Position numbers and translations under genes: made by a program
NCBI GenBank assembly: GCA_015472025.1
Contig: BNHL01000001.1
Coordinates: 744,001-808,000, forward strand
Length of the DNA: 64,000 nt
Origin: Cytophagales bacterium WSM2-2
GTDB taxonomy: Bacteria > Bacteroidota > Bacteroidia > Cytophagales > Cyclobacteriaceae
Direction: 5' to 3'
The notes under the pieces: generated by a model
Seen by the model: the letters and a program-made list of their open reading frames with translations, nothing else
What the model was told of the DNA's origin: nothing
Databases searched by the model: none
In this document: positions 1-64,000 of the stretch, one piece after another
How the letters are laid out: every line of letters starts with the position of its first letter
Position numbering within the stretch: position 1 is the first letter of the stretch

Positions 1-771
1 CGTGATATGCTATTATCAATAGTTGATATTTATAAAACTGGCATTACTAAAATTTTAGGAAAGAAAGGGAAAATTGAGAAGGCTCTCGATGATATTTTTT
101 GGAAAAACATATCGACCACGTTGGGTGAGTGGGTTGAAATTAATGATACCGAGCGACCTTTGCTTCGATATACTTTGACTCATTTGCAGGAACACTTAGA
201 AATAACCGATGACGGAAAGGAGTTTGAAAATTTTTTTCCTCTTGAGAATTATATTAAGCCATGTATTAAAGCCTATTTTTTCACTGGAGATATAATCCAT
301 CTTAAAAACGATTCTGCAAAAAGATTTATAATTCTCACTCCTGCGTGTGACCTTGCTCCACATGGTCCTAGTAATTTACCTAAAGCAAAGGACATCGTTA
401 TATCAGAAATTCAACCTCTATCACAGGGAGTCTTTAACGAAAAAATTCAAATTGCTAAAAGGCCTAGTGGTGACGCAGCAGCAAATTTGATCATTCAGGG
501 AGCTAAAGATGAATTGAATAAAATTTTGTCAAATAATTATTCTCCAAAATATTACTATTTACCAGAGACGACTTTAGTTAAAGGTGGTTTAATTAATTTT
601 CAAAAACTGACCTCTATCAAGTATACTGATTTAAACGTTCAATTTAATAGGGAAGCAACAGTAACTACGCAATTCATTAAAGACATAATTTCAAAATTTT
701 CATTTTATTACTCTCGACAAGGCTCGCCAGATTTTAATTTTAATAAGCTCCTAACAGCTCTTCTATCGTAA
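1..771 (+). CDS. Unknown protein with TGDI / TPACDL motifs, 5' end outside the window
   Basis: The frame is open from base 1, so the ATG at 7 is probably internal and the N-terminus lies outside the window. The visible 254 residues are soluble, with no signal peptide or membrane segment. Counting from that Met, a TGDI motif lies at 93-96 and TPACDL at 111-116, between predicted beta strands; an invariant-looking Cys in such a strand-turn suggests a folded effector or metal-binding core, but I do not recognise a named domain. The N-terminal stretch (DIYKTGITKILG) resembles the tail of receiver-domain-like proteins seen in accessory gene clusters; this is a weak impression. It precedes a DUF3883 protein and an HNH protein on the same strand in equally AT-rich DNA, so a role in a defence locus is inferred from context only. 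Confidence 0.55.
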   Translation, partial: RDMLLSIVDIYKTGITKILGKKGKIEKALDDIFWKNISTTLGEWVEINDTERPLLRYTLTHLQEHLEITDDGKEFENFFPLENYIKPCIKAYFFTGDIIHLKNDSAKRFIILTPACDLAPHGPSNLPKAKDIVISEIQPLSQGVFNEKIQIAKRPSGDAAANLIIQGAKDELNKILSNNYSPKYYYLPETTLVKGGLINFQKLTSIKYTDLNVQFNREATVTTQFIKDIISKFSFYYSRQGSPDFNFNKLLTALLS

Positions 772-805
772 TTTATAGTATGCTTTAAGTAGCTCGAAAA
801 TATAG

Positions 806-1582
806 ATGAACGCGAATAAACTAGCAATTATCGTTTCATACTACCTAGCAAGGTTTGACAAAGAGGCTGTATCAAATCTTGGATATAAAAGTATCAATGA
901 AGCATTCGAAGAAACAGCACTCAAACTTGGTGTAAATAAAATCTATATAAAATTAAGACGAGATGAGTTTGATCCTGCATTTCCATGGCGCATTGGATGG
1001 CAAAGACCGATGGCTAAACGAATTATAAAGACAATTGAAGCTTTTCAAGAATTAAACGAATCGGATGTACGTGAAATAGTTTTGAATATTCTAAATAATA
1101 AAGATTATCGGGACAGTGAAGAAATAAATAACATTATTACACTTACCCAAGAAACACAGAACAAAGGGAAACTATCTCCCGGCAAATTTATCCTACGCGG
1201 CCCGACAGGAAAACAAGCTGAAGAATACTTTATCGAGTATTACAAAACATATCAAAAACCAGAGCAAGGAATACTGAGAGATACTCGCGATTTAGGTTGT
1301 GGTTATGACTTTGAAATCCAAAATGGTAGTCAGAGATTCTTTGTCGAAATAAAAGGTTTATCCGAAATTTCTGGTGGAGTTCTGTTTACCAATAAAGAGT
1401 GGAGTGTCGCATTAACTTCAGGAAACTCCTATTATTTAGTTATAGTTAAAAACTTAAAGAATAAACCCAAAATTGTTTTTATCCAAAATCCCACTTTTAA
1501 ATTAAAGGCCAAGAAAATCATATACACTTCAGTACAAATTCAATGGGCTATTTCGGATAATCTAATTAATTCTATTCAGTAA
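806..1582 (+). CDS. DUF3883 (NOV-C type) PD-(D/E)XK nuclease-fold protein
   Basis: The 258-residue protein has an N-terminal region (about 1-95) with the pattern RDEFDPAF...RIGW, common in DUF3883 proteins, and a C-terminal DUF3883 domain (about 130-258). Core residues visible: Q137-E139/E140 on the first helix, D168 in YDFE, E181-x-K183 in FFVEIKG, then EW at 198-199 and the YYLVIV strand. That is the layout of a PD-(D/E)XK restriction-endonuclease fold; the family is frequent in restriction and phage-defence loci. There is a 34-bp gap after the first gene, and the stop codon abuts the ATG of the next gene (1583), which indicates an operon. Sequence is AT-rich compared with DNA after 2.6 kb. 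The family assignment is good; the target and partners are unknown. Confidence 0.8.
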   Translation: MNANKLAIIVSYYLARFDKEAVSNLGYKSINEAFEETALKLGVNKIYIKLRRDEFDPAFPWRIGWQRPMAKRIIKTIEAFQELNESDVREIVLNILNNKDYRDSEEINNIITLTQETQNKGKLSPGKFILRGPTGKQAEEYFIEYYKTYQKPEQGILRDTRDLGCGYDFEIQNGSQRFFVEIKGLSEISGGVLFTNKEWSVALTSGNSYYLVIVKNLKNKPKIVFIQNPTFKLKAKKIIYTSVQIQWAISDNLINSIQ

Positions 1583-2209
1583 ATGAGTACGTTATTTGAA
1601 AATAAATACTACAATACCTATTACTACTCGAATATTGTAAGCAACATTCTAAGTCAAGACATTGAGTTACTCGGTTTCATTAGTAATTTTTTCGCTGATG
1701 AAGAAACCATTTATTATTTAGCTAAGCCATTTGAGAAGGAGAGTGCTTTTCATGTCTTTATTAAACATATAATAATTGAATTTCTTGAAAATGATATGAG
1801 CGAACATGATGAAAAGATATTCAAGTATTACGAAGCTGGTAAAAGTCCATTGAAACCACTATACGCAGAGTCAGCGTTAAAAGAGTATGGACTTGACGAT
1901 TATAATTTTGAAGAGTTCATTGACGAAAAGAAACAGATAGACTATCAAGATGTTGAGGCTTATCATGATGAGTTAAGGCTTACTGGCAAGATCGAAGATC
2001 TTTGTGATCAAATTACAAAAGAGGTCTTCTATATCATGTTTAATAACCGGGAAGTATTACTCAATTTTAATTACATGGTTGCACAACACATGAATGTTAC
2101 CACTAATGAAATAGAAAATGATGACATTAAGAGATTGTTCAATAAAAACGGATTACTAAAGAGTGAAAATTCCAGAATGGTGCAAAAAAGCCGTTCTTTT
2201 CAGAGATAG
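1583..2209 (+). CDS. Uncharacterised protein, probably the N-terminal part of a frameshifted HNH protein
   Basis: I do not recognise a domain in these 208 residues. The protein is acidic and mostly helical, with no signal peptide or membrane segment. Its ATG directly follows the stop of the DUF3883 gene, a sign of translational coupling. The last dozen residues (after GLLKS) look like nonsense, low in hydrophobics and basic, whereas the +1 frame from 2163 continues with a perfect HNH domain beginning KIPEWCKKAV. The two frames overlap by 47 bp. The simplest reading is one original gene of about 1583-2408 broken by a one-base indel near 2157-2165; alternatives are two overlapping genes (GTG start at 2163) or a sequencing error. 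AT-rich like its neighbours. Confidence 0.6.
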   Translation: MSTLFENKYYNTYYYSNIVSNILSQDIELLGFISNFFADEETIYYLAKPFEKESAFHVFIKHIIIEFLENDMSEHDEKIFKYYEAGKSPLKPLYAESALKEYGLDDYNFEEFIDEKKQIDYQDVEAYHDELRLTGKIEDLCDQITKEVFYIMFNNREVLLNFNYMVAQHMNVTTNEIENDDIKRLFNKNGLLKSENSRMVQKSRSFQR

Positions 2210-2408
2210 AGGAAGATGTTGCTTTTGTTCAAAAGATTTATCAGGAACCTTAAGTATAAATTCGAAAAAACATTTTGACCACATAGTTCCATTGGCTCAG
2301 GGAGGGTTAAATGATGTTTCCAACATTCAATTATTATGTGCTGATTGCAATCTTCAAAAAAGTAAATACGGGATTTCGACTTCCAATTATTATGAGGGTT
2401 GGTACTAA
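2163..2408 (+). CDS. HNH endonuclease domain (GTG start or frameshifted C-terminus)
   Basis: Eighty-one residues form a nearly complete HNH nuclease: zinc-binding CxxC at C19/C22 and CxxC at C59/C62, the catalytic DH at 39-40 in HFDHIVPL, and the downstream N-rich helix (NDVSNIQLLC, then CNLQKS). HNH domains cut DNA in restriction, homing and anti-phage proteins. The only start in this frame is GTG 2163, inside the end of the preceding gene; upstream in this frame a TAA at 2157 blocks extension. Continuity of the upstream product (GLLKS) with KIPEWCKK suggests the domain was the C-terminus of a single protein. As a separate small protein it would rely on coupled translation. The domain call is secure; the gene boundary is not. 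Confidence 0.75.
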   Translation: MKIPEWCKKAVLFRDRGRCCFCSKDLSGTLSINSKKHFDHIVPLAQGGLNDVSNIQLLCADCNLQKSKYGISTSNYYEGWY

Positions 2409-2632
2409 TTTTCTTCTCTTGACTCTCAAATTCTTTTCTTACTCTATAAGCTTATTACTACTTCAACGGCCCTCTACAGGTAAGGCATTATTACTTATCC
2501 TCGTTGATGATCATATGGCCCACTATTTCTATTTGTCATTTAAGTTTTATTTCCACTGTTTATGGTGATCCAAACTGTGATTAATACCTTTGGAGTCGGC
2601 TCACCCTCTATTTTGTCAAATACCTGATACAG
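2409..2632. other. Gap at the boundary between AT-rich accessory DNA and chromosome-like DNA
   Basis: About 220 bp without a credible gene. Composition shifts here from strongly AT-rich (genes before 2409) to the more GC-balanced DNA of the rest of the window. I see no integrase, tRNA, direct repeat or transposase that would mark an attachment site. An 85-codon open frame at 2311-2568 overlaps the HNH gene and has no protein-like features. Confidence 0.4.
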
Positions 2633-3673
2633 ATGTTAAACTACACCGATTCGAAACTTACCCAGCTTATTATTCATCATGTAGGAAGCAAACTGAATGA
2701 CGAGGGCTATACGCTTTCGGATTCGGTTACCAAGAAATACACGCCTGCGGTGGAGTCGATCTTGACGAACTACTTCCTCTCCCCTTTCAAGCAGTCGGAG
2801 TTTTATACGTTCTGGCATGAGTCGGACCTGAACCTGAATAACTGCTTCTCGTTTGCCAGAGATATTTTTGAGAACAAGCGGAGCTTTGTGAGTAAATCGA
2901 AGAACCTGGCGAAACTGCTTTATGAAAACTCCATGCACCCCAAGATCAAAGGCGGGGAACTGTATATCTCGTACTTTGAAGATTGTGTGGTAGATAATGA
3001 AACGGTTGATGCGATCGGGATCTTTAAATCGGAATCGAAAGACACTTTCCTGCAGCCGTACCAATCGGAAGACCATTTCGAAATAAAATCAATGGAGGGC
3101 ACGAACATCGACAAGGTGGATAAGGGCTGTATCATTTTTAATACGAAAGAGGAAGGCTTCAAGGTCTGCATTGTAGACAATACCAACAAATCGGGTGAAG
3201 CCCAATACTGGCGGGATAGCTTTTTGAAACTGACAAGCCTGATGGACAGCTACCATTATACGTCCAGGCTGATGGGGCTTGCCAAGGACTACGTCACGAA
3301 CCAACTGACGGAGGAGTTTGAAGTAAGCAAGACGGAGCAAATCGATCTGTTGAACAAGAGCTCGAAGTACTTCAAAACTCATGAGAACTTTGACAAAAGG
3401 GAATTTGAAAATGAAGTATTCGAGCAACCGGAGCTGATCAAATCGTTCAGGACATTTAATAAGGAGTATTACCAGGAGAACCAACTCGACCCGGTGGAGA
3501 GTTTTACTATTTCAGTAAACGCGGTGAAAAAGCAGTCGAGGATATTTAAAAGTGTATTGAAACTTGATAAGAACTTCCATGTATACATTCATGGCGACCG
3601 GGACTTGATTGAGCGGGGCGTGGATGAGGATGGTCGTAAATATTATAAGATCTATTATAAAGAGGAGAATTGA
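2633..3673 (+). CDS. Nucleoid-associated protein, NdpA/YejK (NA37) family
   Basis: The 346-residue length fits the 37-kDa nucleoid-associated family (PF04245), whose E. coli member YejK binds DNA and the nucleoid. Visible family traits are the opening segment ending IIHHVGSK, the central FKQSEFYTFWH and LYISYFEDCVVDNETVDAIGI strands, a helical middle with FFKTHENF-like helices, and a basic C-terminus. There is no signal peptide, so it is cytoplasmic. It begins the GC-balanced part of the window, 224 bp after the HNH gene and on the same strand. A hairpin repeat follows its stop by about 17 bp and could also terminate transcription. Homologues occur beside phage and defence genes, so it might belong functionally to the island on its left; composition argues against that. 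Confidence 0.85.
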   Translation: MLNYTDSKLTQLIIHHVGSKLNDEGYTLSDSVTKKYTPAVESILTNYFLSPFKQSEFYTFWHESDLNLNNCFSFARDIFENKRSFVSKSKNLAKLLYENSMHPKIKGGELYISYFEDCVVDNETVDAIGIFKSESKDTFLQPYQSEDHFEIKSMEGTNIDKVDKGCIIFNTKEEGFKVCIVDNTNKSGEAQYWRDSFLKLTSLMDSYHYTSRLMGLAKDYVTNQLTEEFEVSKTEQIDLLNKSSKYFKTHENFDKREFENEVFEQPELIKSFRTFNKEYYQENQLDPVESFTISVNAVKKQSRIFKSVLKLDKNFHVYIHGDRDLIERGVDEDGRKYYKIYYKEEN

Positions 3674-3687
3674 GAAGAGTAAATGCA

Positions 3688-3770
3688 TTTTACCGCAGAG
3701 GGCGCAGAGGTTCGCAGAGTTTAAAATGCAGATTTTCTCTGCGCATCTCAGCGGGCTCCGTGGTTAAAAA
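3688..3770. repeat. CGCAGAG-type imperfect hairpin repeat, copy 1
   Basis: The left arm 3691-3719 (taccgcagagggcgcagagg...) and right arm 3737-3766 (ctctgcgcatctcagcgggc...) are imperfect reverse complements with a loop of about 17 nt. It lies between the stop of the NdpA-like gene and the stop of the GxxExxY gene. Copies 2 and 3 are at the other end of the GxxExxY gene. Confidence 0.85.
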
Positions 3771-3771
3771 A

Positions 3772-4149
3772 TCACAACCCATTTACTATTCTCCGTATTC
3801 CATCGCGCATCATAGTGACATTGAAATTCATCAGTAATCCGAGCCGGCACTTGGAAAGCTTAAGATATGTTAAAACCTGCGCCATGTGCACATCTTCCAA
3901 CTCCTCGACTGCTTTCACTTCAATGACTACCTTATTTTCAACCAACATATCCATGCGGTAACCACAATCCAGTTTTACGTCTCTATATATTAACGGCAAT
4001 GGTTTCTGCTTCTCTACCAGCAGACCTGATTGTACGAGCTCAAAATAAAGGCATGCTTCATATGAGGATTCCAGAAGGCCAGGTCCAAGCTCTTTATGAA
4101 CTCGTATGGCGCATCCTATGATCTTCGTTGAGATTTCATTCTCTGTCAT
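3772..4149 (-). CDS. GxxExxY protein (PDDEXK_3 nuclease fold)
   Basis: This 125-residue protein is full length for the GxxExxY family. The name-giving motif is G24-LL-E27-SS-Y30 in GPGLLESSYEACL. A PD-(D/E)XK-type core follows: D67 in YRMDMLV and E77-V-K79 in VVIEVKA, then a conserved helix ending LTYLKLSKCRLGLLMNF. The family is widespread in Bacteroidota and other phyla and has no settled function; its fold predicts a nuclease. It is cytoplasmic. The gene is framed by hairpin repeats of one family on both sides (one copy 3', two copies 5'), an arrangement that recalls RAYT/REP elements. That link is inference. No obvious promoter or Shine-Dalgarno is visible. Confidence 0.88.
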   Translation of the reverse strand: MTENEISTKIIGCAIRVHKELGPGLLESSYEACLYFELVQSGLLVEKQKPLPLIYRDVKLDCGYRMDMLVENKVVIEVKAVEELEDVHMAQVLTYLKLSKCRLGLLMNFNVTMMRDGIRRIVNGL

Positions 4150-4274
4150 GTTTAAAATACGGTTAACGACAGAGAACGTATTAATTCTATTTATCCTTTG
4201 CGTGTCTCCACGTACTATGAGGTTAAAATATTTATCGGTTGAAATACATTTAAATGTAGCGGATTAGAATGCAT

Positions 4275-4357
4275 GTAACCGCAGAGGGCGCGGAGGTTCG
4301 CAGAGGAGTAAATTAAAATACTACCTCTGCGAATCTCTGCGTACTCTGCGGTTAAAA
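4275..4357. repeat. CGCAGAG-type hairpin repeat, copy 2
   Basis: The left arm starts 4276 (taaccgcagagggcgcggag...) and the right arm runs 4324-4354 (cctctgcgaatctctgcgta...ggtta). The central part and right arm, about 50 bp, are almost identical to copy 3, so these two form a direct repeat with a unit of roughly 105 bp. It lies upstream of the GxxExxY start codon. Confidence 0.88.
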
Positions 4358-4380
4358 ATATTTTAGTTGAAAAGGCAATG

Positions 4381-4467
4381 AACCGCGGAGAGCGCTGAGG
4401 GGCGCGGAGGTTCGCAAAGAGTAAATTAAAATACTACCTCTGCGCATCTCTGCGTACTCTGCGGTTA
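4381..4467. repeat. CGCAGAG-type hairpin repeat, copy 3
   Basis: The left arm has diverged (aaccgcggagagcgctgagg...), while the loop and right arm (agtaaattaaaatactacct..., then ctctgcgtactctgcggtta) match copy 2 nearly base for base. It ends 13 bp before the stop codon of the minus-strand lipoprotein gene and could double as its terminator. Confidence 0.88.
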
Positions 4468-4480
4468 AATGTATTTATTG

Positions 4481-5536
4481 CTAATTACAATAGCAACCGC
4501 CGGGGAACCCTTGTTGTCCCTGTCCTATGCTTTCGAAGCAAAGCAGTGAAGAACTTGACTTTTTTATTCTGCATTGATACAGGGTTGTGGGGCTTTCCAT
4601 GATCACGGGTTCATCGCTGTCGGGGCTGGAGGTGGAACGCACGGTCTCGTACATGTAGAGGACATCCTGCTTCATAAAATAAATTCCGGTGGCGTTGTAT
4701 CCTGCGGCTACTCCGAAGCTGTAGTTGCCGTGGTTGCGAAATAGTACACTGCAAGCAGCGGCATCTGCCTCCGGGGCGATGTCGGGTTTGTCCATACAGG
4801 CAGAGGCGCTCCAGTCTCCGATAAGTGGAGATACTTTGCCTGCGTTAGCAAGGTTGTCCTGGTTCACTTTCGCGGCAGAACTTTTCAGGTCTTTGAAGTC
4901 AATGGCTTTGGTATAGACAGCATCGAATAACAATTCTGCACAAGCTTTGTCGAAGACATCGTATACTCTGAGATAAGTATTGTCGGCAGCGGCTGTGCCA
5001 CCACCGGAAGGATCGTAGTACACGCAGAGATAGGGCTTGGAGACATTGTTGAGCTTCAGCATTTTTATTTCATAGGAGGTGATCTTACACCACTCATCGC
5101 AGTCGCTGCTTTGATAAACGACTGCGTAAGTCTGGAATCGTTTTGCATTGCCATCGATATAAAGGCTGTTCAGCAGCAATCCGGCTTGCGATCCGTTTAT
5201 CATTACTTCCACGGCATTGAGGACACCTTCCATACTGGCTTTTTTAAAATACGCTTTGCTTAGTGAATCAACATCGGGAGTGGTCTTGACATTGATGTCG
5301 TACTCGCTGTTGGCATAAAGGGCGGTGAGGAATGATTTATAATTGGCTTTGACGGCAGGGATCACTTCTGTTTCTATAAATGTATCGGATGTCGCGCTGC
5401 CCGGAGCACTATTCGCTGCTGTCGCGTTGGTGGTGTCGGAAGTATTCGCCTGATCTGTGTTGCTGGAGGAGCCTGAACAACTGAACAGTAGGGTTGCTGA
5501 AAGCACCAGCAGGCTGTGGAATCTTTTTAGGTCCAT
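4481..5536 (-). CDS. Uncharacterised lipoprotein, Ser/Thr-rich N-terminus
   Basis: The 351-residue protein begins with a lipoprotein signal (LLFSCSGSS; lipidated Cys about residue 20), then a low-complexity Ser/Thr/Asn/Ala tether to about residue 50. The body is a globular exported domain with several Cys residues (SDCDEWCK, SACMDK, AACSV, LLCFES) and a glycine-rich C-terminus ending CYCN, so disulfides are likely. I do not recognise the family. It is expected in the periplasm or at the outer membrane. The region upstream of the start is G-rich and then passes into the 105-bp tandem repeat array; the stop lies against a hairpin repeat. The start is the ATG ahead of the signal peptide. Confidence 0.75.
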   Translation of the reverse strand: MDLKRFHSLLVLSATLLFSCSGSSSNTDQANTSDTTNATAANSAPGSATSDTFIETEVIPAVKANYKSFLTALYANSEYDINVKTTPDVDSLSKAYFKKASMEGVLNAVEVMINGSQAGLLLNSLYIDGNAKRFQTYAVVYQSSDCDEWCKITSYEIKMLKLNNVSKPYLCVYYDPSGGGTAAADNTYLRVYDVFDKACAELLFDAVYTKAIDFKDLKSSAAKVNQDNLANAGKVSPLIGDWSASACMDKPDIAPEADAAACSVLFRNHGNYSFGVAAGYNATGIYFMKQDVLYMYETVRSTSSPDSDEPVIMESPTTLYQCRIKKSSSSLLCFESIGQGQQGFPGGCYCN

Positions 5537-5644
5537 GAGTTTTAAAGAATGTTTGTTTTGAAAAATATTAAAAAGGGGGGCTTGGGGCTGAAGGGCCTTT
5601 GTGATAAGGGGGGAATAGTTTATGAAGTTGGGGGAATAGTTTGT
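5537..5644. other. G-rich leader between lipoprotein gene and tandem repeat array
   Basis: About 108 bp upstream of the lipoprotein gene. It contains two G-runs (5575-5580 region and 5609-5615) and a short duplicated phrase (ggggaatagtttatgaa / ggggaatagtttgtgaa). No promoter box can be assigned with confidence. Confidence 0.3.
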
Positions 5645-6293
5645 GAATGCAGTTCCCGCAGATAGCGCGGATTGAATGCAGGATGACGCAGATTTATTTC
5701 ACGCAAAGGCGCCAGGGCGCAAAGTCGTGCTAAAGTTTTCCAGAGGATTGAATGCAGTTCCCGCAGATTGTCGCGGATTGAATGCAGGATGACGAAGATT
5801 TATTTCACGCAAAGGCGCCAGGGCGCAAAGTCAGGGTAAAGTTTTCCAGAGGATTGAATGCATTTCCCGCGGATGGCGCGGATTTGAATACAGGATAACG
5901 CAGATTTATTTCACGCAAAGGCGCCAGGGCGCAAAGTCAAGGTAAAGTTTCTCGCGGATTGAATGCATTTCCCGCAGATGGCGCGGATTTGAATGCAGGA
6001 TGACGCGGATTTATTTCACGCAAAGGCGCCAGGGCGCAAAGTCAGGGTAAAGTTTTCCAGAGGATTGAATGCAGTTCTCGCAGATGGCGCGGTTGAATGC
6101 AGGATGACTAAGATTTTATTTCACGCAAAGGCGCCAGGGCGCAAAGTCAGGGTAAGGTTTCTTGCGGATTGAATGCATTTCTCGCAGATGGCGCGGATTG
6201 AATGCAGGATAACGCAGATCAGCGAGCATTTGCGGGAAACAATTGCTGCACTATTTGCGCCTTTGCGTCTTTGCGTGAAAACATCTGCGGGAA
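5645..6293. repeat. Six tandem copies of a ~105-bp unit
   Basis: Units start at 5645, 5750, 5856, 5961, 6067 and 6171. Each begins gaatgcagttcccgcagatg (with variation) and contains tttcacgcaaaggcgccagg followed by gcgcaaagtc. Spacing is 104-106 bp. The last copy departs after its first third and ends with the reverse complement of the internal block (tttgcgcctttgcgtctttg then cgtgaaaa), closing the array with an inverted end. Neighbouring units differ by scattered substitutions, so this is an aged array rather than an assembly artefact. There are no unique spacers and no gene. Confidence 0.95.
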
Positions 6294-6295
6294 AC

Positions 6296-7225
6296 TCAGG
6301 AGAATTGCTTAAAATGTTTTTTCATTACCCGGGCATACTCAGCAATGGCCAGCGCGGGCTCTTCCAGTTCGGGGTGCCATAGTTTTTCCCACTCGAAGGA
6401 GTAGTAACCTTTGTACCCGTCTTTTAATAAGATATCGATCGCTTCAAAGATCGGAACCTTCCCTTGCCCCAGCCGGGTGTATACAATTTTTTCACCTACC
6501 ATCTTGGCATCTTTGATGTGCGTGTGCCGGATGTATGTCTTTAGTCTTTCATAAGCTGCTTTTGGTGACTCGTGCGTTTTGATCCACATGTTGGTCACGT
6601 CCCAGATCATCCCGACATTCGGGTGTGTGGCTGCTTTCATCACTTCTTCCAGGTCAGCTATCGACAAAAGGTCGCCATGCGATTCGATGAGAACGTTCAC
6701 ATCACTTCCTTTGGCAAATTCGCCCAGTTCGAGTAATCCTTTCACAATAAGATCGATGGTTGCTTTCTTCTCCTGGTCTTTGGGAAAGAGGTTGGGGAAC
6801 ACCCGCACATTAGGGCAGCTGAGTTCATGCGCCAGGTCGATAAATTTTTTGCCTTCATCGATGTTTTTCTTCCGCTCCACGGGTTCTGAAAAATGTAATG
6901 TGGCCGAAGACCCCAGGTCGGCAAATTTCAGGTTATTGTCGCGCATGAGTTGCAGGGTGGAAGGAATATTCGTCTTGCTGAATTCCGGGCATTGGGTCAG
7001 GTCAAGCTGGCGCTTGATTCCCCGGATTTCCAATCCTTGATAATATTGTCTTGCGGCAAAATCCGCAATCTGTTTGAACGTCCAGTCCGGGCAGCCCAGT
7101 GTTGAAAAAGACAAATACCGCGGGGTCTTGGGAACAAATGCGGAACCGGCCAGGGAGGCTGCCAATAATCCAGCGGATGTTTGTAAGAATTCTCTTCGGG
7201 TTTGATTGTTACTTAGTTTATCCAT
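6296..7225 (-). CDS. Exported sugar-phosphate isomerase/epimerase-like TIM-barrel protein
   Basis: The 309 residues start with a twin-arginine signal (TRREFLQTSAGLLAASLAG) predicting Tat export of a folded protein. The mature part is an AP-endonuclease-2/xylose-isomerase-like TIM barrel: LSFSTLGCPDWTF at strand 1, YYQGLEIRGI, VNVLIESHGD, VGMIWDVTNMW, HTHIKDAK and YYSFEWEKLW supply the acidic and His residues that bind a divalent metal in this superfamily. Such proteins act on sugars, inositols or related compounds; substrate cannot be read here. The stop is two bases from the end of the 105-bp repeat array. It is monocistronic as far as can be seen, and no good -7 box was found upstream. Confidence 0.88.
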   Translation of the reverse strand: MDKLSNNQTRREFLQTSAGLLAASLAGSAFVPKTPRYLSFSTLGCPDWTFKQIADFAARQYYQGLEIRGIKRQLDLTQCPEFSKTNIPSTLQLMRDNNLKFADLGSSATLHFSEPVERKKNIDEGKKFIDLAHELSCPNVRVFPNLFPKDQEKKATIDLIVKGLLELGEFAKGSDVNVLIESHGDLLSIADLEEVMKAATHPNVGMIWDVTNMWIKTHESPKAAYERLKTYIRHTHIKDAKMVGEKIVYTRLGQGKVPIFEAIDILLKDGYKGYYSFEWEKLWHPELEEPALAIAEYARVMKKHFKQFS

Positions 7226-7440
7226 GAGATTATTTTGTTAGCCCAAGCTAATTAATTTCAAAGTGCAGCCCAAGAATGGTTCGGTGAGTGGTAGCAGGTG
7301 TCGTTCTGGAGGTTGAGCTATAATTTATGGAAGTGCGGATGCGCCTTTTAGACAGACCTGTGGCCGAGATCACGATTATTTGTGGCTAAGTGATAAAAAC
7401 TTTTGCTATTCACTAAACAGATTGGGCAAGTGAATGCTAT

Positions 7441-7737
7441 ATGCCGTTGGCAATTGCAAGTGTTAAGTACTTTGTGCGCTACAAAAATTCTATGATCACA
7501 CAACTACAAGAGGACACCATTGCCGGTACTATGGCACTAATAGATCAACTCACCCAGATAATAGAGGAAGGCGGTGGATCTGAATCAATCGAGCTCTCGT
7601 ATGGCAAGCTGCGGAAGACGGTAGATAAGTTCCTAGGAGCCATAAGCGAAGAAGACCGAAACCGGATTATCGACAGGTATTCGGAGATAAAAAGAACGGG
7701 GAGGTATGATGCGCCAGACTTGCAGGTTATTTTGTAA
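7441..7737 (+). CDS. Small hypothetical protein
   Basis: Ninety-eight residues, or 81 if the internal ATG at 7492 is used; the latter begins MITQLQEDTIAGTMALIDQL and is more protein-like. The product is helical, acidic and soluble (ALIDQLTQIIEEGGGSES, then KTVDKFLGAISEEDRNRIID). No family is recognised. It sits alone between the TIM-barrel gene, which diverges from it, and a block of composite repeats. Real coding seems likely from amino-acid composition, but there is no supporting neighbour or domain. Confidence 0.5.
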   Translation: MPLAIASVKYFVRYKNSMITQLQEDTIAGTMALIDQLTQIIEEGGGSESIELSYGKLRKTVDKFLGAISEEDRNRIIDRYSEIKRTGRYDAPDLQVIL

Positions 7738-7756
7738 TGTAATCGTAATGCAATGG

Positions 7757-8175
7757 CCTTCGATTTAAAAATTAACCGCAGAGGCGCAGAGGGCGCAAAG
7801 GATAGCCTTCGGTTTAGGAAGTATTAGTCTTGGTTAATGAAGAAAGCATAAAGCGTGAATGCACAAAGCCTTCGATTTAAAAAATTAACCGCAGAGGCGC
7901 AGAGGGCGCAAAGGATAGCCTTCGGTTTAGGAAGTATTAGTCTTGGTTAATGAAGGAAGTATAAGGCGTGAATGCACAAAGCCTTCGATTTAATTTTTTC
8001 ACGCAAAGGCGCAAAGGGCGCAAAGTAATGCAGTCGCGACTTAGTGTTTAATTCATTAATCGCTATTCTTTGTGTACAACTGCAGACAACCTAAATCGAA
8101 GGCTATCCTTTTGCGGCTTTGCGCCTTTGCGTGAAAAAGAATTATCCGAGGCTTTGCGTGAAAATTAATTTACTC
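7757..8175. repeat. Composite repeat block: two 112-bp direct repeats closed by an inverted end
   Basis: Units start at 7757, 7869 and 7982. The first two are nearly identical over 112 bp (ccttcgatttaaaaattaac, cgcagaggcgcagagggcgc, aaaggatagccttcggttta...). The third keeps only the first bases, then switches to ttcacgcaaaggcgcaaagg, the same motif as inside the 5.6-6.3 kb array. Near 8090-8150 the sequence aaatcgaaggctatcctttt followed by gcggctttgcgcctttgcgt is the reverse complement of the opening phrase, so the whole block can fold back on itself. No gene fits inside. Confidence 0.92.
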
Positions 8176-8235
8176 TGATTGTAACCTGTGGGGGGCTGGC
8201 CGGTAGATGCATACACAAATCAATTCTTAATTTTT

Positions 8236-8664
8236 ATGAAATCAATGAAAATCCTGTTTACGCTGTCTATCCTATGTACTTGTGTTGCTACAAGGGCTTT
8301 GGCTCAAGACGAAGAGTTTGAAAGCAAAGAGAACCATGAGAAGGAAAGGCGAGAAAGCCGGGAAGCAAGAGAAAAAGGGATACTTGAACGCAAAGAAGGG
8401 ATTGAAGCAAGGAAACAAGGAATAATTTATCGTATAGAAGGAATTGAAGCAAGGGTGCAAGGAAGGATGGATCGCATTGAAGGAATTGAAGCAAGGAAAC
8501 AGGGAATTGTAGATCGTATGGAAGGAATTGAATCAAGGAGGCAGGGAATTATTGCTCGCATGGAGGGAATTGAAGCAAGGAAGCAAGGGATAATTGATCG
8601 TAAGGAAGCGATAGAGGAGTGGAAAAAAGCACGGGAAGAGAGAGGAAGAAAGATTGAAGAGTAA
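8236..8664 (+). CDS. Secreted coiled-coil protein built of a 14-residue repeat
   Basis: I place the start at ATG 8236, giving 142 residues; an upstream GTG at 8188 would add 16 residues that spoil the signal peptide. The signal peptide (MKSMKILFTLSILCTCVATR...ALA) is followed by a highly charged body. From about residue 50 it repeats the 14-residue unit RIEGIEARKQGIID six times (variants EGIEARVQGRMD, EGIESRRQGIIA, and the last EAIEEWKKAREE). Hydrophobics recur at coiled-coil spacing. The DNA repeats every 42 bp. A secreted or periplasmic rod or coiled coil is predicted; function unknown. The gene is embedded between two blocks of intergenic repeats. Confidence 0.78.
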   Translation: MKSMKILFTLSILCTCVATRALAQDEEFESKENHEKERRESREAREKGILERKEGIEARKQGIIYRIEGIEARVQGRMDRIEGIEARKQGIVDRMEGIESRRQGIIARMEGIEARKQGIIDRKEAIEEWKKAREERGRKIEE

Positions 8665-8736
8665 TGATTATGTTGAGAAGCAATTTGCTTGTCAACATGA
8701 CTGGAGTTTCTTCATTCGTGCATGTTCTCCTTTAAA

Positions 8737-8920
8737 AAGGTTAACCGCAGAGTGCAAAAGGATAGCCTGCGATTTAAAGTGGCACGCAAAGGCGCCAAGC
8801 CGCAAAGAATCTTGATTTTTAGTATGATTAATGAGGAACACAAAAGCCCACGACTGCATTAATTACTTTGCGATTTGGCGTCTTTGCGTGAAATTAATTT
8901 GCCTTTCGCGTGAAAAAAGA
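8737..8920. repeat. Composite CGCAGAG / ACGCAAAG inverted repeat
   Basis: It opens with ttaaccgcagagtgcaaaag gatagcctgcgattt (8741 on), continues with cacgcaaaggcgccaagccg, and ends with the reverse-complement partners tttgcgatttggcgtctttg cgtg and cgcgtgaaaa (8868-8917). The vocabulary is the same as in the 5.6 and 7.8 kb blocks. It lies between the converging ends of the coiled-coil gene and the cyclophilin gene and may act as a terminator for both. Confidence 0.85.
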
Positions 8921-8921
8921 A

Positions 8922-9650
8922 TTACTTCTTGATCTCATTCAACAAGAACATCTTCATTTGCACATCGCTCTCTGGGCGGTCGGATTTGTTTGTTTTTACA
9001 GCAGCGATTTTATCGAGTACGTCAAAGCCGGTTTCTAGTTCTCCATAGACGGTATAGCCTCCATCCAAATGAGGTGTGCCTCCCAGGGTCGTGTATATTT
9101 TCTTTTGTTCGTCATTTAATACGAGGTTACGTCTCACGATAGTGCTATCGAGTTGCGTGGGTCTCCACACTTTGCGCTGCACTATATAAAACTGACAGTT
9201 GCTGCTGGCTTTTTCCGGGTTGTTGTCGCGGGCGGCAGCTAGCACTCCGCGTTTGTGATAGATGCTTTGCTCTGTCCGGAACTCGGCTGCAATTCTTTCG
9301 CCGGGAGCTGACCCTTCGCCGAGTCCTTCCCCAGCCTTTGCTCCTTTGCTTTTGGGATCGCCTCCCTGGATCATGAAATTGTTGATGACGCGGTGAAACA
9401 ACAACTCATCATAGAAGCCTGCTTTTACTTTCGCCACGAAATTATCACGGTGAAGAGGTGTCTCGTTGTAGAGCTTCACGACCATGTCGCCAAGGGAGGT
9501 GACAATTAATACATGATAGCGGCCATCGTTGGTATTGATCTCTTTGGAGTATTTTTTAATAGAGGCGGTTTCTTCTTTGGTGAATTTTCGAAAGGTCTTT
9601 GGGGATGCACAGGCAGTGAAGAGGAGAAGGAGGAGAAGGAGACGTTTCAT
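8922..9650 (-). CDS. Cyclophilin-type peptidyl-prolyl isomerase, lipoprotein
   Basis: The 242-residue protein has a short lipoprotein signal (MKRLLLLLLLFTACASPK, lipidated Cys14), placing the enzyme in the periplasm or on the outer membrane. The cyclophilin domain runs from about residue 50 to 238: VTSLGDMVVKLYNETPLH, FHRVINNFMIQGGDP (catalytic Arg in FHRV), SSNCQFYIV and the closing YTVYGELETGFDVLDKI. It accelerates proline isomerisation in exported proteins. An insert between the QFYIV strand and the last part (about 160-200) is longer than in single-domain cyclophilins and is usual in Bacteroidota. The 5' leader holds a 17-mer shared with the channel gene at 10401. A second, cytoplasmic cyclophilin is at 50658. 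Confidence 0.92.
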   Translation of the reverse strand: MKRLLLLLLLFTACASPKTFRKFTKEETASIKKYSKEINTNDGRYHVLIVTSLGDMVVKLYNETPLHRDNFVAKVKAGFYDELLFHRVINNFMIQGGDPKSKGAKAGEGLGEGSAPGERIAAEFRTEQSIYHKRGVLAAARDNNPEKASSNCQFYIVQRKVWRPTQLDSTIVRRNLVLNDEQKKIYTTLGGTPHLDGGYTVYGELETGFDVLDKIAAVKTNKSDRPESDVQMKMFLLNEIKK

Positions 9651-9666
9651 GGTGTCGTTATGGTTA

Positions 9667-9683
9667 TAGTTGTTCGTTGATCG
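9667..9683 (-). promoter_or_regulatory. Shared 17-mer leader motif ahead of the cyclophilin start
   Basis: On the minus strand the sequence is CGATCAACGAACAACTA, ending 16 nt before the ATG at 9650. The identical 17-mer occurs on the plus strand at 10370-10386, 14 nt before the ATG of the channel gene. Exact sharing at the same distance from two starts could mean a common regulatory leader or a dispersed repeat. Confidence 0.5.
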
Positions 9684-9719
9684 TTGTTAGTTGGTGGTGA
9701 GTGAAGAGAAGTTTCGAGT

Positions 9720-9790
9720 TTTGAGCTTCGAGTTTCGAGAATCTAGTGTCAAGTATCCAGTTTCAAGTTTCAAGTATCCAGTATCGAAGT
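9720..9790. repeat. Short-phrase repeats (TTCGAG and TCAAGTATCCAGTATC families)
   Basis: Degenerate copies of ttcgagttttgagcttcgag are followed by tcaagtatccag at 9749 and tcaagtatccagtatc at 9770-9785. The same 16-mer recurs at 13289-13304, directly before the start codon at 13308, where it is again accompanied by degenerate copies. It is low-complexity-like dispersed DNA of unknown role. Confidence 0.75.
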
Positions 9791-9900
9791 ACAAATTTAA
9801 TAAATGTTCACTCTTGAATAAGTCAGTGACGAACGATTGCAGGTGCTTCTTCTTATAACCTGTTGTAAAATGTTTGCTAGCTTTACCCAAAGACAACATA

Positions 9901-10225
9901 CGACCCCTCCGGGGTCGAAATTGATTCCCATCTATTATCTTTCTATAAACATTCAATCCCGCCGGGATTGTTTTGCTTCGCCAAATCTTGTCTACAAGAC
10001 CTGGGTCATCTGTGTATAGATATGGCCATGGAAAATTATTCGATCCTGAAGAGATCGCATGTTTCTTCGGGGTGGATGGTTTTGTGACTTCTCTTCTATA
10101 ACATACAATCCCTTCGGGATTGTAAATTTGCTACTTCAAGATCTCTCACGTGTACTAGACCCTGGAAGGGTCAAATGTTTATATAGAAACGAATAATGAA
10201 ATCAATTTCGACCCCGGAGGGGTCG
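9901..10225. repeat. Array of six GC-rich palindromes (REP-like)
   Basis: Palindromes with 5-7 bp stems and 3-7 nt loops: cgacccctccggggtcg 9901-9917; caatcccgccgggattg 9954-9970; an imperfect cgatcctgaagagatcg 10041-10057; caatcccttcgggattg 10106-10122; gaccctggaagggtc 10158-10172; cgaccccggaggggtcg 10209-10225. Between them lie AT-rich spacers of about 35-70 bp, some with the shared phrase tctataaacatt / tctataacata. No open frame of note crosses the array. It resembles REP-type extragenic palindromes; no RAYT transposase gene is present in the window. Confidence 0.88.
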
Positions 10226-10369
10226 CATGTTTCTGACCGAAATACGTTCCTGATTGTTTCTTTAGTTAACCGACTATGATCATGTGATCAACAATCTTTT
10301 CTCCTCTTTTTTATTTATTATTGAAACTTGTGAGAATCCCTTAGTCCCGATGAAATGTCGGGGTTGGGA

Positions 10370-10386
10370 CGATCAACGAACAACTA
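10370..10386 (+). promoter_or_regulatory. Shared 17-mer leader motif ahead of the channel gene
   Basis: CGATCAACGAACAACTA, 14 nt before ATG 10401, identical to the minus-strand site at 9667-9683. A related phrase (gcgaactaacaac, about 11634-11646) precedes the ATG at 11652. Confidence 0.5.
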
Positions 10387-10400
10387 ACAACTATATCTAC

Positions 10401-11351
10401 ATGAAGTACATTTTATTCCTCGTGGCGTCAATCCTCTGCCTCCCCTCCTATGCACAGATCGATGCAAACATTGGTATCTATATCAAGAACCTGACGGTGG
10501 ACCAAAAGAACGAGGAGTTCTATGCGGACTTGTACTGGTGGCTGAAGTTGCCGGCATCTTTGAGCGATGAGCAGGCGAAGGAGTACGCGAAGATCGAATT
10601 TGTGAACGCCAGTGAGATGAACAGTGAAGAGGTGGAAATAAAAAAGACTAAAGACGTGATCTACATCACGGGCTTCTGCAAAGGAAAATTCAAGTTCGTG
10701 CCGGACTACCACCAATACCCGGTGGATATTCAAAAACTGCCTGTTATTATAGAGAGTGTGAACCAGCCCGAGACGTATGTGAAGCTGGTGCCGGATAGTG
10801 TCGAATCGGGCAAACGGACGAAGCACGTGGGCCTGGATGAGGAGATCGAAGTGCCGAGCTACAAGATCGTATCGGCAGGATACCAGAAGGAAATAAAGAT
10901 GTACAACAGCAACTTCGGCGACCCGGAGTTCTCCAGCGACATGAAATACTCGCGCATCATCTACCAGATCAACATCAAACGCGATTCACAGTCGTTCATC
11001 CTGAAAATACTCATCCCCAACTTACTGCTGCTGGTGATCTCGTACCTGGTGTTCTTCATCCCCTCGAGTCAGCTGGAGGTGGCGGTGGGATGTACGGTGA
11101 CTTCTTTGTTGGCAAGCATCGCCCTGCAACTGACAATCAACAGCAACCTACCGGACATCGGCTACCTCACCAACGCTGACAAACTGTTTCACCTGTTCTA
11201 CTTCCTGATCACAATCGCCTTGGTGCAAACGGTAATCACCTTTAACCTCGACAAGAACGGAAAGAAGCAAATGGCGGAGAGACTTGAGGTGGTGGGGAGA
11301 GTGGTGTATCCACTGACGTTTCTGGTGGGGATATTGTTGGTACTCTACTGA
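10401..11351 (+). CDS. Pentameric ligand-gated ion channel homologue (pLGIC)
   Basis: I start at ATG 10401 because it opens a clear signal peptide (MKYILFLVASILCLPSYA); the frame is open further upstream but without protein character. The 316-residue product has a beta-rich extracellular domain (20-198) with the pLGIC signature YPVDIQKLPVIIES (106-119), the prokaryotic counterpart of the Cys-loop. The pore domain follows: M1 about 198-220 with conserved P206 in ILIPNLLLL, M2 about 225-248 (EVAVGCTVTSLLASIALQL), M3 about 260-281, and M4 298-316 at the extreme C-terminus. There is no intracellular insert between M3 and M4, as in GLIC and ELIC. A cation or anion channel gated by proton or a small ligand in the inner membrane is expected; selectivity cannot be told. 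Confidence 0.85.
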   Translation: MKYILFLVASILCLPSYAQIDANIGIYIKNLTVDQKNEEFYADLYWWLKLPASLSDEQAKEYAKIEFVNASEMNSEEVEIKKTKDVIYITGFCKGKFKFVPDYHQYPVDIQKLPVIIESVNQPETYVKLVPDSVESGKRTKHVGLDEEIEVPSYKIVSAGYQKEIKMYNSNFGDPEFSSDMKYSRIIYQINIKRDSQSFILKILIPNLLLLVISYLVFFIPSSQLEVAVGCTVTSLLASIALQLTINSNLPDIGYLTNADKLFHLFYFLITIALVQTVITFNLDKNGKKQMAERLEVVGRVVYPLTFLVGILLVLY

Positions 11352-11651
11352 TTGTAGAGGGTTAAAATTATTTTGCTTAAAACTGCTCAATGATAAGTAG
11401 CGAAATGGTACTGTTTATCTTTGTTCTTTTTTGTCTTGATACAAAAAAGAACGAAAAAAGATCAAAGCAAAAAAATGCTTCCCCGCGCATTCCATCACAC
11501 CACCCCGCTTTTTTGCCGGGCCAGCGCTCTTAGAGCACCTAAAAAGAGATCCGTTTCACGGAAGAACTAGAGCTGTTAGCAGGAGAATTAAAGCCATGAA
11601 GAAAATTTAATTGAAAGTTGACGTTCAAAATTGCGAACTAACAACCCAATC
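11352..11651. repeat. Gap with a long T-rich/A-rich hairpin element
   Basis: Holds a perfect 12-bp stem, gttcttttttgt 11423-11434 with acaaaaaagaac 11441-11452 around a 6-nt loop, flanked by further A/T complementarity (tatcttt ... aaagatc). Downstream come a GC-rich patch (ccgcttttttgccgggccag, about 11508-11527) and a second inverted piece gctcttagagc at 11528-11538. The arrangement looks like a dispersed intergenic element. It may also terminate the channel gene, whose stop is 70 bp upstream. No gene seen. Confidence 0.7.
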
Positions 11652-13130
11652 ATGCGACTGCAGCTTATTCTTTGTCTATTGTTTCTTTTCAGTGTGGCTT
11701 CTGCACAGCCCAAACGCACCGTAGTTTGTGGTCAGGTGCGCAATGCGGATGTCAATGAGAAAACGATCGGGCTTGCGTTGAACCGGGTGGGGTTTGGTCA
11801 GGAGGCGTTGGAGATGCCTATCGGTAAGGATGGGAATTTTCATTTCACATTCGAAGCTTATGAGGCGCTGGACTTGTGGGTGTCGTACAAAACGAATTTT
11901 CTCGTGGTCGCCTACCCCGGTGACAGCATCCACATTGTGTTTGATGGCACTACCGACAGCAGAACAGAAATCCTGAAGGGGATTTCAATCTCCGGTAGTC
12001 GCACTGAACTGAACCGACAGGTATCCTCTTTTCAAGCTGCGTACTTTCAGTGGGAGTCGACAAGGGATGAATCAAAAGTGGAGAAAGCAATAAAGGAACG
12101 GAACACGGATCAATTCAAACTGTTTGCCGACAGCATCCGGAAGTCTGCCGACAAGTTTTACAAAAGCTGGGTGAAGAAATACAAACCAGGCAACGAAGCA
12201 AAATTGTGGGCTAAAGCTTTTCTCGACAACGACTATTTTACAGAACTTACTTTCTACCCGGACTCACACCGGAAAGCACTTGTGTTAAAGAAGTCGGAAT
12301 GGGACGTACCACTCTCGTATTATAACTATTTCAAGACTTATGAGTCGCAACAGGCGGCATTGATAAGCGCCTACGCCACTTCTGGAATCTCCAACAAATA
12401 TTTATATCGCTACGCAGGACTACAAGTGAAGGAGAAGTTGAAGCAGTTGACGATCACCAAGAGTGTAGCGATCGTGACGGACTCATTATATATCTCCACC
12501 ATCAATGCTTTAACAACCAACTCCTTGTTAAAGCAAATCCTGTTGACTCAATACTTCAGCGACCTGCTGGAAGAGTCGGACACGGAGTCTTTTGAGCGCT
12601 ACTCGCGCACTATCGACTCGGGCATCACGTTGCCATTCCTACGCGAGCCGCTCCTGAAGAAATTCAATAAGTTAAAAGCTACGTTACTGGCGTCTGGTGC
12701 GCTGGATAAGAAGCAGGTGGGACCCCACGCGCTGGTGTCTAAAATAAGCTCAGTGCAAGAACTCGTGAGCAAACACCAGGGGAAGCCACTCTATATAGAT
12801 GTGTGGGCAACCTGGTGTGGTCCGTGCCTGGAAGAGTTCCCTTATTCAAAAATGTTGCGCGAAGAACTCAAAGACGTCACGTTTGTTTACATCTGCATCG
12901 ACTCGGAATACAACCGGTTTCAAAATACTGCCGCTAAATTCGGCCTTGAGGGCGATCTCTACTTCCTCGACAACAATGAAAGCAAACAACTGCGACAGGA
13001 GTTCGGGATCAATGGCATTCCGCATTACATCCTGGTGAACCCCAAAGGGGAAATTGTTTTTGAAGGATTTAAGCTGAGGCCGAGTGAGGAAGGGACGGCC
13101 GTGGAGATCAGAAGGTTGTTGGGGAGATGA
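11652..13130 (+). CDS. TlpA-like thioredoxin-fold protein with N-terminal DUF4369-type domain
   Basis: Started at ATG 11652, which opens the signal peptide MRLQLILCLLFLFSVASAQ; the frame also has a TTG at 11631. The 492-residue protein has a beta-rich N-terminal domain (about 25-110: GQVRNADVNEKTIGLAL, YPGDSIHIVFDG), a long helical middle (about 120-370), and a C-terminal thioredoxin domain with the redox motif WCGPC in IDVWATWCGPCLEEFP, then VTFVYICIDSE and the cis-proline loop GINGIPHYILV. Bacteroidota TlpA-like proteins reduce or exchange disulfides in exported proteins. Being exported, it is expected in the periplasm. It lies 300 bp after the channel gene; co-transcription is doubtful because a hairpin lies between. 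Confidence 0.88.
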   Translation: MRLQLILCLLFLFSVASAQPKRTVVCGQVRNADVNEKTIGLALNRVGFGQEALEMPIGKDGNFHFTFEAYEALDLWVSYKTNFLVVAYPGDSIHIVFDGTTDSRTEILKGISISGSRTELNRQVSSFQAAYFQWESTRDESKVEKAIKERNTDQFKLFADSIRKSADKFYKSWVKKYKPGNEAKLWAKAFLDNDYFTELTFYPDSHRKALVLKKSEWDVPLSYYNYFKTYESQQAALISAYATSGISNKYLYRYAGLQVKEKLKQLTITKSVAIVTDSLYISTINALTTNSLLKQILLTQYFSDLLEESDTESFERYSRTIDSGITLPFLREPLLKKFNKLKATLLASGALDKKQVGPHALVSKISSVQELVSKHQGKPLYIDVWATWCGPCLEEFPYSKMLREELKDVTFVYICIDSEYNRFQNTAAKFGLEGDLYFLDNNESKQLRQEFGINGIPHYILVNPKGEIVFEGFKLRPSEEGTAVEIRRLLGR

Positions 13131-13307
13131 GGTTGTTGGTTGTTCGTTGTTGGTTGTTGGTATCGGAACACGCAAGAAGTTTAAGTTTTAAGCCAGTATT
13201 GATTCTGTTGAGGTCAGTCAAAGGCTTTTAAGTATCATTGTGAACTCAAATCGCAAGGGGCAAGCTATCCAGTATCAAGAATCCAGCATCAAGTATCCAG
13301 TATCAAA
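13131..13307. repeat. Gap with GTTGTTGGTTGTTCGTTG and TCAAGTATCCAG repeats
   Basis: Directly after the TlpA-like stop comes a run of GTTGTT/GGTTGTTCG phrases (13131-13162), related in reverse to the leader 17-mer at 9667 and 10370. Further on are ctatccagtatcaagaatcc and tcaagtatccagtatc (13289-13304), the latter ending three bases before ATG 13308. No gene. Confidence 0.65.
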
Positions 13308-13946
13308 ATGTTTAACCTGTTTAAGAAAAAAGAGCAAAAGTCCAAGGTGCAATACAAAAACATAGTATGGCACGAGGTGGGTGACGGCAACCCGTTTAAC
13401 AAGCGTGTGCTGGACGTAAGGGAGTATACACTCAATCATACTTTTACTACACGCAGCAAGGCGGTGGCCGAAAAGTATAACGCATCAAGACAATCGGACG
13501 GCAAAGAGTATGTGGGGCATGTGTTTAAGAATGCTACGTTCATTGAAACAGCTCTCAAGTATCCACCAATAGATCGAACCCTGACGGACATGATCTTCCG
13601 GTCGCAATCGTTCGATGAGAAGTGGGACATCTACATTTATGACAACTGTTTTTACTTTGTCAGAAGCTGGACGGGTGATCTTATCTATAAAGCCTACGCC
13701 ACCAGTGACGCCAACAATGTCACTATTCATAAAATAGAAATGGAAGGCGAAGACAAAGATGCAGTGGCCGTGAGCACTGTTCACTTCCTGGTAACCACGC
13801 AAATACTGAAAGGGATCATACCGCACCAGGTGCCCTCTTATCTAAAAACAGAAATAGAGATAGCGGAGTATTCAGGCAGTGCATTCGGGAACAAATGCTG
13901 GTATGCCACCTATGAGGAGATTTTGGATACGAAGATCAAGGGTTAG
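13308..13946 (+). CDS. Hypothetical cytoplasmic protein
   Basis: This 212-residue protein has no signal peptide or membrane segment. It starts with a basic tail (MFNLFKKKEQKSKVQYK) and continues as an alpha/beta domain with recognisable strands (WDIYIYDNCFYFVRSWTGDL, then VSTVHFLVTTQILKG). I do not recognise the family. The YFVRSWTGDLIYKA phrase is of a kind seen in small bacterial SUKH/immunity-like or DUF proteins, but I would not assign one. The start ATG is immediately preceded by a repeat. The gene stands alone, followed by a 313-bp gap. Confidence 0.65.
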   Translation: MFNLFKKKEQKSKVQYKNIVWHEVGDGNPFNKRVLDVREYTLNHTFTTRSKAVAEKYNASRQSDGKEYVGHVFKNATFIETALKYPPIDRTLTDMIFRSQSFDEKWDIYIYDNCFYFVRSWTGDLIYKAYATSDANNVTIHKIEMEGEDKDAVAVSTVHFLVTTQILKGIIPHQVPSYLKTEIEIAEYSGSAFGNKCWYATYEEILDTKIKG

Positions 13947-14259
13947 TTTGCTCGGATAAGGTGAGTAATTGGCTATTAACTTAAGAGCGGTCACTGTGAT
14001 CGATCCTTTCTTAGTGAAATATTGATGATTTTGAAAGAGGCATTTTCATTGATAGTGGCGAAGAGCGGTATCAAGAATTTATTCGGGAAAAATACCCTTC
14101 CAGATACGGGAAAAAACCCGTTGACTTAGTCGGTTACTATCACCACTTTTCGGTTCCTCGGTCTATGGGGTGCCTGGTAATGACCAGTTGTTGGCTCTCT
14201 TCTAACGACTTAACCTAAGCTTGTTCAAACCTATTTTCCGACTTATTATAATATAACCT
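13947..14259. other. 313-bp gap without a recognised element
   Basis: No gene, tRNA or convincing promoter. There is a small near-palindromic stretch, cgggaaaaatacccttccag followed by atacgggaaaaaacccg (14082-14118), which can form weak hairpins. An AT-rich tattataatata tract lies just before ATG 14260. Confidence 0.3.
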
Positions 14260-15681
14260 ATGGCATTCCCTATCATCGACATTCACTTTCACTCTACACT
14301 TAAACCGTTTGGACAAAGTTTCTATCCGAACGAAAATCCAAAGGACGCCTGCAGCGAAGCATGTATTTGGCGCAGCGACCCTCCTACTGACGAAGATGAG
14401 GTCTTAGAAAACCTTGTGGGATTCCCTCCTTATCGCCAGTCGGATTTCTCTTCGTTAATGCGGGGAGGTGTCAATGTTGCGGTGGTCTCGCTTTACCCGA
14501 TTGAGACGGGTTTTGTTAACCCTACTGTCCTCTCTTCACTCGCCAGGTATTCCGTGGACTTAATCGCCCTGTTTGGCAGAAAAAGAGTGGACTACATTAA
14601 AAGTCCTTCCTTTAATTATTTCAAAGACCTGAATGACGAATACAATTATTTGCTTCTGCTGGACAAAAAGATTCCAACGAATGGAAGAAGTCAGTACAAC
14701 CTGGTCGACAGTGGTGCCGCACTGACACAGGCGTTGCCTACTGAATCATTGAACATCATTGTATCGATTGAAGGCGCTCATGTATTTTGCAATGGCCATG
14801 ATGTAAAAGATCCTAACAACTGGAGTACACTCGATGCGGACGTCAGGAGCGTGAAAGCCTGGAAATACCCGCCTTTCTTTATCACACTTAATCATCACTT
14901 CAATAATAGTCTTGCATCGCATGCACAAAGTCTTTTTGTAAAAGTGTTGGGCAAAGATCTGTTTGATCAGAAGGAAGCAATGGAGACTCCTTACCAGGAG
15001 AACGGTAAATATATTTCGCCACGGGGTGAAAAAGTAATTGACCTGCTTTATGCTACCGATAATGGGCGAAGGATATTCATCGACATCAAACACATGGCAA
15101 AAGAAACCCGGAAGGAGTTTTATCAATACCGGGCTGCTAAAAATTATAATAATATTCCGATTATTTGCAGTCACTCTGCTACGGTAAATTTTTATAATCA
15201 TTCCCTGAACCTGGATAAAGACGACATCGAAGCCATTTACAATTCCAATGGTTTGATCGGAATAGAATTGGACCAACGTGTGCTCGGCTACAACGATGGC
15301 GAAAAAGGAAGCCGGTTTTGGAACTGGATAAAAAACATTTTTAAAAGCAGCAGTCAAAAAGATAAGTTCTGGTCCGGCTATTTCTGGAAAAACATCCTCG
15401 TCATTGCCGAACAATGTTACACTATGGACAATACTCAAAACCCATGGAGGCTAATTTGTCTTGGAAGTGATCTCGATGGCATTATCAACCCGCTCAACAA
15501 GTATCGCACCACAAATGAGTTTCAAAATTTGGCTAATGCCTTACTTGCCGATGTTCAGGATTATTGGAACAATGGAAATAGCAAGATCCCTCAAAATCAT
15601 TTAGGCATTGATGCACATGATGTAGTTTATCAAATCATGTATGCCAATGCGCTGGGGTTCATTCAACAAAATTATAAGTAA
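14260..15681 (+). CDS. M19-like dipeptidase / amidohydrolase-fold protein
   Basis: The 473-residue protein carries the motif order of a membrane-dipeptidase (M19) TIM barrel: DIHFHS at 6-11 (metal HxH), LIVSIEGAH at about 165-174 (bridging Glu), FFITLNHHFNNS around 206-217, IFIDIKHMAKETRKEFY at about 270, IICSHSATVN at about 300 and CLGSDLDGI near 405. It lacks an export signal, so it is cytoplasmic, unlike many M19 enzymes. It is longer than typical M19 enzymes owing to inserts (for example FWNWIKNIFKSSSQKDKFWS at about 350). Dipeptide or related amide hydrolysis is likely; substrate unknown. The gene is transcribed toward, and ends 26 bp from, the DUF695 paralogue pair. Confidence 0.78.
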   Translation: MAFPIIDIHFHSTLKPFGQSFYPNENPKDACSEACIWRSDPPTDEDEVLENLVGFPPYRQSDFSSLMRGGVNVAVVSLYPIETGFVNPTVLSSLARYSVDLIALFGRKRVDYIKSPSFNYFKDLNDEYNYLLLLDKKIPTNGRSQYNLVDSGAALTQALPTESLNIIVSIEGAHVFCNGHDVKDPNNWSTLDADVRSVKAWKYPPFFITLNHHFNNSLASHAQSLFVKVLGKDLFDQKEAMETPYQENGKYISPRGEKVIDLLYATDNGRRIFIDIKHMAKETRKEFYQYRAAKNYNNIPIICSHSATVNFYNHSLNLDKDDIEAIYNSNGLIGIELDQRVLGYNDGEKGSRFWNWIKNIFKSSSQKDKFWSGYFWKNILVIAEQCYTMDNTQNPWRLICLGSDLDGIINPLNKYRTTNEFQNLANALLADVQDYWNNGNSKIPQNHLGIDAHDVVYQIMYANALGFIQQNYK

Positions 15682-15707
15682 CAAGTTGATGCTTTTGGTG
15701 TGTACCC

Positions 15708-16796
15708 TCAACTCATAACAAACCGGTCAAACGTTCTCCAGTACTTGTCTTTGTAAATGTCGTACTCCATCTGTAACCTGCCGGAGTACTTTTGAAAAAC
15801 GGAGTTGATCACTCGTGATGGTTTCCGGAAGTCTTTGCAGGCATAATAGATTTCCCGGAGGCCGTCAGAAGTCTCACGTGCGATGTTCAGGTAGCCGTCA
15901 ATGTCTTTCAACTGGCTGTTGATCTCGTTTTCAATTTCTTCCATCAGGTCATAAGTAGCCTGGTCGGGCATGCCGTGATGACTTGAGTCACCGTAACGTA
16001 TATCTATTTTTAATATCCACGGATGTGACGACTTCCTGTCCCACGAAAGAATGCCGGTGTTTACAGTTGCAATGGCAAGGTTTCCATTCTCGAGTCTTCC
16101 TTCGAAGTTGGAGTACGCATCGTTTTCGGTATTGTGATGGTCGCCTTCATATTTTTCAACAAACTCTTTCTCGCGCCAGATCAGGTAATCTTTGAGTTTG
16201 CTGATGGGCACAAAGTCTTTCATGTTATCTTTCTTCTGCTCGACACTGATGTTGTCAATAGCTGTGGCAAAGTTGACTTCGCCTAAATAGTTGTCGAGGA
16301 AGATGTAGACACCGTTGGCCACGGCATTTTTGTTCTCTTCGGTGAAGTCAGGGTGGACCACGGTGATATCAATTTCATCGGGATGCAACGGGTTTTGTTT
16401 CGGGATGAAACCCATGTTTTCGCGATTGAACTTAAACCCCGCCATATCAATGTTCACATCTTCGATGCGAAGAGCGGGTTTATGTGCTGTGAATTTCCAA
16501 CCCGTGATTGTCGGAGCTGATTCTACAAGTTCTTCTATAAAAATGAAATTCTTGACTTTGCCTTCCGCAGTAAACACCAGCTCTGCGGTATTGTCATTGA
16601 GCATTCCGGTAACGTAGAAATAACCTTCTCTCAGCTCCTCCAGTTTGGGCGACAGTTTATTAAAAAAGTCTTTTTCAATATCTCCCCTTTCCTTCACGAC
16701 TTTGTAAAACACCCTGCCGTTCGCCTGAAACCATGTCCAGAAGTCAGAATAGGTTTTTGCCTTGGGTTTGCCGAAAAAGGTCTTGAAGAAGCTCAT
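15708..16796 (-). CDS. DUF695-domain protein, paralogue 1
   Basis: The 362-residue cytoplasmic protein has an N-terminal domain (about 15-200) opening YSDFWTWFQANGRVF and a C-terminal DUF695 domain (about 215-362) with the typical close REIYYACKDFRKPSRV ... YDIYKDKYWRTFDRF. DUF695 has no known enzymatic role. It shares length, order and many exact phrases with the next gene upstream (17062-18150), so this is a tandem duplication; the similarity even runs some 40 bp into the 5' flank (gttaaaagta / gttaaaagtg). The two are separated by 265 bp, long enough for separate promoters. Function not inferred. Confidence 0.82.
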   Translation of the reverse strand: MSFFKTFFGKPKAKTYSDFWTWFQANGRVFYKVVKERGDIEKDFFNKLSPKLEELREGYFYVTGMLNDNTAELVFTAEGKVKNFIFIEELVESAPTITGWKFTAHKPALRIEDVNIDMAGFKFNRENMGFIPKQNPLHPDEIDITVVHPDFTEENKNAVANGVYIFLDNYLGEVNFATAIDNISVEQKKDNMKDFVPISKLKDYLIWREKEFVEKYEGDHHNTENDAYSNFEGRLENGNLAIATVNTGILSWDRKSSHPWILKIDIRYGDSSHHGMPDQATYDLMEEIENEINSQLKDIDGYLNIARETSDGLREIYYACKDFRKPSRVINSVFQKYSGRLQMEYDIYKDKYWRTFDRFVMS

Positions 16797-17061
16797 GCCT
16801 AAGAAAGTTGGACGTTAAAAGTACTAAGTTGTAAGTTTAAGGCGGAAAGGATAAAGCACAAAAGACAAAATAAGTTGCTCGAAGTTGCTTAGATAAGCGC
16901 AAATTATCGCCCTATGGTGTGGTGAACGTATTGTACGAGACAACGCGATGCTGATAGCGATTTTCGACAATCTATACCAGATCGCAAAGAGTTGGTAAAG
17001 GAGATAGCCGGAGAAACAGGGTTCTTTGAGTGGGGGTCAGCTCAGGAGAAGTAGTATTTTA
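16797..17061. other. Gap between DUF695 paralogues
   Basis: The first 40-60 bp (upstream of paralogue 1) resemble the flank of paralogue 2. A short open stretch on the plus strand near 16925-17054 ends DRKELVKEIAGETGFFEW...stop, has no start codon, and could be the relic of a lost gene; too short to call. Confidence 0.3.
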
Positions 17062-18150
17062 CTATGTGTACGCAACATACTTATCGAACGTACGCCAGTA
17101 TTTGTCTTTGTAGATATCGTAGGTAATTTCAAATCTGGAGGAGTCTTTCCGGAGTACTTCATCGATTATGCGTGACGGTTTCCTGAAGTCTTTGCAGACG
17201 AAATAGATTTCTCTGACCCCGTCATGTGTATCAGCAGCAACGCACAAGCATGGCGTAACTTCATTTAGTTGATTGGTGATTTCAGTTTCAATTTCTTTCA
17301 TCAAAATATGTGTTGCCTGATCAGGCAATTCTCCCTTAGATGCGTCTCCATACTTGATTATTACTCTTGAAATCCAGGGATAGGATGCACTCCTTCCCCA
17401 AGCCAGTATACTGGAGTTCACTTCTGAAATTACAATATGGCCTTTCTCAGTTTCACCTTCGTATCTAAGATAAACGTCATCCTTGGTGTTGGAATAGTAG
17501 TCGCTTTCGTATTTCTCAATAAATTCCTGTTCACGCCAGAATAAATAATCTTTCAGTTTTTCCAGAGGAATGGTATCATCCATGTCCTGTTTCTGAACAA
17601 GGCTGAGTCTATCAATCAATGTAGCACATTTGACTTCGCCCAGGGAGTTCTCAAGATAGATGAGCAAGGCAGTAAGGGCAAGTTCTTTTTTGTCCTCCGG
17701 GATGGAGAGGTAAACTATGCTTATATCAATTTCATCAGGATACTTAGGGTCCTCTTTTGTGATGAAGCCCAGGCCATGAACAGTGAATCGAAAGTCACCA
17801 ATAAGGAAACTTGCATCTTCAGGAGGCAGGGCAGGCCTAAAGGCAAAAAATTTCCAGCCGGCTATGACGGGCGCTGCGTCCACGAGGTCCTCCACAAAAA
17901 TGAAATTCTTGACTTTCCGGTTTGCACTAAAGACAAGTTCTGCAGCGCCCTCAAAGAATCTTGTACCGCAGGAATATCCTTCTCTTAACTCTTTTAGCTT
18001 GGCCGAAATCTTGTCAAGGAAATCCTCATTTGTTTTTTGAGGGTCCTTAACTGCATTGAAAAAGGCTTTCTCATTCAATTGAAACCACGTCCAGAAATCA
18101 GCATAGGTTATTGGCTTGATTATGTGCGAAGAGGGTTTTAAAGTGCTCAT
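17062..18150 (-). CDS. DUF695-domain protein, paralogue 2
   Basis: Same length (362 residues) and architecture as the gene at 15708: TYADFWTWFQLNEKAFF near the start, VKNFIFVEDLVDAAPVIAGW in the middle, and the DUF695 close VREIYFVCKDFRKPSRI ... YDIYKDKYWRTFDKY. Roughly half of the residues appear identical by eye. The first 14 residues differ (SSHIIKPI instead of GKPKAK). It is cytoplasmic with no known reaction. The duplicated gene pair points to a dosage or specificity role, or a polymorphic immunity-type family, but nothing nearby looks like a toxin. Confidence 0.82.
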   Translation of the reverse strand: MSTLKPSSHIIKPITYADFWTWFQLNEKAFFNAVKDPQKTNEDFLDKISAKLKELREGYSCGTRFFEGAAELVFSANRKVKNFIFVEDLVDAAPVIAGWKFFAFRPALPPEDASFLIGDFRFTVHGLGFITKEDPKYPDEIDISIVYLSIPEDKKELALTALLIYLENSLGEVKCATLIDRLSLVQKQDMDDTIPLEKLKDYLFWREQEFIEKYESDYYSNTKDDVYLRYEGETEKGHIVISEVNSSILAWGRSASYPWISRVIIKYGDASKGELPDQATHILMKEIETEITNQLNEVTPCLCVAADTHDGVREIYFVCKDFRKPSRIIDEVLRKDSSRFEITYDIYKDKYWRTFDKYVAYT

Positions 18151-18343
18151 TGGAGTGGGATGTTAAAAGTGGTATGTTGTATATAAAGTCGAAGGCAATG
18201 TAAGTCGTCCGCTTTTTGAGTGAAGGAAGTAATTAGGATTCGTGAGTTAAGAATTATTAGTAAGTATAGATTACCGATTAGTCAAGAGTCAAATACCGGC
18301 ACTTATTTTTAAAACGAGTGACAATAATCAACAAACGACTAGC

Positions 18344-18580
18344 ATGAAAAGGGATGATATCCAGATCGGCCTCGCTGAAAACGGTGGTGACCCTACTCAG
18401 GAAGGTTGTGTCTTCGAGGTGGACAATGTAGAGACGGCCCTGGCAGAACTTGTGTCGAGAGGATTAAAGAAAGACAGTTCAGCCATTGGCGATGAAAAGC
18501 ACGGAGAGTTTATCTGGAGCGTGTTTTACATCGTAGCTCCAGATGGGCTGTGTTATTGTGTTGGAGAGAAGAGAACTTAA
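18344..18580 (+). pseudogene. C-terminal half of a VOC/glyoxalase-family protein
   Basis: Seventy-eight residues match the second beta-alpha-beta-beta-beta module of a glyoxalase/bleomycin-resistance (VOC) protein: IQIGLAENGG, CVFEVDNVETALAEL, GEFIWSVFYIVAPDGLCYCV. A normal VOC domain needs two such modules (about 120 residues), and no N-terminal module is found upstream in any frame. The ATG at 18344 falls where the linker between modules would be. I read it as a 5'-truncated gene. It could still be made as a half-domain that dimerises, as some VOC ancestors may have done. Confidence 0.65.
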
Positions 18581-18598
18581 ATCACAGTCCGGCAGTCC

Positions 18599-19024
18599 TC
18601 ATTGAAAAACAAAAGAGTGACTTCCTTTAACAGAACCTACACGGCCACCGAAAGAAGTTTTCGACCAATAGAATGTGAGGGCGAGCGAACTCCCGGTGAG
18701 CTCGTCAACAGTGACCTCAACATCATCACTCCTGATTATCTCCGTAAGGCTCTTTTCCTTAAACTTCCATGTCCCGCTGGTCGGCCACACTACATGCCCG
18801 TTGGTGGTGGTGTAATCTGAACTCGAGAATTTCAATGTCAGTCCGGAAAAATCAGCTGTGACATCTTTACCATCTATCGAGACTGTTTTTATAGTCCATG
18901 TCTTCGAAGTTATTTTATTCGTTGCGTCAGCTAAGGGATCAGGATCGTTTTTGCCACATCCTTCCAAAATAATTAATGCGAGGGCTATCAATGTGCAAAC
19001 CAAGAGAGCTGTTGTTGTTTTCAT
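18599..19024 (-). CDS. Lipocalin-like lipoprotein
   Basis: The 141 residues have a lipoprotein signal (ALALIILEGCGKND; Cys23) and a beta-barrel-like domain with lipocalin-like features common in Bacteroidota: KITSKTWTIKTVSIDGKDVT, FSSSDYTTTNG, SGTWKFKEKSLTEIIRSD, and a last strand pair ending SHSFVFQ. It is expected to be anchored to a membrane facing the periplasm or outside. These small proteins probably bind hydrophobic ligands; the role is unknown. It converges with the VOC fragment and lies downstream of nothing obvious; the large NHL protein gene ends 26 bp upstream on the same strand. Confidence 0.78.
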   Translation of the reverse strand: MKTTTALLVCTLIALALIILEGCGKNDPDPLADATNKITSKTWTIKTVSIDGKDVTADFSGLTLKFSSSDYTTTNGHVVWPTSGTWKFKEKSLTEIIRSDDVEVTVDELTGSSLALTFYWSKTSFGGRVGSVKGSHSFVFQ

Positions 19025-19049
19025 AATCGTTGTTTTTTATCAGGCCGAT

Positions 19050-22000
19050 TTACATTTTCACAATTCTATAAGTGTTGGCGTTTTGCGATGAGTTTACTCT
19101 CAGGAAGTATACTCCGCTTGCAACGCCACGCATATCTATGACACTGCCTTCTGCAGATTTTTGTGCTGGCAGATCGAGCGTTATTCCCTGCAAGGTCACT
19201 ATGCTGATATTAGCGTTGTCTGAACTGTTGACATGCAGATAGTCGTTGACAGGATTGGGAGAATAGCTGATCGTCACTTGCTCTTTTGCAACAGCTGTGA
19301 TACCTACTATAAAAGGATTTGAAACTGCACTCAAACAATCATCGACTGTAACTTGTACAGTGTAACTGCCTTCTTTGTCGATGTTCAGGCTTACTCCCTT
19401 GGCGCTCGCGATGGAGGTATTACCGATGAACCATTGATTTCCAATGGAGCTACTGGAAGTCAATACGGGAGCAAAAGGGTCTGAGAAGTTTGCACTGATC
19501 ACAGGCTTGGCTGGATTAATGCAAAAGCTCTGACTAACCGGTGCGGCTGCATTGAAGTTGCCATCACCGCTCTGCGAAGATGTAATTGTAACGCGACCAG
19601 GACTAACAAGCGTCAACTGGTTATTGGTGATTGTTGCCCTTCCTGACGGAGTAATTGCATATGTGAACGGAAGATTGGAAGAAGCGGATGCCGGCAAAGT
19701 GAAGGCGGCATCGCCCATCGTCTTATTGGCGACTGCTGTAAAACTAATTGTCTGGTTGACCTTGGTAATTGTAACCGTACCGTTGGCACTTCCCTGGTAG
19801 TTAACATCCGTTATGGAACCAACCACTTGATAGCTTCCCACATTAACAGGCTCAGCCGTGTTTCCATTATAAGTGATCGCCACATTTAACCCTGCCGGTG
19901 TCGTAGATACCGATACTGGTTTTTTATTTCCGTCATAAGAAAATGATCCGGTGCCTACGAGCGTGACGGTCGCAGGAATTTTGTTTATGGTCAGAGTAGC
20001 GGTGGCGCTTCCCTCGTAGTTTGGATTCGTGACAGACGCCTGAACATTGTAGGAGCCTGCATTGACCGGTTCCGTGGCTGAACCATTGTAAGTGACTGCA
20101 ACACTCAAACCAGCCGGAGTAGTTGTAGCCGTTACGATCTTTTTACTTCCATCGTAAGAAAATGTTCCCGCCCCTGAAAGCACAACACTGGCTACAGCTT
20201 TGCTGATCGTTAAGGTTGCCGTGGCACTCCCCTGGTAATTCGGATCAGTAACATTTACCTGAACATTGTAGATGCCTGCATTGGCTGGTGCCGATGCCGA
20301 TCCGTTGTAGGTAGTTGCTGTTGCTATTGAAGACGGAGTCGTTGCAACGGTAATAGATTTGACAGCGCCATCGTAGTTGTAAGTATTTGCACCGGTGATC
20401 GAAATCGTTATGGGGGCCTTGGTGATGTTGGCCGTAAGTGTTGGCTGGATTAATGTATAATAAGATGGATTAACATTTCCACCACCTAATAGATACCCAG
20501 ATACAATTACTGTTTTGTTAGAGCCTGCATTCTTATCTGAGAAAATTGCCGTAGCAGAAGTTGAATTAAGAGTCATGTTGTCTCCCGGCACTATTCCATT
20601 CAGTGCTGGAGTGCCAGTGATCGTTGCAGTTGTGGTACCATCATAAGCCTTGTCTGCAATAGAGACTCCGGTAATCGTTATCGTTTTAGGTGTGACTGTA
20701 AACGCCTGGGTAACCTGAGCGGAATTATAATTGGCATCTGCAGTTACATCTAACTTGATCGAGAGGTCACCTACACTCATCGGGCTGAATACTGCCGATC
20801 CATTCACTTCGCCCCAACCTAATCCGTTTCCGGAATTGACAACACTGTACGTTATCGCTCCTGTTGATCCGCCGGTATTGGCCGTCAACTGAAGTGTTGA
20901 ACCATATACAGTAGTGTTTGCCGAAGTGATCGACACGGCTGGGTTGGCCTTATTAACAGTGAATGAGAAATTGCCAGAAGACGCTGCATTATAATTAGCA
21001 TCAGCCGCTACGTCCGCTTTCAGTGTCAAGCTCCCTGCTCCGGTGAGTGATAAAACATTTCCATTAAGTGTGCCGGAGCCTGTGTTATTTACTACTGAGT
21101 AAGTAATAGCACCAGTCGAGCCTCCTTTATTCACGGTGAGGTTGATCGTGTTTCCATAAGTACCACTATTGACGGAAGTGAAAGAAATGGTGGGCGTCAG
21201 TTTACTGATCGTAATCACCTGTGTGGTGACGGCTTGATTATAGTTGGCTGTACCGGCAACGGTAGCTGTGAGTTGCACCTGGCCCGTTCCCGAAAGAGTA
21301 AGCTTTCCTGTTGCGTTGTCAACGGAAGCACTGCCTGTTGTACCATTGAAGTTGTTGGCAACAGCGTAAGTCACTGCACCACCAGAGCCTCCTTTATTTG
21401 TTATCAAATTAATTATGTCCTGGAAGTTTCCGCTGTTGGCGGAAGTGATCGAAACTACTGGGCTTATTTTTTGAACTGTAAGTGTTTGCTGAACATTGGC
21501 AGCCGCATTGTAGTTGGAATTCCCCGCTTGTGAGGCGGTGATCGTTGTTGTACCTGCCCCTACAATAGTTACAAGATTTCCGCTGACTGTAGCCACACTT
21601 GTATTCGAGCTACTAAAGCTTACCGGCAAGCTTACGGAAGAGCTTGCGCTGACATTGAAAGCTGCATCGCCAAAAGTCTTACTTGCCAAAGAACCAAATG
21701 TGATGGTTTGGTCACCCTTCGCAACATTGAAATCGAAAGTATTGTCATAGGTGAGATAGTCGGCATTTCCCTGCGTCTCCCGCACCCTTATCTGAATAGG
21801 GCCTGCTAATACGCACACCAGCGTATTGTTGTTGTCAATGTGTGCATTCGTTTCGTCAGGCATTGAATATAAAATTACAGGCAAGCCAGAGTTTGACGTA
21901 GCCGCCAGGGGAATAGATACTCCCACTTTCGGTATGAAGGATGAAGGGAAAGTGAATATTTGTTCTGTTTTTTCACCCTCCGCATTAAGCGTGATCGTAT

Positions 22001-23207
22001 AGGTTGGGGTAGTGGGATCATCTGATGCTACTGTCAGCAATGCCGTTCGTGCACCCACCGCACCCGGCGAGAATGCAACTGTAAAGTTCGTCTGTTGTCC
22101 CGGGGCAATCGGAGATGAGAGTTGTGACTTGTCAATCGTAAAATCACTAGCGTTAGTTCCAGAAGTAATTGTAGAGGACGTATTGATCGTGAGATTGGCC
22201 AGTCCGGTATTCTTAATATGAAAGGTAGAGTTGCCGGAAGAAAAACGCGGTACTGGCACACTCCAGTCGAAACTTCCGCTGGAGTTGATCACTGCATTAC
22301 TTGCGTTAGTTATTGAAATTACCGGAGAAGGAGAAAAAATCTGTATACGCAGGTTGCCGACATCGCACAGATAAACATTCTCTGAGGCATCTACAGCTAT
22401 CGACCCTGGTGCTGCCGAATTAAACTGCCCGTTACCAGTACCGGCAGTGAACGTCTGCTGCTGAACCTGTGTTCCCGTCAAAGCGTATTTGGTTAGTTTG
22501 TTTCCGCCTGTGCTATAGAGAAACTGAGTACCACTAATGCTCGCAATGGTGAGGTTAACCGCAGTCGATGCCCAGGAAGTTTGCAATACTCCCGAGGAAT
22601 TGTATTTAAATATAGTGGCTCCATCGGCAGCGTAAAGATTGTTGGAATTGTCTACGGCTATCGCAAGGGGTTGATTTGTAAAAGAAATCTTGGATTGATA
22701 TACTCCTGTACTGTTGAATTTTTGTACGTTTTTATTGATTACATCAGCTACATAGACGAAGCTTCCTCCGGGTTCTACGGCTATCGCATAGGCGAAGCTA
22801 AACTGCCCATTGCCTGAACCAGTCGTTCCCCACTTGGTCACAAACACTCCGGAACTGTTGAATTTTTGTACTCTAATATTCTGTTCGTCCGTAACGTAAG
22901 TATTACCGCTCCCATCAATTGCGATACCACGCAACCCATTGAACTGACCATTGCCGGTACCAATACTTCCCCAAGAACTTTGATACACTCCACTCGTGTT
23001 AAAAACCTGCACGCGGTTGTTTCCTGAATTAGAGCCTCCGTCAGTTACATATAACTTGCTCGAAGAAAGAGCAATGCCTGCGCACTCTATTTTAAACTGC
23101 CCATTACCCGAACCAGAACTTCCAAACTTGGAGCTAAAAGTCCATTGCCCATGTGCAGCAGTTGCAGAAAGCAGCACAGCTAAAAACAGTTGCAGAAAGC
23201 GTTTCAT
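19050..23207 (-). CDS. Giant secreted protein: NHL repeats, Ig-like/YDG/MBG modules, T9SS sorting domain
   Basis: 1385 residues. A signal peptide (1-20, ends TAAHG) is followed by about six NHL repeats (24-295), each of the pattern SGNGQF...IAVD.SGN.YV.D..N.RVQ.FN, a beta-propeller likely to bind ligand. A choice-of-anchor D-type domain (about 300-410) comes next, then a string of Ig-like modules containing NSGTYGNTINLTVNKGGST phrases, a YDG domain (ADKAYDGTTTATITG, about 850-935), three MBG-type repeats (TYNGSA...AGSYNV...VTDPNYQGSATATL), and a type A T9SS sorting domain at the C-terminus (ISYSPNPVNDYLHV ... GVYFLRVNS ... YRIVKM). It should be secreted through the type IX system and retained on the surface; adhesion or polymer binding is likely. 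A two-component operon lies just upstream. Confidence 0.92.
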   Translation of the reverse strand: MKRFLQLFLAVLLSATAAHGQWTFSSKFGSSGSGNGQFKIECAGIALSSSKLYVTDGGSNSGNNRVQVFNTSGVYQSSWGSIGTGNGQFNGLRGIAIDGSGNTYVTDEQNIRVQKFNSSGVFVTKWGTTGSGNGQFSFAYAIAVEPGGSFVYVADVINKNVQKFNSTGVYQSKISFTNQPLAIAVDNSNNLYAADGATIFKYNSSGVLQTSWASTAVNLTIASISGTQFLYSTGGNKLTKYALTGTQVQQQTFTAGTGNGQFNSAAPGSIAVDASENVYLCDVGNLRIQIFSPSPVISITNASNAVINSSGSFDWSVPVPRFSSGNSTFHIKNTGLANLTINTSSTITSGTNASDFTIDKSQLSSPIAPGQQTNFTVAFSPGAVGARTALLTVASDDPTTPTYTITLNAEGEKTEQIFTFPSSFIPKVGVSIPLAATSNSGLPVILYSMPDETNAHIDNNNTLVCVLAGPIQIRVRETQGNADYLTYDNTFDFNVAKGDQTITFGSLASKTFGDAAFNVSASSSVSLPVSFSSSNTSVATVSGNLVTIVGAGTTTITASQAGNSNYNAAANVQQTLTVQKISPVVSITSANSGNFQDIINLITNKGGSGGAVTYAVANNFNGTTGSASVDNATGKLTLSGTGQVQLTATVAGTANYNQAVTTQVITISKLTPTISFTSVNSGTYGNTINLTVNKGGSTGAITYSVVNNTGSGTLNGNVLSLTGAGSLTLKADVAADANYNAASSGNFSFTVNKANPAVSITSANTTVYGSTLQLTANTGGSTGAITYSVVNSGNGLGWGEVNGSAVFSPMSVGDLSIKLDVTADANYNSAQVTQAFTVTPKTITITGVSIADKAYDGTTTATITGTPALNGIVPGDNMTLNSTSATAIFSDKNAGSNKTVIVSGYLLGGGNVNPSYYTLIQPTLTANITKAPITISITGANTYNYDGAVKSITVATTPSSIATATTYNGSASAPANAGIYNVQVNVTDPNYQGSATATLTISKAVASVVLSGAGTFSYDGSKKIVTATTTPAGLSVAVTYNGSATEPVNAGSYNVQASVTNPNYEGSATATLTINKIPATVTLVGTGSFSYDGNKKPVSVSTTPAGLNVAITYNGNTAEPVNVGSYQVVGSITDVNYQGSANGTVTITKVNQTISFTAVANKTMGDAAFTLPASASSNLPFTYAITPSGRATITNNQLTLVSPGRVTITSSQSGDGNFNAAAPVSQSFCINPAKPVISANFSDPFAPVLTSSSSIGNQWFIGNTSIASAKGVSLNIDKEGSYTVQVTVDDCLSAVSNPFIVGITAVAKEQVTISYSPNPVNDYLHVNSSDNANISIVTLQGITLDLPAQKSAEGSVIDMRGVASGVYFLRVNSSQNANTYRIVKM

Positions 23208-23224
23208 AGTGATAGCGTTTTGTT

Positions 23225-23232
23225 CAAAAGTA
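23225..23232 (-). promoter_or_regulatory. -7 box for the NHL/T9SS protein
   Basis: Minus strand TACTTTTG matches the Bacteroidota -7 consensus TAnnTTTG exactly, 17 nt before the ATG. No clear -33 TTG at the usual distance, so this is only a half-supported promoter. Confidence 0.4.
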
Positions 23233-23326
23233 TCACTGAATAAAACACCCCGGCAGCATGTGAGCCCCGGCAGGGATGAACTACCGGATATTGTAAGTCA
23301 ACAGCAAAATTGTGTTATAAGGGAGA

Positions 23327-24067
23327 TCAGTCAGAGAGCTTATTTACCCTGGATGAGATCAATTCGTGGTAGGTTCTGCCAATGGGAAGCTGCGCATTTT
23401 TCACCAGCACAAATTGTGCATTTATTCCTGTCATGGCTTCCAAGCGGATGATGTAACTTTTATGAATGCGCACAAATTGCTGCGCGGGCAATTTTATTTC
23501 GATTTCCTTGAGCGTGGACCGGAGTGTGAATTTCTTTTGGCTTGTATAGATGTTCGTATAGTTGCTGTCCGCTTCAAGGTAATCGATTTCATCGAATTTT
23601 ACTTTCATGAAGAATTTCTTGTCGCGAACAAACAACGCGTTGTTAACTACAAAATTTTCTGTGTCAGGGCTAACGGCACTGTCCTGGTGTTGCGCCTGGA
23701 AATGTCCCATTCCTACTTCAATTGCGCTAAACAAATCGCGATCATCAAATGGCTTAAGAACATAACCGTACGGAGCTGTAGAAGCCGCTTCCATGACTGT
23801 CGAACGATCTGCGTTGGAAGTGGTGAAGATGAAAGGAATTTTGTACTGCTCCCGAACAAAGCGGGCAAGATCTATTCCAGTCTCTTCTCCCTTCAAAAAA
23901 ATATCAATGAGCAAAATATCTGTTTCGTTTTTGGCCAATAAATTCTTCGCTTCGTCTACGGATATCGCAATGAATGAGACTTTGTAGCCAATCGAAGTGA
24001 GTATGTCTTTCATGTCCTCGGCTACGATAACCTCGTCTTCGACAATTCCTACAGCCAGTGATCTCAT
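23327..24067 (-). CDS. LytTR-family response regulator
   Basis: 246 residues: a receiver domain (1-125) with acidic pair E10/D11, phosphoacceptor D55 in ILLIDIF, the T/S in FIFTTSN and the K in GYVLKPF; then a LytTR DNA-binding domain (about 145-244) with DEIDYLEADSNYTNIY, FTLRSTLKEIE, FVRIHKSYIIRLEAMTGI and LPIGRTYHELI. LytTR regulators bind short direct repeats upstream of target genes. The ATG is only 3 bp after the stop of the histidine kinase gene, a clear two-component operon. The neighbouring surface protein gene is a plausible but unproven target. Confidence 0.95.
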   Translation of the reverse strand: MRSLAVGIVEDEVIVAEDMKDILTSIGYKVSFIAISVDEAKNLLAKNETDILLIDIFLKGEETGIDLARFVREQYKIPFIFTTSNADRSTVMEAASTAPYGYVLKPFDDRDLFSAIEVGMGHFQAQHQDSAVSPDTENFVVNNALFVRDKKFFMKVKFDEIDYLEADSNYTNIYTSQKKFTLRSTLKEIEIKLPAQQFVRIHKSYIIRLEAMTGINAQFVLVKNAQLPIGRTYHELISSRVNKLSD

Positions 24068-24070
24068 ACT

Positions 24071-26143
24071 TTAAACTGCTTTGAAGTCAATGAGACAAGA
24101 AACACCGGCATTTGTCTGGAGTTTTAATTCGGCCTGTAGTTGCCGTACGAGCGACTTCACAATCCTCAGCCCTGTAGACGTACTTTTTTCAATGTCGAAA
24201 TTAACAGGCATCCCTTTTCCATTGTCGCTTACCTGGAGTTGCATTCTCCCTTCTTGAATTTTTCTCATTGACAAATTTACGCGTCCCTCACGCACGTCCG
24301 TGAAAGCATATTTCAGCGAGTTGCTAATAAGTTCATTCAAAATAAGTCCCAGTGGCACAGCCGTGTCAACGTCCAGCCTTGCTTCAAAAGGTTCAATGTG
24401 GTATTGAATATTCCGACCTTCCAGTTTATAAGTACTGAACAGATACTCCATCAGTTCTTTCGAATAGTCCAAAAAGTCAATGGTGCTCAGGTCGTTGTTC
24501 TGATAGAGCTTTTGATGAATCAGAGACATCGACTTCACCCGGCTTTGACCTTCTTTTAACGTGTTGATCGTGCTCTCATCGGTGAGTGAGCGTGATTGTA
24601 AATTGAGTAAGCTCGAGATCACCTGCAGGTTGTTCTTCACCCGGTGGTGTATTTCACGGAGCAACAGTTCTTTTTCACCCAGTGATTTTTCGAGAACGAT
24701 TTCCTTTTGTTCTATGATTTTATTTTTCTCTTCAAGAATTCTATTGGTGCGTTGGTTGGCTTTATAGCGATTGTAAAGTAATCCAAAGAACAAAAGCACA
24801 ACCACCATTCCCACCACCATGGCATTGCGCCACCAAACTTGCTGCTTGAGCTCAAGCGTTTGTATTTGTGATTGTTGTTGAAGCGCTGCGATTGATTGTT
24901 CCTTTTTTGACGTCTCGTAACGTATTTCCATATTGGCCAAATCGCGGTTTCGTTGCTCATTGATGAATGAGTCACGTGCTAAAATCAGTTGCTGCTGGAA
25001 TTCAAATGCCTTCTCAAATCTACGCTGACTGGCATAGAGGGAAGTTAACATTTGCAATGCGTCACGCCTGTTCTTGAGTGTTTTGATAGAATCACTGATG
25101 GCGAGGGCTCGTTCTGCAGAATTGATAGCTTCATTATACTTTTTTTGCATTGAAAAAATCTCGGCCCGTGTAATCAATGAAACAGTCACTCCTGGCCTGT
25201 CTCCCACCATTTTTTGTAACTGTAGCGCCTGTTGTACATTATCCAGCGCGGCTGCCAGTTTGTTTTGTTTTATATAAATCAATGCTATCCGGTGAAGGCA
25301 TGCTGCAATACCTATTTTATTATCAATCGATTTCCTCACTTTCAACGACTCTTGTTGATAGTATAAGGCTGAGTCCAGCATATTCAAATGATAGAATGTC
25401 TGACCAAGGTTCGTAAGAATGTTTCCCCGTCCAATAAAATCCATAGAGGGAAATTCCAGAGTTTTTGCTTTTCTGAAATAGACAAGTGATTCAGCATACC
25501 TGCCCTGATACTGATGCAAAAGCCCAATATTAACATAAGAGGTCGCCCTTCCTTGCTTGTCATTTATTTTTTCCCTAAGGGTCAGACTTTTCAGATGGTA
25601 CGTTAAGGCAGTTTCATAGTCACCCATTCGGTCATAGACAATTGCAATATTATTGTAGACATTCCCGGTAAATCGTTCGTCAGAAACGGATTGAGCAATT
25701 TGGAGTGCAGTGTCGTAGCAATTCAATGCATCCTTAAACTGACCCAGGTACCAGTAGGCAATTCCCTTTTTCGAAAATAGTTCACCTCTTAGCCTGGGTT
25801 TTTTAAACTGTACCTTAAGTGCTTCATTATAAGTTGAAATGGAAACAGGGTAACGGCTCTTCATCAAATTTGCGTTTCCCCTGGCCAATAGAAGGGAGGC
25901 TTCTGCTTCAGGATTTGGATGTTGCTTGACCAGTTGAAGGCCTTTGTCCACATAGACAAACGTTGAGTCGGATTGAGACCCCCAGGTTTGACCGACAAGC
26001 TTTGTTAAAATTCTCAGTCGTGCCGTGTCCTCCATCGGCTTTCGAAGCAAAGCTTTCAAGCTGTCGACAGATTTCGATTGAGCTATTCCTTTAAAGCCAA
26101 CTAAACCAAGTGACAGACAAACAATCAGAGTTAAGGATTTCAT
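24071..26143 (-). CDS. TPR-containing HisKA_2-type sensor histidine kinase
   Basis: 690 residues. A signal peptide (about 1-21) precedes a periplasmic tetratricopeptide array (about 85-385; for example [38 protein letters not shown]). A coiled linker follows, one membrane helix (about 438-457, [18 protein letters not shown]), a second coiled coil, then HisKA_2 ([18 protein letters not shown]; phosphoacceptor His 499/500) and a HATPase_c domain ([38 protein letters not shown]). It senses something in the periplasm through protein-protein contacts and phosphorylates the LytTR regulator encoded 3 bp downstream. A TAnnTTTG promoter sits just upstream. Confidence 0.95.
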
Positions 26144-26163
26144 TTAGGATCATGGGGTGTAAG

Positions 26164-26191
26164 CAAAGATACTGTCCCTTTTAATCCTCAA
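26164..26191 (-). promoter_or_regulatory. Bacteroidota-type promoter of the histidine kinase operon
   Basis: Minus strand: TTG at 26191-26189, 17 bp, then TATCTTTG (26171-26164), an exact TAnnTTTG -7 box, 20 nt before the ATG at 26143. Spacing is slightly short for the -33/-7 pair but within the reported range. Confidence 0.55.
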
Positions 26192-26317
26192 TCGAAAAAC
26201 GTACACAATTTTATGGGTGGCAATAGACTTAAGTCCCAGTCAGGCATTAATATTCACTTAATAATGGTACGCGTTTTTGCAGCCTGAGCCATTTCAAAGT
26301 AAAGCCTGAAAACGGAG

Positions 26318-27631
26318 TTATCGCTTTTCGGTGATTTGACTTCTGGTCAGGCGGTACATTAAAATCGCTGCCCGTTTGGTTTGGCGTGGAAGCCAGTTCA
26401 GATTGCCATATTCTCTTTCGGTGTGACCAAAACCTCCAGGCAATCCGAGTCCGTCAATGGCCATATCAACATAACCAGCTGTGAAAGAAATGTCCGCAGC
26501 ACCAGCATCTCGGGGATTGACAGCGACTACTTTTCCAAGCCCGAGGTCTTCACTCACTTTCGTGTAAGATGCAAGCAATTGGTAGTTGCCTTCGGTAGGC
26601 GCCAATGGAGGATAACCCTCGTCAAAAGTGAGTGTGGCTTCCGTTTGAGGCAAATGATTTGAAACGATCTGCTGCATTGTATTTTGTGCGCGTTTCAATT
26701 GCTCAGGTGAGACGGCACGGATGTCTCCCGTGACAATCGTTTCTTTTGCCACGATGTTCGTCTTGCCAAATGCAGAGCCACCGTTAAGTTTTTCATCACG
26801 CTTCACATCGTTTCCTCCAATGATCACACCGGGATTGAAAGTGAGATCTTTTTCAGTCGCAAGTTTCTGATAAAACTCAGTCAATATTCTTGAAGCTTCG
26901 TAAATAGCGCCAGCGCCAATGGTACTTGTAAAAATCTGCGATGAGTGTGCGGGCACGCCTTTCACCTTCAGTTCCCATTGCGTAGAACCTCTGCGCGAGC
27001 TCACTCCGGTTTTAGGATCACTTTTGCCATCTTCAAAACCGATCGCGATATCTGCAATCTTTGCTGCCTCGATTAAATCCTTGCGAGCTAGCTCCAACGG
27101 CCGTCCACTTAACTCTTCATCGCCTGTCATCACGACAATAATATTCATGTCCTTGAGTAAACCGGATTGCTTCAACGCTTCGAGCGAATAGATGATGATG
27201 ACATCGCCTCCTTTCATATCGGAGATGGCCGGGCCGGTAGCGGTTGAGTCGTTGACCAATGTATATTTCTGAAATGAAGTGGTCGGCTCAAACACGGAAT
27301 CAAGGTGACCGATGAGCAAAAGTGTTTTGCCTGCTCCATTGCCGGTGTGATAACCAACAAGGTGACCTGAACGACCAAATGGTTTGCCATCGATCCATTG
27401 TGTTTTAAATCCCAACGCATCAAGGCGTGACTTGAAAATTTGTCCTACTTTATAAACTCCTTCGAAGTTCATCGAGCCGCTATTGATATTAACTACTTCT
27501 TCAAGAAGTTGGAGTGCCGCTTTGTTTTTGGTATCAATGGTGGTGGTCAGGCTCTTTTCCATTTTGGAGAGCTGAGCATAACCTGTTGACGCAATCGATA
27601 AAGCAAAAATGAATGCGAATATTTTTTTCAT
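26318..27631 (-). CDS. M20/M28-family exported metallopeptidase (glutamate carboxypeptidase type)
   Basis: I start at ATG 27631, which opens a signal peptide (MKKIFAFIFALSIASTGYAQ); a longer frame from 27745 lacks protein character. The 437-residue enzyme shows the M20 metal ligands: His in LLIGHLDSVFE, bridging Asp in ISDMKGGDVI, the general-base Glu in MTGDEELSG, and a late His in GLPGGFGHTERE. The dimerisation (lid) domain with RRGSTQWELKVKGVPAHSSQ is present. It should cleave C-terminal residues (often glutamate) from peptides or folates in the periplasm. It follows the acyltransferase gene by 34 bp on the same strand, so they may be co-transcribed. Confidence 0.92.
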   Translation of the reverse strand: MKKIFAFIFALSIASTGYAQLSKMEKSLTTTIDTKNKAALQLLEEVVNINSGSMNFEGVYKVGQIFKSRLDALGFKTQWIDGKPFGRSGHLVGYHTGNGAGKTLLLIGHLDSVFEPTTSFQKYTLVNDSTATGPAISDMKGGDVIIIYSLEALKQSGLLKDMNIIVVMTGDEELSGRPLELARKDLIEAAKIADIAIGFEDGKSDPKTGVSSRRGSTQWELKVKGVPAHSSQIFTSTIGAGAIYEASRILTEFYQKLATEKDLTFNPGVIIGGNDVKRDEKLNGGSAFGKTNIVAKETIVTGDIRAVSPEQLKRAQNTMQQIVSNHLPQTEATLTFDEGYPPLAPTEGNYQLLASYTKVSEDLGLGKVVAVNPRDAGAADISFTAGYVDMAIDGLGLPGGFGHTEREYGNLNWLPRQTKRAAILMYRLTRSQITEKR

Positions 27632-27665
27632 GACAATGAATGTATTCTTTATTCTGTGATAAGTT

Positions 27666-28586
27666 TCAGACAATCTCTTCTCCGGGCTTCGTCTTCCAGC
27701 GCTCATGCATCCACACCCACTGTTCGGGGTGCTGACGGACAACATCTTCTGTAAAGCGTGTAAAGTTTTGAGTATTGATGATCAAATCCTGTTCATCATC
27801 ACCGGTGTAGACCAATGGAATTTCCGGGAGGATGTGCATCTGTTGCCTGTAGTTTTCATCCAGGTAAACATAAGTAGGCACTACTGCACAACCGGACTTC
27901 AATGCCATCACTGTTGCTCCAATCGGTGTGGAAGCAGGCTTCCCAAAGAAATTCACAAAACGGCTTTTCACTTTTGTATCCTGGTCTATTAAAATAGCAA
28001 TGGAGCCGCCCGACTTTAGCGCCTTAAATAAGCGTACACTTTCTTTTCCTCTTTCAATAGCAATTGCGCCATACGCATTCCGGTATTTCAAGAGCAATTC
28101 ATTCAACCTTTCGTCAGACAGGGCAGTGCCAATAATGTTGGGTTTAAGACCACGCAACGCCATGTTAGTGATCTGCAAATCGAATGCGCCCAAATGACTT
28201 GTGAGAAACATCACGCCCTTTCCTTTAGCATGTGCTTTCTCGTAATTCTCCAGCCCATGTGTTTCCAGGAATTTTTCAAGATCACTTAGAGTCTTCACAC
28301 TCAGTGACCGGATGATATCACCCGCGTTCTTGCCCAGCATTTCAAACGTCTTCTTGCTGAGTTTTTTGATCTCATCGGGTGACTTTTCGTTCCCGAAGGC
28401 GATGGTCAGGTGTTTGATCATCCGCTCGGCTGGCTTAGGTGAAAAGCGGTAAGCGATGCGGCCCAAAACACCACAGAAGCGTAACCACATTTTTCGCGGG
28501 GTGATACCTGCAGAAAAAATCAGGAAACGGATAAAAAGATACAGGGCAGTGTACTTGATTTCCTTGCGCAGCGGACGTTTTTCCAT
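27666..28586 (-). CDS. LpxL/HtrB-type lysophospholipid (lipid A) acyltransferase
   Basis: Started at ATG 28586 (306 residues); the open frame upstream reaches into the divergent SixA-like gene and is not protein-like. The catalytic HX4D motif is H131-LGAF-D136 in FLTSHLGAFDLQ, followed by the usual Arg/Glu patch (IAIERGKES), LIDQDTKVKSRFVNFFG and the closing PEQWVWMHERWK. One N-terminal membrane helix lies at about 13-30. The enzyme transfers a secondary acyl chain to lipid A at the inner leaflet of the inner membrane. A TATCTTTG -7 box lies 11 nt before the start. Confidence 0.92.
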   Translation of the reverse strand: MEKRPLRKEIKYTALYLFIRFLIFSAGITPRKMWLRFCGVLGRIAYRFSPKPAERMIKHLTIAFGNEKSPDEIKKLSKKTFEMLGKNAGDIIRSLSVKTLSDLEKFLETHGLENYEKAHAKGKGVMFLTSHLGAFDLQITNMALRGLKPNIIGTALSDERLNELLLKYRNAYGAIAIERGKESVRLFKALKSGGSIAILIDQDTKVKSRFVNFFGKPASTPIGATVMALKSGCAVVPTYVYLDENYRQQMHILPEIPLVYTGDDEQDLIINTQNFTRFTEDVVRQHPEQWVWMHERWKTKPGEEIV

Positions 28587-28597
28587 AGATGAATTGG

Positions 28598-28605
28598 CAA
28601 AGATA
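28598..28605 (-). promoter_or_regulatory. -7 box for the acyltransferase gene
   Basis: Minus strand TATCTTTG, an exact TAnnTTTG match 11 nt before ATG 28586; no matching -33 TTG at 17-23 bp. It lies in the 44-bp space shared with the divergent SixA-like gene. Confidence 0.45.
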
Positions 28606-28630
28606 CAATGCGAAAATGTAACTTGGACAG

Positions 28631-29137
28631 ATGAAAAAGCTATATCTCGTGCGGCATGCCAAGTCCAGTTGGGACAACCCCGATCAGGATGACTTCGATC
28701 GCCCACTGAACGAACGAGGTTTGAAAGACGCCCCACGGATGGCAAAAATACTTCGGGAGCGAGGTGTCTTTCCAGACCGGATGATTTCCAGCCCGGCAGT
28801 ACGTGCATTAGCTACCTGCCAGGCCTTTGCTGAGGTCTTAAAATTTGATGCAAAAAAGATCGTGACCGTACAACACCTTTACCATGCCAGCATGGACATC
28901 TGGCTTGCTGTTTTAAGCTCACTGCAAGAACACAAAGGCGACAAGGAAGATGTAGCGTTGGTCTTCGGGCACAACCCGGGCATCACTGAATTTGCCAACG
29001 AGCTATTGAATATTTCCATTGACAATATTCCTACCTGTGGCATCGTCAGTGCAACATTGAAAATTGATTCGTGGAAAGATATTTCGTACGGCTGTGGCAA
29101 ACTGAAGTCGTTCGATTATCCGAAGAAGGATAATTAA
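28631..29137 (+). CDS. SixA-type histidine phosphatase
   Basis: 168 residues, the usual length of SixA-like phosphatases. The phosphohistidine site is R8-H9 in LYLVRHAKSSW; the second conserved Arg is in DRPLNERGLKDA, another is in MISSPAVRAL, and the second catalytic His is in LVFGHNPGITEF. E. coli SixA removes phosphate from His of phosphotransfer proteins; the substrate here is unknown. It is cytoplasmic. The gene is divergent from the LpxL-type gene, and its stop overlaps the end of the convergent DUF6787 gene by 4 bp. Confidence 0.9.
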   Translation: MKKLYLVRHAKSSWDNPDQDDFDRPLNERGLKDAPRMAKILRERGVFPDRMISSPAVRALATCQAFAEVLKFDAKKIVTVQHLYHASMDIWLAVLSSLQEHKGDKEDVALVFGHNPGITEFANELLNISIDNIPTCGIVSATLKIDSWKDISYGCGKLKSFDYPKKDN

Positions 29138-29445
29138 TTTTTTCTGAACAACGAGGTCATTCGCCTGAAGAAACGTTTCTCGAAATCCAGGAAGAAACGG
29201 AATTGCCCAAAGATGAATCCGTAGAAAAGCAACACGAGATTGTAAATTGGCAATATTAATATGTAGTAAGCGATCCTTGCCCACACGGGAATTTCATTTC
29301 CAAAGAGCAGTCGCAAGATCGGCTTCATCAGCCATACGATAGTAAGTCCTGTGCAGGCAAAAGACAACAAAATGGCAATCACGTGCCATAGGTTCTTGGC
29401 ATTCCATCGTTGCTGCAGTTTTTCCAGCCAGCTCATGCGTCTCAA
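29134..29445 (-). CDS. DUF6787-type membrane protein
   Basis: The 103-residue protein has two membrane helices, about 20-40 (WHVIAILLSFACTGLTIVWL) and about 57-78 (RIAYYILILPIYNLVLLFYG), and a basic C-terminal tail (RFFRRMTSLFRKN). The opening LEKLQQRWNAKNLWHV matches a small family common in Bacteroidota. Role unknown; inner membrane. The start codon directly follows the stop of the pseudouridine synthase gene (29446), so the two are translationally linked. Confidence 0.75.
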   Translation of the reverse strand: MRRMSWLEKLQQRWNAKNLWHVIAILLSFACTGLTIVWLMKPILRLLFGNEIPVWARIAYYILILPIYNLVLLFYGFIFGQFRFFLDFEKRFFRRMTSLFRKN

Positions 29446-30129
29446 TTAACTAAAAAGATTCCATAATTCATCCGAAGGCAGCGGGGCGACCAACGAAATT
29501 TTCTCCTTTTTAACGGGATGAATAAATTCCAGTTGCCGCGCATGAAGACAAATACTTTTATCGGGATTGGGTTGGTCGTAACCATACTTGAGGTCACCTA
29601 CAATCGGGCATCCCATCGAAGCCAGTTGCACCCGGATCTGATGCGGGCGCCCGGTGATGGGATTCACTTCCAATAAAAAATAATCTGAACGCTGTCTGAG
29701 TAACTGGTAACTCAACTCCGACCGCTGGCCTTCTTTATTTTCCCTGGCATAGGCAGTCGTTTTGTTCTTCGCTTCATTCTTTACCAGCCAATGCACCAGA
29801 GTCCCAGATTCCTTTGCCGGCTTACTCTGAACAATAGCCCAATATGTTTTTTTTGTTTGCCTGTCGCGGAAGAGTGCATTCATTCTGTCGAGGGATTTTG
29901 ACGTGCGGGCAAAAATCACAACACCGCTTACCGGTCTGTCGATGCGATGCACCACACCGAGAAAAACCTCACCCGGCTTTTTGTATTTCTCTTTAATGTA
30001 TTTTTTACATAACTCAACCAGTGGTTCATCGCCGGTCTCGTCACCTTGCACGAGTACTCCTGAAGTTTTATTGACAGCTAATAAGTGGTTGTCTTCGTAG
30101 AGTACTGCCAGTGAATTAGCCGGTCGCAT
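29446..30129 (-). CDS. RluA-family pseudouridine synthase
   Basis: 227 residues with the RluA core and no S4 domain. The catalytic Asp is D64 in VVHRIDRPVSGVV; other motifs are LLAVNKTSGVLV at the start, KKTYWAIV, the RSELSYQLL region, PITGRPHQIRVQLASMG and a final LCLHARQLEF-like strand. It converts uridine to pseudouridine in rRNA or tRNA; the exact site cannot be told. It lies in a run of minus-strand genes starting with RF3, 6 bp after the DUF5615 toxin-like gene. Confidence 0.93.
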   Translation of the reverse strand: MRPANSLAVLYEDNHLLAVNKTSGVLVQGDETGDEPLVELCKKYIKEKYKKPGEVFLGVVHRIDRPVSGVVIFARTSKSLDRMNALFRDRQTKKTYWAIVQSKPAKESGTLVHWLVKNEAKNKTTAYARENKEGQRSELSYQLLRQRSDYFLLEVNPITGRPHQIRVQLASMGCPIVGDLKYGYDQPNPDKSICLHARQLEFIHPVKKEKISLVAPLPSDELWNLFS

Positions 30130-30135
30130 CGTAGA

Positions 30136-30468
30136 TTAATAAATTTCTAAAATTCCTACCTCAGGATTAGATAGGAAAGATTCAATCGCCTGCCGATGCT
30201 CAACAAGTTTAGTTGTCACCTTCAGGTTATTCGAGTTTCCGAATCTAAGCCAGATTATTTTAGGTGGATATCCTCTCAGCAGCTGCAAATCATAAAAATC
30301 CTCATCAAATGTTACAATGGCAAAGTTGTTGACCGCAGCATACTTAAATATCTGCAAATCTTCTTTTAGGCCATCGTTGATTAAGGAGATGTGAGTACTT
30401 CCAGGAAAATTTGTCTCAATGGATTTTGCTACACGAAAAGAGATGTTCTCATCCAGCAATAGCTTCAT
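30136..30468 (-). CDS. DUF5615 PIN-like toxin component
   Basis: 110 residues with the PIN-like acidic sites: D6-E7-N8 in MKLLLDENIS, the E in LKEDLQIF, and TFDEDFYDL, then the PPKIIWLRFGN strand typical of DUF5615 proteins. Family members are predicted RNases paired with DUF433 antitoxins. The start ATG overlaps the stop of the DUF433 gene by 4 bp (30465-30468), the normal arrangement of this toxin-antitoxin module. All acidic residues are in place, so it appears intact. Confidence 0.88.
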   Translation of the reverse strand: MKLLLDENISFRVAKSIETNFPGSTHISLINDGLKEDLQIFKYAAVNNFAIVTFDEDFYDLQLLRGYPPKIIWLRFGNSNNLKVTTKLVEHRQAIESFLSNPEVGILEIY

Positions 30469-30686
30469 ACAACAACTGTTGCCTTCCTTTCTTTATCTGC
30501 TGAATATGAAAGACATGCTAAAATCTGATCTTTGGAGAGTTGTGGGAAGTCGTCTATCACTTCCTGAATACTCATTCCTGACGCCAGCCAACTCAATACA
30601 TCATAAACTGCAATCCTCGTTCCTTTTATACAAGGCTTTCCAAAGCGAATATTTGGATTGATCTCGATGTACTGTTTGTAGTCCAT
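30465..30686 (-). CDS. DUF433 antitoxin
   Basis: I choose ATG 30686 (73 residues) over the TTG two codons upstream. The fold is the DUF433 winged helix: IEINPNIRFGKPCIKGTRI at the start, then the helix pair VYDVLSWLASGMSIQEVIDD and FPQLSKDQILACLSYSADK. It would bind DNA at its own promoter and neutralise the DUF5615 partner that follows with a 4-bp overlap. The gene lies 19 bp after the stop of the RF3 gene, so the module may be read from the RF3 promoter as well as its own. Confidence 0.88.
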   Translation of the reverse strand: MDYKQYIEINPNIRFGKPCIKGTRIAVYDVLSWLASGMSIQEVIDDFPQLSKDQILACLSYSADKERKATVVV

Positions 30687-30705
30687 AACCAAAGTTAATC
30701 AATTT

Positions 30706-32289
30706 TCAATCTTTAAACTCCGAAGTAAAGTGGAACTTGATATCCGGGAAGTTGTCGTGCACCATTTGCAGCCACGCCTTTGATTCTGCCATAAACACCA
30801 GCTTGCCGTCCTTATCCAGTGCAATGTGTCGTTGCTTGGAAGCGATGAACTCCGCCAGCTTCTTTTCGTCAGGGCTGCTGATCCAGCAAGCTTTGTAAAT
30901 ATTCTGCGGGGCAAACTCGGCCGTAGCTCCGTATTCTTCTTTTAATCGAAATTGAATTACCTCAAACTGAAGCGCTCCTACTGTACCAACTACTTTCTTC
31001 TTGCCAAGCTCGTAAGTGAACAACTGCGCCACGCCTTCTTCCATCAACTGCAGCAAGCCCTTCTCCAACTGCTTGGTCTTCATCGCATCCTTGTTAATCA
31101 CCTCCTTGAAAATTTCAGGCGAGAAACTCGGGATGCCTGTGTACATCATCTTCTCCCCCTCCGTCAGCGTATCTCCGATTTTCAAATTTCCGGTGTCAAA
31201 CAAACCAACGATATCGCCCGGCCAGGCTTCGTCTACTGTTTCGCGATCCTGTGCCATGAAAGCAGTTGCGTTGGAGAAGCGAATCGATTTATCATTGCGT
31301 ACATGAAGGTAATTACTGCCACGCTCAAACTTCCCTGAGCAGACACGCAAGAAGGCGATCCGGTTTCTATGCTTCGGGTCCATGTTGGCATGGATCTTAA
31401 AAATAAAGCCGGTGAATTTTTTCTCTTCCGGTTTCACTTCACGCAGCGTAGTCTCACGGATCAACGGAGGTGGGGCAAAGCGAATGAATGTGTCAAGCAA
31501 TTCTTTCACTCCGAAATTATTCACCGCACTGCCAAAGAACACAGGCGCCACTTTTCCATCCAGGTAATCTTTTACATCCAGCTCAGGATAAACACCATTG
31601 AGTAACTCCACGTCCTCACGAAGTTTGATCGCATAATTTTCACCAATGTATTGATCCAGCTCCGGAGAGTTGATGTCTGAAATTTCAATTGCCTCCTCCA
31701 CGGTCGTTTTACTGGGAGTAAACAACTTCAAACTCTTTTCATACAAGCTGTACACTCCTTTGAACGTCTTACCCATGCTGATGGGCCAGCTCAGCGGATG
31801 CACTTTTATTTTCAGTTTTGCCTCGATCTCATCAAGCAAGTCGAACGGGTCTTGTCCTTCGCGGTCGAGTTTGTTGATGAAGCAAAGTACGGGCGTGCTG
31901 CGCATGCGGCACACCTCCATCAGTTTTTCAGTCTGAATCTCCACGCCTTTTACGCAGTCGATCACCATGATCACGCTGTCTACAGCCGTAAGTGTACGAT
32001 ACGTGTCTTCGGCAAAATCCTGGTGACCGGGTGTATCCAGCAAATTAATCTTGACGTCATTGTAGTTGAACCCCATCACAGAGGTAGCCACGGAGATACC
32101 GCGCTGCTTCTCGATCTCCATCCAGTCGCTGCGGGCGTGGTCTTTGATTTTCGATGATTTCACCGCACCGGCTTTCTGAATAGCCCCGCCAAAAAGGAGC
32201 AATTTCTCCGTGAGCGTGGTCTTGCCCGCATCCGGGTGACTGATGATCCCAAACGTCCTGCGCTTCGCTATTTCCTGTTCTAAAGTCAT
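30706..32289 (-). CDS. prfC: Peptide chain release factor 3
   Basis: I prefer the second ATG (32289), giving 527 residues; an ATG two codons earlier also exists. GTPase motifs are complete: [17 protein letters not shown] (P-loop), RGISVATSV (switch I), [14 protein letters not shown] (G3) and [12 protein letters not shown] (G4). RF3-specific sequence follows ([17 protein letters not shown]), then domain II ([15 protein letters not shown]) and the C-terminal domain ([20 protein letters not shown]). RF3 uses GTP to recycle RF1/RF2 from ribosomes after termination. The protein is cytoplasmic. Confidence 0.97.
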
Positions 32290-32306
32290 AATCATTTTTC
32301 GAGGCG

Positions 32307-32314
32307 CAAAAATA
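32307..32314 (-). promoter_or_regulatory. -7 box for prfC
   Basis: Minus strand TATTTTTG fits TAnnTTTG, 17 nt before ATG 32289. No clear -33 element. Confidence 0.35.
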
Positions 32315-32382
32315 CATAAAGGATTGGGATTGATACTTAAACCGTCAGAACGGAACAGTATAGCAGGCTAATGGCAGTTTCC

Positions 32383-33174
32383 CTATTTTGATTCCACATT
32401 TGATATCTGCACGACAGCGCATGGCTTTTCTCCTTCAACACTGGCATTGATATAATAAATACCGGTTGTTTTGCAATTGAAAACATACTTTAATCCCCGG
32501 TCGGACTCTTTTTTGATCATCCTTTGGGTGATCGGTTCCCTTTCAGAATTCAAAAAACTGAATTTGATCCCGTCCTTTTTTCCATCCACTCTTTCAACAT
32601 AAATTTGATAATCAGCGTCTTTCGTAAATACGTAAGAGTATTGAAATTCCTGACTTAAGGAAATGAATTGCCTGACAATACTCTTCGATTTATCAATCGA
32701 GTTTTCCAGTTTTTGCAGCAAGTCCAAATCACAAGGTTGTTGCTTCTTGGTGAGGTATGACAACTGCAACACCGCACAGCCATTGAATGACTGGTTTGCG
32801 TAAAGAAAAATGTGATAAACGCTTGTAGTGGGACATTCCAGGATCATCATTTTACCTTCACCAACTTCTGATGGCCTCAAGGATTGTGTCCAATCCACGC
32901 CATTCGCATCCTGCAGTCTCATCTTTACTTTACCTTCACTCGCTAACGAATGTTCTAAATAAAAACCGTACTTAGTTTTAGCGGTAAGAACATAGGTATA
33001 CTCTAAACTAAACGGAACTCCTTCTATTTTTTTCACCGTGACGGGGAATCTTTTTAGCAACATGAATTGAGGAAAGGTTTCGCTTAACTTCTCGTAAAGT
33101 TCGGGATCGCATTGTGCCTGAATGCAATTTGCGGCCATGGCAAAGGCAATGATTAATGTAAATTTTGGTTTCAT
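32383..33174 (-). CDS. Uncharacterised secreted protein with two similar halves
   Basis: 263 residues with a signal peptide (MKPKFTLIIAFAMAANCIQA). The mature protein is two related halves: each begins CDPELYEKL / CDLDLLQKL, then has ...FSLEYTYVLTAKTKYGFYLE / FQYSYVFTKDADYQIYVE, ...GKMMILECPTTSVYHIFLY / GLKYVFNCKTTGIYYINAS, and ends CAVLQLSYL / CAVVQISNV. This internal duplication suggests a two-domain beta-sandwich, perhaps disulfide-bonded. No family recognised. It is the third gene of a sigma/FecR operon (3 bp after FecR), in the place where a TonB receptor usually sits. Confidence 0.75.
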   Translation of the reverse strand: MKPKFTLIIAFAMAANCIQAQCDPELYEKLSETFPQFMLLKRFPVTVKKIEGVPFSLEYTYVLTAKTKYGFYLEHSLASEGKVKMRLQDANGVDWTQSLRPSEVGEGKMMILECPTTSVYHIFLYANQSFNGCAVLQLSYLTKKQQPCDLDLLQKLENSIDKSKSIVRQFISLSQEFQYSYVFTKDADYQIYVERVDGKKDGIKFSFLNSEREPITQRMIKKESDRGLKYVFNCKTTGIYYINASVEGEKPCAVVQISNVESK

Positions 33175-33177
33175 ATC

Positions 33178-34146
33178 TTAAGAGTTTTTATTCCTGACTA
33201 AATAAAGGTTTCGATCTTTTTTTTCAATCCGCGCGTTAAGCTTAACCAACAATTGACCCATCAGTTTTTTTGAATTGAAGTTTTCAAAAATCTCAGATAT
33301 CGTCTGTTGACGTAATTCTTTTTCAGGAATAGAAATACTAATACCCTGGTCCTTGGCAGCAAGCTCAATTACTACGGACACTGGCGTTTGGTCAAAAGCA
33401 TATCTTCCCGTTATCCACGAATCAAAATTGATATTCGCGCTGACCTCGATTGATAAAATTCCATAGTCATCCACTGAAACGACCTCCTGACCTGTTTCCG
33501 CCTGAATTGTCAGTCCATTTTTCCTTCGATCGTAAAAACTTGCTGATCCTTCTGAGATAGTGACCGTCTTCTCCTTTTTATTTTTAAAATTCTCTACATT
33601 GAATTCTCCACCTTGTGCTACAAGCTCTACTGAATCGTAAATAATTTTAAAAGTGAGTTGCCCTGTTTTCCGGATTTTAAAAAATGCTTCTCCTTCTACC
33701 TCGACTACTCTTTTTTGAGCAAAGTCTTTGCTTCGATAGCGGATCCAAGAGCTGCCGTTCAACCAGACTTTTGTACTGTCCGGCAATGTGATCTCCTTCA
33801 TTTCTCCTGCCCGTGTTTGAATTTCCGTATTTTCGATCCGAGTGCTCAGGTACAAGTAGATCACTATCGAGGTTCCGAATACAACTGTAGCTGCAATCCT
33901 CCACACATTTTTAGTCCAGACTCTCTTCTCCTTAACCTTAGGTATTGTCAGGTCTTTTATTTCTTCCGGCAAATTCGGTGTCCACTGACTTTTTCCGGCA
34001 TATGTCTCCACCAATTGCTGAAACAATTCAAAATGGGCAGGGTTCTCATCGATCCATTCCCAAAGTTGCTGATCCTCCTGTTCCGAGGTTTCTCCGGACA
34101 AATGTTTGCTGATCAGGTTATATCGTGTTTGATCTTCCATTTTCAT
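33178..34146 (-). CDS. FecR-family anti-sigma factor
   Basis: 322 residues: cytoplasmic N-terminal sigma-binding region with ISKHLSGETSEQEDQQLWEW, one membrane helix at about 87-105 (IAATVVFGTSIVIYLYL), then the periplasmic FecR domain (ITLPDSTKVWLNGSSWIRY, VVEVEGEAFFKI) and a C-terminal part (about 245-322) corresponding to the DUF4974 region (YAFDQTPVSVVIELAAKDQG). It inhibits or carries the signal to the sigma factor encoded 20 bp upstream. Here the outer-membrane partner is not a TonB receptor but the secreted protein that follows. Confidence 0.93.
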   Translation of the reverse strand: MKMEDQTRYNLISKHLSGETSEQEDQQLWEWIDENPAHFELFQQLVETYAGKSQWTPNLPEEIKDLTIPKVKEKRVWTKNVWRIAATVVFGTSIVIYLYLSTRIENTEIQTRAGEMKEITLPDSTKVWLNGSSWIRYRSKDFAQKRVVEVEGEAFFKIRKTGQLTFKIIYDSVELVAQGGEFNVENFKNKKEKTVTISEGSASFYDRRKNGLTIQAETGQEVVSVDDYGILSIEVSANINFDSWITGRYAFDQTPVSVVIELAAKDQGISISIPEKELRQQTISEIFENFNSKKLMGQLLVKLNARIEKKDRNLYLVRNKNS

Positions 34147-34166
34147 TGTATAGACACGAGGGAATG

Positions 34167-34664
34167 CTATTCCCCCAAATTGTTTTGCATTAAAATGAGC
34201 GACTCCTTTAATTTTTTTAAGGCTATGCCCATTTGATTCTCTATCGTCTTTTCTGACAGGGATAATTTTTCACTGATTTGTTTATATGTCATTCCGTTCA
34301 TCCGTTTCATTATGAAGATTTCCTTACACCGGTCTGGCAACAAGTCAATGGCTTGATGCAATGATTCTATTTCTAATTCAGGTTTTTCTTCTTCATCCAC
34401 GGGGGCATCGGCTTGTTCGTAAAGCAGGATGTTCTTCTTTTGGTCACGCACATGGTTTAACGCTCTGTTCTTTACAGATTGATATAAATAAGAAGTCAGG
34501 TTGCTAATTTTAAGGTCATCACGTTTCTCCCATAGTTTCGTGAAGACTATTTGAACAATCTCCTTGGCCTGATCCTCATCTTTGCAAAACACATACGCAT
34601 ATTGACAAAGCGGAGCGAAGTAGTTGTTGAAGATTTCGGAGAAGTACGATTTATCGATTTCCAA
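34167..34664 (-). CDS. ECF sigma factor, FecI-like
   Basis: 165 residues with sigma region 2 (SEIFNNYFAPLCQYAYVFCK ... AKEIVQIVFTKLWEKRDDL) and region 4 (LPDRCKEIFIMKRMNGMTYKQISEKLSLSEKTIENQMGIALKKL). It directs RNA polymerase to a small set of promoters when released by the FecR protein encoded downstream. A second such sigma factor is at 58131. Confidence 0.95.
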   Translation of the reverse strand: MEIDKSYFSEIFNNYFAPLCQYAYVFCKDEDQAKEIVQIVFTKLWEKRDDLKISNLTSYLYQSVKNRALNHVRDQKKNILLYEQADAPVDEEEKPELEIESLHQAIDLLPDRCKEIFIMKRMNGMTYKQISEKLSLSEKTIENQMGIALKKLKESLILMQNNLGE

Positions 34665-34824
34665 ACTGTATCAAACTTTATTTTCAGTGAGACACTAAAG
34701 AAACAAAATCCCCCATGCCCGGTTTGAAATAAATGTTTTCGGGATCAAAGGTAATTGAAAGAGATCCTATCCTTCGGTTACCGCTGTCCTCATCTTTTTT
34801 AATTATAATTGAGTAATTATTCCC
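34665..34824. other. Divergent promoter region, no motif resolved
   Basis: 160 bp between the FecI-like gene and the divergent RadC-like gene. No exact TAnnTTTG box faces either gene. The interval is AT-rich and contains a short A/T inverted repeat near 34798-34818 (ttttttaattataattgagt). Confidence 0.3.
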
Positions 34825-35436
34825 ATGAACATTCGCCTTTCAAAACACCAAAAGATAGAGATACTCAACTCGGTTGATGTCTATAAGATCATGCAGGAAG
34901 TGTTGTTGCGCGAAAATAAGATCAGACGTGGGCAAGAACACTTCTGGGTAGTGGGTCTTAACAACGCCAACAAGCTCATGTTCATAGAACTTGTGTCGCT
35001 GGGCGCTCATAATCGGGTTACCATTGCCCCGCCGGAGGTGTTTCGTATGGCCATTTACAAACTAGCCTCGCAGTTGATTCTTGTGCACAACCACCCCAGC
35101 GGTACCATGGCTATATCGCGTGCCGACAAGGATCTCACCGACCGCATGATCAAATCCGGCAAGATGCTCAACATTGATGTGATCGATCACCTGGTGATTG
35201 CTGAGGTTACGTATGTGAGTTTCAAAGACAACGGCATCATTGAAGAACTGCATAAAAGTGGTCTCTATGAACTGGTGGAACGTGATAAAGCCAACCTCAA
35301 CGAAATGAAAATCGAGGGAGCAATAAGAAAAAGCAAAGTCGAGATGGCAGTGAAAATGAAAAAGAGCGGATTTACCGTTGATCAAATCAAGGAAATCACT
35401 GGCCTTCCCAAACGGGAAATCACCAGGTTAAAATAA
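34825..35436 (+). CDS. RadC-like JAMM protein with an added C-terminal helix-turn-helix tail
   Basis: 203 residues. The MPN/JAMM metal site is intact: E55 in LMFIELVSLG, H88-N-H90 with P91-S92-G93 in LVHNHPSGTMAISRAD, and D101, followed by the IDHLVIAE strand. The helix-hairpin-helix of classical RadC is missing; instead about 40 residues follow the domain (165-203), ending MKKSGFTVDQIKEITGLPKREI, which resembles the helix-turn-helix end of Rpn-type nuclease proteins. The family is common on mobile elements and binds metal, but its function is not established. It is cytoplasmic. A small membrane-protein gene follows by 15 bp. Confidence 0.85.
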   Translation: MNIRLSKHQKIEILNSVDVYKIMQEVLLRENKIRRGQEHFWVVGLNNANKLMFIELVSLGAHNRVTIAPPEVFRMAIYKLASQLILVHNHPSGTMAISRADKDLTDRMIKSGKMLNIDVIDHLVIAEVTYVSFKDNGIIEELHKSGLYELVERDKANLNEMKIEGAIRKSKVEMAVKMKKSGFTVDQIKEITGLPKREITRLK

Positions 35437-35451
35437 GTTCTCGTAAGGATC

Positions 35452-35892
35452 ATGAAACGCCTTACAAGCTGGAACTCACTCCTCAGAAAATATGTGATGA
35501 CGGCTACATGGATATTATGTCCGATCATCACAAGCATTGTTGTGTATCGAAAATTCGGTGACCCGCTGGGGTTCTATCTGCTGTTAGCCTTTTTACCAAT
35601 TGGCATCATGACCTATCCGTTGATGAAGATAACGTATGATGAAAATCAAGTCATCGTTTCCGATTGGTTTCATAAGCACATTTTCCGGTTTGATGATTTG
35701 AAATCGATAGAATTTCCAAATCGGCCATTTATTTCATTCCATCTCTATAGTGAAATGGTGCTTACAACTAAAAGAGACGAGGTGAAGAAATTCAAATTCT
35801 CACCAAGAACCAGTCTCTTCGAGCCGCTTTCTATAACCAAAAACGAATACACAGTGGAGCTTTTGGATTTGTGGAAGGCTCACAAAAGATAA
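35452..35892 (+). CDS. Small two-helix membrane protein, PH-like C-terminus
   Basis: 146 residues: two membrane helices (about 17-33 TATWILCPIITSIVVY and about 42-58 FYLLLAFLPIGIMTYPL), then a beta-rich domain (ITYDENQVIVSDWFHKHIFR, FDDLKSIEFPNRPF, KKFKFSPR) like the bacterial PH domains of small membrane proteins. No specific family recognised. It is 15 bp downstream of the RadC-like gene and may share its transcript. Confidence 0.65.
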   Translation: MKRLTSWNSLLRKYVMTATWILCPIITSIVVYRKFGDPLGFYLLLAFLPIGIMTYPLMKITYDENQVIVSDWFHKHIFRFDDLKSIEFPNRPFISFHLYSEMVLTTKRDEVKKFKFSPRTSLFEPLSITKNEYTVELLDLWKAHKR

Positions 35893-35956
35893 GAATCTGC
35901 AAATCATGAGTACAAGGCTTGAGCCAGATCAGAGGACAAGCTCTTAACGCGAATAC

Positions 35957-37411
35957 TTACTTCCTTGTCAGCTCGAACGTAGAAGGGTTATTAATGATAA
36001 ACTCGTGGAATTTCTTTCCCTCCTCGGGCATATCGGCAGGAATAGCAAAGCCTTCGAACTTGGTGTAGCCTTCCAGTTGCCCCTTTGCATTGAGGCGGCT
36101 GCGGGAAGCAATGACACCGCCACCTCGGTTTCTACGTCCAAAAATTAACTCGCCATCCTTCGTTACATGGAAAAATTCAAACTCTTCCTTTTTACCCGGA
36201 GCCCAGGGCGGATCAACGTGATATAGAAGTGGCTTACCTGCCTCAATCACGATCTCCAGTTTCAAAAACTGCTTTTGATTCGGAAAACTTCCCGAAGGAT
36301 CCTCCTTCCGGCTTTCTTCACCAGACCAATTTCCCAAAAAAGGTTTGATCGCTTCAGAAGTAGGAGGAGCAAGAGTAAAATAATAATCTAACAAAGCAGC
36401 ACCGTCACTAGTCATTGTCGATGCAGCGTTTTTCAGGTTGTCAATAGTGAGCGAACGGCCATACTTTTCTTCCATGTAATGGGAGAGATCGATTAATTCC
36501 TGTTTCCGGTTCTCCAATTTTTTCCTGGAAGTACTTACCATCAAAACACGATACGGGATTTCGTACCGGTGACCATACTTGTTTGCAATCGATTCGAAAT
36601 GCGTTTGCAACTCCGACAATTTCAAGTCTTTTCTTGCCGGTGCAAAGTCATTGTACAAAAAATGCAGGCCATCATACACTGCTCTGAATGCAACCGACTC
36701 ATGCGTCTCGCCTTTGGTAATCAGTTGCATGGTGCGATCTGAGTTCTGAAAATATTTCTTCCATTGGTCACCCCAACCGTACAGCGCTTCGATCGAGGCA
36801 TACCGGGAGTTGTTTTGCGCGCTCGTGATTTTCTTTGCGACTCTTTGTTTCAGTCCCTCCGATTTGGCATCCACATTCATCGGAGCGTCAATGGCGACCA
36901 CCCACGAAAATAGTTCGGGTGACTTGTCCAGGAGATATGTACTGAAATACGCTCCTTGTGAGTGGCCAATTGCGATGACGTGTCCGTTGAGAGGATATTT
37001 CTTTTTCGCCCAGGGTAGCAACTCGTCTGTCAAGAATCTCAAAAACTTCTCTTCGCCTTTTTCATTTCCGTATTGCTGTGGCCTGGGCATATCTCTTCCG
37101 CGGTCGCTGTTCACAACACCCACAACAATGGCTTCAGGCATCTGAGGCATCTCGGAATAACTATTCATAAACCGGACTGCCGTGGCCACTGGCTCGAAGA
37201 GTCCTTCACCATCAAAGACGAGGATTAATGGAAGGGGTTGCGGGATTTTCTCCGGAGCGCTTACGAACAATTGTCGCTGCTCCTCTAAAATATTTGATTG
37301 GATGCTTATTTTTTCACCGAGCGAGATTGCCGGGTTCTGCTGTGCGCTGGCCATCGCAGCAATACAAACGACAGCCGTGCAAAGGAATGAACGAAGCGCA
37401 GACATAGACAC
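35957..37411 (-). CDS. Exported esterase-family alpha/beta hydrolase
   Basis: 484 residues with a signal peptide (CTAVVCIAAMASAQ). The alpha/beta hydrolase domain (about 30-290) is of the Fes/IroE-like putative esterase type: LPLILVFDGEGLFEP, AIVVGVVNSDRGRDM (oxyanion side), nucleophile S151 in IAIGHSQGAYFS, and a late His in ITKGETHESVAF. About 120 further residues (365-484) form a beta-rich, lipocalin-like extra domain (FLGNWSGEE, LEIVIEAGKPLLYHVDPP). It would hydrolyse an ester in the periplasm, for instance of a siderophore or polyphenol; substrate is not known. Confidence 0.85.
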   Translation of the reverse strand: MSMSALRSFLCTAVVCIAAMASAQQNPAISLGEKISIQSNILEEQRQLFVSAPEKIPQPLPLILVFDGEGLFEPVATAVRFMNSYSEMPQMPEAIVVGVVNSDRGRDMPRPQQYGNEKGEEKFLRFLTDELLPWAKKKYPLNGHVIAIGHSQGAYFSTYLLDKSPELFSWVVAIDAPMNVDAKSEGLKQRVAKKITSAQNNSRYASIEALYGWGDQWKKYFQNSDRTMQLITKGETHESVAFRAVYDGLHFLYNDFAPARKDLKLSELQTHFESIANKYGHRYEIPYRVLMVSTSRKKLENRKQELIDLSHYMEEKYGRSLTIDNLKNAASTMTSDGAALLDYYFTLAPPTSEAIKPFLGNWSGEESRKEDPSGSFPNQKQFLKLEIVIEAGKPLLYHVDPPWAPGKKEEFEFFHVTKDGELIFGRRNRGGGVIASRSRLNAKGQLEGYTKFEGFAIPADMPEEGKKFHEFIINNPSTFELTRK

Positions 37412-37488
37412 AATTTACATAAGGAGTGTCATAGACTTGCTATAGTTTTAATTCAACGTGAGAATCACGGAGTGTGGGGTAGGCATAA

Positions 37489-37728
37489 AAGTACTTTGGT
37501 CGTGGGGATAGCATCAAAGTTTATTTCAATAAAAACAACACGGAAGTATCAACTGATGCGATCGATCATTTCGTGTACCAATTGAAAGAAGGGAATACCA
37601 TCCTTCTCGATCTGCAAGAAGCAAACAAAGAAACCAGAATTGCCGGATACGTTCTCCTGGCTTTAGGATTTGCAGGCATTGCACTAACGACCTTGTATTA
37701 CCGAAAGAACGTGCAGGGGAAAGCCTGA
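37489..37728 (+). pseudogene. Start-less fragment of a membrane protein
   Basis: An uninterrupted frame of 79 codons plus stop, preceded in frame by a TAA (37486) and with no ATG, GTG or TTG that would leave the whole fragment. It reads like true protein: YFGRGDSIKVYFNKNNTEVS at the beginning, a helical middle, then a membrane helix (AGYVLLALGFAGIALTTLYY) and a short basic tail. It resembles the C-terminal end of a small one- or two-helix membrane protein whose front was deleted. Confidence 0.5.
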
Positions 37729-37779
37729 CTTTACAGGGATTGGGCTTTTTCATTAACTTCCTTTTAAAATCACCTGCCT

Positions 37780-37968
37780 ATGTCGTCTGAAAACAAAATC
37801 GAGCCCGGCGATGTTGTCAAGCTCTCCGGGGCGCCCAACCTGCATATGACCGTAGACCATATTTCCGGAAATGATGTGACATGTATTTGGTTTGATGGCT
37901 CGCTGCACACCATCTCCCATAAGTTCTCGCTCAGTGCCCTCGTGCTGGTAAAAAAGAAAGGGCATTAA
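37780..37968 (+). CDS. DUF2158 (YodC-type) small protein
   Basis: 62 residues matching the YodC/DUF2158 SH3-like fold: IEPGDVVKLSGAPNLHMTVD, then DVTCIWFDG and a closing FSLSALVLVKK. It is cytoplasmic, with no known function. No hydrophobic segment. The start ATG is 51 bp after the decayed fragment. Confidence 0.75.
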   Translation: MSSENKIEPGDVVKLSGAPNLHMTVDHISGNDVTCIWFDGSLHTISHKFSLSALVLVKKKGH

Positions 37969-38350
37969 ATCTTAGCTGAAAACGAGCGGGTCTACAGCAC
38001 CCCGAAGGCATCATCAATTTTGTGCCATTTCTCCCTGGTCGGGGAAACAAATCTCCCTAAATCCAAAAAAACCGTCAGAATCCTATTGAGCAATGAACAT
38101 GCTAAGGCACGCTATTACCAGAATCGGGCGTGCGATTACCAGACTTATTGCCAGTTCCAATGGTACATTTCAGTGTGCATTCAGGGTCTGGTTTACCTGT
38201 TTTTGAAAGGTGAAAATCAGGCATTTGATAAGTGGTTTGGCTGATAAATAGTATTAGATAACCAAATGTTCAAGAGACACGTACCTACATCAGCGAAATC
38301 CTTAGGATTGTAGTGCCATTGGGTAAAGTTAAACTAATCATTGGAGCGGT
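37969..38350. other. 382-bp gap with no convincing gene
   Basis: An open frame of 74 codons at 38020-38244 has many Cys, Tyr and Gln and no domain or composition expected of this genome; I do not call it. No hairpin with T-run, promoter box or repeat family from elsewhere in the window is seen. Confidence 0.35.
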
Positions 38351-39679
38351 ATGGCCTTAAAAGATAAAATCACCTATTTGTGCAACCCTGCAAATTGGAC
38401 GAAGTTATCCACCGAAGATCACACCCATTCGGGAACCCGCCAAAATATCCTCTTTTCGCAACTCTGTATCCTGGGCGCTTTCTTCGTCATCATTCAGTCT
38501 ATTGATGATTTTGTTGAACTGAACGCCATCCTGATGATGATCGATGTGGGCGCTTTCTCACTAATGCTCATATGCTATCGATTAAATGAACTGGGCCACC
38601 ACCGGCTTTCCAAATGCATCCTGCTCGGTGTGCTGAACGGCCTGTTCTTTTTCCTTTCAGCTGTTATTGCCCCTATCAGCAAAATAGATTTGCTCTTCTA
38701 CCCGTTACTCATCCTGACTTTCATGACCCTTGGAAAAAAGGACATTGTCATAGGATTTATTTTCGTTGTCGTATCATTTATTCTTTTGATTACCCTTGAG
38801 TTGACAAACCATCAGCCATTTGGGGAAATCGAACTTCAAAAGGGAAATCGGACACAAGCCATCATCAATATTTTCACGGCTTGTTTTTTCATCGGGTTAA
38901 GTGCAATCTTTTTCATCACCATTCAGCATAAAGTCGAAAGGTCATTGCGGAAGAAAAAAGACGAACTAACGAAAGCAAATGCAGAACTGGACAAGTTTGT
39001 TTATAGTGCTTCTCATGATCTGCGCGCGCCTTTGCTTTCTATTCAGGGATTGGTAAATATTGCTTTGCTTGAAAATAACATTGAGCAATCAGCTACTTAC
39101 CTGAAAATGATTCGTGAGCGTGCTCTGAAACTGGACGATTTTGTGAAAGAAGTCACTAACTATTCCAGAAATGCGAGACTTGACCTTGAAATAAAACCCG
39201 TTAATCTTTTGGATGCCGTTGATGAGGCATTTGCCAAAATCAAATACATGGAAAACGTTCAACTCATTTCCATCTCCAAAGAAATTATCGGGAGTCCCGT
39301 CACGCATACAGACAAGGGCAGGCTTTCAATCCTGATCAATAATCTTCTGTCTAACTCGGTAAAATACCATGACTTGAAGAAAGAAAAACCTTTTATCAAC
39401 CTGGTCATCGAAAACGACTATAAGTATCTTAAAATATTGGTTAAGGATAATGGGACAGGAATAAAAGGGGAGCATCTGGGCAAGATTTTCAATATGTTCT
39501 ATCGTGCTGCTGAAAATTCGCAGGGCTCAGGTTTGGGATTGTATATCGTAAAAGAGCTTGTTGAAAAACTGAAAGGGAAAGTGTCAGTGAAATCCGAATG
39601 GGGAATCGGTACTACATTCGAGATCATCATCCCTCATCACTCCTCGCCATCTCCGGAGCTAATGCTCAAAGTAGCCTGA
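38351..39679 (+). CDS. Multi-span membrane sensor histidine kinase
   Basis: 442 residues: five to six membrane helices between about 33 and 192 with no large periplasmic domain, a short coil (KKKDELTKANAELDKFV), HisKA with phosphoacceptor H222 in SASHDLRAPLLSIQGLV, and a HATPase_c domain with N box LINNLLSNSVKYH, G1 VKDNGTGI and G2 GSGLGLYIVKEL. It probably senses a membrane or intramembrane signal. No response regulator gene lies beside it, so it is an orphan kinase. Confidence 0.93.
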   Translation: MALKDKITYLCNPANWTKLSTEDHTHSGTRQNILFSQLCILGAFFVIIQSIDDFVELNAILMMIDVGAFSLMLICYRLNELGHHRLSKCILLGVLNGLFFFLSAVIAPISKIDLLFYPLLILTFMTLGKKDIVIGFIFVVVSFILLITLELTNHQPFGEIELQKGNRTQAIINIFTACFFIGLSAIFFITIQHKVERSLRKKKDELTKANAELDKFVYSASHDLRAPLLSIQGLVNIALLENNIEQSATYLKMIRERALKLDDFVKEVTNYSRNARLDLEIKPVNLLDAVDEAFAKIKYMENVQLISISKEIIGSPVTHTDKGRLSILINNLLSNSVKYHDLKKEKPFINLVIENDYKYLKILVKDNGTGIKGEHLGKIFNMFYRAAENSQGSGLGLYIVKELVEKLKGKVSVKSEWGIGTTFEIIIPHHSSPSPELMLKVA

Positions 39680-39685
39680 ACAATT

Positions 39686-40582
39686 TTATTGCAAAGTCGC
39701 GTACGGCTTTATTTTCAGGAAAGCTTCTTCACTTATGATTGTTATTTTCTTCAGGTCATCGACTTCTGAAAAAGCTCCGTGCTGCTTTCGGTAGGCAATG
39801 ATGGCTTTCGCCAGTTTGAATTTAATGTAAGGATGTGCCCCTAGTTCTTTTTCAGTTGCTGTATTGATGTTGACTTGATTAGGCAGGAAATTCCCTTCAA
39901 CAATTGATTTTGCCACCAGTTCTTTAATTACAAGCGAATCAAGGCCGTAGACCTCTTTCAATTGGCTCATCGAAATAAAACCTCCCAATTTTTCTCGATA
40001 GGCAATGATTCGTACCGAGAGTTTTGGCCCAACCCCATAAATCTTCATCAATTGGGATGTATCCGCAGTATTCAAGTCGAATTTGGTGATTGCTGGCTTT
40101 TCTTTCTTTTCGGTTAGCCGGATTGGTTTCTCTGTTACAACTCTTTCGGGAAGATTGATGTACGCGTTCAATTTCATAAACAATACTGAATCCATTCCAT
40201 ACACTTTTAGCAAATCCCGTTTAACAATGAACTTCCCGCCTTTGCTCCGGTAATTGACGATCCGGCTGGCCAATGTTCTACTGAATCCCAATCTTTCAAG
40301 ATCAGTTTTCGGAGAAATATTAGGATTGAAAGAGAATAGCTCTGGGCTGATTTCAATTGGCCTCACAGGCTCCTTAATAGAACTATCCTTTTTCCACTTC
40401 CAGGTGGTCATAAGACTGTCAAGTCGCTTTGTTTCCTTCGAATAATCGTGGGGTTGGCGCACAAACCAATACCGGTAAGCAGGTTCTGAAAAAAGCAGGC
40501 CAAACATTAAGGGTATTAATACAAGAAATGCGTTCGTCTCAGTTCGTGAGAAGCCGAAAAAATTCCTGATCCATAATTTCAC
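39686..40582 (-). CDS. Membrane-anchored helix-hairpin-helix (ComEA-like) protein
   Basis: I place the start at GTG 40582, whose GTGA overlaps the stop of the GCS2 gene by 4 bp; the ATG at 40612 would give ten more residues and a 34-bp overlap. The 298 residues have one N-terminal membrane helix (TNAFLVLIPLMFGLLF) followed by about three or four helix-hairpin-helix units: LERLGFSRTLASRIVNYRSK, FDLNTADTSQLMKIYGVG, VNINTATEKELGAHPYI. Such units bind DNA non-specifically, and ComEA uses them for DNA uptake. It ends the C39/ATP-grasp/GCS2 operon, an unusual partner for these enzymes. It may be just co-transcribed. Confidence 0.85.
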   Translation of the reverse strand: MKLWIRNFFGFSRTETNAFLVLIPLMFGLLFSEPAYRYWFVRQPHDYSKETKRLDSLMTTWKWKKDSSIKEPVRPIEISPELFSFNPNISPKTDLERLGFSRTLASRIVNYRSKGGKFIVKRDLLKVYGMDSVLFMKLNAYINLPERVVTEKPIRLTEKKEKPAITKFDLNTADTSQLMKIYGVGPKLSVRIIAYREKLGGFISMSQLKEVYGLDSLVIKELVAKSIVEGNFLPNQVNINTATEKELGAHPYIKFKLAKAIIAYRKQHGAFSEVDDLKKITIISEEAFLKIKPYATLQ

Positions 40583-41820
40583 AATAAAAACATCTTGTTT
40601 TGATCGAGGCATCCGCTCAATTGCTTGTAGACTTTTTTGATGTTGTCTTCCGAACGATCATTTCCAATTGCTTTTAAAATTCGTTCGGCAAGCGAGCCGT
40701 GACTCAGAATGGTATCAAGATGAGGTTTTTGCCATGAAGCTAGCGCGGGATTTATTTCAATGAGTCGTTTAATTATTACTTTCCAGAGTTCACGCACCGA
40801 TATGGGTTCGTCAATACCAAAAATTTCAGTGAAGTCGCGATCAACGATGAGCAGGTTCTGCCCCTGGTCAACACATTGCTCATAGACCGGGACAAGTGTC
40901 TCGGTTTTTACTTTCATTTGTTTTTCAAGTGGAATAAATCTTTCATTTACCAGGGCTTTCAGGAGCTCGATAACCAAATTAATGACAGCGAGGTCTGCGG
41001 AAGGGCATTCCTGTATGTCCATGATCCTGATCTCGATTGACCCGCGGTCAAACCGTGGAATAGCACCACGTGAATTCACCCAGATCGGATCTAGGATTTT
41101 TTCGGTGTCGTAAGAAGCGATGTCTGCCCTGATCTTATCGTAGATCGTGTTGATGTAATTTCTCTTTGAGAAAACAGCTTCGGGAATTACTTTCCCCGTG
41201 ATGGAAGGAATTTTGGCCTGGTTCGTTTTATAAAAATCCAGCCTGCGGTCCAGTTTGTCAGATACGATACCATCTAAAATCGGTGAACTTGCACACAAGC
41301 CAGGAAGCAGCGGAAGTACAATACGAACTGCCGCATGAAGTTTGGCGAATTCTTCATCATCATAGAAAGGCAGGTTCAGATGTGTGCTTTGCAGATTGCT
41401 CCACCCGTGACCTTTGCTGTTAAAAATTTTATCGTAGAGGACATACACTTCATTGTTGTCGTGTGGCCAGAGTTTCGTCTCCTTAAACGGGTCCATCAAC
41501 GGATGTGCCGCTGATGGCATCAGCATCGCGTTCCATCCATCAAGGATGGCGTTTATTTTCCGGATATTATCGGCAAACGCATTTTCAAGTGCATTGAAAT
41601 TAATTTCCGGCCTGGTTGATTTTAACTCAATCACGTGCAGCACCAGCTCGTTGCTCCATGTTACGATTCCGTTTTCGAAATCACTGCCATAAACGCCCAG
41701 TTCGTGTTTAAGCAAATCATCGGTAATCGGTTTGACCGCCAGCGTAGTTTTGTCAACGATCATGTATTCGAGTTCGATACCGTAGGCTTGAAACAAGTGA
41801 AGGCGTGACGGCTGGCTCAT
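40579..41820 (-). CDS. GCS2-family glutamate-cysteine ligase-like amidoligase
   Basis: 413 residues, about the usual length for carboxylate-amine ligases of the YbdK/GCS2 type. Visible motifs: YGIELEYMIVD (metal-binding Glu residues on strand 1), ELKSTRPEINF, the LQSTHLNLPF block, and GSIEIRIMDIQECPSADLAV late in the protein. The family joins the side-chain or alpha carboxylate of glutamate or similar acids to an amine, using ATP. It shares a 4-bp ATGA overlap with the preceding ATP-grasp gene (41817-41820), a strong sign of joint function. Glutathione synthesis is an alternative to a peptide-modification role, but no classical GshB is present. Confidence 0.88.
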   Translation of the reverse strand: MSQPSRLHLFQAYGIELEYMIVDKTTLAVKPITDDLLKHELGVYGSDFENGIVTWSNELVLHVIELKSTRPEINFNALENAFADNIRKINAILDGWNAMLMPSAAHPLMDPFKETKLWPHDNNEVYVLYDKIFNSKGHGWSNLQSTHLNLPFYDDEEFAKLHAAVRIVLPLLPGLCASSPILDGIVSDKLDRRLDFYKTNQAKIPSITGKVIPEAVFSKRNYINTIYDKIRADIASYDTEKILDPIWVNSRGAIPRFDRGSIEIRIMDIQECPSADLAVINLVIELLKALVNERFIPLEKQMKVKTETLVPVYEQCVDQGQNLLIVDRDFTEIFGIDEPISVRELWKVIIKRLIEINPALASWQKPHLDTILSHGSLAERILKAIGNDRSEDNIKKVYKQLSGCLDQNKMFLL

Positions 41821-43265
41821 TTTGCTAGTTTAATTTTATCCAAGAAAACTTCCATGATCATATCATACAATTTGTCTTTCAGAATTTTGTCTTCCGTGCC
41901 GGCATCGATATTCGGATTGTCATTGATCTCAATGACATAAAATTTACCTTCCACTTCCTTCATATCAACACCATACAAGCCATTGCCGATCAAAGCTGTT
42001 GCTTTCAGAGCCGTCCGCAAGAGACCGGCAGGCGCCTGATCCACCGGTATCGATTCCACTTCCCCCTCCCGCGATTTCTGCTTGTTGGCACTCCAATTTA
42101 CGATTTGCCAGTGTTTTGTCGCCATGTAATATTTACAGACATAGATCACCTGGTTGTCGATCACACCCACTCTCCAGTCGAACGGTGTCGGCAAAAACTC
42201 TTGCGCTACGAGTAAATCCGATTTCTCGAACATAGTCTCGCGTTTCTTCTTGAATTCCTCTTTCGAATTAATCTTGTGAACTCCTTTTGAAAAAGCGCCA
42301 TCCGGTTGTTTAAGGATAAATGGAAACGCCATTTTCGATGAAATAGTATCACAGTTTTCTTCAGAAATCACAATTGACTTAGGCGTGAGTATTTTGTGGG
42401 AGTTTAGCAGTTCAAAAAGGTAAACTTTGTTTGTGCATTTCAGAATGGAATCAGGGTCATCAATCACAGCAAGTCCCAGTGATTGTGCTTTCTTGGCAAA
42501 ACGAAAGGTGTGATGGTTGACGTTGGTCGTCTCACGGATAAAAAGTGCATCAAACTGGATCAGCTTATCGATGTCGTTTTTAGTAATGAATTCAGTATTG
42601 AATCCTGCCTCCATGGAAGCCTTGTAAAATCTTTTGAGTGCCCGGTCATCTGACGGAGGATTGGGATCCTCGGGGTTAGTGAGGATCGCCAAGTCGTATT
42701 TTTTCTTGTCAGGCTTATAGTCGCGTTTACGCAACAAGTATTTTTCCAATGCGGAGACGAGCAGCGACTTATCCGCTTCCGGAACTTCGTTCAGGTTGAT
42801 TGGACGAATGCTCTGCAATACCCATTTGGTTTTTTTTGAGAATACCGCACGCAATGAAGGAGCTTGTACCATCTGAAAAAGCTGCACAGCCAGACGGTTC
42901 AATTGCTCGGACGAGGTGATACCGAAATAAATATTGAATTCCACACGATCGTATGGTTCGGTCTTGAAAGTGTTTTGAATCAGGGTATCAAAATCGAGCG
43001 AGTCTTCACGGAGAATTGAGGGAAACCGCAAATCCTGAATGGTAGAAACCTCCGGCAGTACTTTGTGGCCACGTGCCTCCGCCAAAAGTGAAACATAGTA
43101 GCCTTCACTTTGATATTGATAAGACTTGCACAGGTTGAGCACCTTCAGGTTCTTCATCGACTGGTACTGTTCATCCGAAATATATTGGTCGGCAGAAACC
43201 ACCTCTGCATCTTCAATCTGAAAATTCCAGGTTTCGGGTTTCTCAACGATAATCAGCTTGGGCAT
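41817..43265 (-). CDS. RimK-like ATP-grasp ligase with N-terminal RLAN domain
   Basis: 482 residues. The N-terminal 190 residues (opening PKLIIVEKPETWNFQIEDAEVVSADQYISD, quoted in pieces) fit the RimK-like ATP-grasp N-terminal domain; the remainder is ATP-grasp: DDPDSILKCTNKVYLFELL, the lysine-bearing FPFILKQPDGAFSKGVHK, LVAQEFLPTPFDWRVGVI, and the metal-binding close FYVIEINDNPNID. ATP-grasp enzymes couple a carboxylate to an amine through an acyl phosphate; RimK adds glutamates to ribosomal protein S6. It is flanked by a C39-type peptidase (52 bp before) and a GCS2 amidoligase (ATGA overlap after). The substrate is unknown. Confidence 0.88.
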   Translation of the reverse strand: MPKLIIVEKPETWNFQIEDAEVVSADQYISDEQYQSMKNLKVLNLCKSYQYQSEGYYVSLLAEARGHKVLPEVSTIQDLRFPSILREDSLDFDTLIQNTFKTEPYDRVEFNIYFGITSSEQLNRLAVQLFQMVQAPSLRAVFSKKTKWVLQSIRPINLNEVPEADKSLLVSALEKYLLRKRDYKPDKKKYDLAILTNPEDPNPPSDDRALKRFYKASMEAGFNTEFITKNDIDKLIQFDALFIRETTNVNHHTFRFAKKAQSLGLAVIDDPDSILKCTNKVYLFELLNSHKILTPKSIVISEENCDTISSKMAFPFILKQPDGAFSKGVHKINSKEEFKKKRETMFEKSDLLVAQEFLPTPFDWRVGVIDNQVIYVCKYYMATKHWQIVNWSANKQKSREGEVESIPVDQAPAGLLRTALKATALIGNGLYGVDMKEVEGKFYVIEINDNPNIDAGTEDKILKDKLYDMIMEVFLDKIKLAK

Positions 43266-43317
43266 GAATTGATTCGTTGATTGAATGTTAGCTCTTTCAT
43301 TTGAATATTAAGACTGA

Positions 43318-44034
43318 TCATTTCTTCGGCTCAATGACCAGAAGGTTTGCATCGTAGGTAACTATTCCCAGCATGATGCTGTTGATCAGGCGATCAAAAG
43401 TTACACTATAATATTGACTCTTGAGCGGGTTGGGGTTCATCGGATCGGCCAGGTAAACCGTATTGCTGCTGTCGTCATATCCGTTGATGATCACAAAGTG
43501 GCCTACCGGTTCACCACGGATACTGTCAAATTTATTGCTGGCAGGAATTTCACGTTGCGTTCCATAAAGATAAGTTGCGCTCAAACCTGTGAGAATAGGA
43601 ACAGACTGCTTCAAATATTTCTTGATCAGTTTTTCATCCAATTCAGTTTGCACAATCTTGCCACCACCTTCCAAAAATTTGATGTATGCCTTTGATGCCA
43701 CCTGTAGTCTTTTGCTCTTGAACTTGTAACGCATTTGTTTTTTCAGATTCTGCACCATTTTCCTGGAGGACAGCGAAAACCAGGAAGGATCAAAAACATT
43801 CAGGTTATACGTATAAATATGAGCGCTATATCCTCGCTGCAGGGCGTGGTTGCCCAGCATCACCGCCAGGGTGCCTCCTGATTTAAGGCTCTTTACTTCA
43901 CTAATCACCTGCTTAAGACCAATCTCGTCATGGTAATGTTGGTACAAAGCATGAAGGCACGTGGGGCCGCAAGTGATATCATCGGGTTGAGCCTTGATAT
44001 CAAAGTTGAGGAAAAGGGCGTGGCGGTCTGACAT
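43318..44034 (-). CDS. C39-family cysteine peptidase-like protein
   Basis: 238 residues, cytoplasmic (no signal). The papain-like triad is visible: C22 in DITCGPTCLHAL, H179 in EPVGHFVIINGYDD and D197 in YLADPMNPN. C39 peptidases cleave leader peptides, often after a double glycine; unlike bacteriocin exporters, this one is a free-standing domain with no transporter part. It is the first gene of the operon with the ATP-grasp and GCS2 ligases, which suggests it cuts a product of theirs or exposes its substrate. A TAAATTTG -7 box lies 27 nt before its start. Confidence 0.85.
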   Translation of the reverse strand: MSDRHALFLNFDIKAQPDDITCGPTCLHALYQHYHDEIGLKQVISEVKSLKSGGTLAVMLGNHALQRGYSAHIYTYNLNVFDPSWFSLSSRKMVQNLKKQMRYKFKSKRLQVASKAYIKFLEGGGKIVQTELDEKLIKKYLKQSVPILTGLSATYLYGTQREIPASNKFDSIRGEPVGHFVIINGYDDSSNTVYLADPMNPNPLKSQYYSVTFDRLINSIMLGIVTYDANLLVIEPKK

Positions 44035-44061
44035 ATCATTGCGGCCAATAACCGCTTATAT

Positions 44062-44069
44062 CAAATTTA
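44062..44069 (-). promoter_or_regulatory. -7 box for the C39 / ATP-grasp / GCS2 operon
   Basis: Minus strand TAAATTTG fits TAnnTTTG, 27 nt before ATG 44034. No -33 TTG at the right distance. Confidence 0.35.
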
Positions 44070-44166
44070 AAATTAAAATCATGTACAGAAAATTCGAATT
44101 TCAATGAAAGTGCAGATATTCGCCCCCCGTGATCAATATTCAATCGCACTAAAATTCAAATCCCAT

Positions 44167-44943
44167 ATGACTAAAATGAAAAAGCTAATCGTATGCCTTG
44201 CGCTTCTAGTTCCCGCTTCCGTTTTCGGATGGGGAGCAACGGGACATCGTGTCGTAGGTCTCATCGCTGACAAACACCTGTCAGCAAAAGCTAAAAAAGC
44301 CCTGTCTAAGGTTCTTGGACAAAACTCACTTTCTGAAGTGAGCAACTGGATGGACGAAGTCCGTTCTGATTCTACTTACAACCACATGAGCGACTGGCAT
44401 TGGGTCACTATCGAAGCCGGAAAAACATACGATCAATCTCCTAAAAATCCTAAAGGCGATGTAATCGCGACACTTGAACGAATCGTTGGTGAATTGAAGA
44501 AGCACACGCTAGATTCAAAGACCGAACAAGAGTATATTAAAATGCTGGTTCACCTAGTTGGCGACATACACCAACCGTTGCATGTTGGCTGCTGTGACGA
44601 CCAGGGAGGAAACAAAGTAAAAGTGAAGTGGTTCCGCAATGACTCAAACCTTCACAGTGTTTGGGACAGTAGCATGATTGATGATACAAAATTGAGTTAT
44701 ACAGAACTTGCAAGTTACGTTGACGAACCGGACGCGATCACTCTTGCCAAATGGCAGAAAAACACGGTGCGCGAATGGGCAGATGAGTCGATGGATCCGA
44801 AAATGCGCAAGTCAGTTTATGATATCGGTGACGGCAATCTCAGTTATAAATATTCTTACAAGTATTTTTCGATTGTTAAACAACGTCTGGGACAGGCCGG
44901 AATCCGTTTGGCTGCCATCCTTAATGAGATTTACGCGAAATAA
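44167..44943 (+). CDS. S1/P1-type nuclease, exported
   Basis: I start at ATG 44167 (ATG 44176 is equally possible), which opens the signal MKKLIVCLALLVPASVFG. Cleavage there makes Trp the first residue of the mature protein, followed by GATGHRVVGLIAD; in the S1/P1 family the N-terminal Trp and the nearby His bind zinc. Other ligands are visible in ADWHW-like HMSDWHWV, LVHLVGDIHQPLHVG and NLHSVWDSSM. About 255 residues after cleavage, as in P1 nuclease. It degrades single-stranded DNA and RNA in the periplasm or outside, useful for phosphate and nucleoside scavenging. A strong terminator follows. Confidence 0.95.
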   Translation: MTKMKKLIVCLALLVPASVFGWGATGHRVVGLIADKHLSAKAKKALSKVLGQNSLSEVSNWMDEVRSDSTYNHMSDWHWVTIEAGKTYDQSPKNPKGDVIATLERIVGELKKHTLDSKTEQEYIKMLVHLVGDIHQPLHVGCCDDQGGNKVKVKWFRNDSNLHSVWDSSMIDDTKLSYTELASYVDEPDAITLAKWQKNTVREWADESMDPKMRKSVYDIGDGNLSYKYSYKYFSIVKQRLGQAGIRLAAILNEIYAK

Positions 44944-44970
44944 ATTTATTTTCAAGTTCAAATAAAAAAA

Positions 44971-44999
44971 GAGGCTCAACCAAGTTGAGCCTCTTTTCA
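44971..44999. terminator. Bidirectional intrinsic terminator
   Basis: A perfect 10-bp stem, gaggctcaac 44971-44980 with gttgagcctc 44984-44993, and a 3-nt loop, bordered by an A-run on the left (44965-44970) and tttt on the right (44994-44997). It lies between the convergent S1/P1 nuclease and M16 peptidase genes and serves both strands. Confidence 0.93.
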
Positions 45000-45017
45000 T
45001 TTCATTACCTCGAAAGC

Positions 45018-47999
45018 TTATTTATTCGGCCCTTCCACTTTTACTTTCAGTGGTTTTTCATAGCCGAACAATTCGTCCAGCGAAAGCTCTTTCACAGTTC
45101 CGTACTGTAGCAGGTCTTTCAGGTTTAATTTTTTCTGATCGCCTACCAACACTACGTTAAACTTCCTGTTCTTGATAAATTCCTTCTGGAAATTTGCAAC
45201 GTCCTCGATCGTCATGTTTTGGATTTGATCATAGACGTCTTTTCGAATGTCGTGATCCAGGCCTCTGCGCTTTGCATTTTCGTAGTTGAAGAGAATCCCC
45301 GTTTTCGTAATACGTTCGCTTTCGAGTTGATTCATCAACGAGTTGCGTGCTACTTCAAACCCGCTCTCTGATTTTGGGAAGTTTTGGATCAATCCCATCA
45401 TGGCCTTCATCGATTCCGCTTGTTTATCAGCCTGTGTACCAATGTAGCCGAAGAAGCTGTCGTTATCGTTTTTCTTCCCGGCTGGGCTATAAGATGCAAA
45501 AGCGGCATAAGCCAGACCTTGCGCTTCACGCAATTCCTGGAATACAGGTGAACTCATATTCCCACCAAAATATTCATTGAACATACGTGTGGCTGGAATC
45601 CTCGCGGGATCATACTTCTCTCCTTTTGAGAGGAAAATAATCTCAGCTTGAACCATATCATAGTTAGCCCAGTATACTTTCGGGTTATCCATGCTCTGCA
45701 CCTCGTACTCAACCGGAGCAGGCGTGGGCAGAAGCTTCTCTGGAAGTTTATGTCCATTGTTTAATGAAGTCAACAAGTCATCACCAGTCTTAGGTCCGTA
45801 GTACAGAACCCGATGCTCCATTTTTGTAAATCCTTTGATGATCTCAATCAGCTCGTTCGATTTGACTTCCCGTAATTCTTTATTGGTAAGCACATTCGTG
45901 AACGGAGACTTAGGACCGTATAATCCGTAATTCATCAAGCCCTCCCATAGAATTGCGCCTTTGTCTTTTTTGACATCATCGCGTGTCTTGAAAGTCCCGT
46001 CAATCATTTTTTGAAGAGCCTCATCATCGGCTTTCGGATCAGCCAGTAATTTCTCAAACAGATTGATGGCCTTGTCCATGTTTTCAGTGAGGCCATTGAG
46101 ATAAACATAAGTACGGTCATCGGCAGCAGACACTCCGAAGTTGCAACCGATCTTATAAAATTCCTTTTTGACATCTTCAGAAGTCATATCACTTGTGCCC
46201 AGGTACTGCAGGTACTCCACTGCCTGTTTTATCTTGGTATTATTATTCGTACCCAAGTCAGACAAATAATACAAGGTGAATAAATCGTTCTCTGTATTTT
46301 GTGTATAGAGCACATCAACACCACCGTTCATTTTTAACTTCGTAATGTCTTTATCGTAATCCAAAAAGGCAGGTTGAATTTTTTCCACCTTGTTGGCAAG
46401 CAAAGTCTCATGGAATGGCGACTTAGATTCTTTGTTTAAGGTTACTTTGGTAATCGAAGGCTTCGTTACTTTCTTCTGGTTAGCGTCCTTTCCATTACGT
46501 TTATAAACCGCGATGTAATTGTCTTTGTAATTTTCGTTGGCAAATTTGATGATATCCTGTTTGGTGTATTTGCGGAGATCGTCAGTACGTGAAACATAGT
46601 CTTTCCATTCAATCCCGTTGGTGAAGGCAAGTACTTCGTCATTGGCGCGCGACCAGTTAAACTGCGATTGCTGTATAGAATTTTTCTTCAGGTCATTAAT
46701 AACAGCTTCAATGAGCCAATCATCAAACTGACCTTTCTTCACAAGCTCTACCTGGTCGAGCAACAGTTTCTTCACTTCATCAAGTGATTGTCCTTCGCGA
46801 GGTTTACCAGTAAAAGTGTGCAGAGAATAATCGTTCAGGTAATCGACAAAACTTGTCGGTTCCAATACTTTTTGTTGCTGTTTCAAATTCAGGTCGATCA
46901 ATCCTGCCTGTGAGTTTGAAATAATCATATCCGTGAGTCTCAAAAGCTGAGTTTCGGAGGAGTTCAATCCTTTAAAACGGAATGCCATGTTTAGCCACTC
47001 CGCGTCCGGACCATACACATCAACCTGAACCGGCTTGGTGATCTCGTCTTCCGCAATCGGTTCCCATGGTTTCAGATCGGGATTAGGTTCCCAGCTTCCA
47101 AAACTCTTATCGATCATGGCAATAGTTTTGTCGTAATCGAGATCACCACTCAGACAGATAGCTACATTATTGGGCCGATAATATTTGTAAAAGTATTTTT
47201 TAATTTCTGTGATAGAAGGATTCTTCAAGTGATCGATTGTGCCAATCACCGTTTGCGTTCCATACGGATGTTTTTTGAATGCAGCCGAATACATGGCTTC
47301 GTAGGTTTTCCAATAGTCGTTATCAAGGCTGCGGTTCTTCTCTTCGTACACGGCCTCCAGTTCTGTATGAAACAGGCGCGGAACAATTTGCTTGAATCGG
47401 TTGGATTCGATCGCTAACCAGTTTTCAACCTGATTGGCAGGGATGTCGTTTACATAAACTGTACGATCTTCGGTCGTATATGCGTTGGTTCCCTTGGCTC
47501 CGATCTCTGAAACCATTTTATCATATTCATTAGCGATCGCCAACTTGGAAGCTTCATTCGAAACCTCGTCGATCTTTTTGTAATAGTTTTTGCGTTCAAT
47601 GGAATCGGTCAGTGTCCGGTAATGCTCAAACATATGCTCAATGCTATCAAGAAAAATTTTCTCTTTATCCCAGGTCTGAGTACCGAAATCGCTGGTTCCT
47701 TTGAACATAATGTGCTCGAGGTAATGTGCGAGACCTGTTGCATTGGCCGGATCAAACTTTCCGCCCGCTTTCACAGCAATGGAAGTCATTATGCGTGGCT
47801 CAGCCTTGTACTGGCTGAGGTAAACTTTAAGCCCGTTTTTTAAAGTGTAAATCCGGACTTGAAGAGGATCATTGGTAACGAATTCGTACGAATAGCCGTT
47901 GCTTTCGGCCGTCTTTGATTCGTACTTGCCTTCCTGATTACAGGCAAGCATCAGCGCCAATGCGAAGAAAAATAAAGTTTGCGTAGAACTCCTTTTCAT
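45018..47999 (-). CDS. M16-family (insulinase-like) zinc peptidase, lipoprotein
   Basis: 993 residues with a lipoprotein signal (FFALALMLACNQEG, Cys20). The inverted zinc motif HxxEH is H92-Y-L-E95-H96 in HYLEHIMFKG, with the distal Glu in LEAVYEEKNRSLD. Two M16 halves are present: an active one (about 45-500) and an inactive one (about 560-985; KVYWANYDMVQAEIIFLSKG, GGNMSSPVFQELREAQGLAYA). It degrades peptides; being a lipoprotein it acts in the periplasm or at the outer membrane. It is divergent from an AraC-type regulator. Confidence 0.95.
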   Translation of the reverse strand: MKRSSTQTLFFFALALMLACNQEGKYESKTAESNGYSYEFVTNDPLQVRIYTLKNGLKVYLSQYKAEPRIMTSIAVKAGGKFDPANATGLAHYLEHIMFKGTSDFGTQTWDKEKIFLDSIEHMFEHYRTLTDSIERKNYYKKIDEVSNEASKLAIANEYDKMVSEIGAKGTNAYTTEDRTVYVNDIPANQVENWLAIESNRFKQIVPRLFHTELEAVYEEKNRSLDNDYWKTYEAMYSAAFKKHPYGTQTVIGTIDHLKNPSITEIKKYFYKYYRPNNVAICLSGDLDYDKTIAMIDKSFGSWEPNPDLKPWEPIAEDEITKPVQVDVYGPDAEWLNMAFRFKGLNSSETQLLRLTDMIISNSQAGLIDLNLKQQQKVLEPTSFVDYLNDYSLHTFTGKPREGQSLDEVKKLLLDQVELVKKGQFDDWLIEAVINDLKKNSIQQSQFNWSRANDEVLAFTNGIEWKDYVSRTDDLRKYTKQDIIKFANENYKDNYIAVYKRNGKDANQKKVTKPSITKVTLNKESKSPFHETLLANKVEKIQPAFLDYDKDITKLKMNGGVDVLYTQNTENDLFTLYYLSDLGTNNNTKIKQAVEYLQYLGTSDMTSEDVKKEFYKIGCNFGVSAADDRTYVYLNGLTENMDKAINLFEKLLADPKADDEALQKMIDGTFKTRDDVKKDKGAILWEGLMNYGLYGPKSPFTNVLTNKELREVKSNELIEIIKGFTKMEHRVLYYGPKTGDDLLTSLNNGHKLPEKLLPTPAPVEYEVQSMDNPKVYWANYDMVQAEIIFLSKGEKYDPARIPATRMFNEYFGGNMSSPVFQELREAQGLAYAAFASYSPAGKKNDNDSFFGYIGTQADKQAESMKAMMGLIQNFPKSESGFEVARNSLMNQLESERITKTGILFNYENAKRRGLDHDIRKDVYDQIQNMTIEDVANFQKEFIKNRKFNVVLVGDQKKLNLKDLLQYGTVKELSLDELFGYEKPLKVKVEGPNK

Positions 48000-48068
48000 A
48001 GCGTGTTGTTAAGTGATAAAGATTTTTATGGTTAGGATTAGACCGAAAAATCCAATTTAACAAAACTT

Positions 48069-48089
48069 TACCCATCTGATCAATGGGTA
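48069..48089. promoter_or_regulatory. Inverted repeat in the M16 / AraC divergent region
   Basis: tacccat 48069-48075 and atgggta 48083-48089 form a perfect 7-bp inverted repeat around a 7-nt centre (ctgatca, itself nearly palindromic). It is roughly midway between the divergent start codons and is a candidate operator. Confidence 0.5.
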
Positions 48090-48149
48090 TTTTTTGGATA
48101 AAATATAACGTCCGTTTTTGCGACACTATTATAACACAAGCTCTCGCCT

Positions 48150-48527
48150 ATGATAACCGCCACCAAAACTGCATCTCTACGTCAAAAGGAAATTGTAAAC
48201 CAATACATTCAGGAATTGGACAAGCACATGGAGGATTTGCGGAAGGGAAATGCCGAAAGAACTTTCGAGATTAAAGACTTTGCCGATTTGCTTCACATCC
48301 ACCCGACTCACCTGAGCAACACGATTTGGCAAGTGCTTGGTAAATCTCCATGCGATATGTATGAACAGAGGCTGATTTCCCTCGCCAAGGAATTACTGCT
48401 TAGTCCACAAACGTCCATTGCCCAGGTAGCACGACAACTGGATTTTGATCCATCCAATTTCACCAAGTTTTTCAAAAACTTTGAAGGCACGACACCAAAG
48501 AAGTTCAGGGAAGCCGTACTGGCCTGA
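48150..48527 (+). CDS. Short AraC-family regulator (DNA-binding domain only)
   Basis: 125 residues, essentially only the AraC/XylS double helix-turn-helix: EIKDFADLLHIHPTHLSNTI for the first, AKELLLSPQTSIAQVARQLD and DPSNFTKFFKNFEGTTPKKF for the second. The usual N-terminal ligand domain is missing; about 35 helical residues stand in its place. It is likely to control the SDR gene that follows 90 bp downstream. The inverted repeat at 48069 is a candidate binding site. Confidence 0.9.
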   Translation: MITATKTASLRQKEIVNQYIQELDKHMEDLRKGNAERTFEIKDFADLLHIHPTHLSNTIWQVLGKSPCDMYEQRLISLAKELLLSPQTSIAQVARQLDFDPSNFTKFFKNFEGTTPKKFREAVLA

Positions 48528-48617
48528 AAAATCTGAAGTGTTCACCATTTTTTCGGAAGTGATGACCATATTCAGAAAACATAGTTGACCGACATTTGCA
48601 TCCTAAATCACTAACAA

Positions 48618-49376
48618 ATGAAAACAAAAATTGCATTGGTAACTGGAGGAAGTCGCGGGCTTGGTAAGGACATGGCCCTGGCATTGGCTGATAAAAAAAT
48701 CGATGTCGTGGTAACTTACAAGTCTAACAAGGAAGAAGCTGAGAAGGTAGTACAGGAAATCCAGAAAAAAGGTCAAAAAGCAGCAACACTCGCTTTCGAT
48801 ATTTCCGAGATTAAATCACTGGATGCCTTTGTCAATCACTTCACCCAGGTTCTTAAAACGAATTGGTCAACAGACAAATTTGATTTCCTGGTGAACAATG
48901 CCGGCATTGGCGCCACTGTTCCGATTTTGCAAGTCACAGAAGAAGTTTTCGATAACATGTTGAATATTCACTTCAAGGGCGTCTATTTTCTCACACAAAA
49001 ATTGGCTAACCAAATCAACGACCAGGGCGGCATTATCAACATATCCACGGGTACCACCCGATTCCTTGTACCAGGATATTCTGTTTATTCATCTATGAAA
49101 TCAGCAGTGGAACAATTCACCAAGCACCTGGCGAAGGAATTTGGCACACGCGGAATCCGTGCCAACATCGTTGCACCAGGGCCTATTGAAACCGATTTTA
49201 ACAACGCTGCCATCCGCAACAATCCACAGATGAAAACCAATCTCGGAAACATGACTGCACTTGGCAGAGTAGGTCAGGCGAACGATGTTGGTTCGGTTGT
49301 GGCGTTTTTATGCACAGACGAATCCCGTTGGATCAGCGGTCAGCGAATCGAGGTAAGTGGCGGTATCAATTTGTAG
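48618..49376 (+). CDS. SDR-family NAD(P)-dependent oxidoreductase
   Basis: 252 residues, classical SDR. Cofactor motif TGGSRGLGKDMA, then LVNNAGIGA, catalytic Ser in IINISTGT, and the YxxxK site in GYSVYSSMKSAVEQF; the end ISGQRIEVSGGINL is typical of the FabG-like group. It reduces or oxidises an alcohol/ketone; substrate unknown. An AraC-type regulator lies just upstream. The stop abuts the stop of the convergent MFS gene with no bases between. Confidence 0.93.
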   Translation: MKTKIALVTGGSRGLGKDMALALADKKIDVVVTYKSNKEEAEKVVQEIQKKGQKAATLAFDISEIKSLDAFVNHFTQVLKTNWSTDKFDFLVNNAGIGATVPILQVTEEVFDNMLNIHFKGVYFLTQKLANQINDQGGIINISTGTTRFLVPGYSVYSSMKSAVEQFTKHLAKEFGTRGIRANIVAPGPIETDFNNAAIRNNPQMKTNLGNMTALGRVGQANDVGSVVAFLCTDESRWISGQRIEVSGGINL

Positions 49377-50648
49377 CTAGGCTACCTTGGCGGCTGGTGC
49401 TGCGGGCGTTTCCTTGCGTAGCATCATCTCCTGGATATGCTTATCGATCCAATACATCATCGCAATGGTGATGAGCATGGTACCGATCACTACATAGCCG
49501 AGAAGATCATAACGGTGGAGAATTCCATCAGGTGCCTGGTAAACGATCACCCCGGCAATAGCTGAAGCAATACCTCCGGAAATCTGTTGCACCGAAGCGT
49601 TGATGCTCATGAATGCTCCACGATCCTGTGGTTCAGGTACTGCCGACAATAAGGCAGACGAAGAAATCATCCGGCAAGTGATTCCGGCGAACATTACAAT
49701 GCTGATGGCAATCACAATCCAGATTGGAGTGATTCCCATTGGTGTGTAAATGCCAACCATCACACAACTGATTAATGTTCCCCAGAGAAAAACTTTCATC
49801 TTGCCGACTTTGTCGCTGAGCTTACCGATGAGCGGGCCTGTGGCGATCGAAAACATCCCAACGATGAGATACACCATCGGAAGTTGTTCGAGGGTCAGTC
49901 CGAGGTTATTTGTACTGAAAGCACTGCCGAAGGGCATCAGCATAAATCCACCCGTTGCAAGTAAGGTCGTGCTGAAATAAGCTTTGACATAATCTGGTAC
50001 TGAGAATGTCTTGACCAAATGTTCAAAGGGGTTACGCTCTGACTTCAGCTTCAGGTGGTCGGCAACCGGTTTCATATAAATAACAATAACAACACCAACC
50101 AGTACACCGAAGCCAGCAATCATCCAAAATGGTGAATGCCATCCGAATTTATTGGCAAGCAAAAGACCGATGGGCAATCCTAAAATCTGGCTGGCTGCAA
50201 AAGACATTTGCACAAAGCCCATCACACGACCCCGAACTTCATACTTGAACAGATCGCTAATGATTGCAAAGCCAATAGACCCGATCACGCCTCCGAAAAT
50301 ACCCGTGACAATCCGGGCCATTAACAGAAACTGATAGTCAGGGGCAATTGCGCAAAGCACCGTACCAATCAAAAAACCGACATAAAAGAAAATGAGAAGT
50401 GACTTACGGTCAAACTTATCTGCAAAGCCGGCAGCCAAAATTCCGGAAATACCAGCGCTGAAAGCATAGGCCGACACCACAAGCCCAAACTGACCCGTGG
50501 TAATTTTTAACGTTGGCAGCAGTATCGCTCCTAACGGTGACAACACCATGAAGTCGAGGATGACGGTGAACTGCAGTATAGACAGAATCGCTATCATGAA
50601 AACCTGATAGCCGGTGAAGACTTTTGCTTTTGGTTCTTGTGCTGACAT
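49377..50648 (-). CDS. MFS transporter (drug/metabolite exporter type)
   Basis: 423 residues with 12 predicted membrane helices in two halves. The MFS signature between helices 2 and 3 is seen as GFADKFDRKSLL, and its counterpart in the second half as GKLSDKVGKMKVFLWG. It resembles the AraJ/NepI group of proton-driven exporters of sugars, nucleosides or drugs. No cognate regulator of its own is near. It lies 9 bp after the cyclophilin gene, so the three genes from 51686 down appear to be one operon. Confidence 0.9.
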   Translation of the reverse strand: MSAQEPKAKVFTGYQVFMIAILSILQFTVILDFMVLSPLGAILLPTLKITTGQFGLVVSAYAFSAGISGILAAGFADKFDRKSLLIFFYVGFLIGTVLCAIAPDYQFLLMARIVTGIFGGVIGSIGFAIISDLFKYEVRGRVMGFVQMSFAASQILGLPIGLLLANKFGWHSPFWMIAGFGVLVGVVIVIYMKPVADHLKLKSERNPFEHLVKTFSVPDYVKAYFSTTLLATGGFMLMPFGSAFSTNNLGLTLEQLPMVYLIVGMFSIATGPLIGKLSDKVGKMKVFLWGTLISCVMVGIYTPMGITPIWIVIAISIVMFAGITCRMISSSALLSAVPEPQDRGAFMSINASVQQISGGIASAIAGVIVYQAPDGILHRYDLLGYVVIGTMLITIAMMYWIDKHIQEMMLRKETPAAPAAKVA

Positions 50649-50657
50649 TTTTCTTAT

Positions 50658-51095
50658 TTATTCTCTTTTGATAACTACTTTTTCCATTTCGTCACCTTGA
50701 CGAATGGCATCGATAACATCAAGTCCTTCATAGACTTTTCCGAATACGGTATGATTACGGTCTAAGTGAGCAGTACTTTGCCTTGTATGGCAAATAAAAA
50801 ACTGCGACCCACCGGTATTACGTCCCGCGTGCGCCATTGACAAAACTCCGCGGTCGTGGTATTGGTTTTTGCCTGTCAATTCGCAGTCAATTTTATATCC
50901 TGGTCCTCCGTTGCCAATGCCATTGGGGCAACCTCCCTGAATCATGAAATTCGGGATGACGCGATGAAAGATAAGTCCATCGTAAAATCCTTTTTCAGCA
51001 AGGGTTACAAAGTTCTTAACTGTATTCGGTGCATCCTCTTCAAAGAATTGGATTTTCATCACCCCTTTTTTAGTGTGAATTTCGGCAGTTGTCAT
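50658..51095 (-). CDS. Cytoplasmic cyclophilin (peptidyl-prolyl cis-trans isomerase)
   Basis: 145 residues, a minimal single-domain cyclophilin: IHTKKGVMKIQFFEEDAPN, FHRVIPNFMIQGGCPNG (catalytic Arg), GSQFFICH and HTVFGKVYEGLDVIDAI. No signal peptide, unlike the lipoprotein cyclophilin at 8922. It speeds proline isomerisation during folding. It follows the adenosyltransferase gene by 42 bp. Confidence 0.95.
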   Translation of the reverse strand: MTTAEIHTKKGVMKIQFFEEDAPNTVKNFVTLAEKGFYDGLIFHRVIPNFMIQGGCPNGIGNGGPGYKIDCELTGKNQYHDRGVLSMAHAGRNTGGSQFFICHTRQSTAHLDRNHTVFGKVYEGLDVIDAIRQGDEMEKVVIKRE

Positions 51096-51137
51096 AGCAT
51101 TAATTTTTTGCAGGCGCGAAAGTAAAAAGAATCACTC

Positions 51138-51686
51138 TCACATCCGTGGTTTCCAGGGAGTTTCTTCCACTTTCAACTCATGGGCCATTATCCGGCAAAG
51201 TTCGAATACATAGTCGGAAAGGCGATTCAAATATTTTATCACCAGGCCGTCTACTGGCGAGTGTGCATTCAGAGCAATCACCAGGCGTTCAGCCCTCCGG
51301 CAGACGGTACGAACCACATGTCCGGTAGAAACTGCAATGTGCCCGCCGGGCAATACAAAAAACTTCATTGGAGGAAGTACCGCATCCATTTTGTCTATTT
51401 CTTTCTCAAGAAACGTCACATCTGACTCCTGGAGCGAAGGTATTTTCACCTTAGTGTTTCCGGGTTCTGTTGCCAGGATAGATCCGATCGTGAAGAGCCT
51501 GTCCTGAATTTCAACCAAAACATCTTTTCGTGATGCATTGATTGGCTGGTCGCGAAGCAAACCAACATAGGAATTCAGCTCATCAATTGTGCCGTACGCC
51601 TCAATGCGCAAATCGGATTTCAGCAAGCGCTGCCCGCCAAAAAGCGCAGTGGTACCAGCGTCCCCCGTTTTAGTGTAGATTTTCAT
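51138..51686 (-). CDS. PduO-type cob(I)alamin adenosyltransferase
   Basis: 182 residues. The ATP-binding N-terminus (MKIYTKTGDAGTTALFGGQR) and the helices RIEAYGTIDELNSYVGLLRD, FVLPGGHIAVSTGHVVRTVCRRAERLV (in part) and the final VIKYLNRLSDYVFELCRI are diagnostic of PduO-type enzymes. It transfers the adenosyl group of ATP to cob(I)alamin, making coenzyme B12. No cobalamin riboswitch is visible upstream. A TAACTTTG -7 box lies 18 nt before the start. Confidence 0.95.
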   Translation of the reverse strand: MKIYTKTGDAGTTALFGGQRLLKSDLRIEAYGTIDELNSYVGLLRDQPINASRKDVLVEIQDRLFTIGSILATEPGNTKVKIPSLQESDVTFLEKEIDKMDAVLPPMKFFVLPGGHIAVSTGHVVRTVCRRAERLVIALNAHSPVDGLVIKYLNRLSDYVFELCRIMAHELKVEETPWKPRM

Positions 51687-51704
51687 TCACAGGATATTTT
51701 TCCT

Positions 51705-51712
51705 CAAAGTTA
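51705..51712 (-). promoter_or_regulatory. -7 box for the adenosyltransferase operon
   Basis: Minus strand TAACTTTG, exact TAnnTTTG match 18 nt before ATG 51686; no good -33 element. Confidence 0.4.
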
Positions 51713-51821
51713 TCGCTCCCTGAACTAAAATTACCATCCTTTGACACAAGCATCCTAATACTATCAGGTGATCTCAAAGTAGCTTCACATTAAGAATTAA
51801 CAATATTAACCCCCGAGGTCT

Positions 51822-52859
51822 ATGAAAACTGTTACTGCCGCCTTATTCGGATTGCTGCTTACCGGACTCATTGCATGCTCTGAAAAAGATCACATAGCCC
51901 CCAATCGCCCACCGGTAGCACAGATGCAGTTTAGCTATAGCCATAATCAGGTCACACTTGATGGAAGTCATTCCTCAGATCCGGACGCTGGCACCCTTTC
52001 TTATTATTGGTCAATTACTTCAGACAAAATTGCACTTACTGCCAATACCTCACCAATTGCTTTTTTAAATGTACTGGAGCCTTCTGCAGGTTTCGAATTA
52101 GATGTTTCATTGCAAGTAAGTGATGGGAAATCAAGTGACAGAATAACTCAAACAATTTCAGTTCCTGCGCAGAATCAAACACAGATTTTAGGCTTGGGTA
52201 TCAACGAAACAAAAGCAGTCAACAATGACGTGTCTTACAATTGGTATGCTGATCAGGGGGATTCAGGCTCTTATCGTCTCATCAATTGTGGGCCCGCTTC
52301 GGTGACTATGGCAGTCAAATGGGTAAATAGAAATTTCGCGAAAACACCCGCTGACGCCCGGCAGGCAATACGCCCCGAAGGAGGGTGGTGGTACACCCCA
52401 GACATAATTTCTTATCTAAATAATAATCAGGCTGATAATTACACCATCAGTCTTAGCAATTTTTCTGCATTAAAAACCGCTCTTGATGGTGGCAACATCG
52501 CTATTCTTTGCCTGGATATGTTTTACGTGAATCCCGATGCAGGTGGTCAATTGCATGTTGATAAGTTTTACAAGACAAATGCAGCGGGTTGGGGGCACTT
52601 TATAGTAATCAAAGGATACAAGGAAGTTGATCAGCAATTATTCTACGAAGCTTATGACCCTTATAGTCTGGGCGTTTCCTATCGCGATAACACGTTGAAA
52701 GGAGTTAATCGGTATTACAGAGCAGCTGATCTGGATCATGCTACTGACATTTGGTGGGATTATGCCATCATAGTGACCAAGCCAAACTCAGGAGGTCGAG
52801 TTGGAGTCAATCCGGATGCCGTAGACCCTGCTACAATTCCTCACATGCCAGGTCGATAA
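51822..52859 (+). CDS. Lipoprotein with PKD-like domain and C39-like cysteine protease domain
   Basis: 345 residues. Lipobox LTGLIACS (Cys19). A PKD/Ig-like domain (about 28-115) holds LDGSHSSDPDAGTLSYYWSI. The second domain (about 125-320) is papain-like of the C39 type: C156 in INCGPASVTMAVKW, H259 in GWGHFIVIKGYKE and D279 in YEAYDPYSLG form the expected triad. It is anchored to the membrane facing out. It may cleave exported peptides or proteins; no transporter or precursor gene is next to it. Not obviously related by sequence to the cytoplasmic C39 protein at 43318 beyond the fold. Confidence 0.82.
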   Translation: MKTVTAALFGLLLTGLIACSEKDHIAPNRPPVAQMQFSYSHNQVTLDGSHSSDPDAGTLSYYWSITSDKIALTANTSPIAFLNVLEPSAGFELDVSLQVSDGKSSDRITQTISVPAQNQTQILGLGINETKAVNNDVSYNWYADQGDSGSYRLINCGPASVTMAVKWVNRNFAKTPADARQAIRPEGGWWYTPDIISYLNNNQADNYTISLSNFSALKTALDGGNIAILCLDMFYVNPDAGGQLHVDKFYKTNAAGWGHFIVIKGYKEVDQQLFYEAYDPYSLGVSYRDNTLKGVNRYYRAADLDHATDIWWDYAIIVTKPNSGGRVGVNPDAVDPATIPHMPGR

Positions 52860-52879
52860 GAACTCTTTTCTTATAAAGA

Positions 52880-53608
52880 TTAATGAGCCGCAGTGGTGGT
52901 CGGCTCAGGACTGCGCATAACGTTCTCGTTGACTCTGTCCCACTCAATCAAACCGTCTTTCAAACGGATGATGCGATGCGCATAGTGAGCAATATCATCT
53001 TCGTGCGTTACCATGATGATAGTGTTGCCTTTGTCATGCAACTGCTGGAATAAATTCATGATATCGTAAGATGTTTTTGAGTCAAGGTTACCGGTAGGTT
53101 CATCAGCAAGGATAATCGAAGGGTTGTTCACCAGGGCGCGGGCAATGGCCACACGTTGGCGTTGACCACCCGAAAGTTCATTTGGTCTGTGATGATGACG
53201 ATTGGCCAAATCCACACTTTCCAGAGCTCCCATAGCCATCTCATGACGTTCGTCTTTGCTATAGCCAGCATAAATCAAAGGCAACGCTACATTCTCCAGA
53301 GCAGTTGCACGAGGCAAAAGGTTGAAAGTCTGGAACACGAACCCAATCTCTTTATTGCGGATCATCGCTAGTTCATTTTCAGTCATTTCGCTCACCATTT
53401 GGCTGTTGAGCTCATATGTTCCGTCGGTAGGTGAATCCAGGCAGCCTACAATGTTCATCAAAGTGGACTTACCAGAGCCTGACGGCCCCATGAAAGCCAC
53501 ATATTCGCCTTTGTCGATGGAGATTGAAATTTTCTGGAGGGCATTAACAATGTTATTACCCATTTTGTAAACTTTGGCAATATCACGTGTTTCGATAATT
53601 CTTGGCAT
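52880..53608 (-). CDS. ABC transporter ATP-binding protein (LolD/MacB type)
   Basis: 242 residues. Walker [17 protein letters not shown]-loop [15 protein letters not shown], signature [15 protein letters not shown], Walker [14 protein letters not shown] and the switch His in [11 protein letters not shown] are all present. The pattern [14 protein letters not shown] is typical of the LolD/MacB group, whose membrane partners are FtsX-like permeases handling lipoproteins, peptides or drugs. No permease gene is adjacent in this window, so the partner is encoded elsewhere. Confidence 0.95.
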
Positions 53609-53710
53609 AGCGCAATTTAGTCAAGTTAATATTAACTGATAACTACCTTTTTTGTTTCGTGGTTACGGGTTTTTGACGCATAAAGTCCGTTTTTGTTACA
53701 GAAATATTGT

Positions 53711-54259
53711 TTACAACCCCAATATCCGGGCTGTTTTAAGGATTCCCATCACACTCAGGCTGTCGGTGATCTTGCCTTGCATCACCATTTCCAACGCTTC
53801 AGTGAAAGGCAGTTTCCATACTTTCATGTCGGCTTCGGTGGCTTCTCGTTCGTAGTCACCCTCACTTAGACCTTGAGCCAGGTAAATAAAGCCCACTTCA
53901 TCCGACACTGAATTGGACAAATGTGTTTTTAGAACCTCTGTCCACTTTGAGGCCTTTAATCCTGTTTCTTCCAGCAATTCGCGTTTAGCCGATTCCAAAT
54001 TATCCATTCCCTTAGGGCTCCCTCCTTCCGGAATTTCCCAACTCCATTCGTCCAGCGGATAGCGATGTTGCCCCACCAGCCAGGTGTTGTTCTCGTGATC
54101 TAACGGAACGATTCCAATGGCCGTGTTCTTAAACAATACTTTTCCATAAATCCCTTTGCCACCTGCAGGGTTGATAACCTGGTGCTCCTCAAGTTTTATC
54201 CACGGGTTTTCATAGATATCCTCCCTGGAAAGTGTTGTCCATTTTTTATCAGATGACAT
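53711..54259 (-). CDS. NUDIX hydrolase (ADP-ribose pyrophosphatase type)
   Basis: 182 residues with the NUDIX box GSPKGMDNLESAKRELLEETGL split over about 95-117: the invariant REL-EE-G core is present. The flanking YPLDEWSWEIPEGG is typical of ADP-ribose pyrophosphatases. It hydrolyses a nucleoside diphosphate linked to a sugar. Cytoplasmic. It is divergent from RNase HII with a 51-bp space. Confidence 0.92.
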   Translation of the reverse strand: MSSDKKWTTLSREDIYENPWIKLEEHQVINPAGGKGIYGKVLFKNTAIGIVPLDHENNTWLVGQHRYPLDEWSWEIPEGGSPKGMDNLESAKRELLEETGLKASKWTEVLKTHLSNSVSDEVGFIYLAQGLSEGDYEREATEADMKVWKLPFTEALEMVMQGKITDSLSVMGILKTARILGL

Positions 54260-54310
54260 GAAAGGGAATTTTGGTTTAAAGCTATTGAATTATTTTTTTC
54301 GATCGTAAGT

Positions 54311-54919
54311 TTGTTCGTGCTCTCATCATCGTTTACTCCCGATCTGATTGAAGCCGGCTGCGATGAAGTCGGACGGGGGTGTCTCGCAGGACCCGTAGTG
54401 GCTGCAGCAGTCATCCTTCCGAAAAATTACAAGCACGAATTGTTAAACGACTCCAAGCAACTCACGAAGGAGGAGCGAATTCAGTTACAAGAGGAAATCA
54501 AACGTGATGCAATTGCCTGGGCCGTGGCTGAAGTCAGTCATACCGAGATCGACAAGATCAATATCCTGAACGCTTCTTTCCTGGCAATGCATCGGGCATT
54601 AGATCAACTTAGCGTCCGTCCTGAACTTCTCCTGATCGATGGTAACCGTTTCAAACCTTATGGTGAAGTCAAGTTTGAATGTATAGTCAAAGGTGATGCA
54701 AACTACCTGAGTATCGCAGCCGCTTCCGTGCTGGCGAAAACGTATCGCGATGACTTAATGGAAAAACTCTCCATTCAATTTCCCGGTTACGGATGGCAGA
54801 CAAACGTGGGCTACCCAACGGACGAACACCGTGATGGAATCCGCAGCCTCGGGATCACACCATATCATCGGAGATCTTTTACTTTACTTCCAAGTCAATT
54901 GGAACTATTCGAGAACTGA
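54311..54919 (+). CDS. rnhB: Ribonuclease HII
   Basis: 202 residues. The catalytic DE-D set is visible: D and E in EAGCDEVGRGCLAGPVVAAA, the later Asp in LLLIDGNRFKP and the downstream Asp of AKTYRDDLME. RNase HII removes ribonucleotides embedded in DNA and RNA primers. There is no ATG at the front: TTG 54311 or GTG 54317 must be used. The stop is directly followed by the stop of the convergent ammonium transporter. Confidence 0.95.
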   Translation: MFVLSSSFTPDLIEAGCDEVGRGCLAGPVVAAAVILPKNYKHELLNDSKQLTKEERIQLQEEIKRDAIAWAVAEVSHTEIDKINILNASFLAMHRALDQLSVRPELLLIDGNRFKPYGEVKFECIVKGDANYLSIAAASVLAKTYRDDLMEKLSIQFPGYGWQTNVGYPTDEHRDGIRSLGITPYHRRSFTLLPSQLELFEN

Positions 54920-56230
54920 TCACGAAGCTCGTGAAGTCCGCATCGTCTCTGAATGCTGGCTGAGGTCGAGTCCTAATTTTTCATCTTCGGGCGAAACACG
55001 AAGTTGCGTAATGAGTCTCGTGAGCTTGAAGATGAGATATGATCCTCCAAAAGTAAAAACACCAACGATTACCAACACAAGCAAGTGATATAGAAATGTT
55101 GTTGTCTGTCCGTAAATCAATCCAACATCTTTTGCAAAAACTCCGGTCAGGATCATTCCCACAATACCTCCAACCCCATGACATGGAAAAACATCAAGTG
55201 TATCATCCAGAGAAGTTTTCTGCCGGTAGTAAACGGCCATGTTGCTTACGAGTGCGGCAACAAATCCGATAAATACACTTTGACCTAAATTCACAAACCC
55301 TGCAGCCGGGGTGATTGCCACTAACCCAACGACTGCTCCGATGCATGCACCCATAGCAGAAATTTTTCTTCCGACCAGTGCGTCAAACATTACCCAGGTG
55401 ATCATTGCCGAAGCGGAAGCCATGTTGGTGGTCGCAAATGCCTGCACAGCCTGACCATTCGCTGCCAGCGCAGAGCCGGCATTAAATCCAAACCACCCGA
55501 ACCAAAGCATTCCGGTTCCTAAAATGATGAAAGGAATGTTAGCAGGATGATGGTCTTTCTCTTCACGCTTTCCTAAAATAAATGCTCCTGCCAACGCAGC
55601 AAATCCTGCCGACATGTGCACTACTGTTCCTCCGGCAAAATCAAGCACGCCAAGCTTTCGCAAAAAACCGTCAGGATGCCACGTCCAATGTGCCAAAGGA
55701 CAATAGATGAGCAAAGAAAATATGCACATGAAGATCAGGTAAGAGGTGAACTTCACACGCTCGGCAAAACTTCCGGTGATCAGAGCCGGTGTAATGATGG
55801 CGAACTTGAGTTGAAAGAGAGCAAACAACAAAAACGGAAAGGTTGGCGAAAAGCTCGGGTTCGGGTCCAGGCCGACATTTCGAAAAGCAAAAAAAGTAGT
55901 TGGGTTTCCGATAATCCCGCCGATGCTATCTCCGAAAGCGAGGCTGAATCCAACCAGGTACCACAGCAAGCTAATTACACCCAAGGCGATGAAACTTTGA
56001 AGCATGGTTGAGATCACATTTTTGAAACTCACCATTCCTCCATAAAAAAAAGAAAGACCTGGCGTCATGAATAGGACAAATGCGGTTGCCACAATCATCC
56101 AGGCCGTGTCCGCTTTATCAATTGCAACTGACGAAGCCGGAATCGGTCCTTCCGATTTGAAGAGTACGAGGAGCTGCAAAAGGCAAATGGCTATGAAAAT
56201 AATGACCCACCTGGGCTTCGGTTTACTCAT
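54920..56230 (-). CDS. amt: Ammonium transporter (Amt family)
   Basis: 436 residues, about 11-12 membrane helices plus an N-terminal segment (about 9-25) that may be a signal or extra helix. Family motifs: MTPGLSFFYGGMV, ALFQLKFAIITPALITGSFAERV, HWTWHPDGFLRKLGVLDFAGG then HMSAGFAAL (pore His), WFGWFGFNAGSAL, and a second pore His in FPCHGVGGIVG. It moves ammonium into the cell. The usual neighbouring glnK (PII) gene is absent here. Confidence 0.95.
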   Translation of the reverse strand: MSKPKPRWVIIFIAICLLQLLVLFKSEGPIPASSVAIDKADTAWMIVATAFVLFMTPGLSFFYGGMVSFKNVISTMLQSFIALGVISLLWYLVGFSLAFGDSIGGIIGNPTTFFAFRNVGLDPNPSFSPTFPFLLFALFQLKFAIITPALITGSFAERVKFTSYLIFMCIFSLLIYCPLAHWTWHPDGFLRKLGVLDFAGGTVVHMSAGFAALAGAFILGKREEKDHHPANIPFIILGTGMLWFGWFGFNAGSALAANGQAVQAFATTNMASASAMITWVMFDALVGRKISAMGACIGAVVGLVAITPAAGFVNLGQSVFIGFVAALVSNMAVYYRQKTSLDDTLDVFPCHGVGGIVGMILTGVFAKDVGLIYGQTTTFLYHLLVLVIVGVFTFGGSYLIFKLTRLITQLRVSPEDEKLGLDLSQHSETMRTSRAS

Positions 56231-56425
56231 GAGATTCTATTTTTTCACAATTTCATGAAGAATAAGGTATTTTTTAGTCCACATAGTTATTTTTTTTATC
56301 GAATTCGTTTGAACATGGGTTATTTTAAACCCTAATGATCGATAGTTTGCCATGTTTCCACTTACCCGGTATTGATTTCCAGATCATTTCAAATTGCCTA
56401 GCTTTCACAACTTGAAAAACCTGTT
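56231..56425. other. Divergent region between amt and amidohydrolase
   Basis: 195 bp, T-rich, with no exact TAnnTTTG box on either strand and no repeat. It should hold the promoters of both genes. Confidence 0.3.
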
Positions 56426-58006
56426 ATGAAAAAGTTTCTATTCTTTTCTCTCCTTCTCCTTTGCTTCCAGGGTCGCGCCCAGGATGGCGTAAAAAAAGCC
56501 CCGGAAATAAAGGAAGGAGATGGGCCTTTCACCCAACTCATTATCCGTGGCGTAACTTTGATTAATGGTACCGGAGCTCCTCCCATCGGACCCGTTGACA
56601 TTGTAGTGAAGCAAAACCGGATCACTGAGATCAGGAACGTGGGTTACCCGGGAATGCCCATCAATCCGGACCGAAGGCCGAAACTGGAATCCGGAGGAAA
56701 AGAACTCGACTGCACGGGGATGTACCTGATGCCAGGTTTCATCGACATGCACGGGCACATTGGTGGAGGCCAGGCACCGATCGGTGAATATGTGTTCAAA
56801 CTCTGGATGGCGCATGGCATCACATCCATCCGAGATCCATCTGCCGGTAACGGCCTCGATTGGGTGCTTGACCAAAAAAAGAAAAGCGACAATAATCAGA
56901 TCACAGCTCCGCGCATCAAAGCTTACACTGCTTTTGGTGCCGGTAGCAAAACTCCGATCAGCACCGCAGACATGGCTCGTGCCTGGGTGAACGAAAACAA
57001 ACTGAAGGGCGCTGATGGCATCAAATTTTTTGGAGCTGCTCCTGAAATTATGGATGCGGCTCTTCGTGAAAATAAAAAACTCGGGCTCCGTTCGGCATGC
57101 CACCATGCGCAAATGGATGTGGCCCGCTGGAATGTGGTGAAATCTGCGGAAGCAGGTCTCACCTCGATGGAACACTGGTATGGTTTGCCTGAGTCAATGC
57201 TGGTTGACAAAACAATTCAGAGCTATCCGCTCAACTATAATTATGGTAACGAGCAACACCGCTTCGAGGAAGCTGGTAAACTCTGGAAGCAGGCCGCCCC
57301 TCCTTTCTCGGAGAAATGGAATGCCGTAATGAATCACCTGATCGAACTTGATTTCACGATCGATCCAACATTCAACATTTATGAAGCCAGCCGTGACCTG
57401 CATCGGGCTCGCAGACAGGAATGGCATGAGCAATACACTCTTCCGAAGTTGTGGGAGTTTTATCAGCCCAGTCGGGCATCGCACGGATCGTATTGGTTTA
57501 GCTGGGGCACCGAACAAGAAGTGGCGTGGAAAGAAAATTATCGCTTGTGGATGACATTCATCAATGAATACAAAAACCGCGGTGGTCGTGTTACCATTGG
57601 TACTGACTCTGGTTTCATTTTTCAATTGTACGGATTCTCTTATATCCGAGAAATGGAGTTGCTGCGCGAAGCCGGGTTCCATCCACTCGAAATTATTCGC
57701 TCGGGCACATTGTATGGCGCTCAAGCTCTTGGTGTAGACAAAGATTTGGGAACGGTAGAAGTCGGCAAGCTGGCAGACTTCGCCATCGTTGACCAAAACC
57801 CGTTGGAGAACTTGCAAGTACTATATGGAACCGGGGCCATCAAGCTTGACGAAAACAACAAAGCGGTTCGTGTAGGTGGAGTGAAGTACACCATCAAAGA
57901 CGGAATTATCTATGACGCCAAGAAATTGCTGGCGGATGTCAAGAGGATCGTTGACGAGGAAAAAAAGAAAACAGGCTTTGTTTTGAAGCAGCCGGGTGAA
58001 GAATAG
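56426..58006 (+). CDS. Exported amidohydrolase-family metalloenzyme
   Basis: 526 residues with a signal peptide (MKKFLFFSLLLLCFQGRAQ). Metal-binding HxH in YLMPGFIDMHGHIGGG, further His in LRSACHHAQMD and MEHWYGLPES, and the catalytic Asp in VTIGTDSGFIF, then the composite domain closing LGTVEVGKLADFAIVD. It hydrolyses an amide or ester in the periplasm; similar proteins act on imidazolone-like or dipeptide substrates, but the substrate cannot be read. It ends 124 bp before an ECF sigma gene. Confidence 0.9.
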   Translation: MKKFLFFSLLLLCFQGRAQDGVKKAPEIKEGDGPFTQLIIRGVTLINGTGAPPIGPVDIVVKQNRITEIRNVGYPGMPINPDRRPKLESGGKELDCTGMYLMPGFIDMHGHIGGGQAPIGEYVFKLWMAHGITSIRDPSAGNGLDWVLDQKKKSDNNQITAPRIKAYTAFGAGSKTPISTADMARAWVNENKLKGADGIKFFGAAPEIMDAALRENKKLGLRSACHHAQMDVARWNVVKSAEAGLTSMEHWYGLPESMLVDKTIQSYPLNYNYGNEQHRFEEAGKLWKQAAPPFSEKWNAVMNHLIELDFTIDPTFNIYEASRDLHRARRQEWHEQYTLPKLWEFYQPSRASHGSYWFSWGTEQEVAWKENYRLWMTFINEYKNRGGRVTIGTDSGFIFQLYGFSYIREMELLREAGFHPLEIIRSGTLYGAQALGVDKDLGTVEVGKLADFAIVDQNPLENLQVLYGTGAIKLDENNKAVRVGGVKYTIKDGIIYDAKKLLADVKRIVDEEKKKTGFVLKQPGEE

Positions 58007-58114
58007 TAAGTGGAAGGTGCAAATTTAAAACTACTTAAAGTGCTCTTCAGTAAATTTGTCTCGCCATTGAGTAAGGGTAATCATCTCATGCCGTGTTTTA
58101 ACAACAAACCGGTT

Positions 58115-58122
58115 TAATTTTG
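58115..58122 (+). promoter_or_regulatory. -7 box ahead of the second sigma factor gene
   Basis: TAATTTTG is an exact TAnnTTTG match, 17 nt before the GTG at 58140 and 8 nt before the TTG at 58131. It favours the GTG as the start. No -33 TTG at the proper distance. Confidence 0.35.
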
Positions 58123-58130
58123 AGATCAAT

Positions 58131-58658
58131 TTGATCAGGGTGTCGGAGAGCAAATCAAGCAATCAGGGATTCGAAGGAATCTTTAACGAAAGTTTCAATC
58201 GTTTTTTTGAATCGTTGCATCGCTATGCCTATACTTTTCTGAAAAACACGGAGCAATCCAGTGATGCTGTACAGACCGTGTTTATCAAATGGTGGGAAAC
58301 AAAAACGTCACCCGGAGGGATCGATGAAGCAAGGAAATACCTTTTCACAGCTGTGTATCGCACATGTCTCAATGTGATCCGGAATGAGAAAGTAAAACAA
58401 TCGCACGTAAATGCTTATTTTCAGGAGCAGGAAAATGAAACAGCTTTTCATGACTCCACAGTACTTGAAGAACTGGATGTAAAAATTAAAGTGGCCATTG
58501 AAGGATTGCCACCCCAATGCCGTATCATTTTTTGTAAGAGCAGGTTAGAGGAAAAAAAATATGCAGAGATCGCTACCGAAATGAACTTGTCAGTGAAGAC
58601 AATAGAAGCCCAGATGGGAAAGGCCCTGAAAATATTGCGCGAGAAATTGAATAACTGA
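58131..58658 (+). CDS. ECF sigma factor, FecI-like (second copy)
   Basis: 175 residues from TTG 58131 or 172 from GTG 58140; no ATG is available. Region 2 reads FNRFFESLHRYAYTFLKN ... SDAVQTVFIKWWE and region 4 LPPQCRIIFCKSRLEEKKYAEIATEMNLSVKTIEAQMGKALKIL (in pieces). It would be held by the FecR protein encoded 7 bp downstream. Sequence identity to the sigma factor at 34167 is limited to the conserved regions, so the two sets are not a recent duplication. Confidence 0.93.
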   Translation: MIRVSESKSSNQGFEGIFNESFNRFFESLHRYAYTFLKNTEQSSDAVQTVFIKWWETKTSPGGIDEARKYLFTAVYRTCLNVIRNEKVKQSHVNAYFQEQENETAFHDSTVLEELDVKIKVAIEGLPPQCRIIFCKSRLEEKKYAEIATEMNLSVKTIEAQMGKALKILREKLNN

Positions 58659-58665
58659 AACCGTT

Positions 58666-59634
58666 ATGAACCAGCAAGAAATAGTCGATGACGCGCTCCT
58701 GGCAAAGTTCCTGGCGGGTGAAGCTACGCCCGAAGAGGCGATGCTGGTAACCGATTGGATTGATGCATCGGAGGAGAATAAACGACTGTTCACTCAATCG
58801 CAGCAAGCCTGGGCGATGGAAGATGAATCTGTTGCTCCGATGGAAAAATCTAAAATCCTGAGCACCATCACTCAAAAAAGTACAGGCAAGTCAGTTGAAT
58901 TCTTCACTCCGCTCCGGATTGCCGCAGCCATCACGCTTATTGCTGCTTGCGTTGTCGGCTACTACACAATTCCAAATACACCTGTAGAGGAAACATGGAT
59001 CACTAAAAACACAAATGAGGAGGTTTCGAAATTTAATTTACCAGAAGGCACTTCTATCGCCCTCAACCGGAATAGCAAGATTTCTTATCCAAAAGCTTTT
59101 GACGGACAGACAAGGACTGTGAAACTTTCAGGAGAAGCACTTTTTGATGTGGTACATAATCCGGAGCAACCATTTATTGTTAATTGTGATGAGATCAATG
59201 TCAAAGTGCTGGGTACTGCCTTTAACATCACCAATAAAAGTGCGTCTGTCATTGAAACACAAGTAACGCGCGGTAAAGTCGCCATGTACACGGCTGATCA
59301 ATCAATCAATATAGAAGCTGGCTGGATTGGTAGTTATGATAAATCAACCCGGAAATTATCGTTGAGAAAATCTATCTCCGAAAACAAAATCGGTTACGCC
59401 ACACACACATTTACATTCGAAGATACTTCACTAAAACAGGTTACGGATAATTTAAGCGAATCGTATGGGGTCTCGTTTATTTTCGAAAACGATAAAATAA
59501 AAGACTGTCACCTCACGAGTTCTTATAACGACAAATCGCTTTCCTTCATTCTTGATGTAATCTCCGAATCGCTCAACGTCAAATACACGGTCAAGGGAAA
59601 TATCGTGTATCTTTCGGGCGATGGATGCCTGTAA
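58666..59634 (+). CDS. FecR-family anti-sigma factor (second copy)
   Basis: 322 residues: cytoplasmic sigma-binding part (LLAKFLAGEATPEEAMLVTD), membrane helix at about 84-102 (IAAAITLIAACVVGYYTI), periplasmic FecR domain (FNLPEGTSIALNRNSKISY, VKLSGEALFDVVHN, VKVLGTAFNITN) and C-terminal DUF4974 part (HTFTFEDTSLKQVTDNLSES). It transmits a periplasmic signal to the sigma factor encoded just before. Its end overlaps the following STN-domain gene by 14 bp, so translation is coupled. Confidence 0.94.
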   Translation: MNQQEIVDDALLAKFLAGEATPEEAMLVTDWIDASEENKRLFTQSQQAWAMEDESVAPMEKSKILSTITQKSTGKSVEFFTPLRIAAAITLIAACVVGYYTIPNTPVEETWITKNTNEEVSKFNLPEGTSIALNRNSKISYPKAFDGQTRTVKLSGEALFDVVHNPEQPFIVNCDEINVKVLGTAFNITNKSASVIETQVTRGKVAMYTADQSINIEAGWIGSYDKSTRKLSLRKSISENKIGYATHTFTFEDTSLKQVTDNLSESYGVSFIFENDKIKDCHLTSSYNDKSLSFILDVISESLNVKYTVKGNIVYLSGDGCL

Positions 59635-60868
59635 GAATAAATTACTTCTTGTACTCGTCTGGCTTACTATCTCTTATACCCCAGTTTGGGGGCAGGAGAA
59701 AAAAATTGCTCTTTCCGGAGAGCCTTTACGATTGGATGTATTGTTAAAAACAATAACCCAGCAAACTGGCTTCATCTTTTCCTACAACACCAGAAAAGTA
59801 AATCAAAGCCTGATTTTTGATCTCAGTCAAAAAAAGTATTCGCTCGAAGAACTCCTCCTCAAAGTCAAAGAGAAAACAGGTCTTGAATATTCGATTGCTG
59901 AAAACCACATTATACTAAAAACACCTAGGCCAATAGTTCAGCCTGTTCCATCCTTTACTTCAAGCCAGGTGCCTGAAAGTGAAAAACAGTCGAATCTTGT
60001 TAAGGCCAATAAAAAGATTGAACCGAAACCTAAAACTGATTCGGTAACACGTACTGCAAGGCCTAAAGAGCCTCAGCAAATTGTCGAAACAAAATCATCA
60101 TCAGATTCATCAAATCAAAAAACCGAAACGGAGCGGAAAGGACAGGTAATAAGGTCCAAGCCTGTTGAAACCCCTTCGGTAATTTCTTCGCTACCGGTCG
60201 CAAAAGATCAGGCATCTAATCCTGTAAAGAAAGATTCTTCAACTCAAAAAACAGACAACAAAGATCAGATCACGAAGCGAGAACCGAAGCGGGTAAGAGA
60301 AAAGATTGATCAAGCACCGATGTTGCGGATCGGAATCAGTGGTGATGAGACATTGTACACAGGCCCGGCTGTTCAGTTGGGTATTCCAGCGCTCTATGCT
60401 ACGGCCTCTTACAAGACAGACCTCACGTTGGGATTGTTTAGCTATGGAGTTGGCACAACCTTCAGGGTCGGCAATGCAAGATTTCAGCTGTTTGTCAATC
60501 GCGGTACAATTAGCAAACAATATGATTCGTTAGTCTTTTCAGTAATGGATTCATCGCAACTACTGCAAGTCAGTCATCGCACAATCAAAGCTGAAAGCAA
60601 CCTTACCAGGGCCGGAATTACATTCGAAAAGCCGCTGACAAGCAAACTCACTCTGGAGGCTGGGTTTCAATATAATTTCTTATCTACTGCTTATTCTTCG
60701 AAGGGATTTGTGAGCCCTGTCACGGATGCGGATGGCCTCGTGCAAACGATCGTTCCTCCCTACACTATTGAAAATACATACAAATCCTCCACAAGCTCGC
60801 ATATCAAAACATGGGTTGGAATTCAGATCAGCCTCTTCTACACAATAAATTTCAAGGTCCGAAGATAA
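59621..60868 (+). CDS. STN-domain protein with KP/ST-rich linker and beta-barrel-like C-terminus
   Basis: 415 residues, signal peptide to about 25 (LVWLTISYTPVWG). An STN (secretin/TonB short N-terminal) domain at 28-105: LRLDVLLKTITQQTGFIFSY, YSLEELLLKVKEKTGLEYSI. A low-complexity, Lys/Pro/Ser/Thr/Gln-rich linker runs about 110-225. The last 185 residues are strand-rich (QLGIPALYATASYKTDLTLGL, LTLEAGFQYNFLSTAYSSKG) and end with an aromatic-rich strand (FYTINFKVRR), suggesting a small outer-membrane barrel. There is no TonB plug. It occupies the place of a TonB receptor in a FecI/FecR operon; a non-TonB surface sensor is inferred. Confidence 0.75.
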   Translation: MDACKNKLLLVLVWLTISYTPVWGQEKKIALSGEPLRLDVLLKTITQQTGFIFSYNTRKVNQSLIFDLSQKKYSLEELLLKVKEKTGLEYSIAENHIILKTPRPIVQPVPSFTSSQVPESEKQSNLVKANKKIEPKPKTDSVTRTARPKEPQQIVETKSSSDSSNQKTETERKGQVIRSKPVETPSVISSLPVAKDQASNPVKKDSSTQKTDNKDQITKREPKRVREKIDQAPMLRIGISGDETLYTGPAVQLGIPALYATASYKTDLTLGLFSYGVGTTFRVGNARFQLFVNRGTISKQYDSLVFSVMDSSQLLQVSHRTIKAESNLTRAGITFEKPLTSKLTLEAGFQYNFLSTAYSSKGFVSPVTDADGLVQTIVPPYTIENTYKSSTSSHIKTWVGIQISLFYTINFKVRR

Positions 60869-60902
60869 GGGTCAAAGCAACGGTTGGTGTTTATAGCTTA
60901 AA

Positions 60903-60919
60903 GCAGGCAAGTTGCCTGC
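60903..60919. promoter_or_regulatory. Perfect 17-bp palindrome upstream of a lipoprotein gene
   Basis: gcaggcaa 60903-60910, central g, ttgcctgc 60912-60919, ending 22 nt before ATG 60942. It could be an operator or fold as an RNA hairpin near the start; there is no T-run, so it is not a terminator. Confidence 0.5.
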
Positions 60920-60941
60920 CAATTCACCAAACTTTTGACTC

Positions 60942-61619
60942 ATGAAAAAAATATCAGCAATTGTCCTCATTGTCGTTGTGGCTGCCGTCACAATCTTGTC
61001 GTGTTCTCAATCTGAGAATGTAAATCCCACTAACCAAAAGTCACTCGGGCTTGTTGTGACAAAAGCGAATTATCTCAATGTGACAGGAAATGGTTATACC
61101 CGAAATTCACTTTTGCTAAAAGATGGGCGAACAGCCAATCCCGTTTCTGGAATTCCTAATTTTGAAAAATTACCCATCGGCTCAAAGCTTTCATTAGAAT
61201 TCACCACTGGGGCCACTCATGATGGTATTGTTGACATCACGGTAATTAAAGCGGCCAGCGCAGAGGATTCCACTTTCACGCAACCGAATCCTGACAGTGT
61301 TTCTTTTATAGGCAAAAGATTCACAGGCACTGCTTCTAAATTTAACCTTGATGATAGCACTCAGTATGTTTCAGGTACAGCCACCATTACATTCAACGCC
61401 CCAAATTTATATTCATGCACAGGAACGAACCAGGGTTACCCACAATCAGGTAACGGCACTTTTGTAGTGTGGCATGGAATGATCACGTTTATTGATGGGC
61501 AAAACACTTCCGCTAATGTTCTGAATGGTTCGTTCACCTATTCACGTGGTGGAGGTTATTTGTATTTCTGGGCGGTCAGAAACAGGACGTACTACAGCTT
61601 CACATTGAAAGAGCAATAA
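60942..61619 (+). CDS. Uncharacterised lipoprotein
   Basis: 225 residues with a lipoprotein signal (VVVAAVTILSCSQSEN, Cys21). The rest is a beta-rich exported domain (YLNVTGNGYTRNSLLLKDG, LSLEFTTGATHDGIVDITVI, SGTATITFNAPNLYSC, the last strand TYYSFTLKEQ). I do not recognise the family. It stands 73 bp after the STN-barrel gene, with a perfect palindrome in its leader, so it could be read with that operon or separately regulated. A strong terminator follows its stop. Confidence 0.7.
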   Translation: MKKISAIVLIVVVAAVTILSCSQSENVNPTNQKSLGLVVTKANYLNVTGNGYTRNSLLLKDGRTANPVSGIPNFEKLPIGSKLSLEFTTGATHDGIVDITVIKAASAEDSTFTQPNPDSVSFIGKRFTGTASKFNLDDSTQYVSGTATITFNAPNLYSCTGTNQGYPQSGNGTFVVWHGMITFIDGQNTSANVLNGSFTYSRGGGYLYFWAVRNRTYYSFTLKEQ

Positions 61620-61650
61620 GATTATCGGGTTCTCGTTTTTTGACAAGTTA

Positions 61651-61680
61651 GCGACTGCCTCGGCAGTCGCTTCTTTTTTA
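61651..61680 (+). terminator. Intrinsic terminator
   Basis: Stem gcgactgcc 61651-61659 with ggcagtcgc 61662-61670 and a very short loop, followed by ttcttttttа-type T-run (61671-61680). It terminates the lipoprotein gene and may also serve the convergent DsrE gene, whose stop starts at 61681. Confidence 0.9.
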
Positions 61681-62220
61681 TCAAAATTTCAGAATGGCAT
61701 ATCCCTTCATTTGATAGGATGTAATCGTAGTCAACATCGATGAAGCTACTTTCACCTGCGGTACCATTTTCATCCGATCAACTTTCCTGTTAATCAACGA
61801 CTGACCACACACCACCATTCGGACGCCTGCCTTTTCCAACTCTTCAAAAAGGCCAAGGTTCGGATTATCTTTCTTGTACTTCTTCTTGTAGGTGTCGTTA
61901 TCCATGACGGTATAAGTAGCGCCTCCGTGAATAGCCAGTACCACATGAAGTTTCTCCGGTTTCACTCCGGCCATCGCATGAAGGTTGATCAATCGTGTAA
62001 CATTGAACAAAGCCCAATTGAGTGAGTCGGGCCTGTCGCTGGCTTGTTCTACCTCAATGATAATATTGTACTCCTGGTTGGGATCCGGTTTTTCTTCCGC
62101 ATAGGGTATATCGTAAATACCTCCGTAATTTTTTATTACCGGGTTGATACGTGTCTGAGAAAATGTAGCTGCTGAGATCAGTAAGGAGAAAAACAAAAGT
62201 GTTGGTTTCATATTTTTCAA
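61681..62220 (-). CDS. Exported DsrE-family protein
   Basis: 179 residues with a signal peptide (LLFFSLLISAATFSQ). The DsrE-like alpha/beta fold is seen as YNIIIEVEQASDRPDSLNWA, LINLHAMAGV, LHVVLAIHGGATYTVM, and the segment EKAGVRMVVCGQSLINRK with the single conserved Cys. Cytoplasmic DsrE proteins carry sulfur on that Cys; in an exported version the role is uncertain. A TATCTTTG promoter box is present. Confidence 0.85.
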   Translation of the reverse strand: MKNMKPTLLFFSLLISAATFSQTRINPVIKNYGGIYDIPYAEEKPDPNQEYNIIIEVEQASDRPDSLNWALFNVTRLINLHAMAGVKPEKLHVVLAIHGGATYTVMDNDTYKKKYKKDNPNLGLFEELEKAGVRMVVCGQSLINRKVDRMKMVPQVKVASSMLTTITSYQMKGYAILKF

Positions 62221-62233
62221 TTAGGTTACCTTA

Positions 62234-62267
62234 CAAAGATAACCTCAAGGCGAAACTGGTGATACAA
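62234..62267 (-). promoter_or_regulatory. Promoter of the DsrE-type gene
   Basis: Minus strand: TTG at 62267-62265, 23 bp, then TATCTTTG (62241-62234), 13 nt before ATG 62220. The -7 box is exact; the spacing is at the long end. Confidence 0.45.
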
Positions 62268-62378
62268 GTTTTTTTTAAGGAATAAAGGAACTTTGAATGG
62301 TCAACGGCTTGCTCTATTTGTAAAAAATTATACAACTCCGAACTTTTAACAAGGGTTTCGCATTGTTGAATCAAGACT

Positions 62379-63215
62379 ATGAAACTAAGTACGTTAAATT
62401 CCATCACCAGCCCTTTCAAAGCCACGGAGCAAATGCCTGTGCTTTTCCTGGGGCACGGTAGCCCGATGAATGCAATTGAAGAAAATGAATTTGTGAAAGG
62501 CTTCCGCGAAATGGAAAAAACCATACCCAAACCGCAGGCTGTTCTTTGTGTTTCGGCACATTGGGAAACCCGCGGCACTTTCGTAACGGCTATGGAGAAA
62601 CCAAAAACGATCCACGATTTTGGCGGATTCCCAAAAGAATTGTTTGACGTGCAATATCCAGCACCCGGTAGTCCGGCCCTGGCTGTTGAAACAAAAAACC
62701 TGGTAAAGAAAGCAGAGATTGGTTTGGACGACCATCAGTGGGGGCTTGACCACGGAGCCTGGAGCGTAATCAAACATCTTTATCCCAAGGCAGATGTACC
62801 CGTTATCCAAATGAGCCTCGATCATTTTCAACCGGCCCAATACCACTATGACTTGGCAAAAGAACTTTCTTCACTTCGAAAAAAAGGTGTGCTCATCATC
62901 GGTAGCGGAAATATGGTTCACAACCTCCGGATGGTTGCGTGGGATAAGCTTGAAGCTCCTGGCTTCGCATTCGATTGGGCCATCGAAGCAAATGAGAAAA
63001 TGAAAAAGGATATTCTGAGTGGTGACTACGCCAATTTGATCAACTTTCGTTCACAGGGAAAAGCATTTGACCTTGCCATTCCTACACCTGAACATTATAT
63101 GCCATTGCTCTATGCACTGGCACTTCGTGAAGAAAATGAGAAAGTTTCGATCTTCAATGACCAGCCCGTGGGCGGATCATTGACAATGACTTCTGTTAAG
63201 ATTGAGAAGGTGTAG
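62379..63215 (+). CDS. LigB-type extradiol ring-cleavage dioxygenase (4,5-DOPA dioxygenase, YgiD-like)
   Basis: 278 residues. Family motifs: LFLGHGSPMNAIEENEFVKG, LCVSAHWETRGTFVT (His metal ligand), HDFGGFPKELFDVQYPAPGS, GLDDHQWGLDHGAWSVI (His), VIQMSLD and GSGNMVHNLR. It is the YgiD/DODA group, which opens catechol rings such as 4,5-DOPA; the physiological substrate is unknown. Cytoplasmic. The last 20 bp overlap the end of the convergent desaturase gene. Confidence 0.92.
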   Translation: MKLSTLNSITSPFKATEQMPVLFLGHGSPMNAIEENEFVKGFREMEKTIPKPQAVLCVSAHWETRGTFVTAMEKPKTIHDFGGFPKELFDVQYPAPGSPALAVETKNLVKKAEIGLDDHQWGLDHGAWSVIKHLYPKADVPVIQMSLDHFQPAQYHYDLAKELSSLRKKGVLIIGSGNMVHNLRMVAWDKLEAPGFAFDWAIEANEKMKKDILSGDYANLINFRSQGKAFDLAIPTPEHYMPLLYALALREENEKVSIFNDQPVGGSLTMTSVKIEKV

Positions 63216-64000
63216 CGAGCACCATGCTTTGCTTCATTTGCCTCATGGTGATCATCCTTCCATTGTCTGCATCCCAGACTTTTAAACGAAGGCAGCGCGA
63301 AATCTCCAGAGGATTCCAGGACGTTGTCGGGACATTGTTTAGTTCCGGCATACTTTCCATGGCTTCTCTAAGACGGTAAAAAGGAATTCGGGAATTCAGG
63401 TGATGGACGTGATGATAGCCGATGTTGCCTGTAAACCAGTGCATGACCGGGTTCATCTTCATCCGACTCGTGGACGTGATCGCTGCCAGATCATAAGCCC
63501 AATCGTGATTTTCACGAAACTGAACCTGTGGGAAATTGTGCTGTGAATAAAAAAGATAGGCCCCAATACTGTAAGAAGTAAAAAAGGGCAAAAACCAGCT
63601 GAGGAAGAAAATCCCGGCACCGAAGTTCCAGGCAATAAAAGAGCCGACTGTAAAATGCAGGATCAACGCAAACAGGGAATCAACATGCTTCTTAGGGCTT
63701 TCAAAAAAAGACTTGAGATTGAGCCAGTAAATGAACAACGTAAAATAACCGAATAGAATCGTGAGCGGGTGTCGGTTGATCAGGTACAAACGTTGCTGGT
63801 TTCGGGAGAGTCGCATAAAACGGTTTTTGCAAATGGTTGGATACGACCCAATACCGCTCAGTGTCAATTTTGAGTTATGATTATGATGATGTTCGTGCGA
63901 TCGTCTCCAGATTGTTTCCGGAGCGAGCATATAGATTCCCACCAGCACCATGATCCCGTGAGCAAGGCCTGAGTTTTGCAAAATAGCCCGGTGCTCGTAG
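63196..64000 (-). CDS. Fatty acid desaturase, 5' end outside the window
   Basis: The frame is open to the right edge (upstream residues YEHRAILQ), so the N-terminus, with the first His box, is missing; the TTG at 63981 is probably internal. Visible: HEHHH in RRSHEHHHNHNSKL (second box), four membrane segments between about 70 and 170 of this piece, and the third box HHVHH in IGYHHVHHLNSRIP. These His residues bind the di-iron centre of membrane desaturases. It introduces a double bond into acyl chains in the inner membrane. The stop is at 63196. Confidence 0.88.
   Translation of the reverse strand, partial: YEHRAILQNSGLAHGIMVLVGIYMLAPETIWRRSHEHHHNHNSKLTLSGIGSYPTICKNRFMRLSRNQQRLYLINRHPLTILFGYFTLFIYWLNLKSFFESPKKHVDSLFALILHFTVGSFIAWNFGAGIFFLSWFLPFFTSYSIGAYLFYSQHNFPQVQFRENHDWAYDLAAITSTSRMKMNPVMHWFTGNIGYHHVHHLNSRIPFYRLREAMESMPELNNVPTTSWNPLEISRCLRLKVWDADNGRMITMRQMKQSMVLATPSQS

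Follow-up and report, generated by a model that had tools for sequence, protein, structure and literature searches.

A C39 hydrolase, RLAN/ATP-grasp and GCS2 gene cassette in Cytophagales bacterium WSM2-2, a candidate pathway for a capped small amide

Amidoligase-peptidase systems were reportedly predicted in 2009 by Iyer et al., in a study to which the RLAN domain is also said to go back; the cassette described here is therefore of an already predicted kind. The 2009 systems reportedly combine ATP-grasp and GNAT ligases with peptidases, as this one does, whereas a version with a GCS2 ligase and an N-formylglutamate-amidohydrolase-like enzyme (FGase) in many phyla, a fusion of RLAN with GCS2, and an alternation between GCS2 and GNAT are documented here. 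In the excerpted text of PMC10318531, GNAT-DUF3335 fusions, which we find adjoining RLAN in Pseudomonadota, are attributed to the same 2009 study. The RimK-RimB system likewise joins a RimK-fold ATP-grasp ligase to a protease, according to an excerpt an aspartic, retropepsin-like one, and its target, RpsF, is known (PMC12239564); the ligase studied here differs in its additional RLAN domain, and its genome carries a separate RimK. The RloABC operon of Pseudomonas aeruginosa, as far as the same excerpt describes it, also combines an ATP-grasp protein, little studied so far, and a dedicated protease, but has an aspartic protease and an inactive membrane transglutaminase (PMC12239564) where the cassette has C39, GCS2 and FGase. 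By profile and fold, LysX and ArgX, with their LysW carrier, are among the closest solved ATP-grasp relatives; they are set apart by the extra RLAN domain of the cassette ligase, beside which no small carrier-like gene recurs. Glutathione synthesis employs the same two ligase folds (GshA-type GCS2 and GshB ATP-grasp), but the cassette enzymes belong to different subfamilies, are accompanied by hydrolases and, in two genomes, coexist with a real glutathione synthetase.

The cassette and its proteins

The window (64,000 nucleotides of the Cytophagales bacterium WSM2-2 genome) contains a co-oriented run of four genes (Table 1). In the ORF table, the four reading frames of the original prediction, their 52-bp gap and both 4-bp overlaps were confirmed, as were the protein families by Pfam (PF13529, PF14401, PF08443, PF04107, PF12836). 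Three of the genes form the conserved unit, in the order C39-like hydrolase, RLAN/RimK-like ATP-grasp ligase, GCS2-family ligase.

Table 1. Coordinates of the cassette, its domains and its junctions in the window
Feature	Position	Strand	Remarks
Gap upstream of C39 gene, to divergent S1/P1 nuclease ORF	44035..44103	.	69 bp (ORF table); probable site of the predicted cassette promoter
C39-like hydrolase gene	43318-44034	-	238 aa; stand-alone protein
C39 / ATP-grasp gap	43266-43317		52 bp
RLAN/RimK-like ATP-grasp ligase gene	41817-43265	-	482 aa
RLAN domain	about 42756-43190	-	PF14401
RimK/LysX-like ATP-grasp domain	about 41901-42437	-	PF08443
ATP-grasp / GCS2 overlap	41817-41820		ATGA
GCS2-family ligase gene	40579-41820	-	413 aa
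GCS2 / HhH overlap	40579-40582		GTGA
HhH gene	39686-40582 or 39686-40612	-	298 aa (GTG start) or 308 aa (ATG start)

The C39 protein (C39_2, PF13529; 42 bits, cut-off 24) is predicted from its sequence and model to be a papain-fold cysteine hydrolase, with Gln16, Cys22, His179 and Asp197 invariant in all 38 aligned sequences and no obvious signal peptide by eye. Fold matches of its AlphaFold2 model (pLDDT 93.4) include the endoisopeptidase PeiR (E 2.3e-06), the phytochelatin synthase Alr0975 (E 7.6e-04) and the C39 domains of ComA/PCAT1, the leader-peptidase domains matching better than Alr0975. It does not fit the pattern of a bacteriocin-leader peptidase: the protein stands alone, and neither an ABC exporter nor a precursor recurs as its partner outside related lineages.

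The second protein is an RLAN-type ligase, in which RLAN (PF14401; 151.8 bits, cut-off 25) lies N-terminal to RimK (PF08443; 36.9 bits, cut-off 21). Residues K280, K319, D434, E446 and N448, which in this family are of active-site type, are invariant in 41 of 41 aligned sequences, and the ATP-grasp half of the AlphaFold2 model (pLDDT 86.0) matches Ddl, ArgX/LysX and RimK. It is not the RimK of this genome, because the canonical RimK is another gene (locus L278; RimK equivalog 388.9 bits, cut-off 331); against rimK_fam the RLAN protein scores 81.8 bits, under the cut-off of 143.4. We found no known function for the gene set, and from the titles and abstracts searched recognised no experimental study of RLAN. 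Judging by the gene order seen here, PA1345 is presumably the RLAN gene of P. aeruginosa. It has a predicted CpxR site which, in the excerpted source, is a motif call without DAP-Seq support (PMC12802237) and carries little weight.

Membership of the third protein in the GCS2 family is clear (PF04107; 62.4 bits, cut-off 21). Its E16, E18, H147, N149, R256, R259, E263, R265 and D268 are invariant in 32 of 32 aligned sequences, as are the motifs GxExE, QSxHxN, RxxR and EIRxxD; in this family these are residues of active-site type. The protein falls below the cut-off of all six NCBIfam models that it matches (best 40.7 bits against 371; YbdK 35.3 against 176.4) and lies outside the named subfamilies (glutathione, YbdK, PRK13515).

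The fourth gene encodes a ComEA-type triple helix-hairpin-helix protein (HHH_3, PF12836, 162 bits over three stretches; TIGR00426 above cut-off) with an N-terminal stretch that by eye resembles a membrane anchor; the GTG start agrees with the 297-302 aa of full-length relatives (L063, L065, L077, L080, L081). Among 80 named loci, only 3, all from near relatives (L077, L080, L081), have it next to the cassette and co-oriented with it, and in a further one (L108) it lies on the other strand. It is a co-oriented, lineage-local passenger outside the conserved unit, and the suggestion that it is a component of the system has to be dropped.

A phage or plasmid origin of the cassette was rejected. 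Scanning viral_contigs with a single window protein, a query that reaches close relatives only, returned nothing; phages gave two weak matches, which cover 40% of the query and concern its ATP-grasp part, and all 13 matching plasmid records share <60% identity.

Conservation and variation of the cassette

Gene neighbours were counted within 2.5 kb of RLAN in 242 of 243 loci, L073 being excluded from all RLAN counts for lack of RLAN by profile. The sets overlap in some genomes (L168 and L142; L274 and L115, apparently the same record), so that totals over them do not represent distinct genomes. RLAN is present in 44 of 395 genomes (11%) of the sample centred on the window genome, in 72 of 398 (18%) of that centred on Thiobacillus and in 53 of 199 (27%) of that centred on Blastopirellula, each sample including its own RLAN-bearing centre genome; 45 of the 53 planctomycete genomes with matches were fetched.

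As the original prediction had anticipated, the amidoligase and peptidase unit extends well beyond close relatives: among 80 named RLAN loci, GCS2 is present in 71, which exceeds chance, GCS2 with FGase in 46, and C39, GCS2 and FGase together in 45. Judged from record titles, 17 phyla have GCS2 beside RLAN and 12 the set of C39, GCS2 and FGase. A check of gene order across Bacteroidota and Proteobacteria was also proposed then. GCS2-type loci have one fixed order, with C39 before RLAN in 122/122 same-strand pairs, RLAN before GCS2 in 129/129 and GCS2 before FGase in 89/89. The Pseudomonadota sample mostly carries a GNAT acyltransferase in place of GCS2, an alternative that had been overlooked. 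The cassette genes nearly touch, and in four planctomycete loci (L262, L263, L264, L266) RLAN and GCS2 are fused in one ORF, both domains being seen by Pfam in the two that were scanned (L264 and L266). Distances of the four cassette proteins co-vary (Mantel r 0.59-0.77), and for no pair did any of 500 permutations reach as high a value. The absence of a precursor peptide or transporter held up across the loci: no carrier, precursor, transporter, metal-response gene or further enzyme recurs beside the cassette beyond related lineages, and recurrent small ORFs in the 700-bp flanks of 133 GCS2-type loci come from close relatives, except for one family in 4 loci. A ribosomal-peptide or carrier-protein system was accordingly rejected, as these flanks hold no widely conserved small ORF.

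The usual fourth gene, 3' of GCS2, encodes FGase and had also been overlooked. It is missing from the window genome and from a same-genus genome (G146) and kept in other relatives; a profile search of the window gave no match, and a cassette-FGase query found nothing in either genome. The only PF05013 gene of the window genome is HutG-like and lies 1.2 Mb from the cassette. A relocated FGase was looked for in this genome and not found; a further profile recovered the HutG-like gene again, as expected because the row of that gene formed part of the underlying alignment. FGase and C39 are dispensable, being absent from 9 and 3, respectively, of 29 GCS2 loci in the Bacteroidota sample. Of 87 loci with FGase inside the 2.5-kb range, one has no GCS2. 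We read the window locus as a cassette of four genes (C39, RLAN/ATP-grasp, GCS2, FGase) from which FGase is missing.

The three phylum samples comprise 162 loci, of which 61 carry GCS2 only, 97 GNAT only, one both and three neither; in the Pseudomonadota sample GCS2 occurs solely at the centre locus, that of Thiobacillus, which was chosen for carrying the cassette. Over all 242 loci, ten have neither, some of them at contig edges, and three GCS2 cassettes, labelled GCS2 for the tree, also have a GNAT gene in the 2.5-kb range, which lies on the opposite strand at L115 and L274 and 1.2 kb upstream at L091. On the RLAN tree (235 rows, 226 labelled, RLAN stretches <330 aa omitted) the two states need three changes, of which well-supported branches force only two, and some joins fall on long branches. 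The alternation amounts to about three evolutionary events instead of 162 independent ones. It suggests that GCS2 and GNAT are interchangeable ways of capping one ATP-grasp product.

A candidate pathway and its rivals

The gene set and its order, the co-variation, the fusion, the invariant active-site residues and the GCS2/GNAT alternation are all read from sequence. With them in view, we give roughly equal odds for and against a cassette product that is an acyl- or gamma-glutamyl-capped small amide, with two ligases to build it and hydrolases to turn it over. The RLAN/ATP-grasp enzyme would convert a carboxylate to an acyl-phosphate and join it to an amine; GCS2, which we infer to act in series after it, would add a gamma-glutamyl or similar residue, giving a small capped amide or isopeptide, and in other bacteria GNAT would provide the cap instead. 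The C39-like hydrolase may cut these amide bonds so as to trim, turn over or recycle the product, and FGase may do so too, in the GCS2 version only; the small-molecule nature of the product, the capping role and the matching of each hydrolase to a bond are likewise conjectural.

Both ligase folds are those of glutathione enzymes, and the cassette GCS2 is the only one found in the window genome (a single genome match), where no PF04262 ligase was found. An unusual glutathione or thiol pathway, with GCS2 as GshA and the ATP-grasp enzyme as GshB, is nevertheless very improbable. GCS2 lies below all glutathione NCBIfam cut-offs and is replaced by GNAT elsewhere, and a genuine glutathione synthetase is encoded alongside the cassette in the genomes of Thiobacillus thioparus (score 408.5 bits, cut-off 272) and of Marivirga aurantiaca (score 413.2, cut-off 408). 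The window genome itself lacks a recognisable glutathione synthetase: of two PF02955 matches, that of 70.7 bits passes the cut-off of 23 and is the canonical RimK, while the other does not pass it and is nearest, below cut-off, to the D-cycloserine synthetase DcsG. Because its glutathione-synthase-like match is RimK and it encodes the bacillithiol synthase BshC (as 10 of 12 tested cassette genomes do, this one included), we rejected the cassette as the organism's glutathione route, in agreement with the non-glutathione reading proposed originally. Known RiPP systems do employ C39 leader peptidases and ATP-grasp cyclases, and the fold matches of the C39 model include C39 domains; even so, a graspetide-like maturation pathway with C39 as leader peptidase is hardly credible given how little room the near-touching genes leave for a precursor, the flanks described above and the lack of a recurrent transporter.

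GCS2 relatives form gamma-glutamyl bonds, and the matches of the C39 model to PeiR and Alr0975 would fit a role of C39 as transpeptidase or isopeptidase: like phytochelatin synthase acting on glutathione, it would polymerise or remodel gamma-glutamyl units, here into a metal-binding or storage oligomer. We consider this improbable, since leader-peptidase domains are better matches than Alr0975, some cassettes lack C39, and genes for metal response or transport do not recur outside related lineages. Reversible tagging of proteins or peptides is unlikely but deserves somewhat more weight: the RLAN enzyme would add residues as RimK does to RpsF, GCS2 or GNAT would extend or cap them, and C39 and FGase would remove them as RimB does. 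The ATP-grasp part is RimK/LysX-like by profile and fold, the pairing of ligase with protease follows the RimK/RimB logic, and RimB, in the excerpted source, cleaves RimK-added glutamates in vitro (PMC12239564). Against tagging stand the separate canonical RimK of the window genome and the absence of any target gene or carrier that recurs beside the cassette.

If the product is a capped small amide, the RLAN ligases may, more tentatively, define an undiscovered and widespread class of such metabolites (a cofactor, osmolyte or stress compound), with the same ATP-grasp core, a gamma-glutamyl cap from GCS2 or an acyl cap from GNAT, and a dedicated FGase that would uncap the gamma-glutamyl form only. 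The three- or four-enzyme set, with its natural GCS2/GNAT swap, is a direct target for comparative metabolomics, in which the products of the two versions should have a common core and differ in their cap.

Composition and distribution of the cassette

The four open reading frames of the original prediction are borne out by the ORF table, and a genome search found a single RLAN gene and a single GCS2 gene in the window genome, both of them those of the cassette. Divergent from the cassette lies a gene for an S1/P1-type nuclease (PF02265; 44104-44943, plus strand); because an opposite-strand homologue stands upstream of the cassette in nine loci, this arrangement is attributed to lineage synteny.

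Cassette genes and the adjoining HhH gene in the window
Feature	Position	Strand	Basis
C39-like cysteine hydrolase	43318-44034	-	domain scan
RLAN plus RimK-like ATP-grasp protein	41817-43265	-	domain scan
GCS2-family ligase	40579-41820	-	domain scan
ComEA-type triple helix-hairpin-helix (HhH) protein	39686-40582	-	domain scan

RLAN (PF14401) occurs in 44 of the 395 genomes sampled from the phylum group of the window, in 72 of 398 in the sample centred on Thiobacillus thioparus, and in 53 of 199 in that centred on Blastopirellula marina, each count including the RLAN-bearing centre, and in none of the 14 control genomes. Scanning a species-level collection yielded at least 584 relatives, the best 80 of which were kept as named loci, a sample biased towards the RLAN subfamily of the window. 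In all, 243 loci (43 + 80 + 75 + 45) were annotated with profiles grown from the window proteins and from seeds of FGase (an N-formylglutamate-amidohydrolase-like protein) and GNAT (an acyltransferase); 242 have RLAN. Among the named loci, GCS2 lies within 2.5 kb of RLAN in 71/80, C39 is present in 70/80 (66 of these with GCS2), GCS2 and FGase occur together in 46/80, and C39, GCS2, and FGase in 45/80; where flanks are adequate, GCS2 is found in 56 of 61 loci, 53 of the 56 also having C39 and 40 FGase. The gene set thus extends beyond close relatives, as the original prediction had proposed to check: judged by record titles, loci of the GCS2 type come from 17 phyla and those with the full set from 12, although many records are metagenome bins and a phylum represented by one or two records is therefore uncertain. 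In GCS2-type loci, counting same-strand matches only, the next profile starts within -30 to 100 bases in 112 of 122 C39-RLAN joins, 119 of 129 RLAN-GCS2 joins, and 84 of 89 GCS2-FGase joins.

RLAN and GCS2 are fused in one ORF of 974-1022 aa in four planctomycete loci, and Pfam finds both domains in the two fusions scanned. The four cassette proteins co-vary in their pairwise distances (Mantel r 0.59-0.77; for every one of the six pairs, 0 of 500 permutations reached the observed value), although part of the correlation stems from common ancestry of the loci. Other gene families recurring near the cassette are mostly confined to related lineages, and, with one exception, the small frames that recur in the 700-bp flanks of 133 loci belong to close relatives. 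The exception is a family in four loci (L107, L136, L145, L152); these also share a larger flanking gene, of which the small frame may be a shadow.

Three same-class relatives (L045-L047) carry RLAN-GCS2-FGase without C39, which can therefore be absent from the cassette. A gene of about 262 aa, presumably DUF155/RMD1-like, directly precedes C39, sometimes overlapping it, in most of L060, L063, L065, L076, L077, L078, L082, and L088; it is absent from that position in the window. In six planctomycete loci (L267-L272) the RLAN gene seems split in two ORFs of about 245-350 aa each, with a highly diverged RLAN part and, in five of the six, a GNAT ORF following. One locus with a fused RLAN-GCS2 ORF (L266, 5352-8276) has a second RLAN-profile ORF (963-2156, 397 aa) about 3 kb before it. 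On a Pseudomonas aeruginosa plasmid (L276) the RLAN gene stands alone: the profiles detect no GNAT, C39, GCS2, or FGase within 5 kb of it, and the surrounding region includes pagP and glutamate/aspartate ABC transporter genes.

FGase and the alternation of GCS2 and GNAT

In many relatives GCS2 is followed by FGase (PF05013; the three cassette copies scanned score 69-88 bits), and L077, L080, and L081 share the gene order C39-RLAN-GCS2-FGase-HhH. In the window, HhH comes directly after GCS2 with no gene between; an FGase profile search of the 64 kb gave no match, and the nearest loci (L060, L076, L078) have no FGase within the stretch examined. The sole PF05013 gene of the window genome is HutG-like (262.5 bits against TIGR02017, cut-off 278.75) and 1.2 Mb distant. 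A cassette FGase query matched neither in this genome nor in one of the same genus (G146), while it does match in two further relatives (G049, G395). The simplest reading is that FGase was lost in the window's lineage. Chryseolinea serpens (L082) has its FGase 1.9 kb downstream of GCS2, separated from it by opposite-strand genes.

In the Pseudomonadota sample, a GNAT domain is near RLAN in 72 of 75 loci, 52 of which also have a C39-type domain, usually in the GNAT protein itself (PF11814, DUF3335, in the two scanned); GCS2 occurs only at the sample centre, Thiobacillus. Further Pseudomonadota records in the named set are of the GCS2 type in eight of nine cases. GNAT is fused to RLAN in 18 loci. 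Of the 162 loci that the three phylum samples hold together, 61 have GCS2 only, 97 GNAT only, one both, and three neither. On the RLAN tree (FastTree; 235 rows, 226 labelled), three changes between GCS2 and GNAT are needed, two of them forced by well-supported branches; thirteen GNAT rows lie inside the GCS2 clade and, conversely, five GCS2 rows from planctomycetes fall among the GNAT types. We infer that GNAT and GCS2 fill the same type of role, the addition of an acyl-type cap. FGase, found within 2.5 kb in 87 loci, only one of them without GCS2, would serve the GCS2 product. An inositol-monophosphatase-like gene, recognized by eye, lies near RLAN in ten loci (L057, L059, L061, L062, L066, L067, L068, L083, L084, L085), either before GNAT-RLAN fusions or after FGase.

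Active sites and the glutathione question

Judged from conserved residues, the cassette enzymes look active. In C39, Gln16, Cys22, His179, and Asp197 are invariant in 38 of 38 aligned sequences, and the confident predicted model (pLDDT 93.4) matches the folds of PeiR endoisopeptidase, C39 leader peptidases, and phytochelatin synthase with modest TM-scores. All nine aligned GNAT-fused C39 domains keep the Gln, Cys, and His, and eight keep the Asp, with Glu instead in L186. In the RLAN/ATP-grasp protein (model pLDDT 86.0), the ATP-grasp half resembles Ddl, ArgX/LysX, and RimK, and searching solved structures by sequence gave matches to this half alone; in the RLAN half a GYYVSLLA motif hardly varies. 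Active-site-type residues of GCS2 are invariant in 32 of 32 sequences. This ligase appears to have no close solved structure, as a single-protein search with the window sequence returned nothing at E 0.1 and the family profile only a weak match to YbdK (E 0.0008); the six NCBIfam models that match it are all far under their cut-offs.

Could the cassette be a glutathione route? PF02955 matches over the family cut-off in 12 of 13 cassette genomes searched; six of the matching proteins were identified, and the best matches in the other seven genomes score 67-79 bits. Those of Thiobacillus thioparus and Marivirga aurantiaca are a glutathione synthase (408.5 bits, cut-off 272) and a glutathione synthetase (413.2 bits, cut-off 408), respectively. 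In the window genome (388.9 bits) and Chryseolinea serpens (398.7 bits; cut-off 331 for both) the matching proteins, each of 302 aa, are RimK equivalogs, so that a canonical RimK accompanies the RLAN enzyme in the window genome; the Blastopirellula protein falls in the RimK subfamily (248.1 bits, cut-off 143.4). A second, sub-threshold match in the window genome is an ATP-grasp protein nearest the D-cycloserine synthetase DcsG (L279 420-1274, contig C1 near 1126000; 115.1 bits against a cut-off of 360). PF04262 was found in none of 12 cassette genomes searched, and bacillithiol BshC in 10 of 12, the window's among them. Given the separate glutathione enzymes of two genomes, the RimK identity of the window match, and the PF04262 and BshC counts, we rejected the glutathione route.

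A putative ligation and cleavage pathway

Most likely, the ATP-grasp enzyme would make one amide, GCS2 (or GNAT) would then cap or extend it, and C39 and FGase would cut. The pairing of amidoligases with peptidases is already in print as an idea, and is reportedly that of Iyer et al. 2009. PMC12239564 and PMC10318531 cite Iyer et al. 2009 for it, and in PMC4431377 successive action is described as frequent among linked ligases and an acyl cap as one that may be added by a GNAT. Documented here are the breadth of the GCS2-FGase association, the fusion of RLAN with GCS2, the alternation of GCS2 and GNAT, and the missing FGase in the window.
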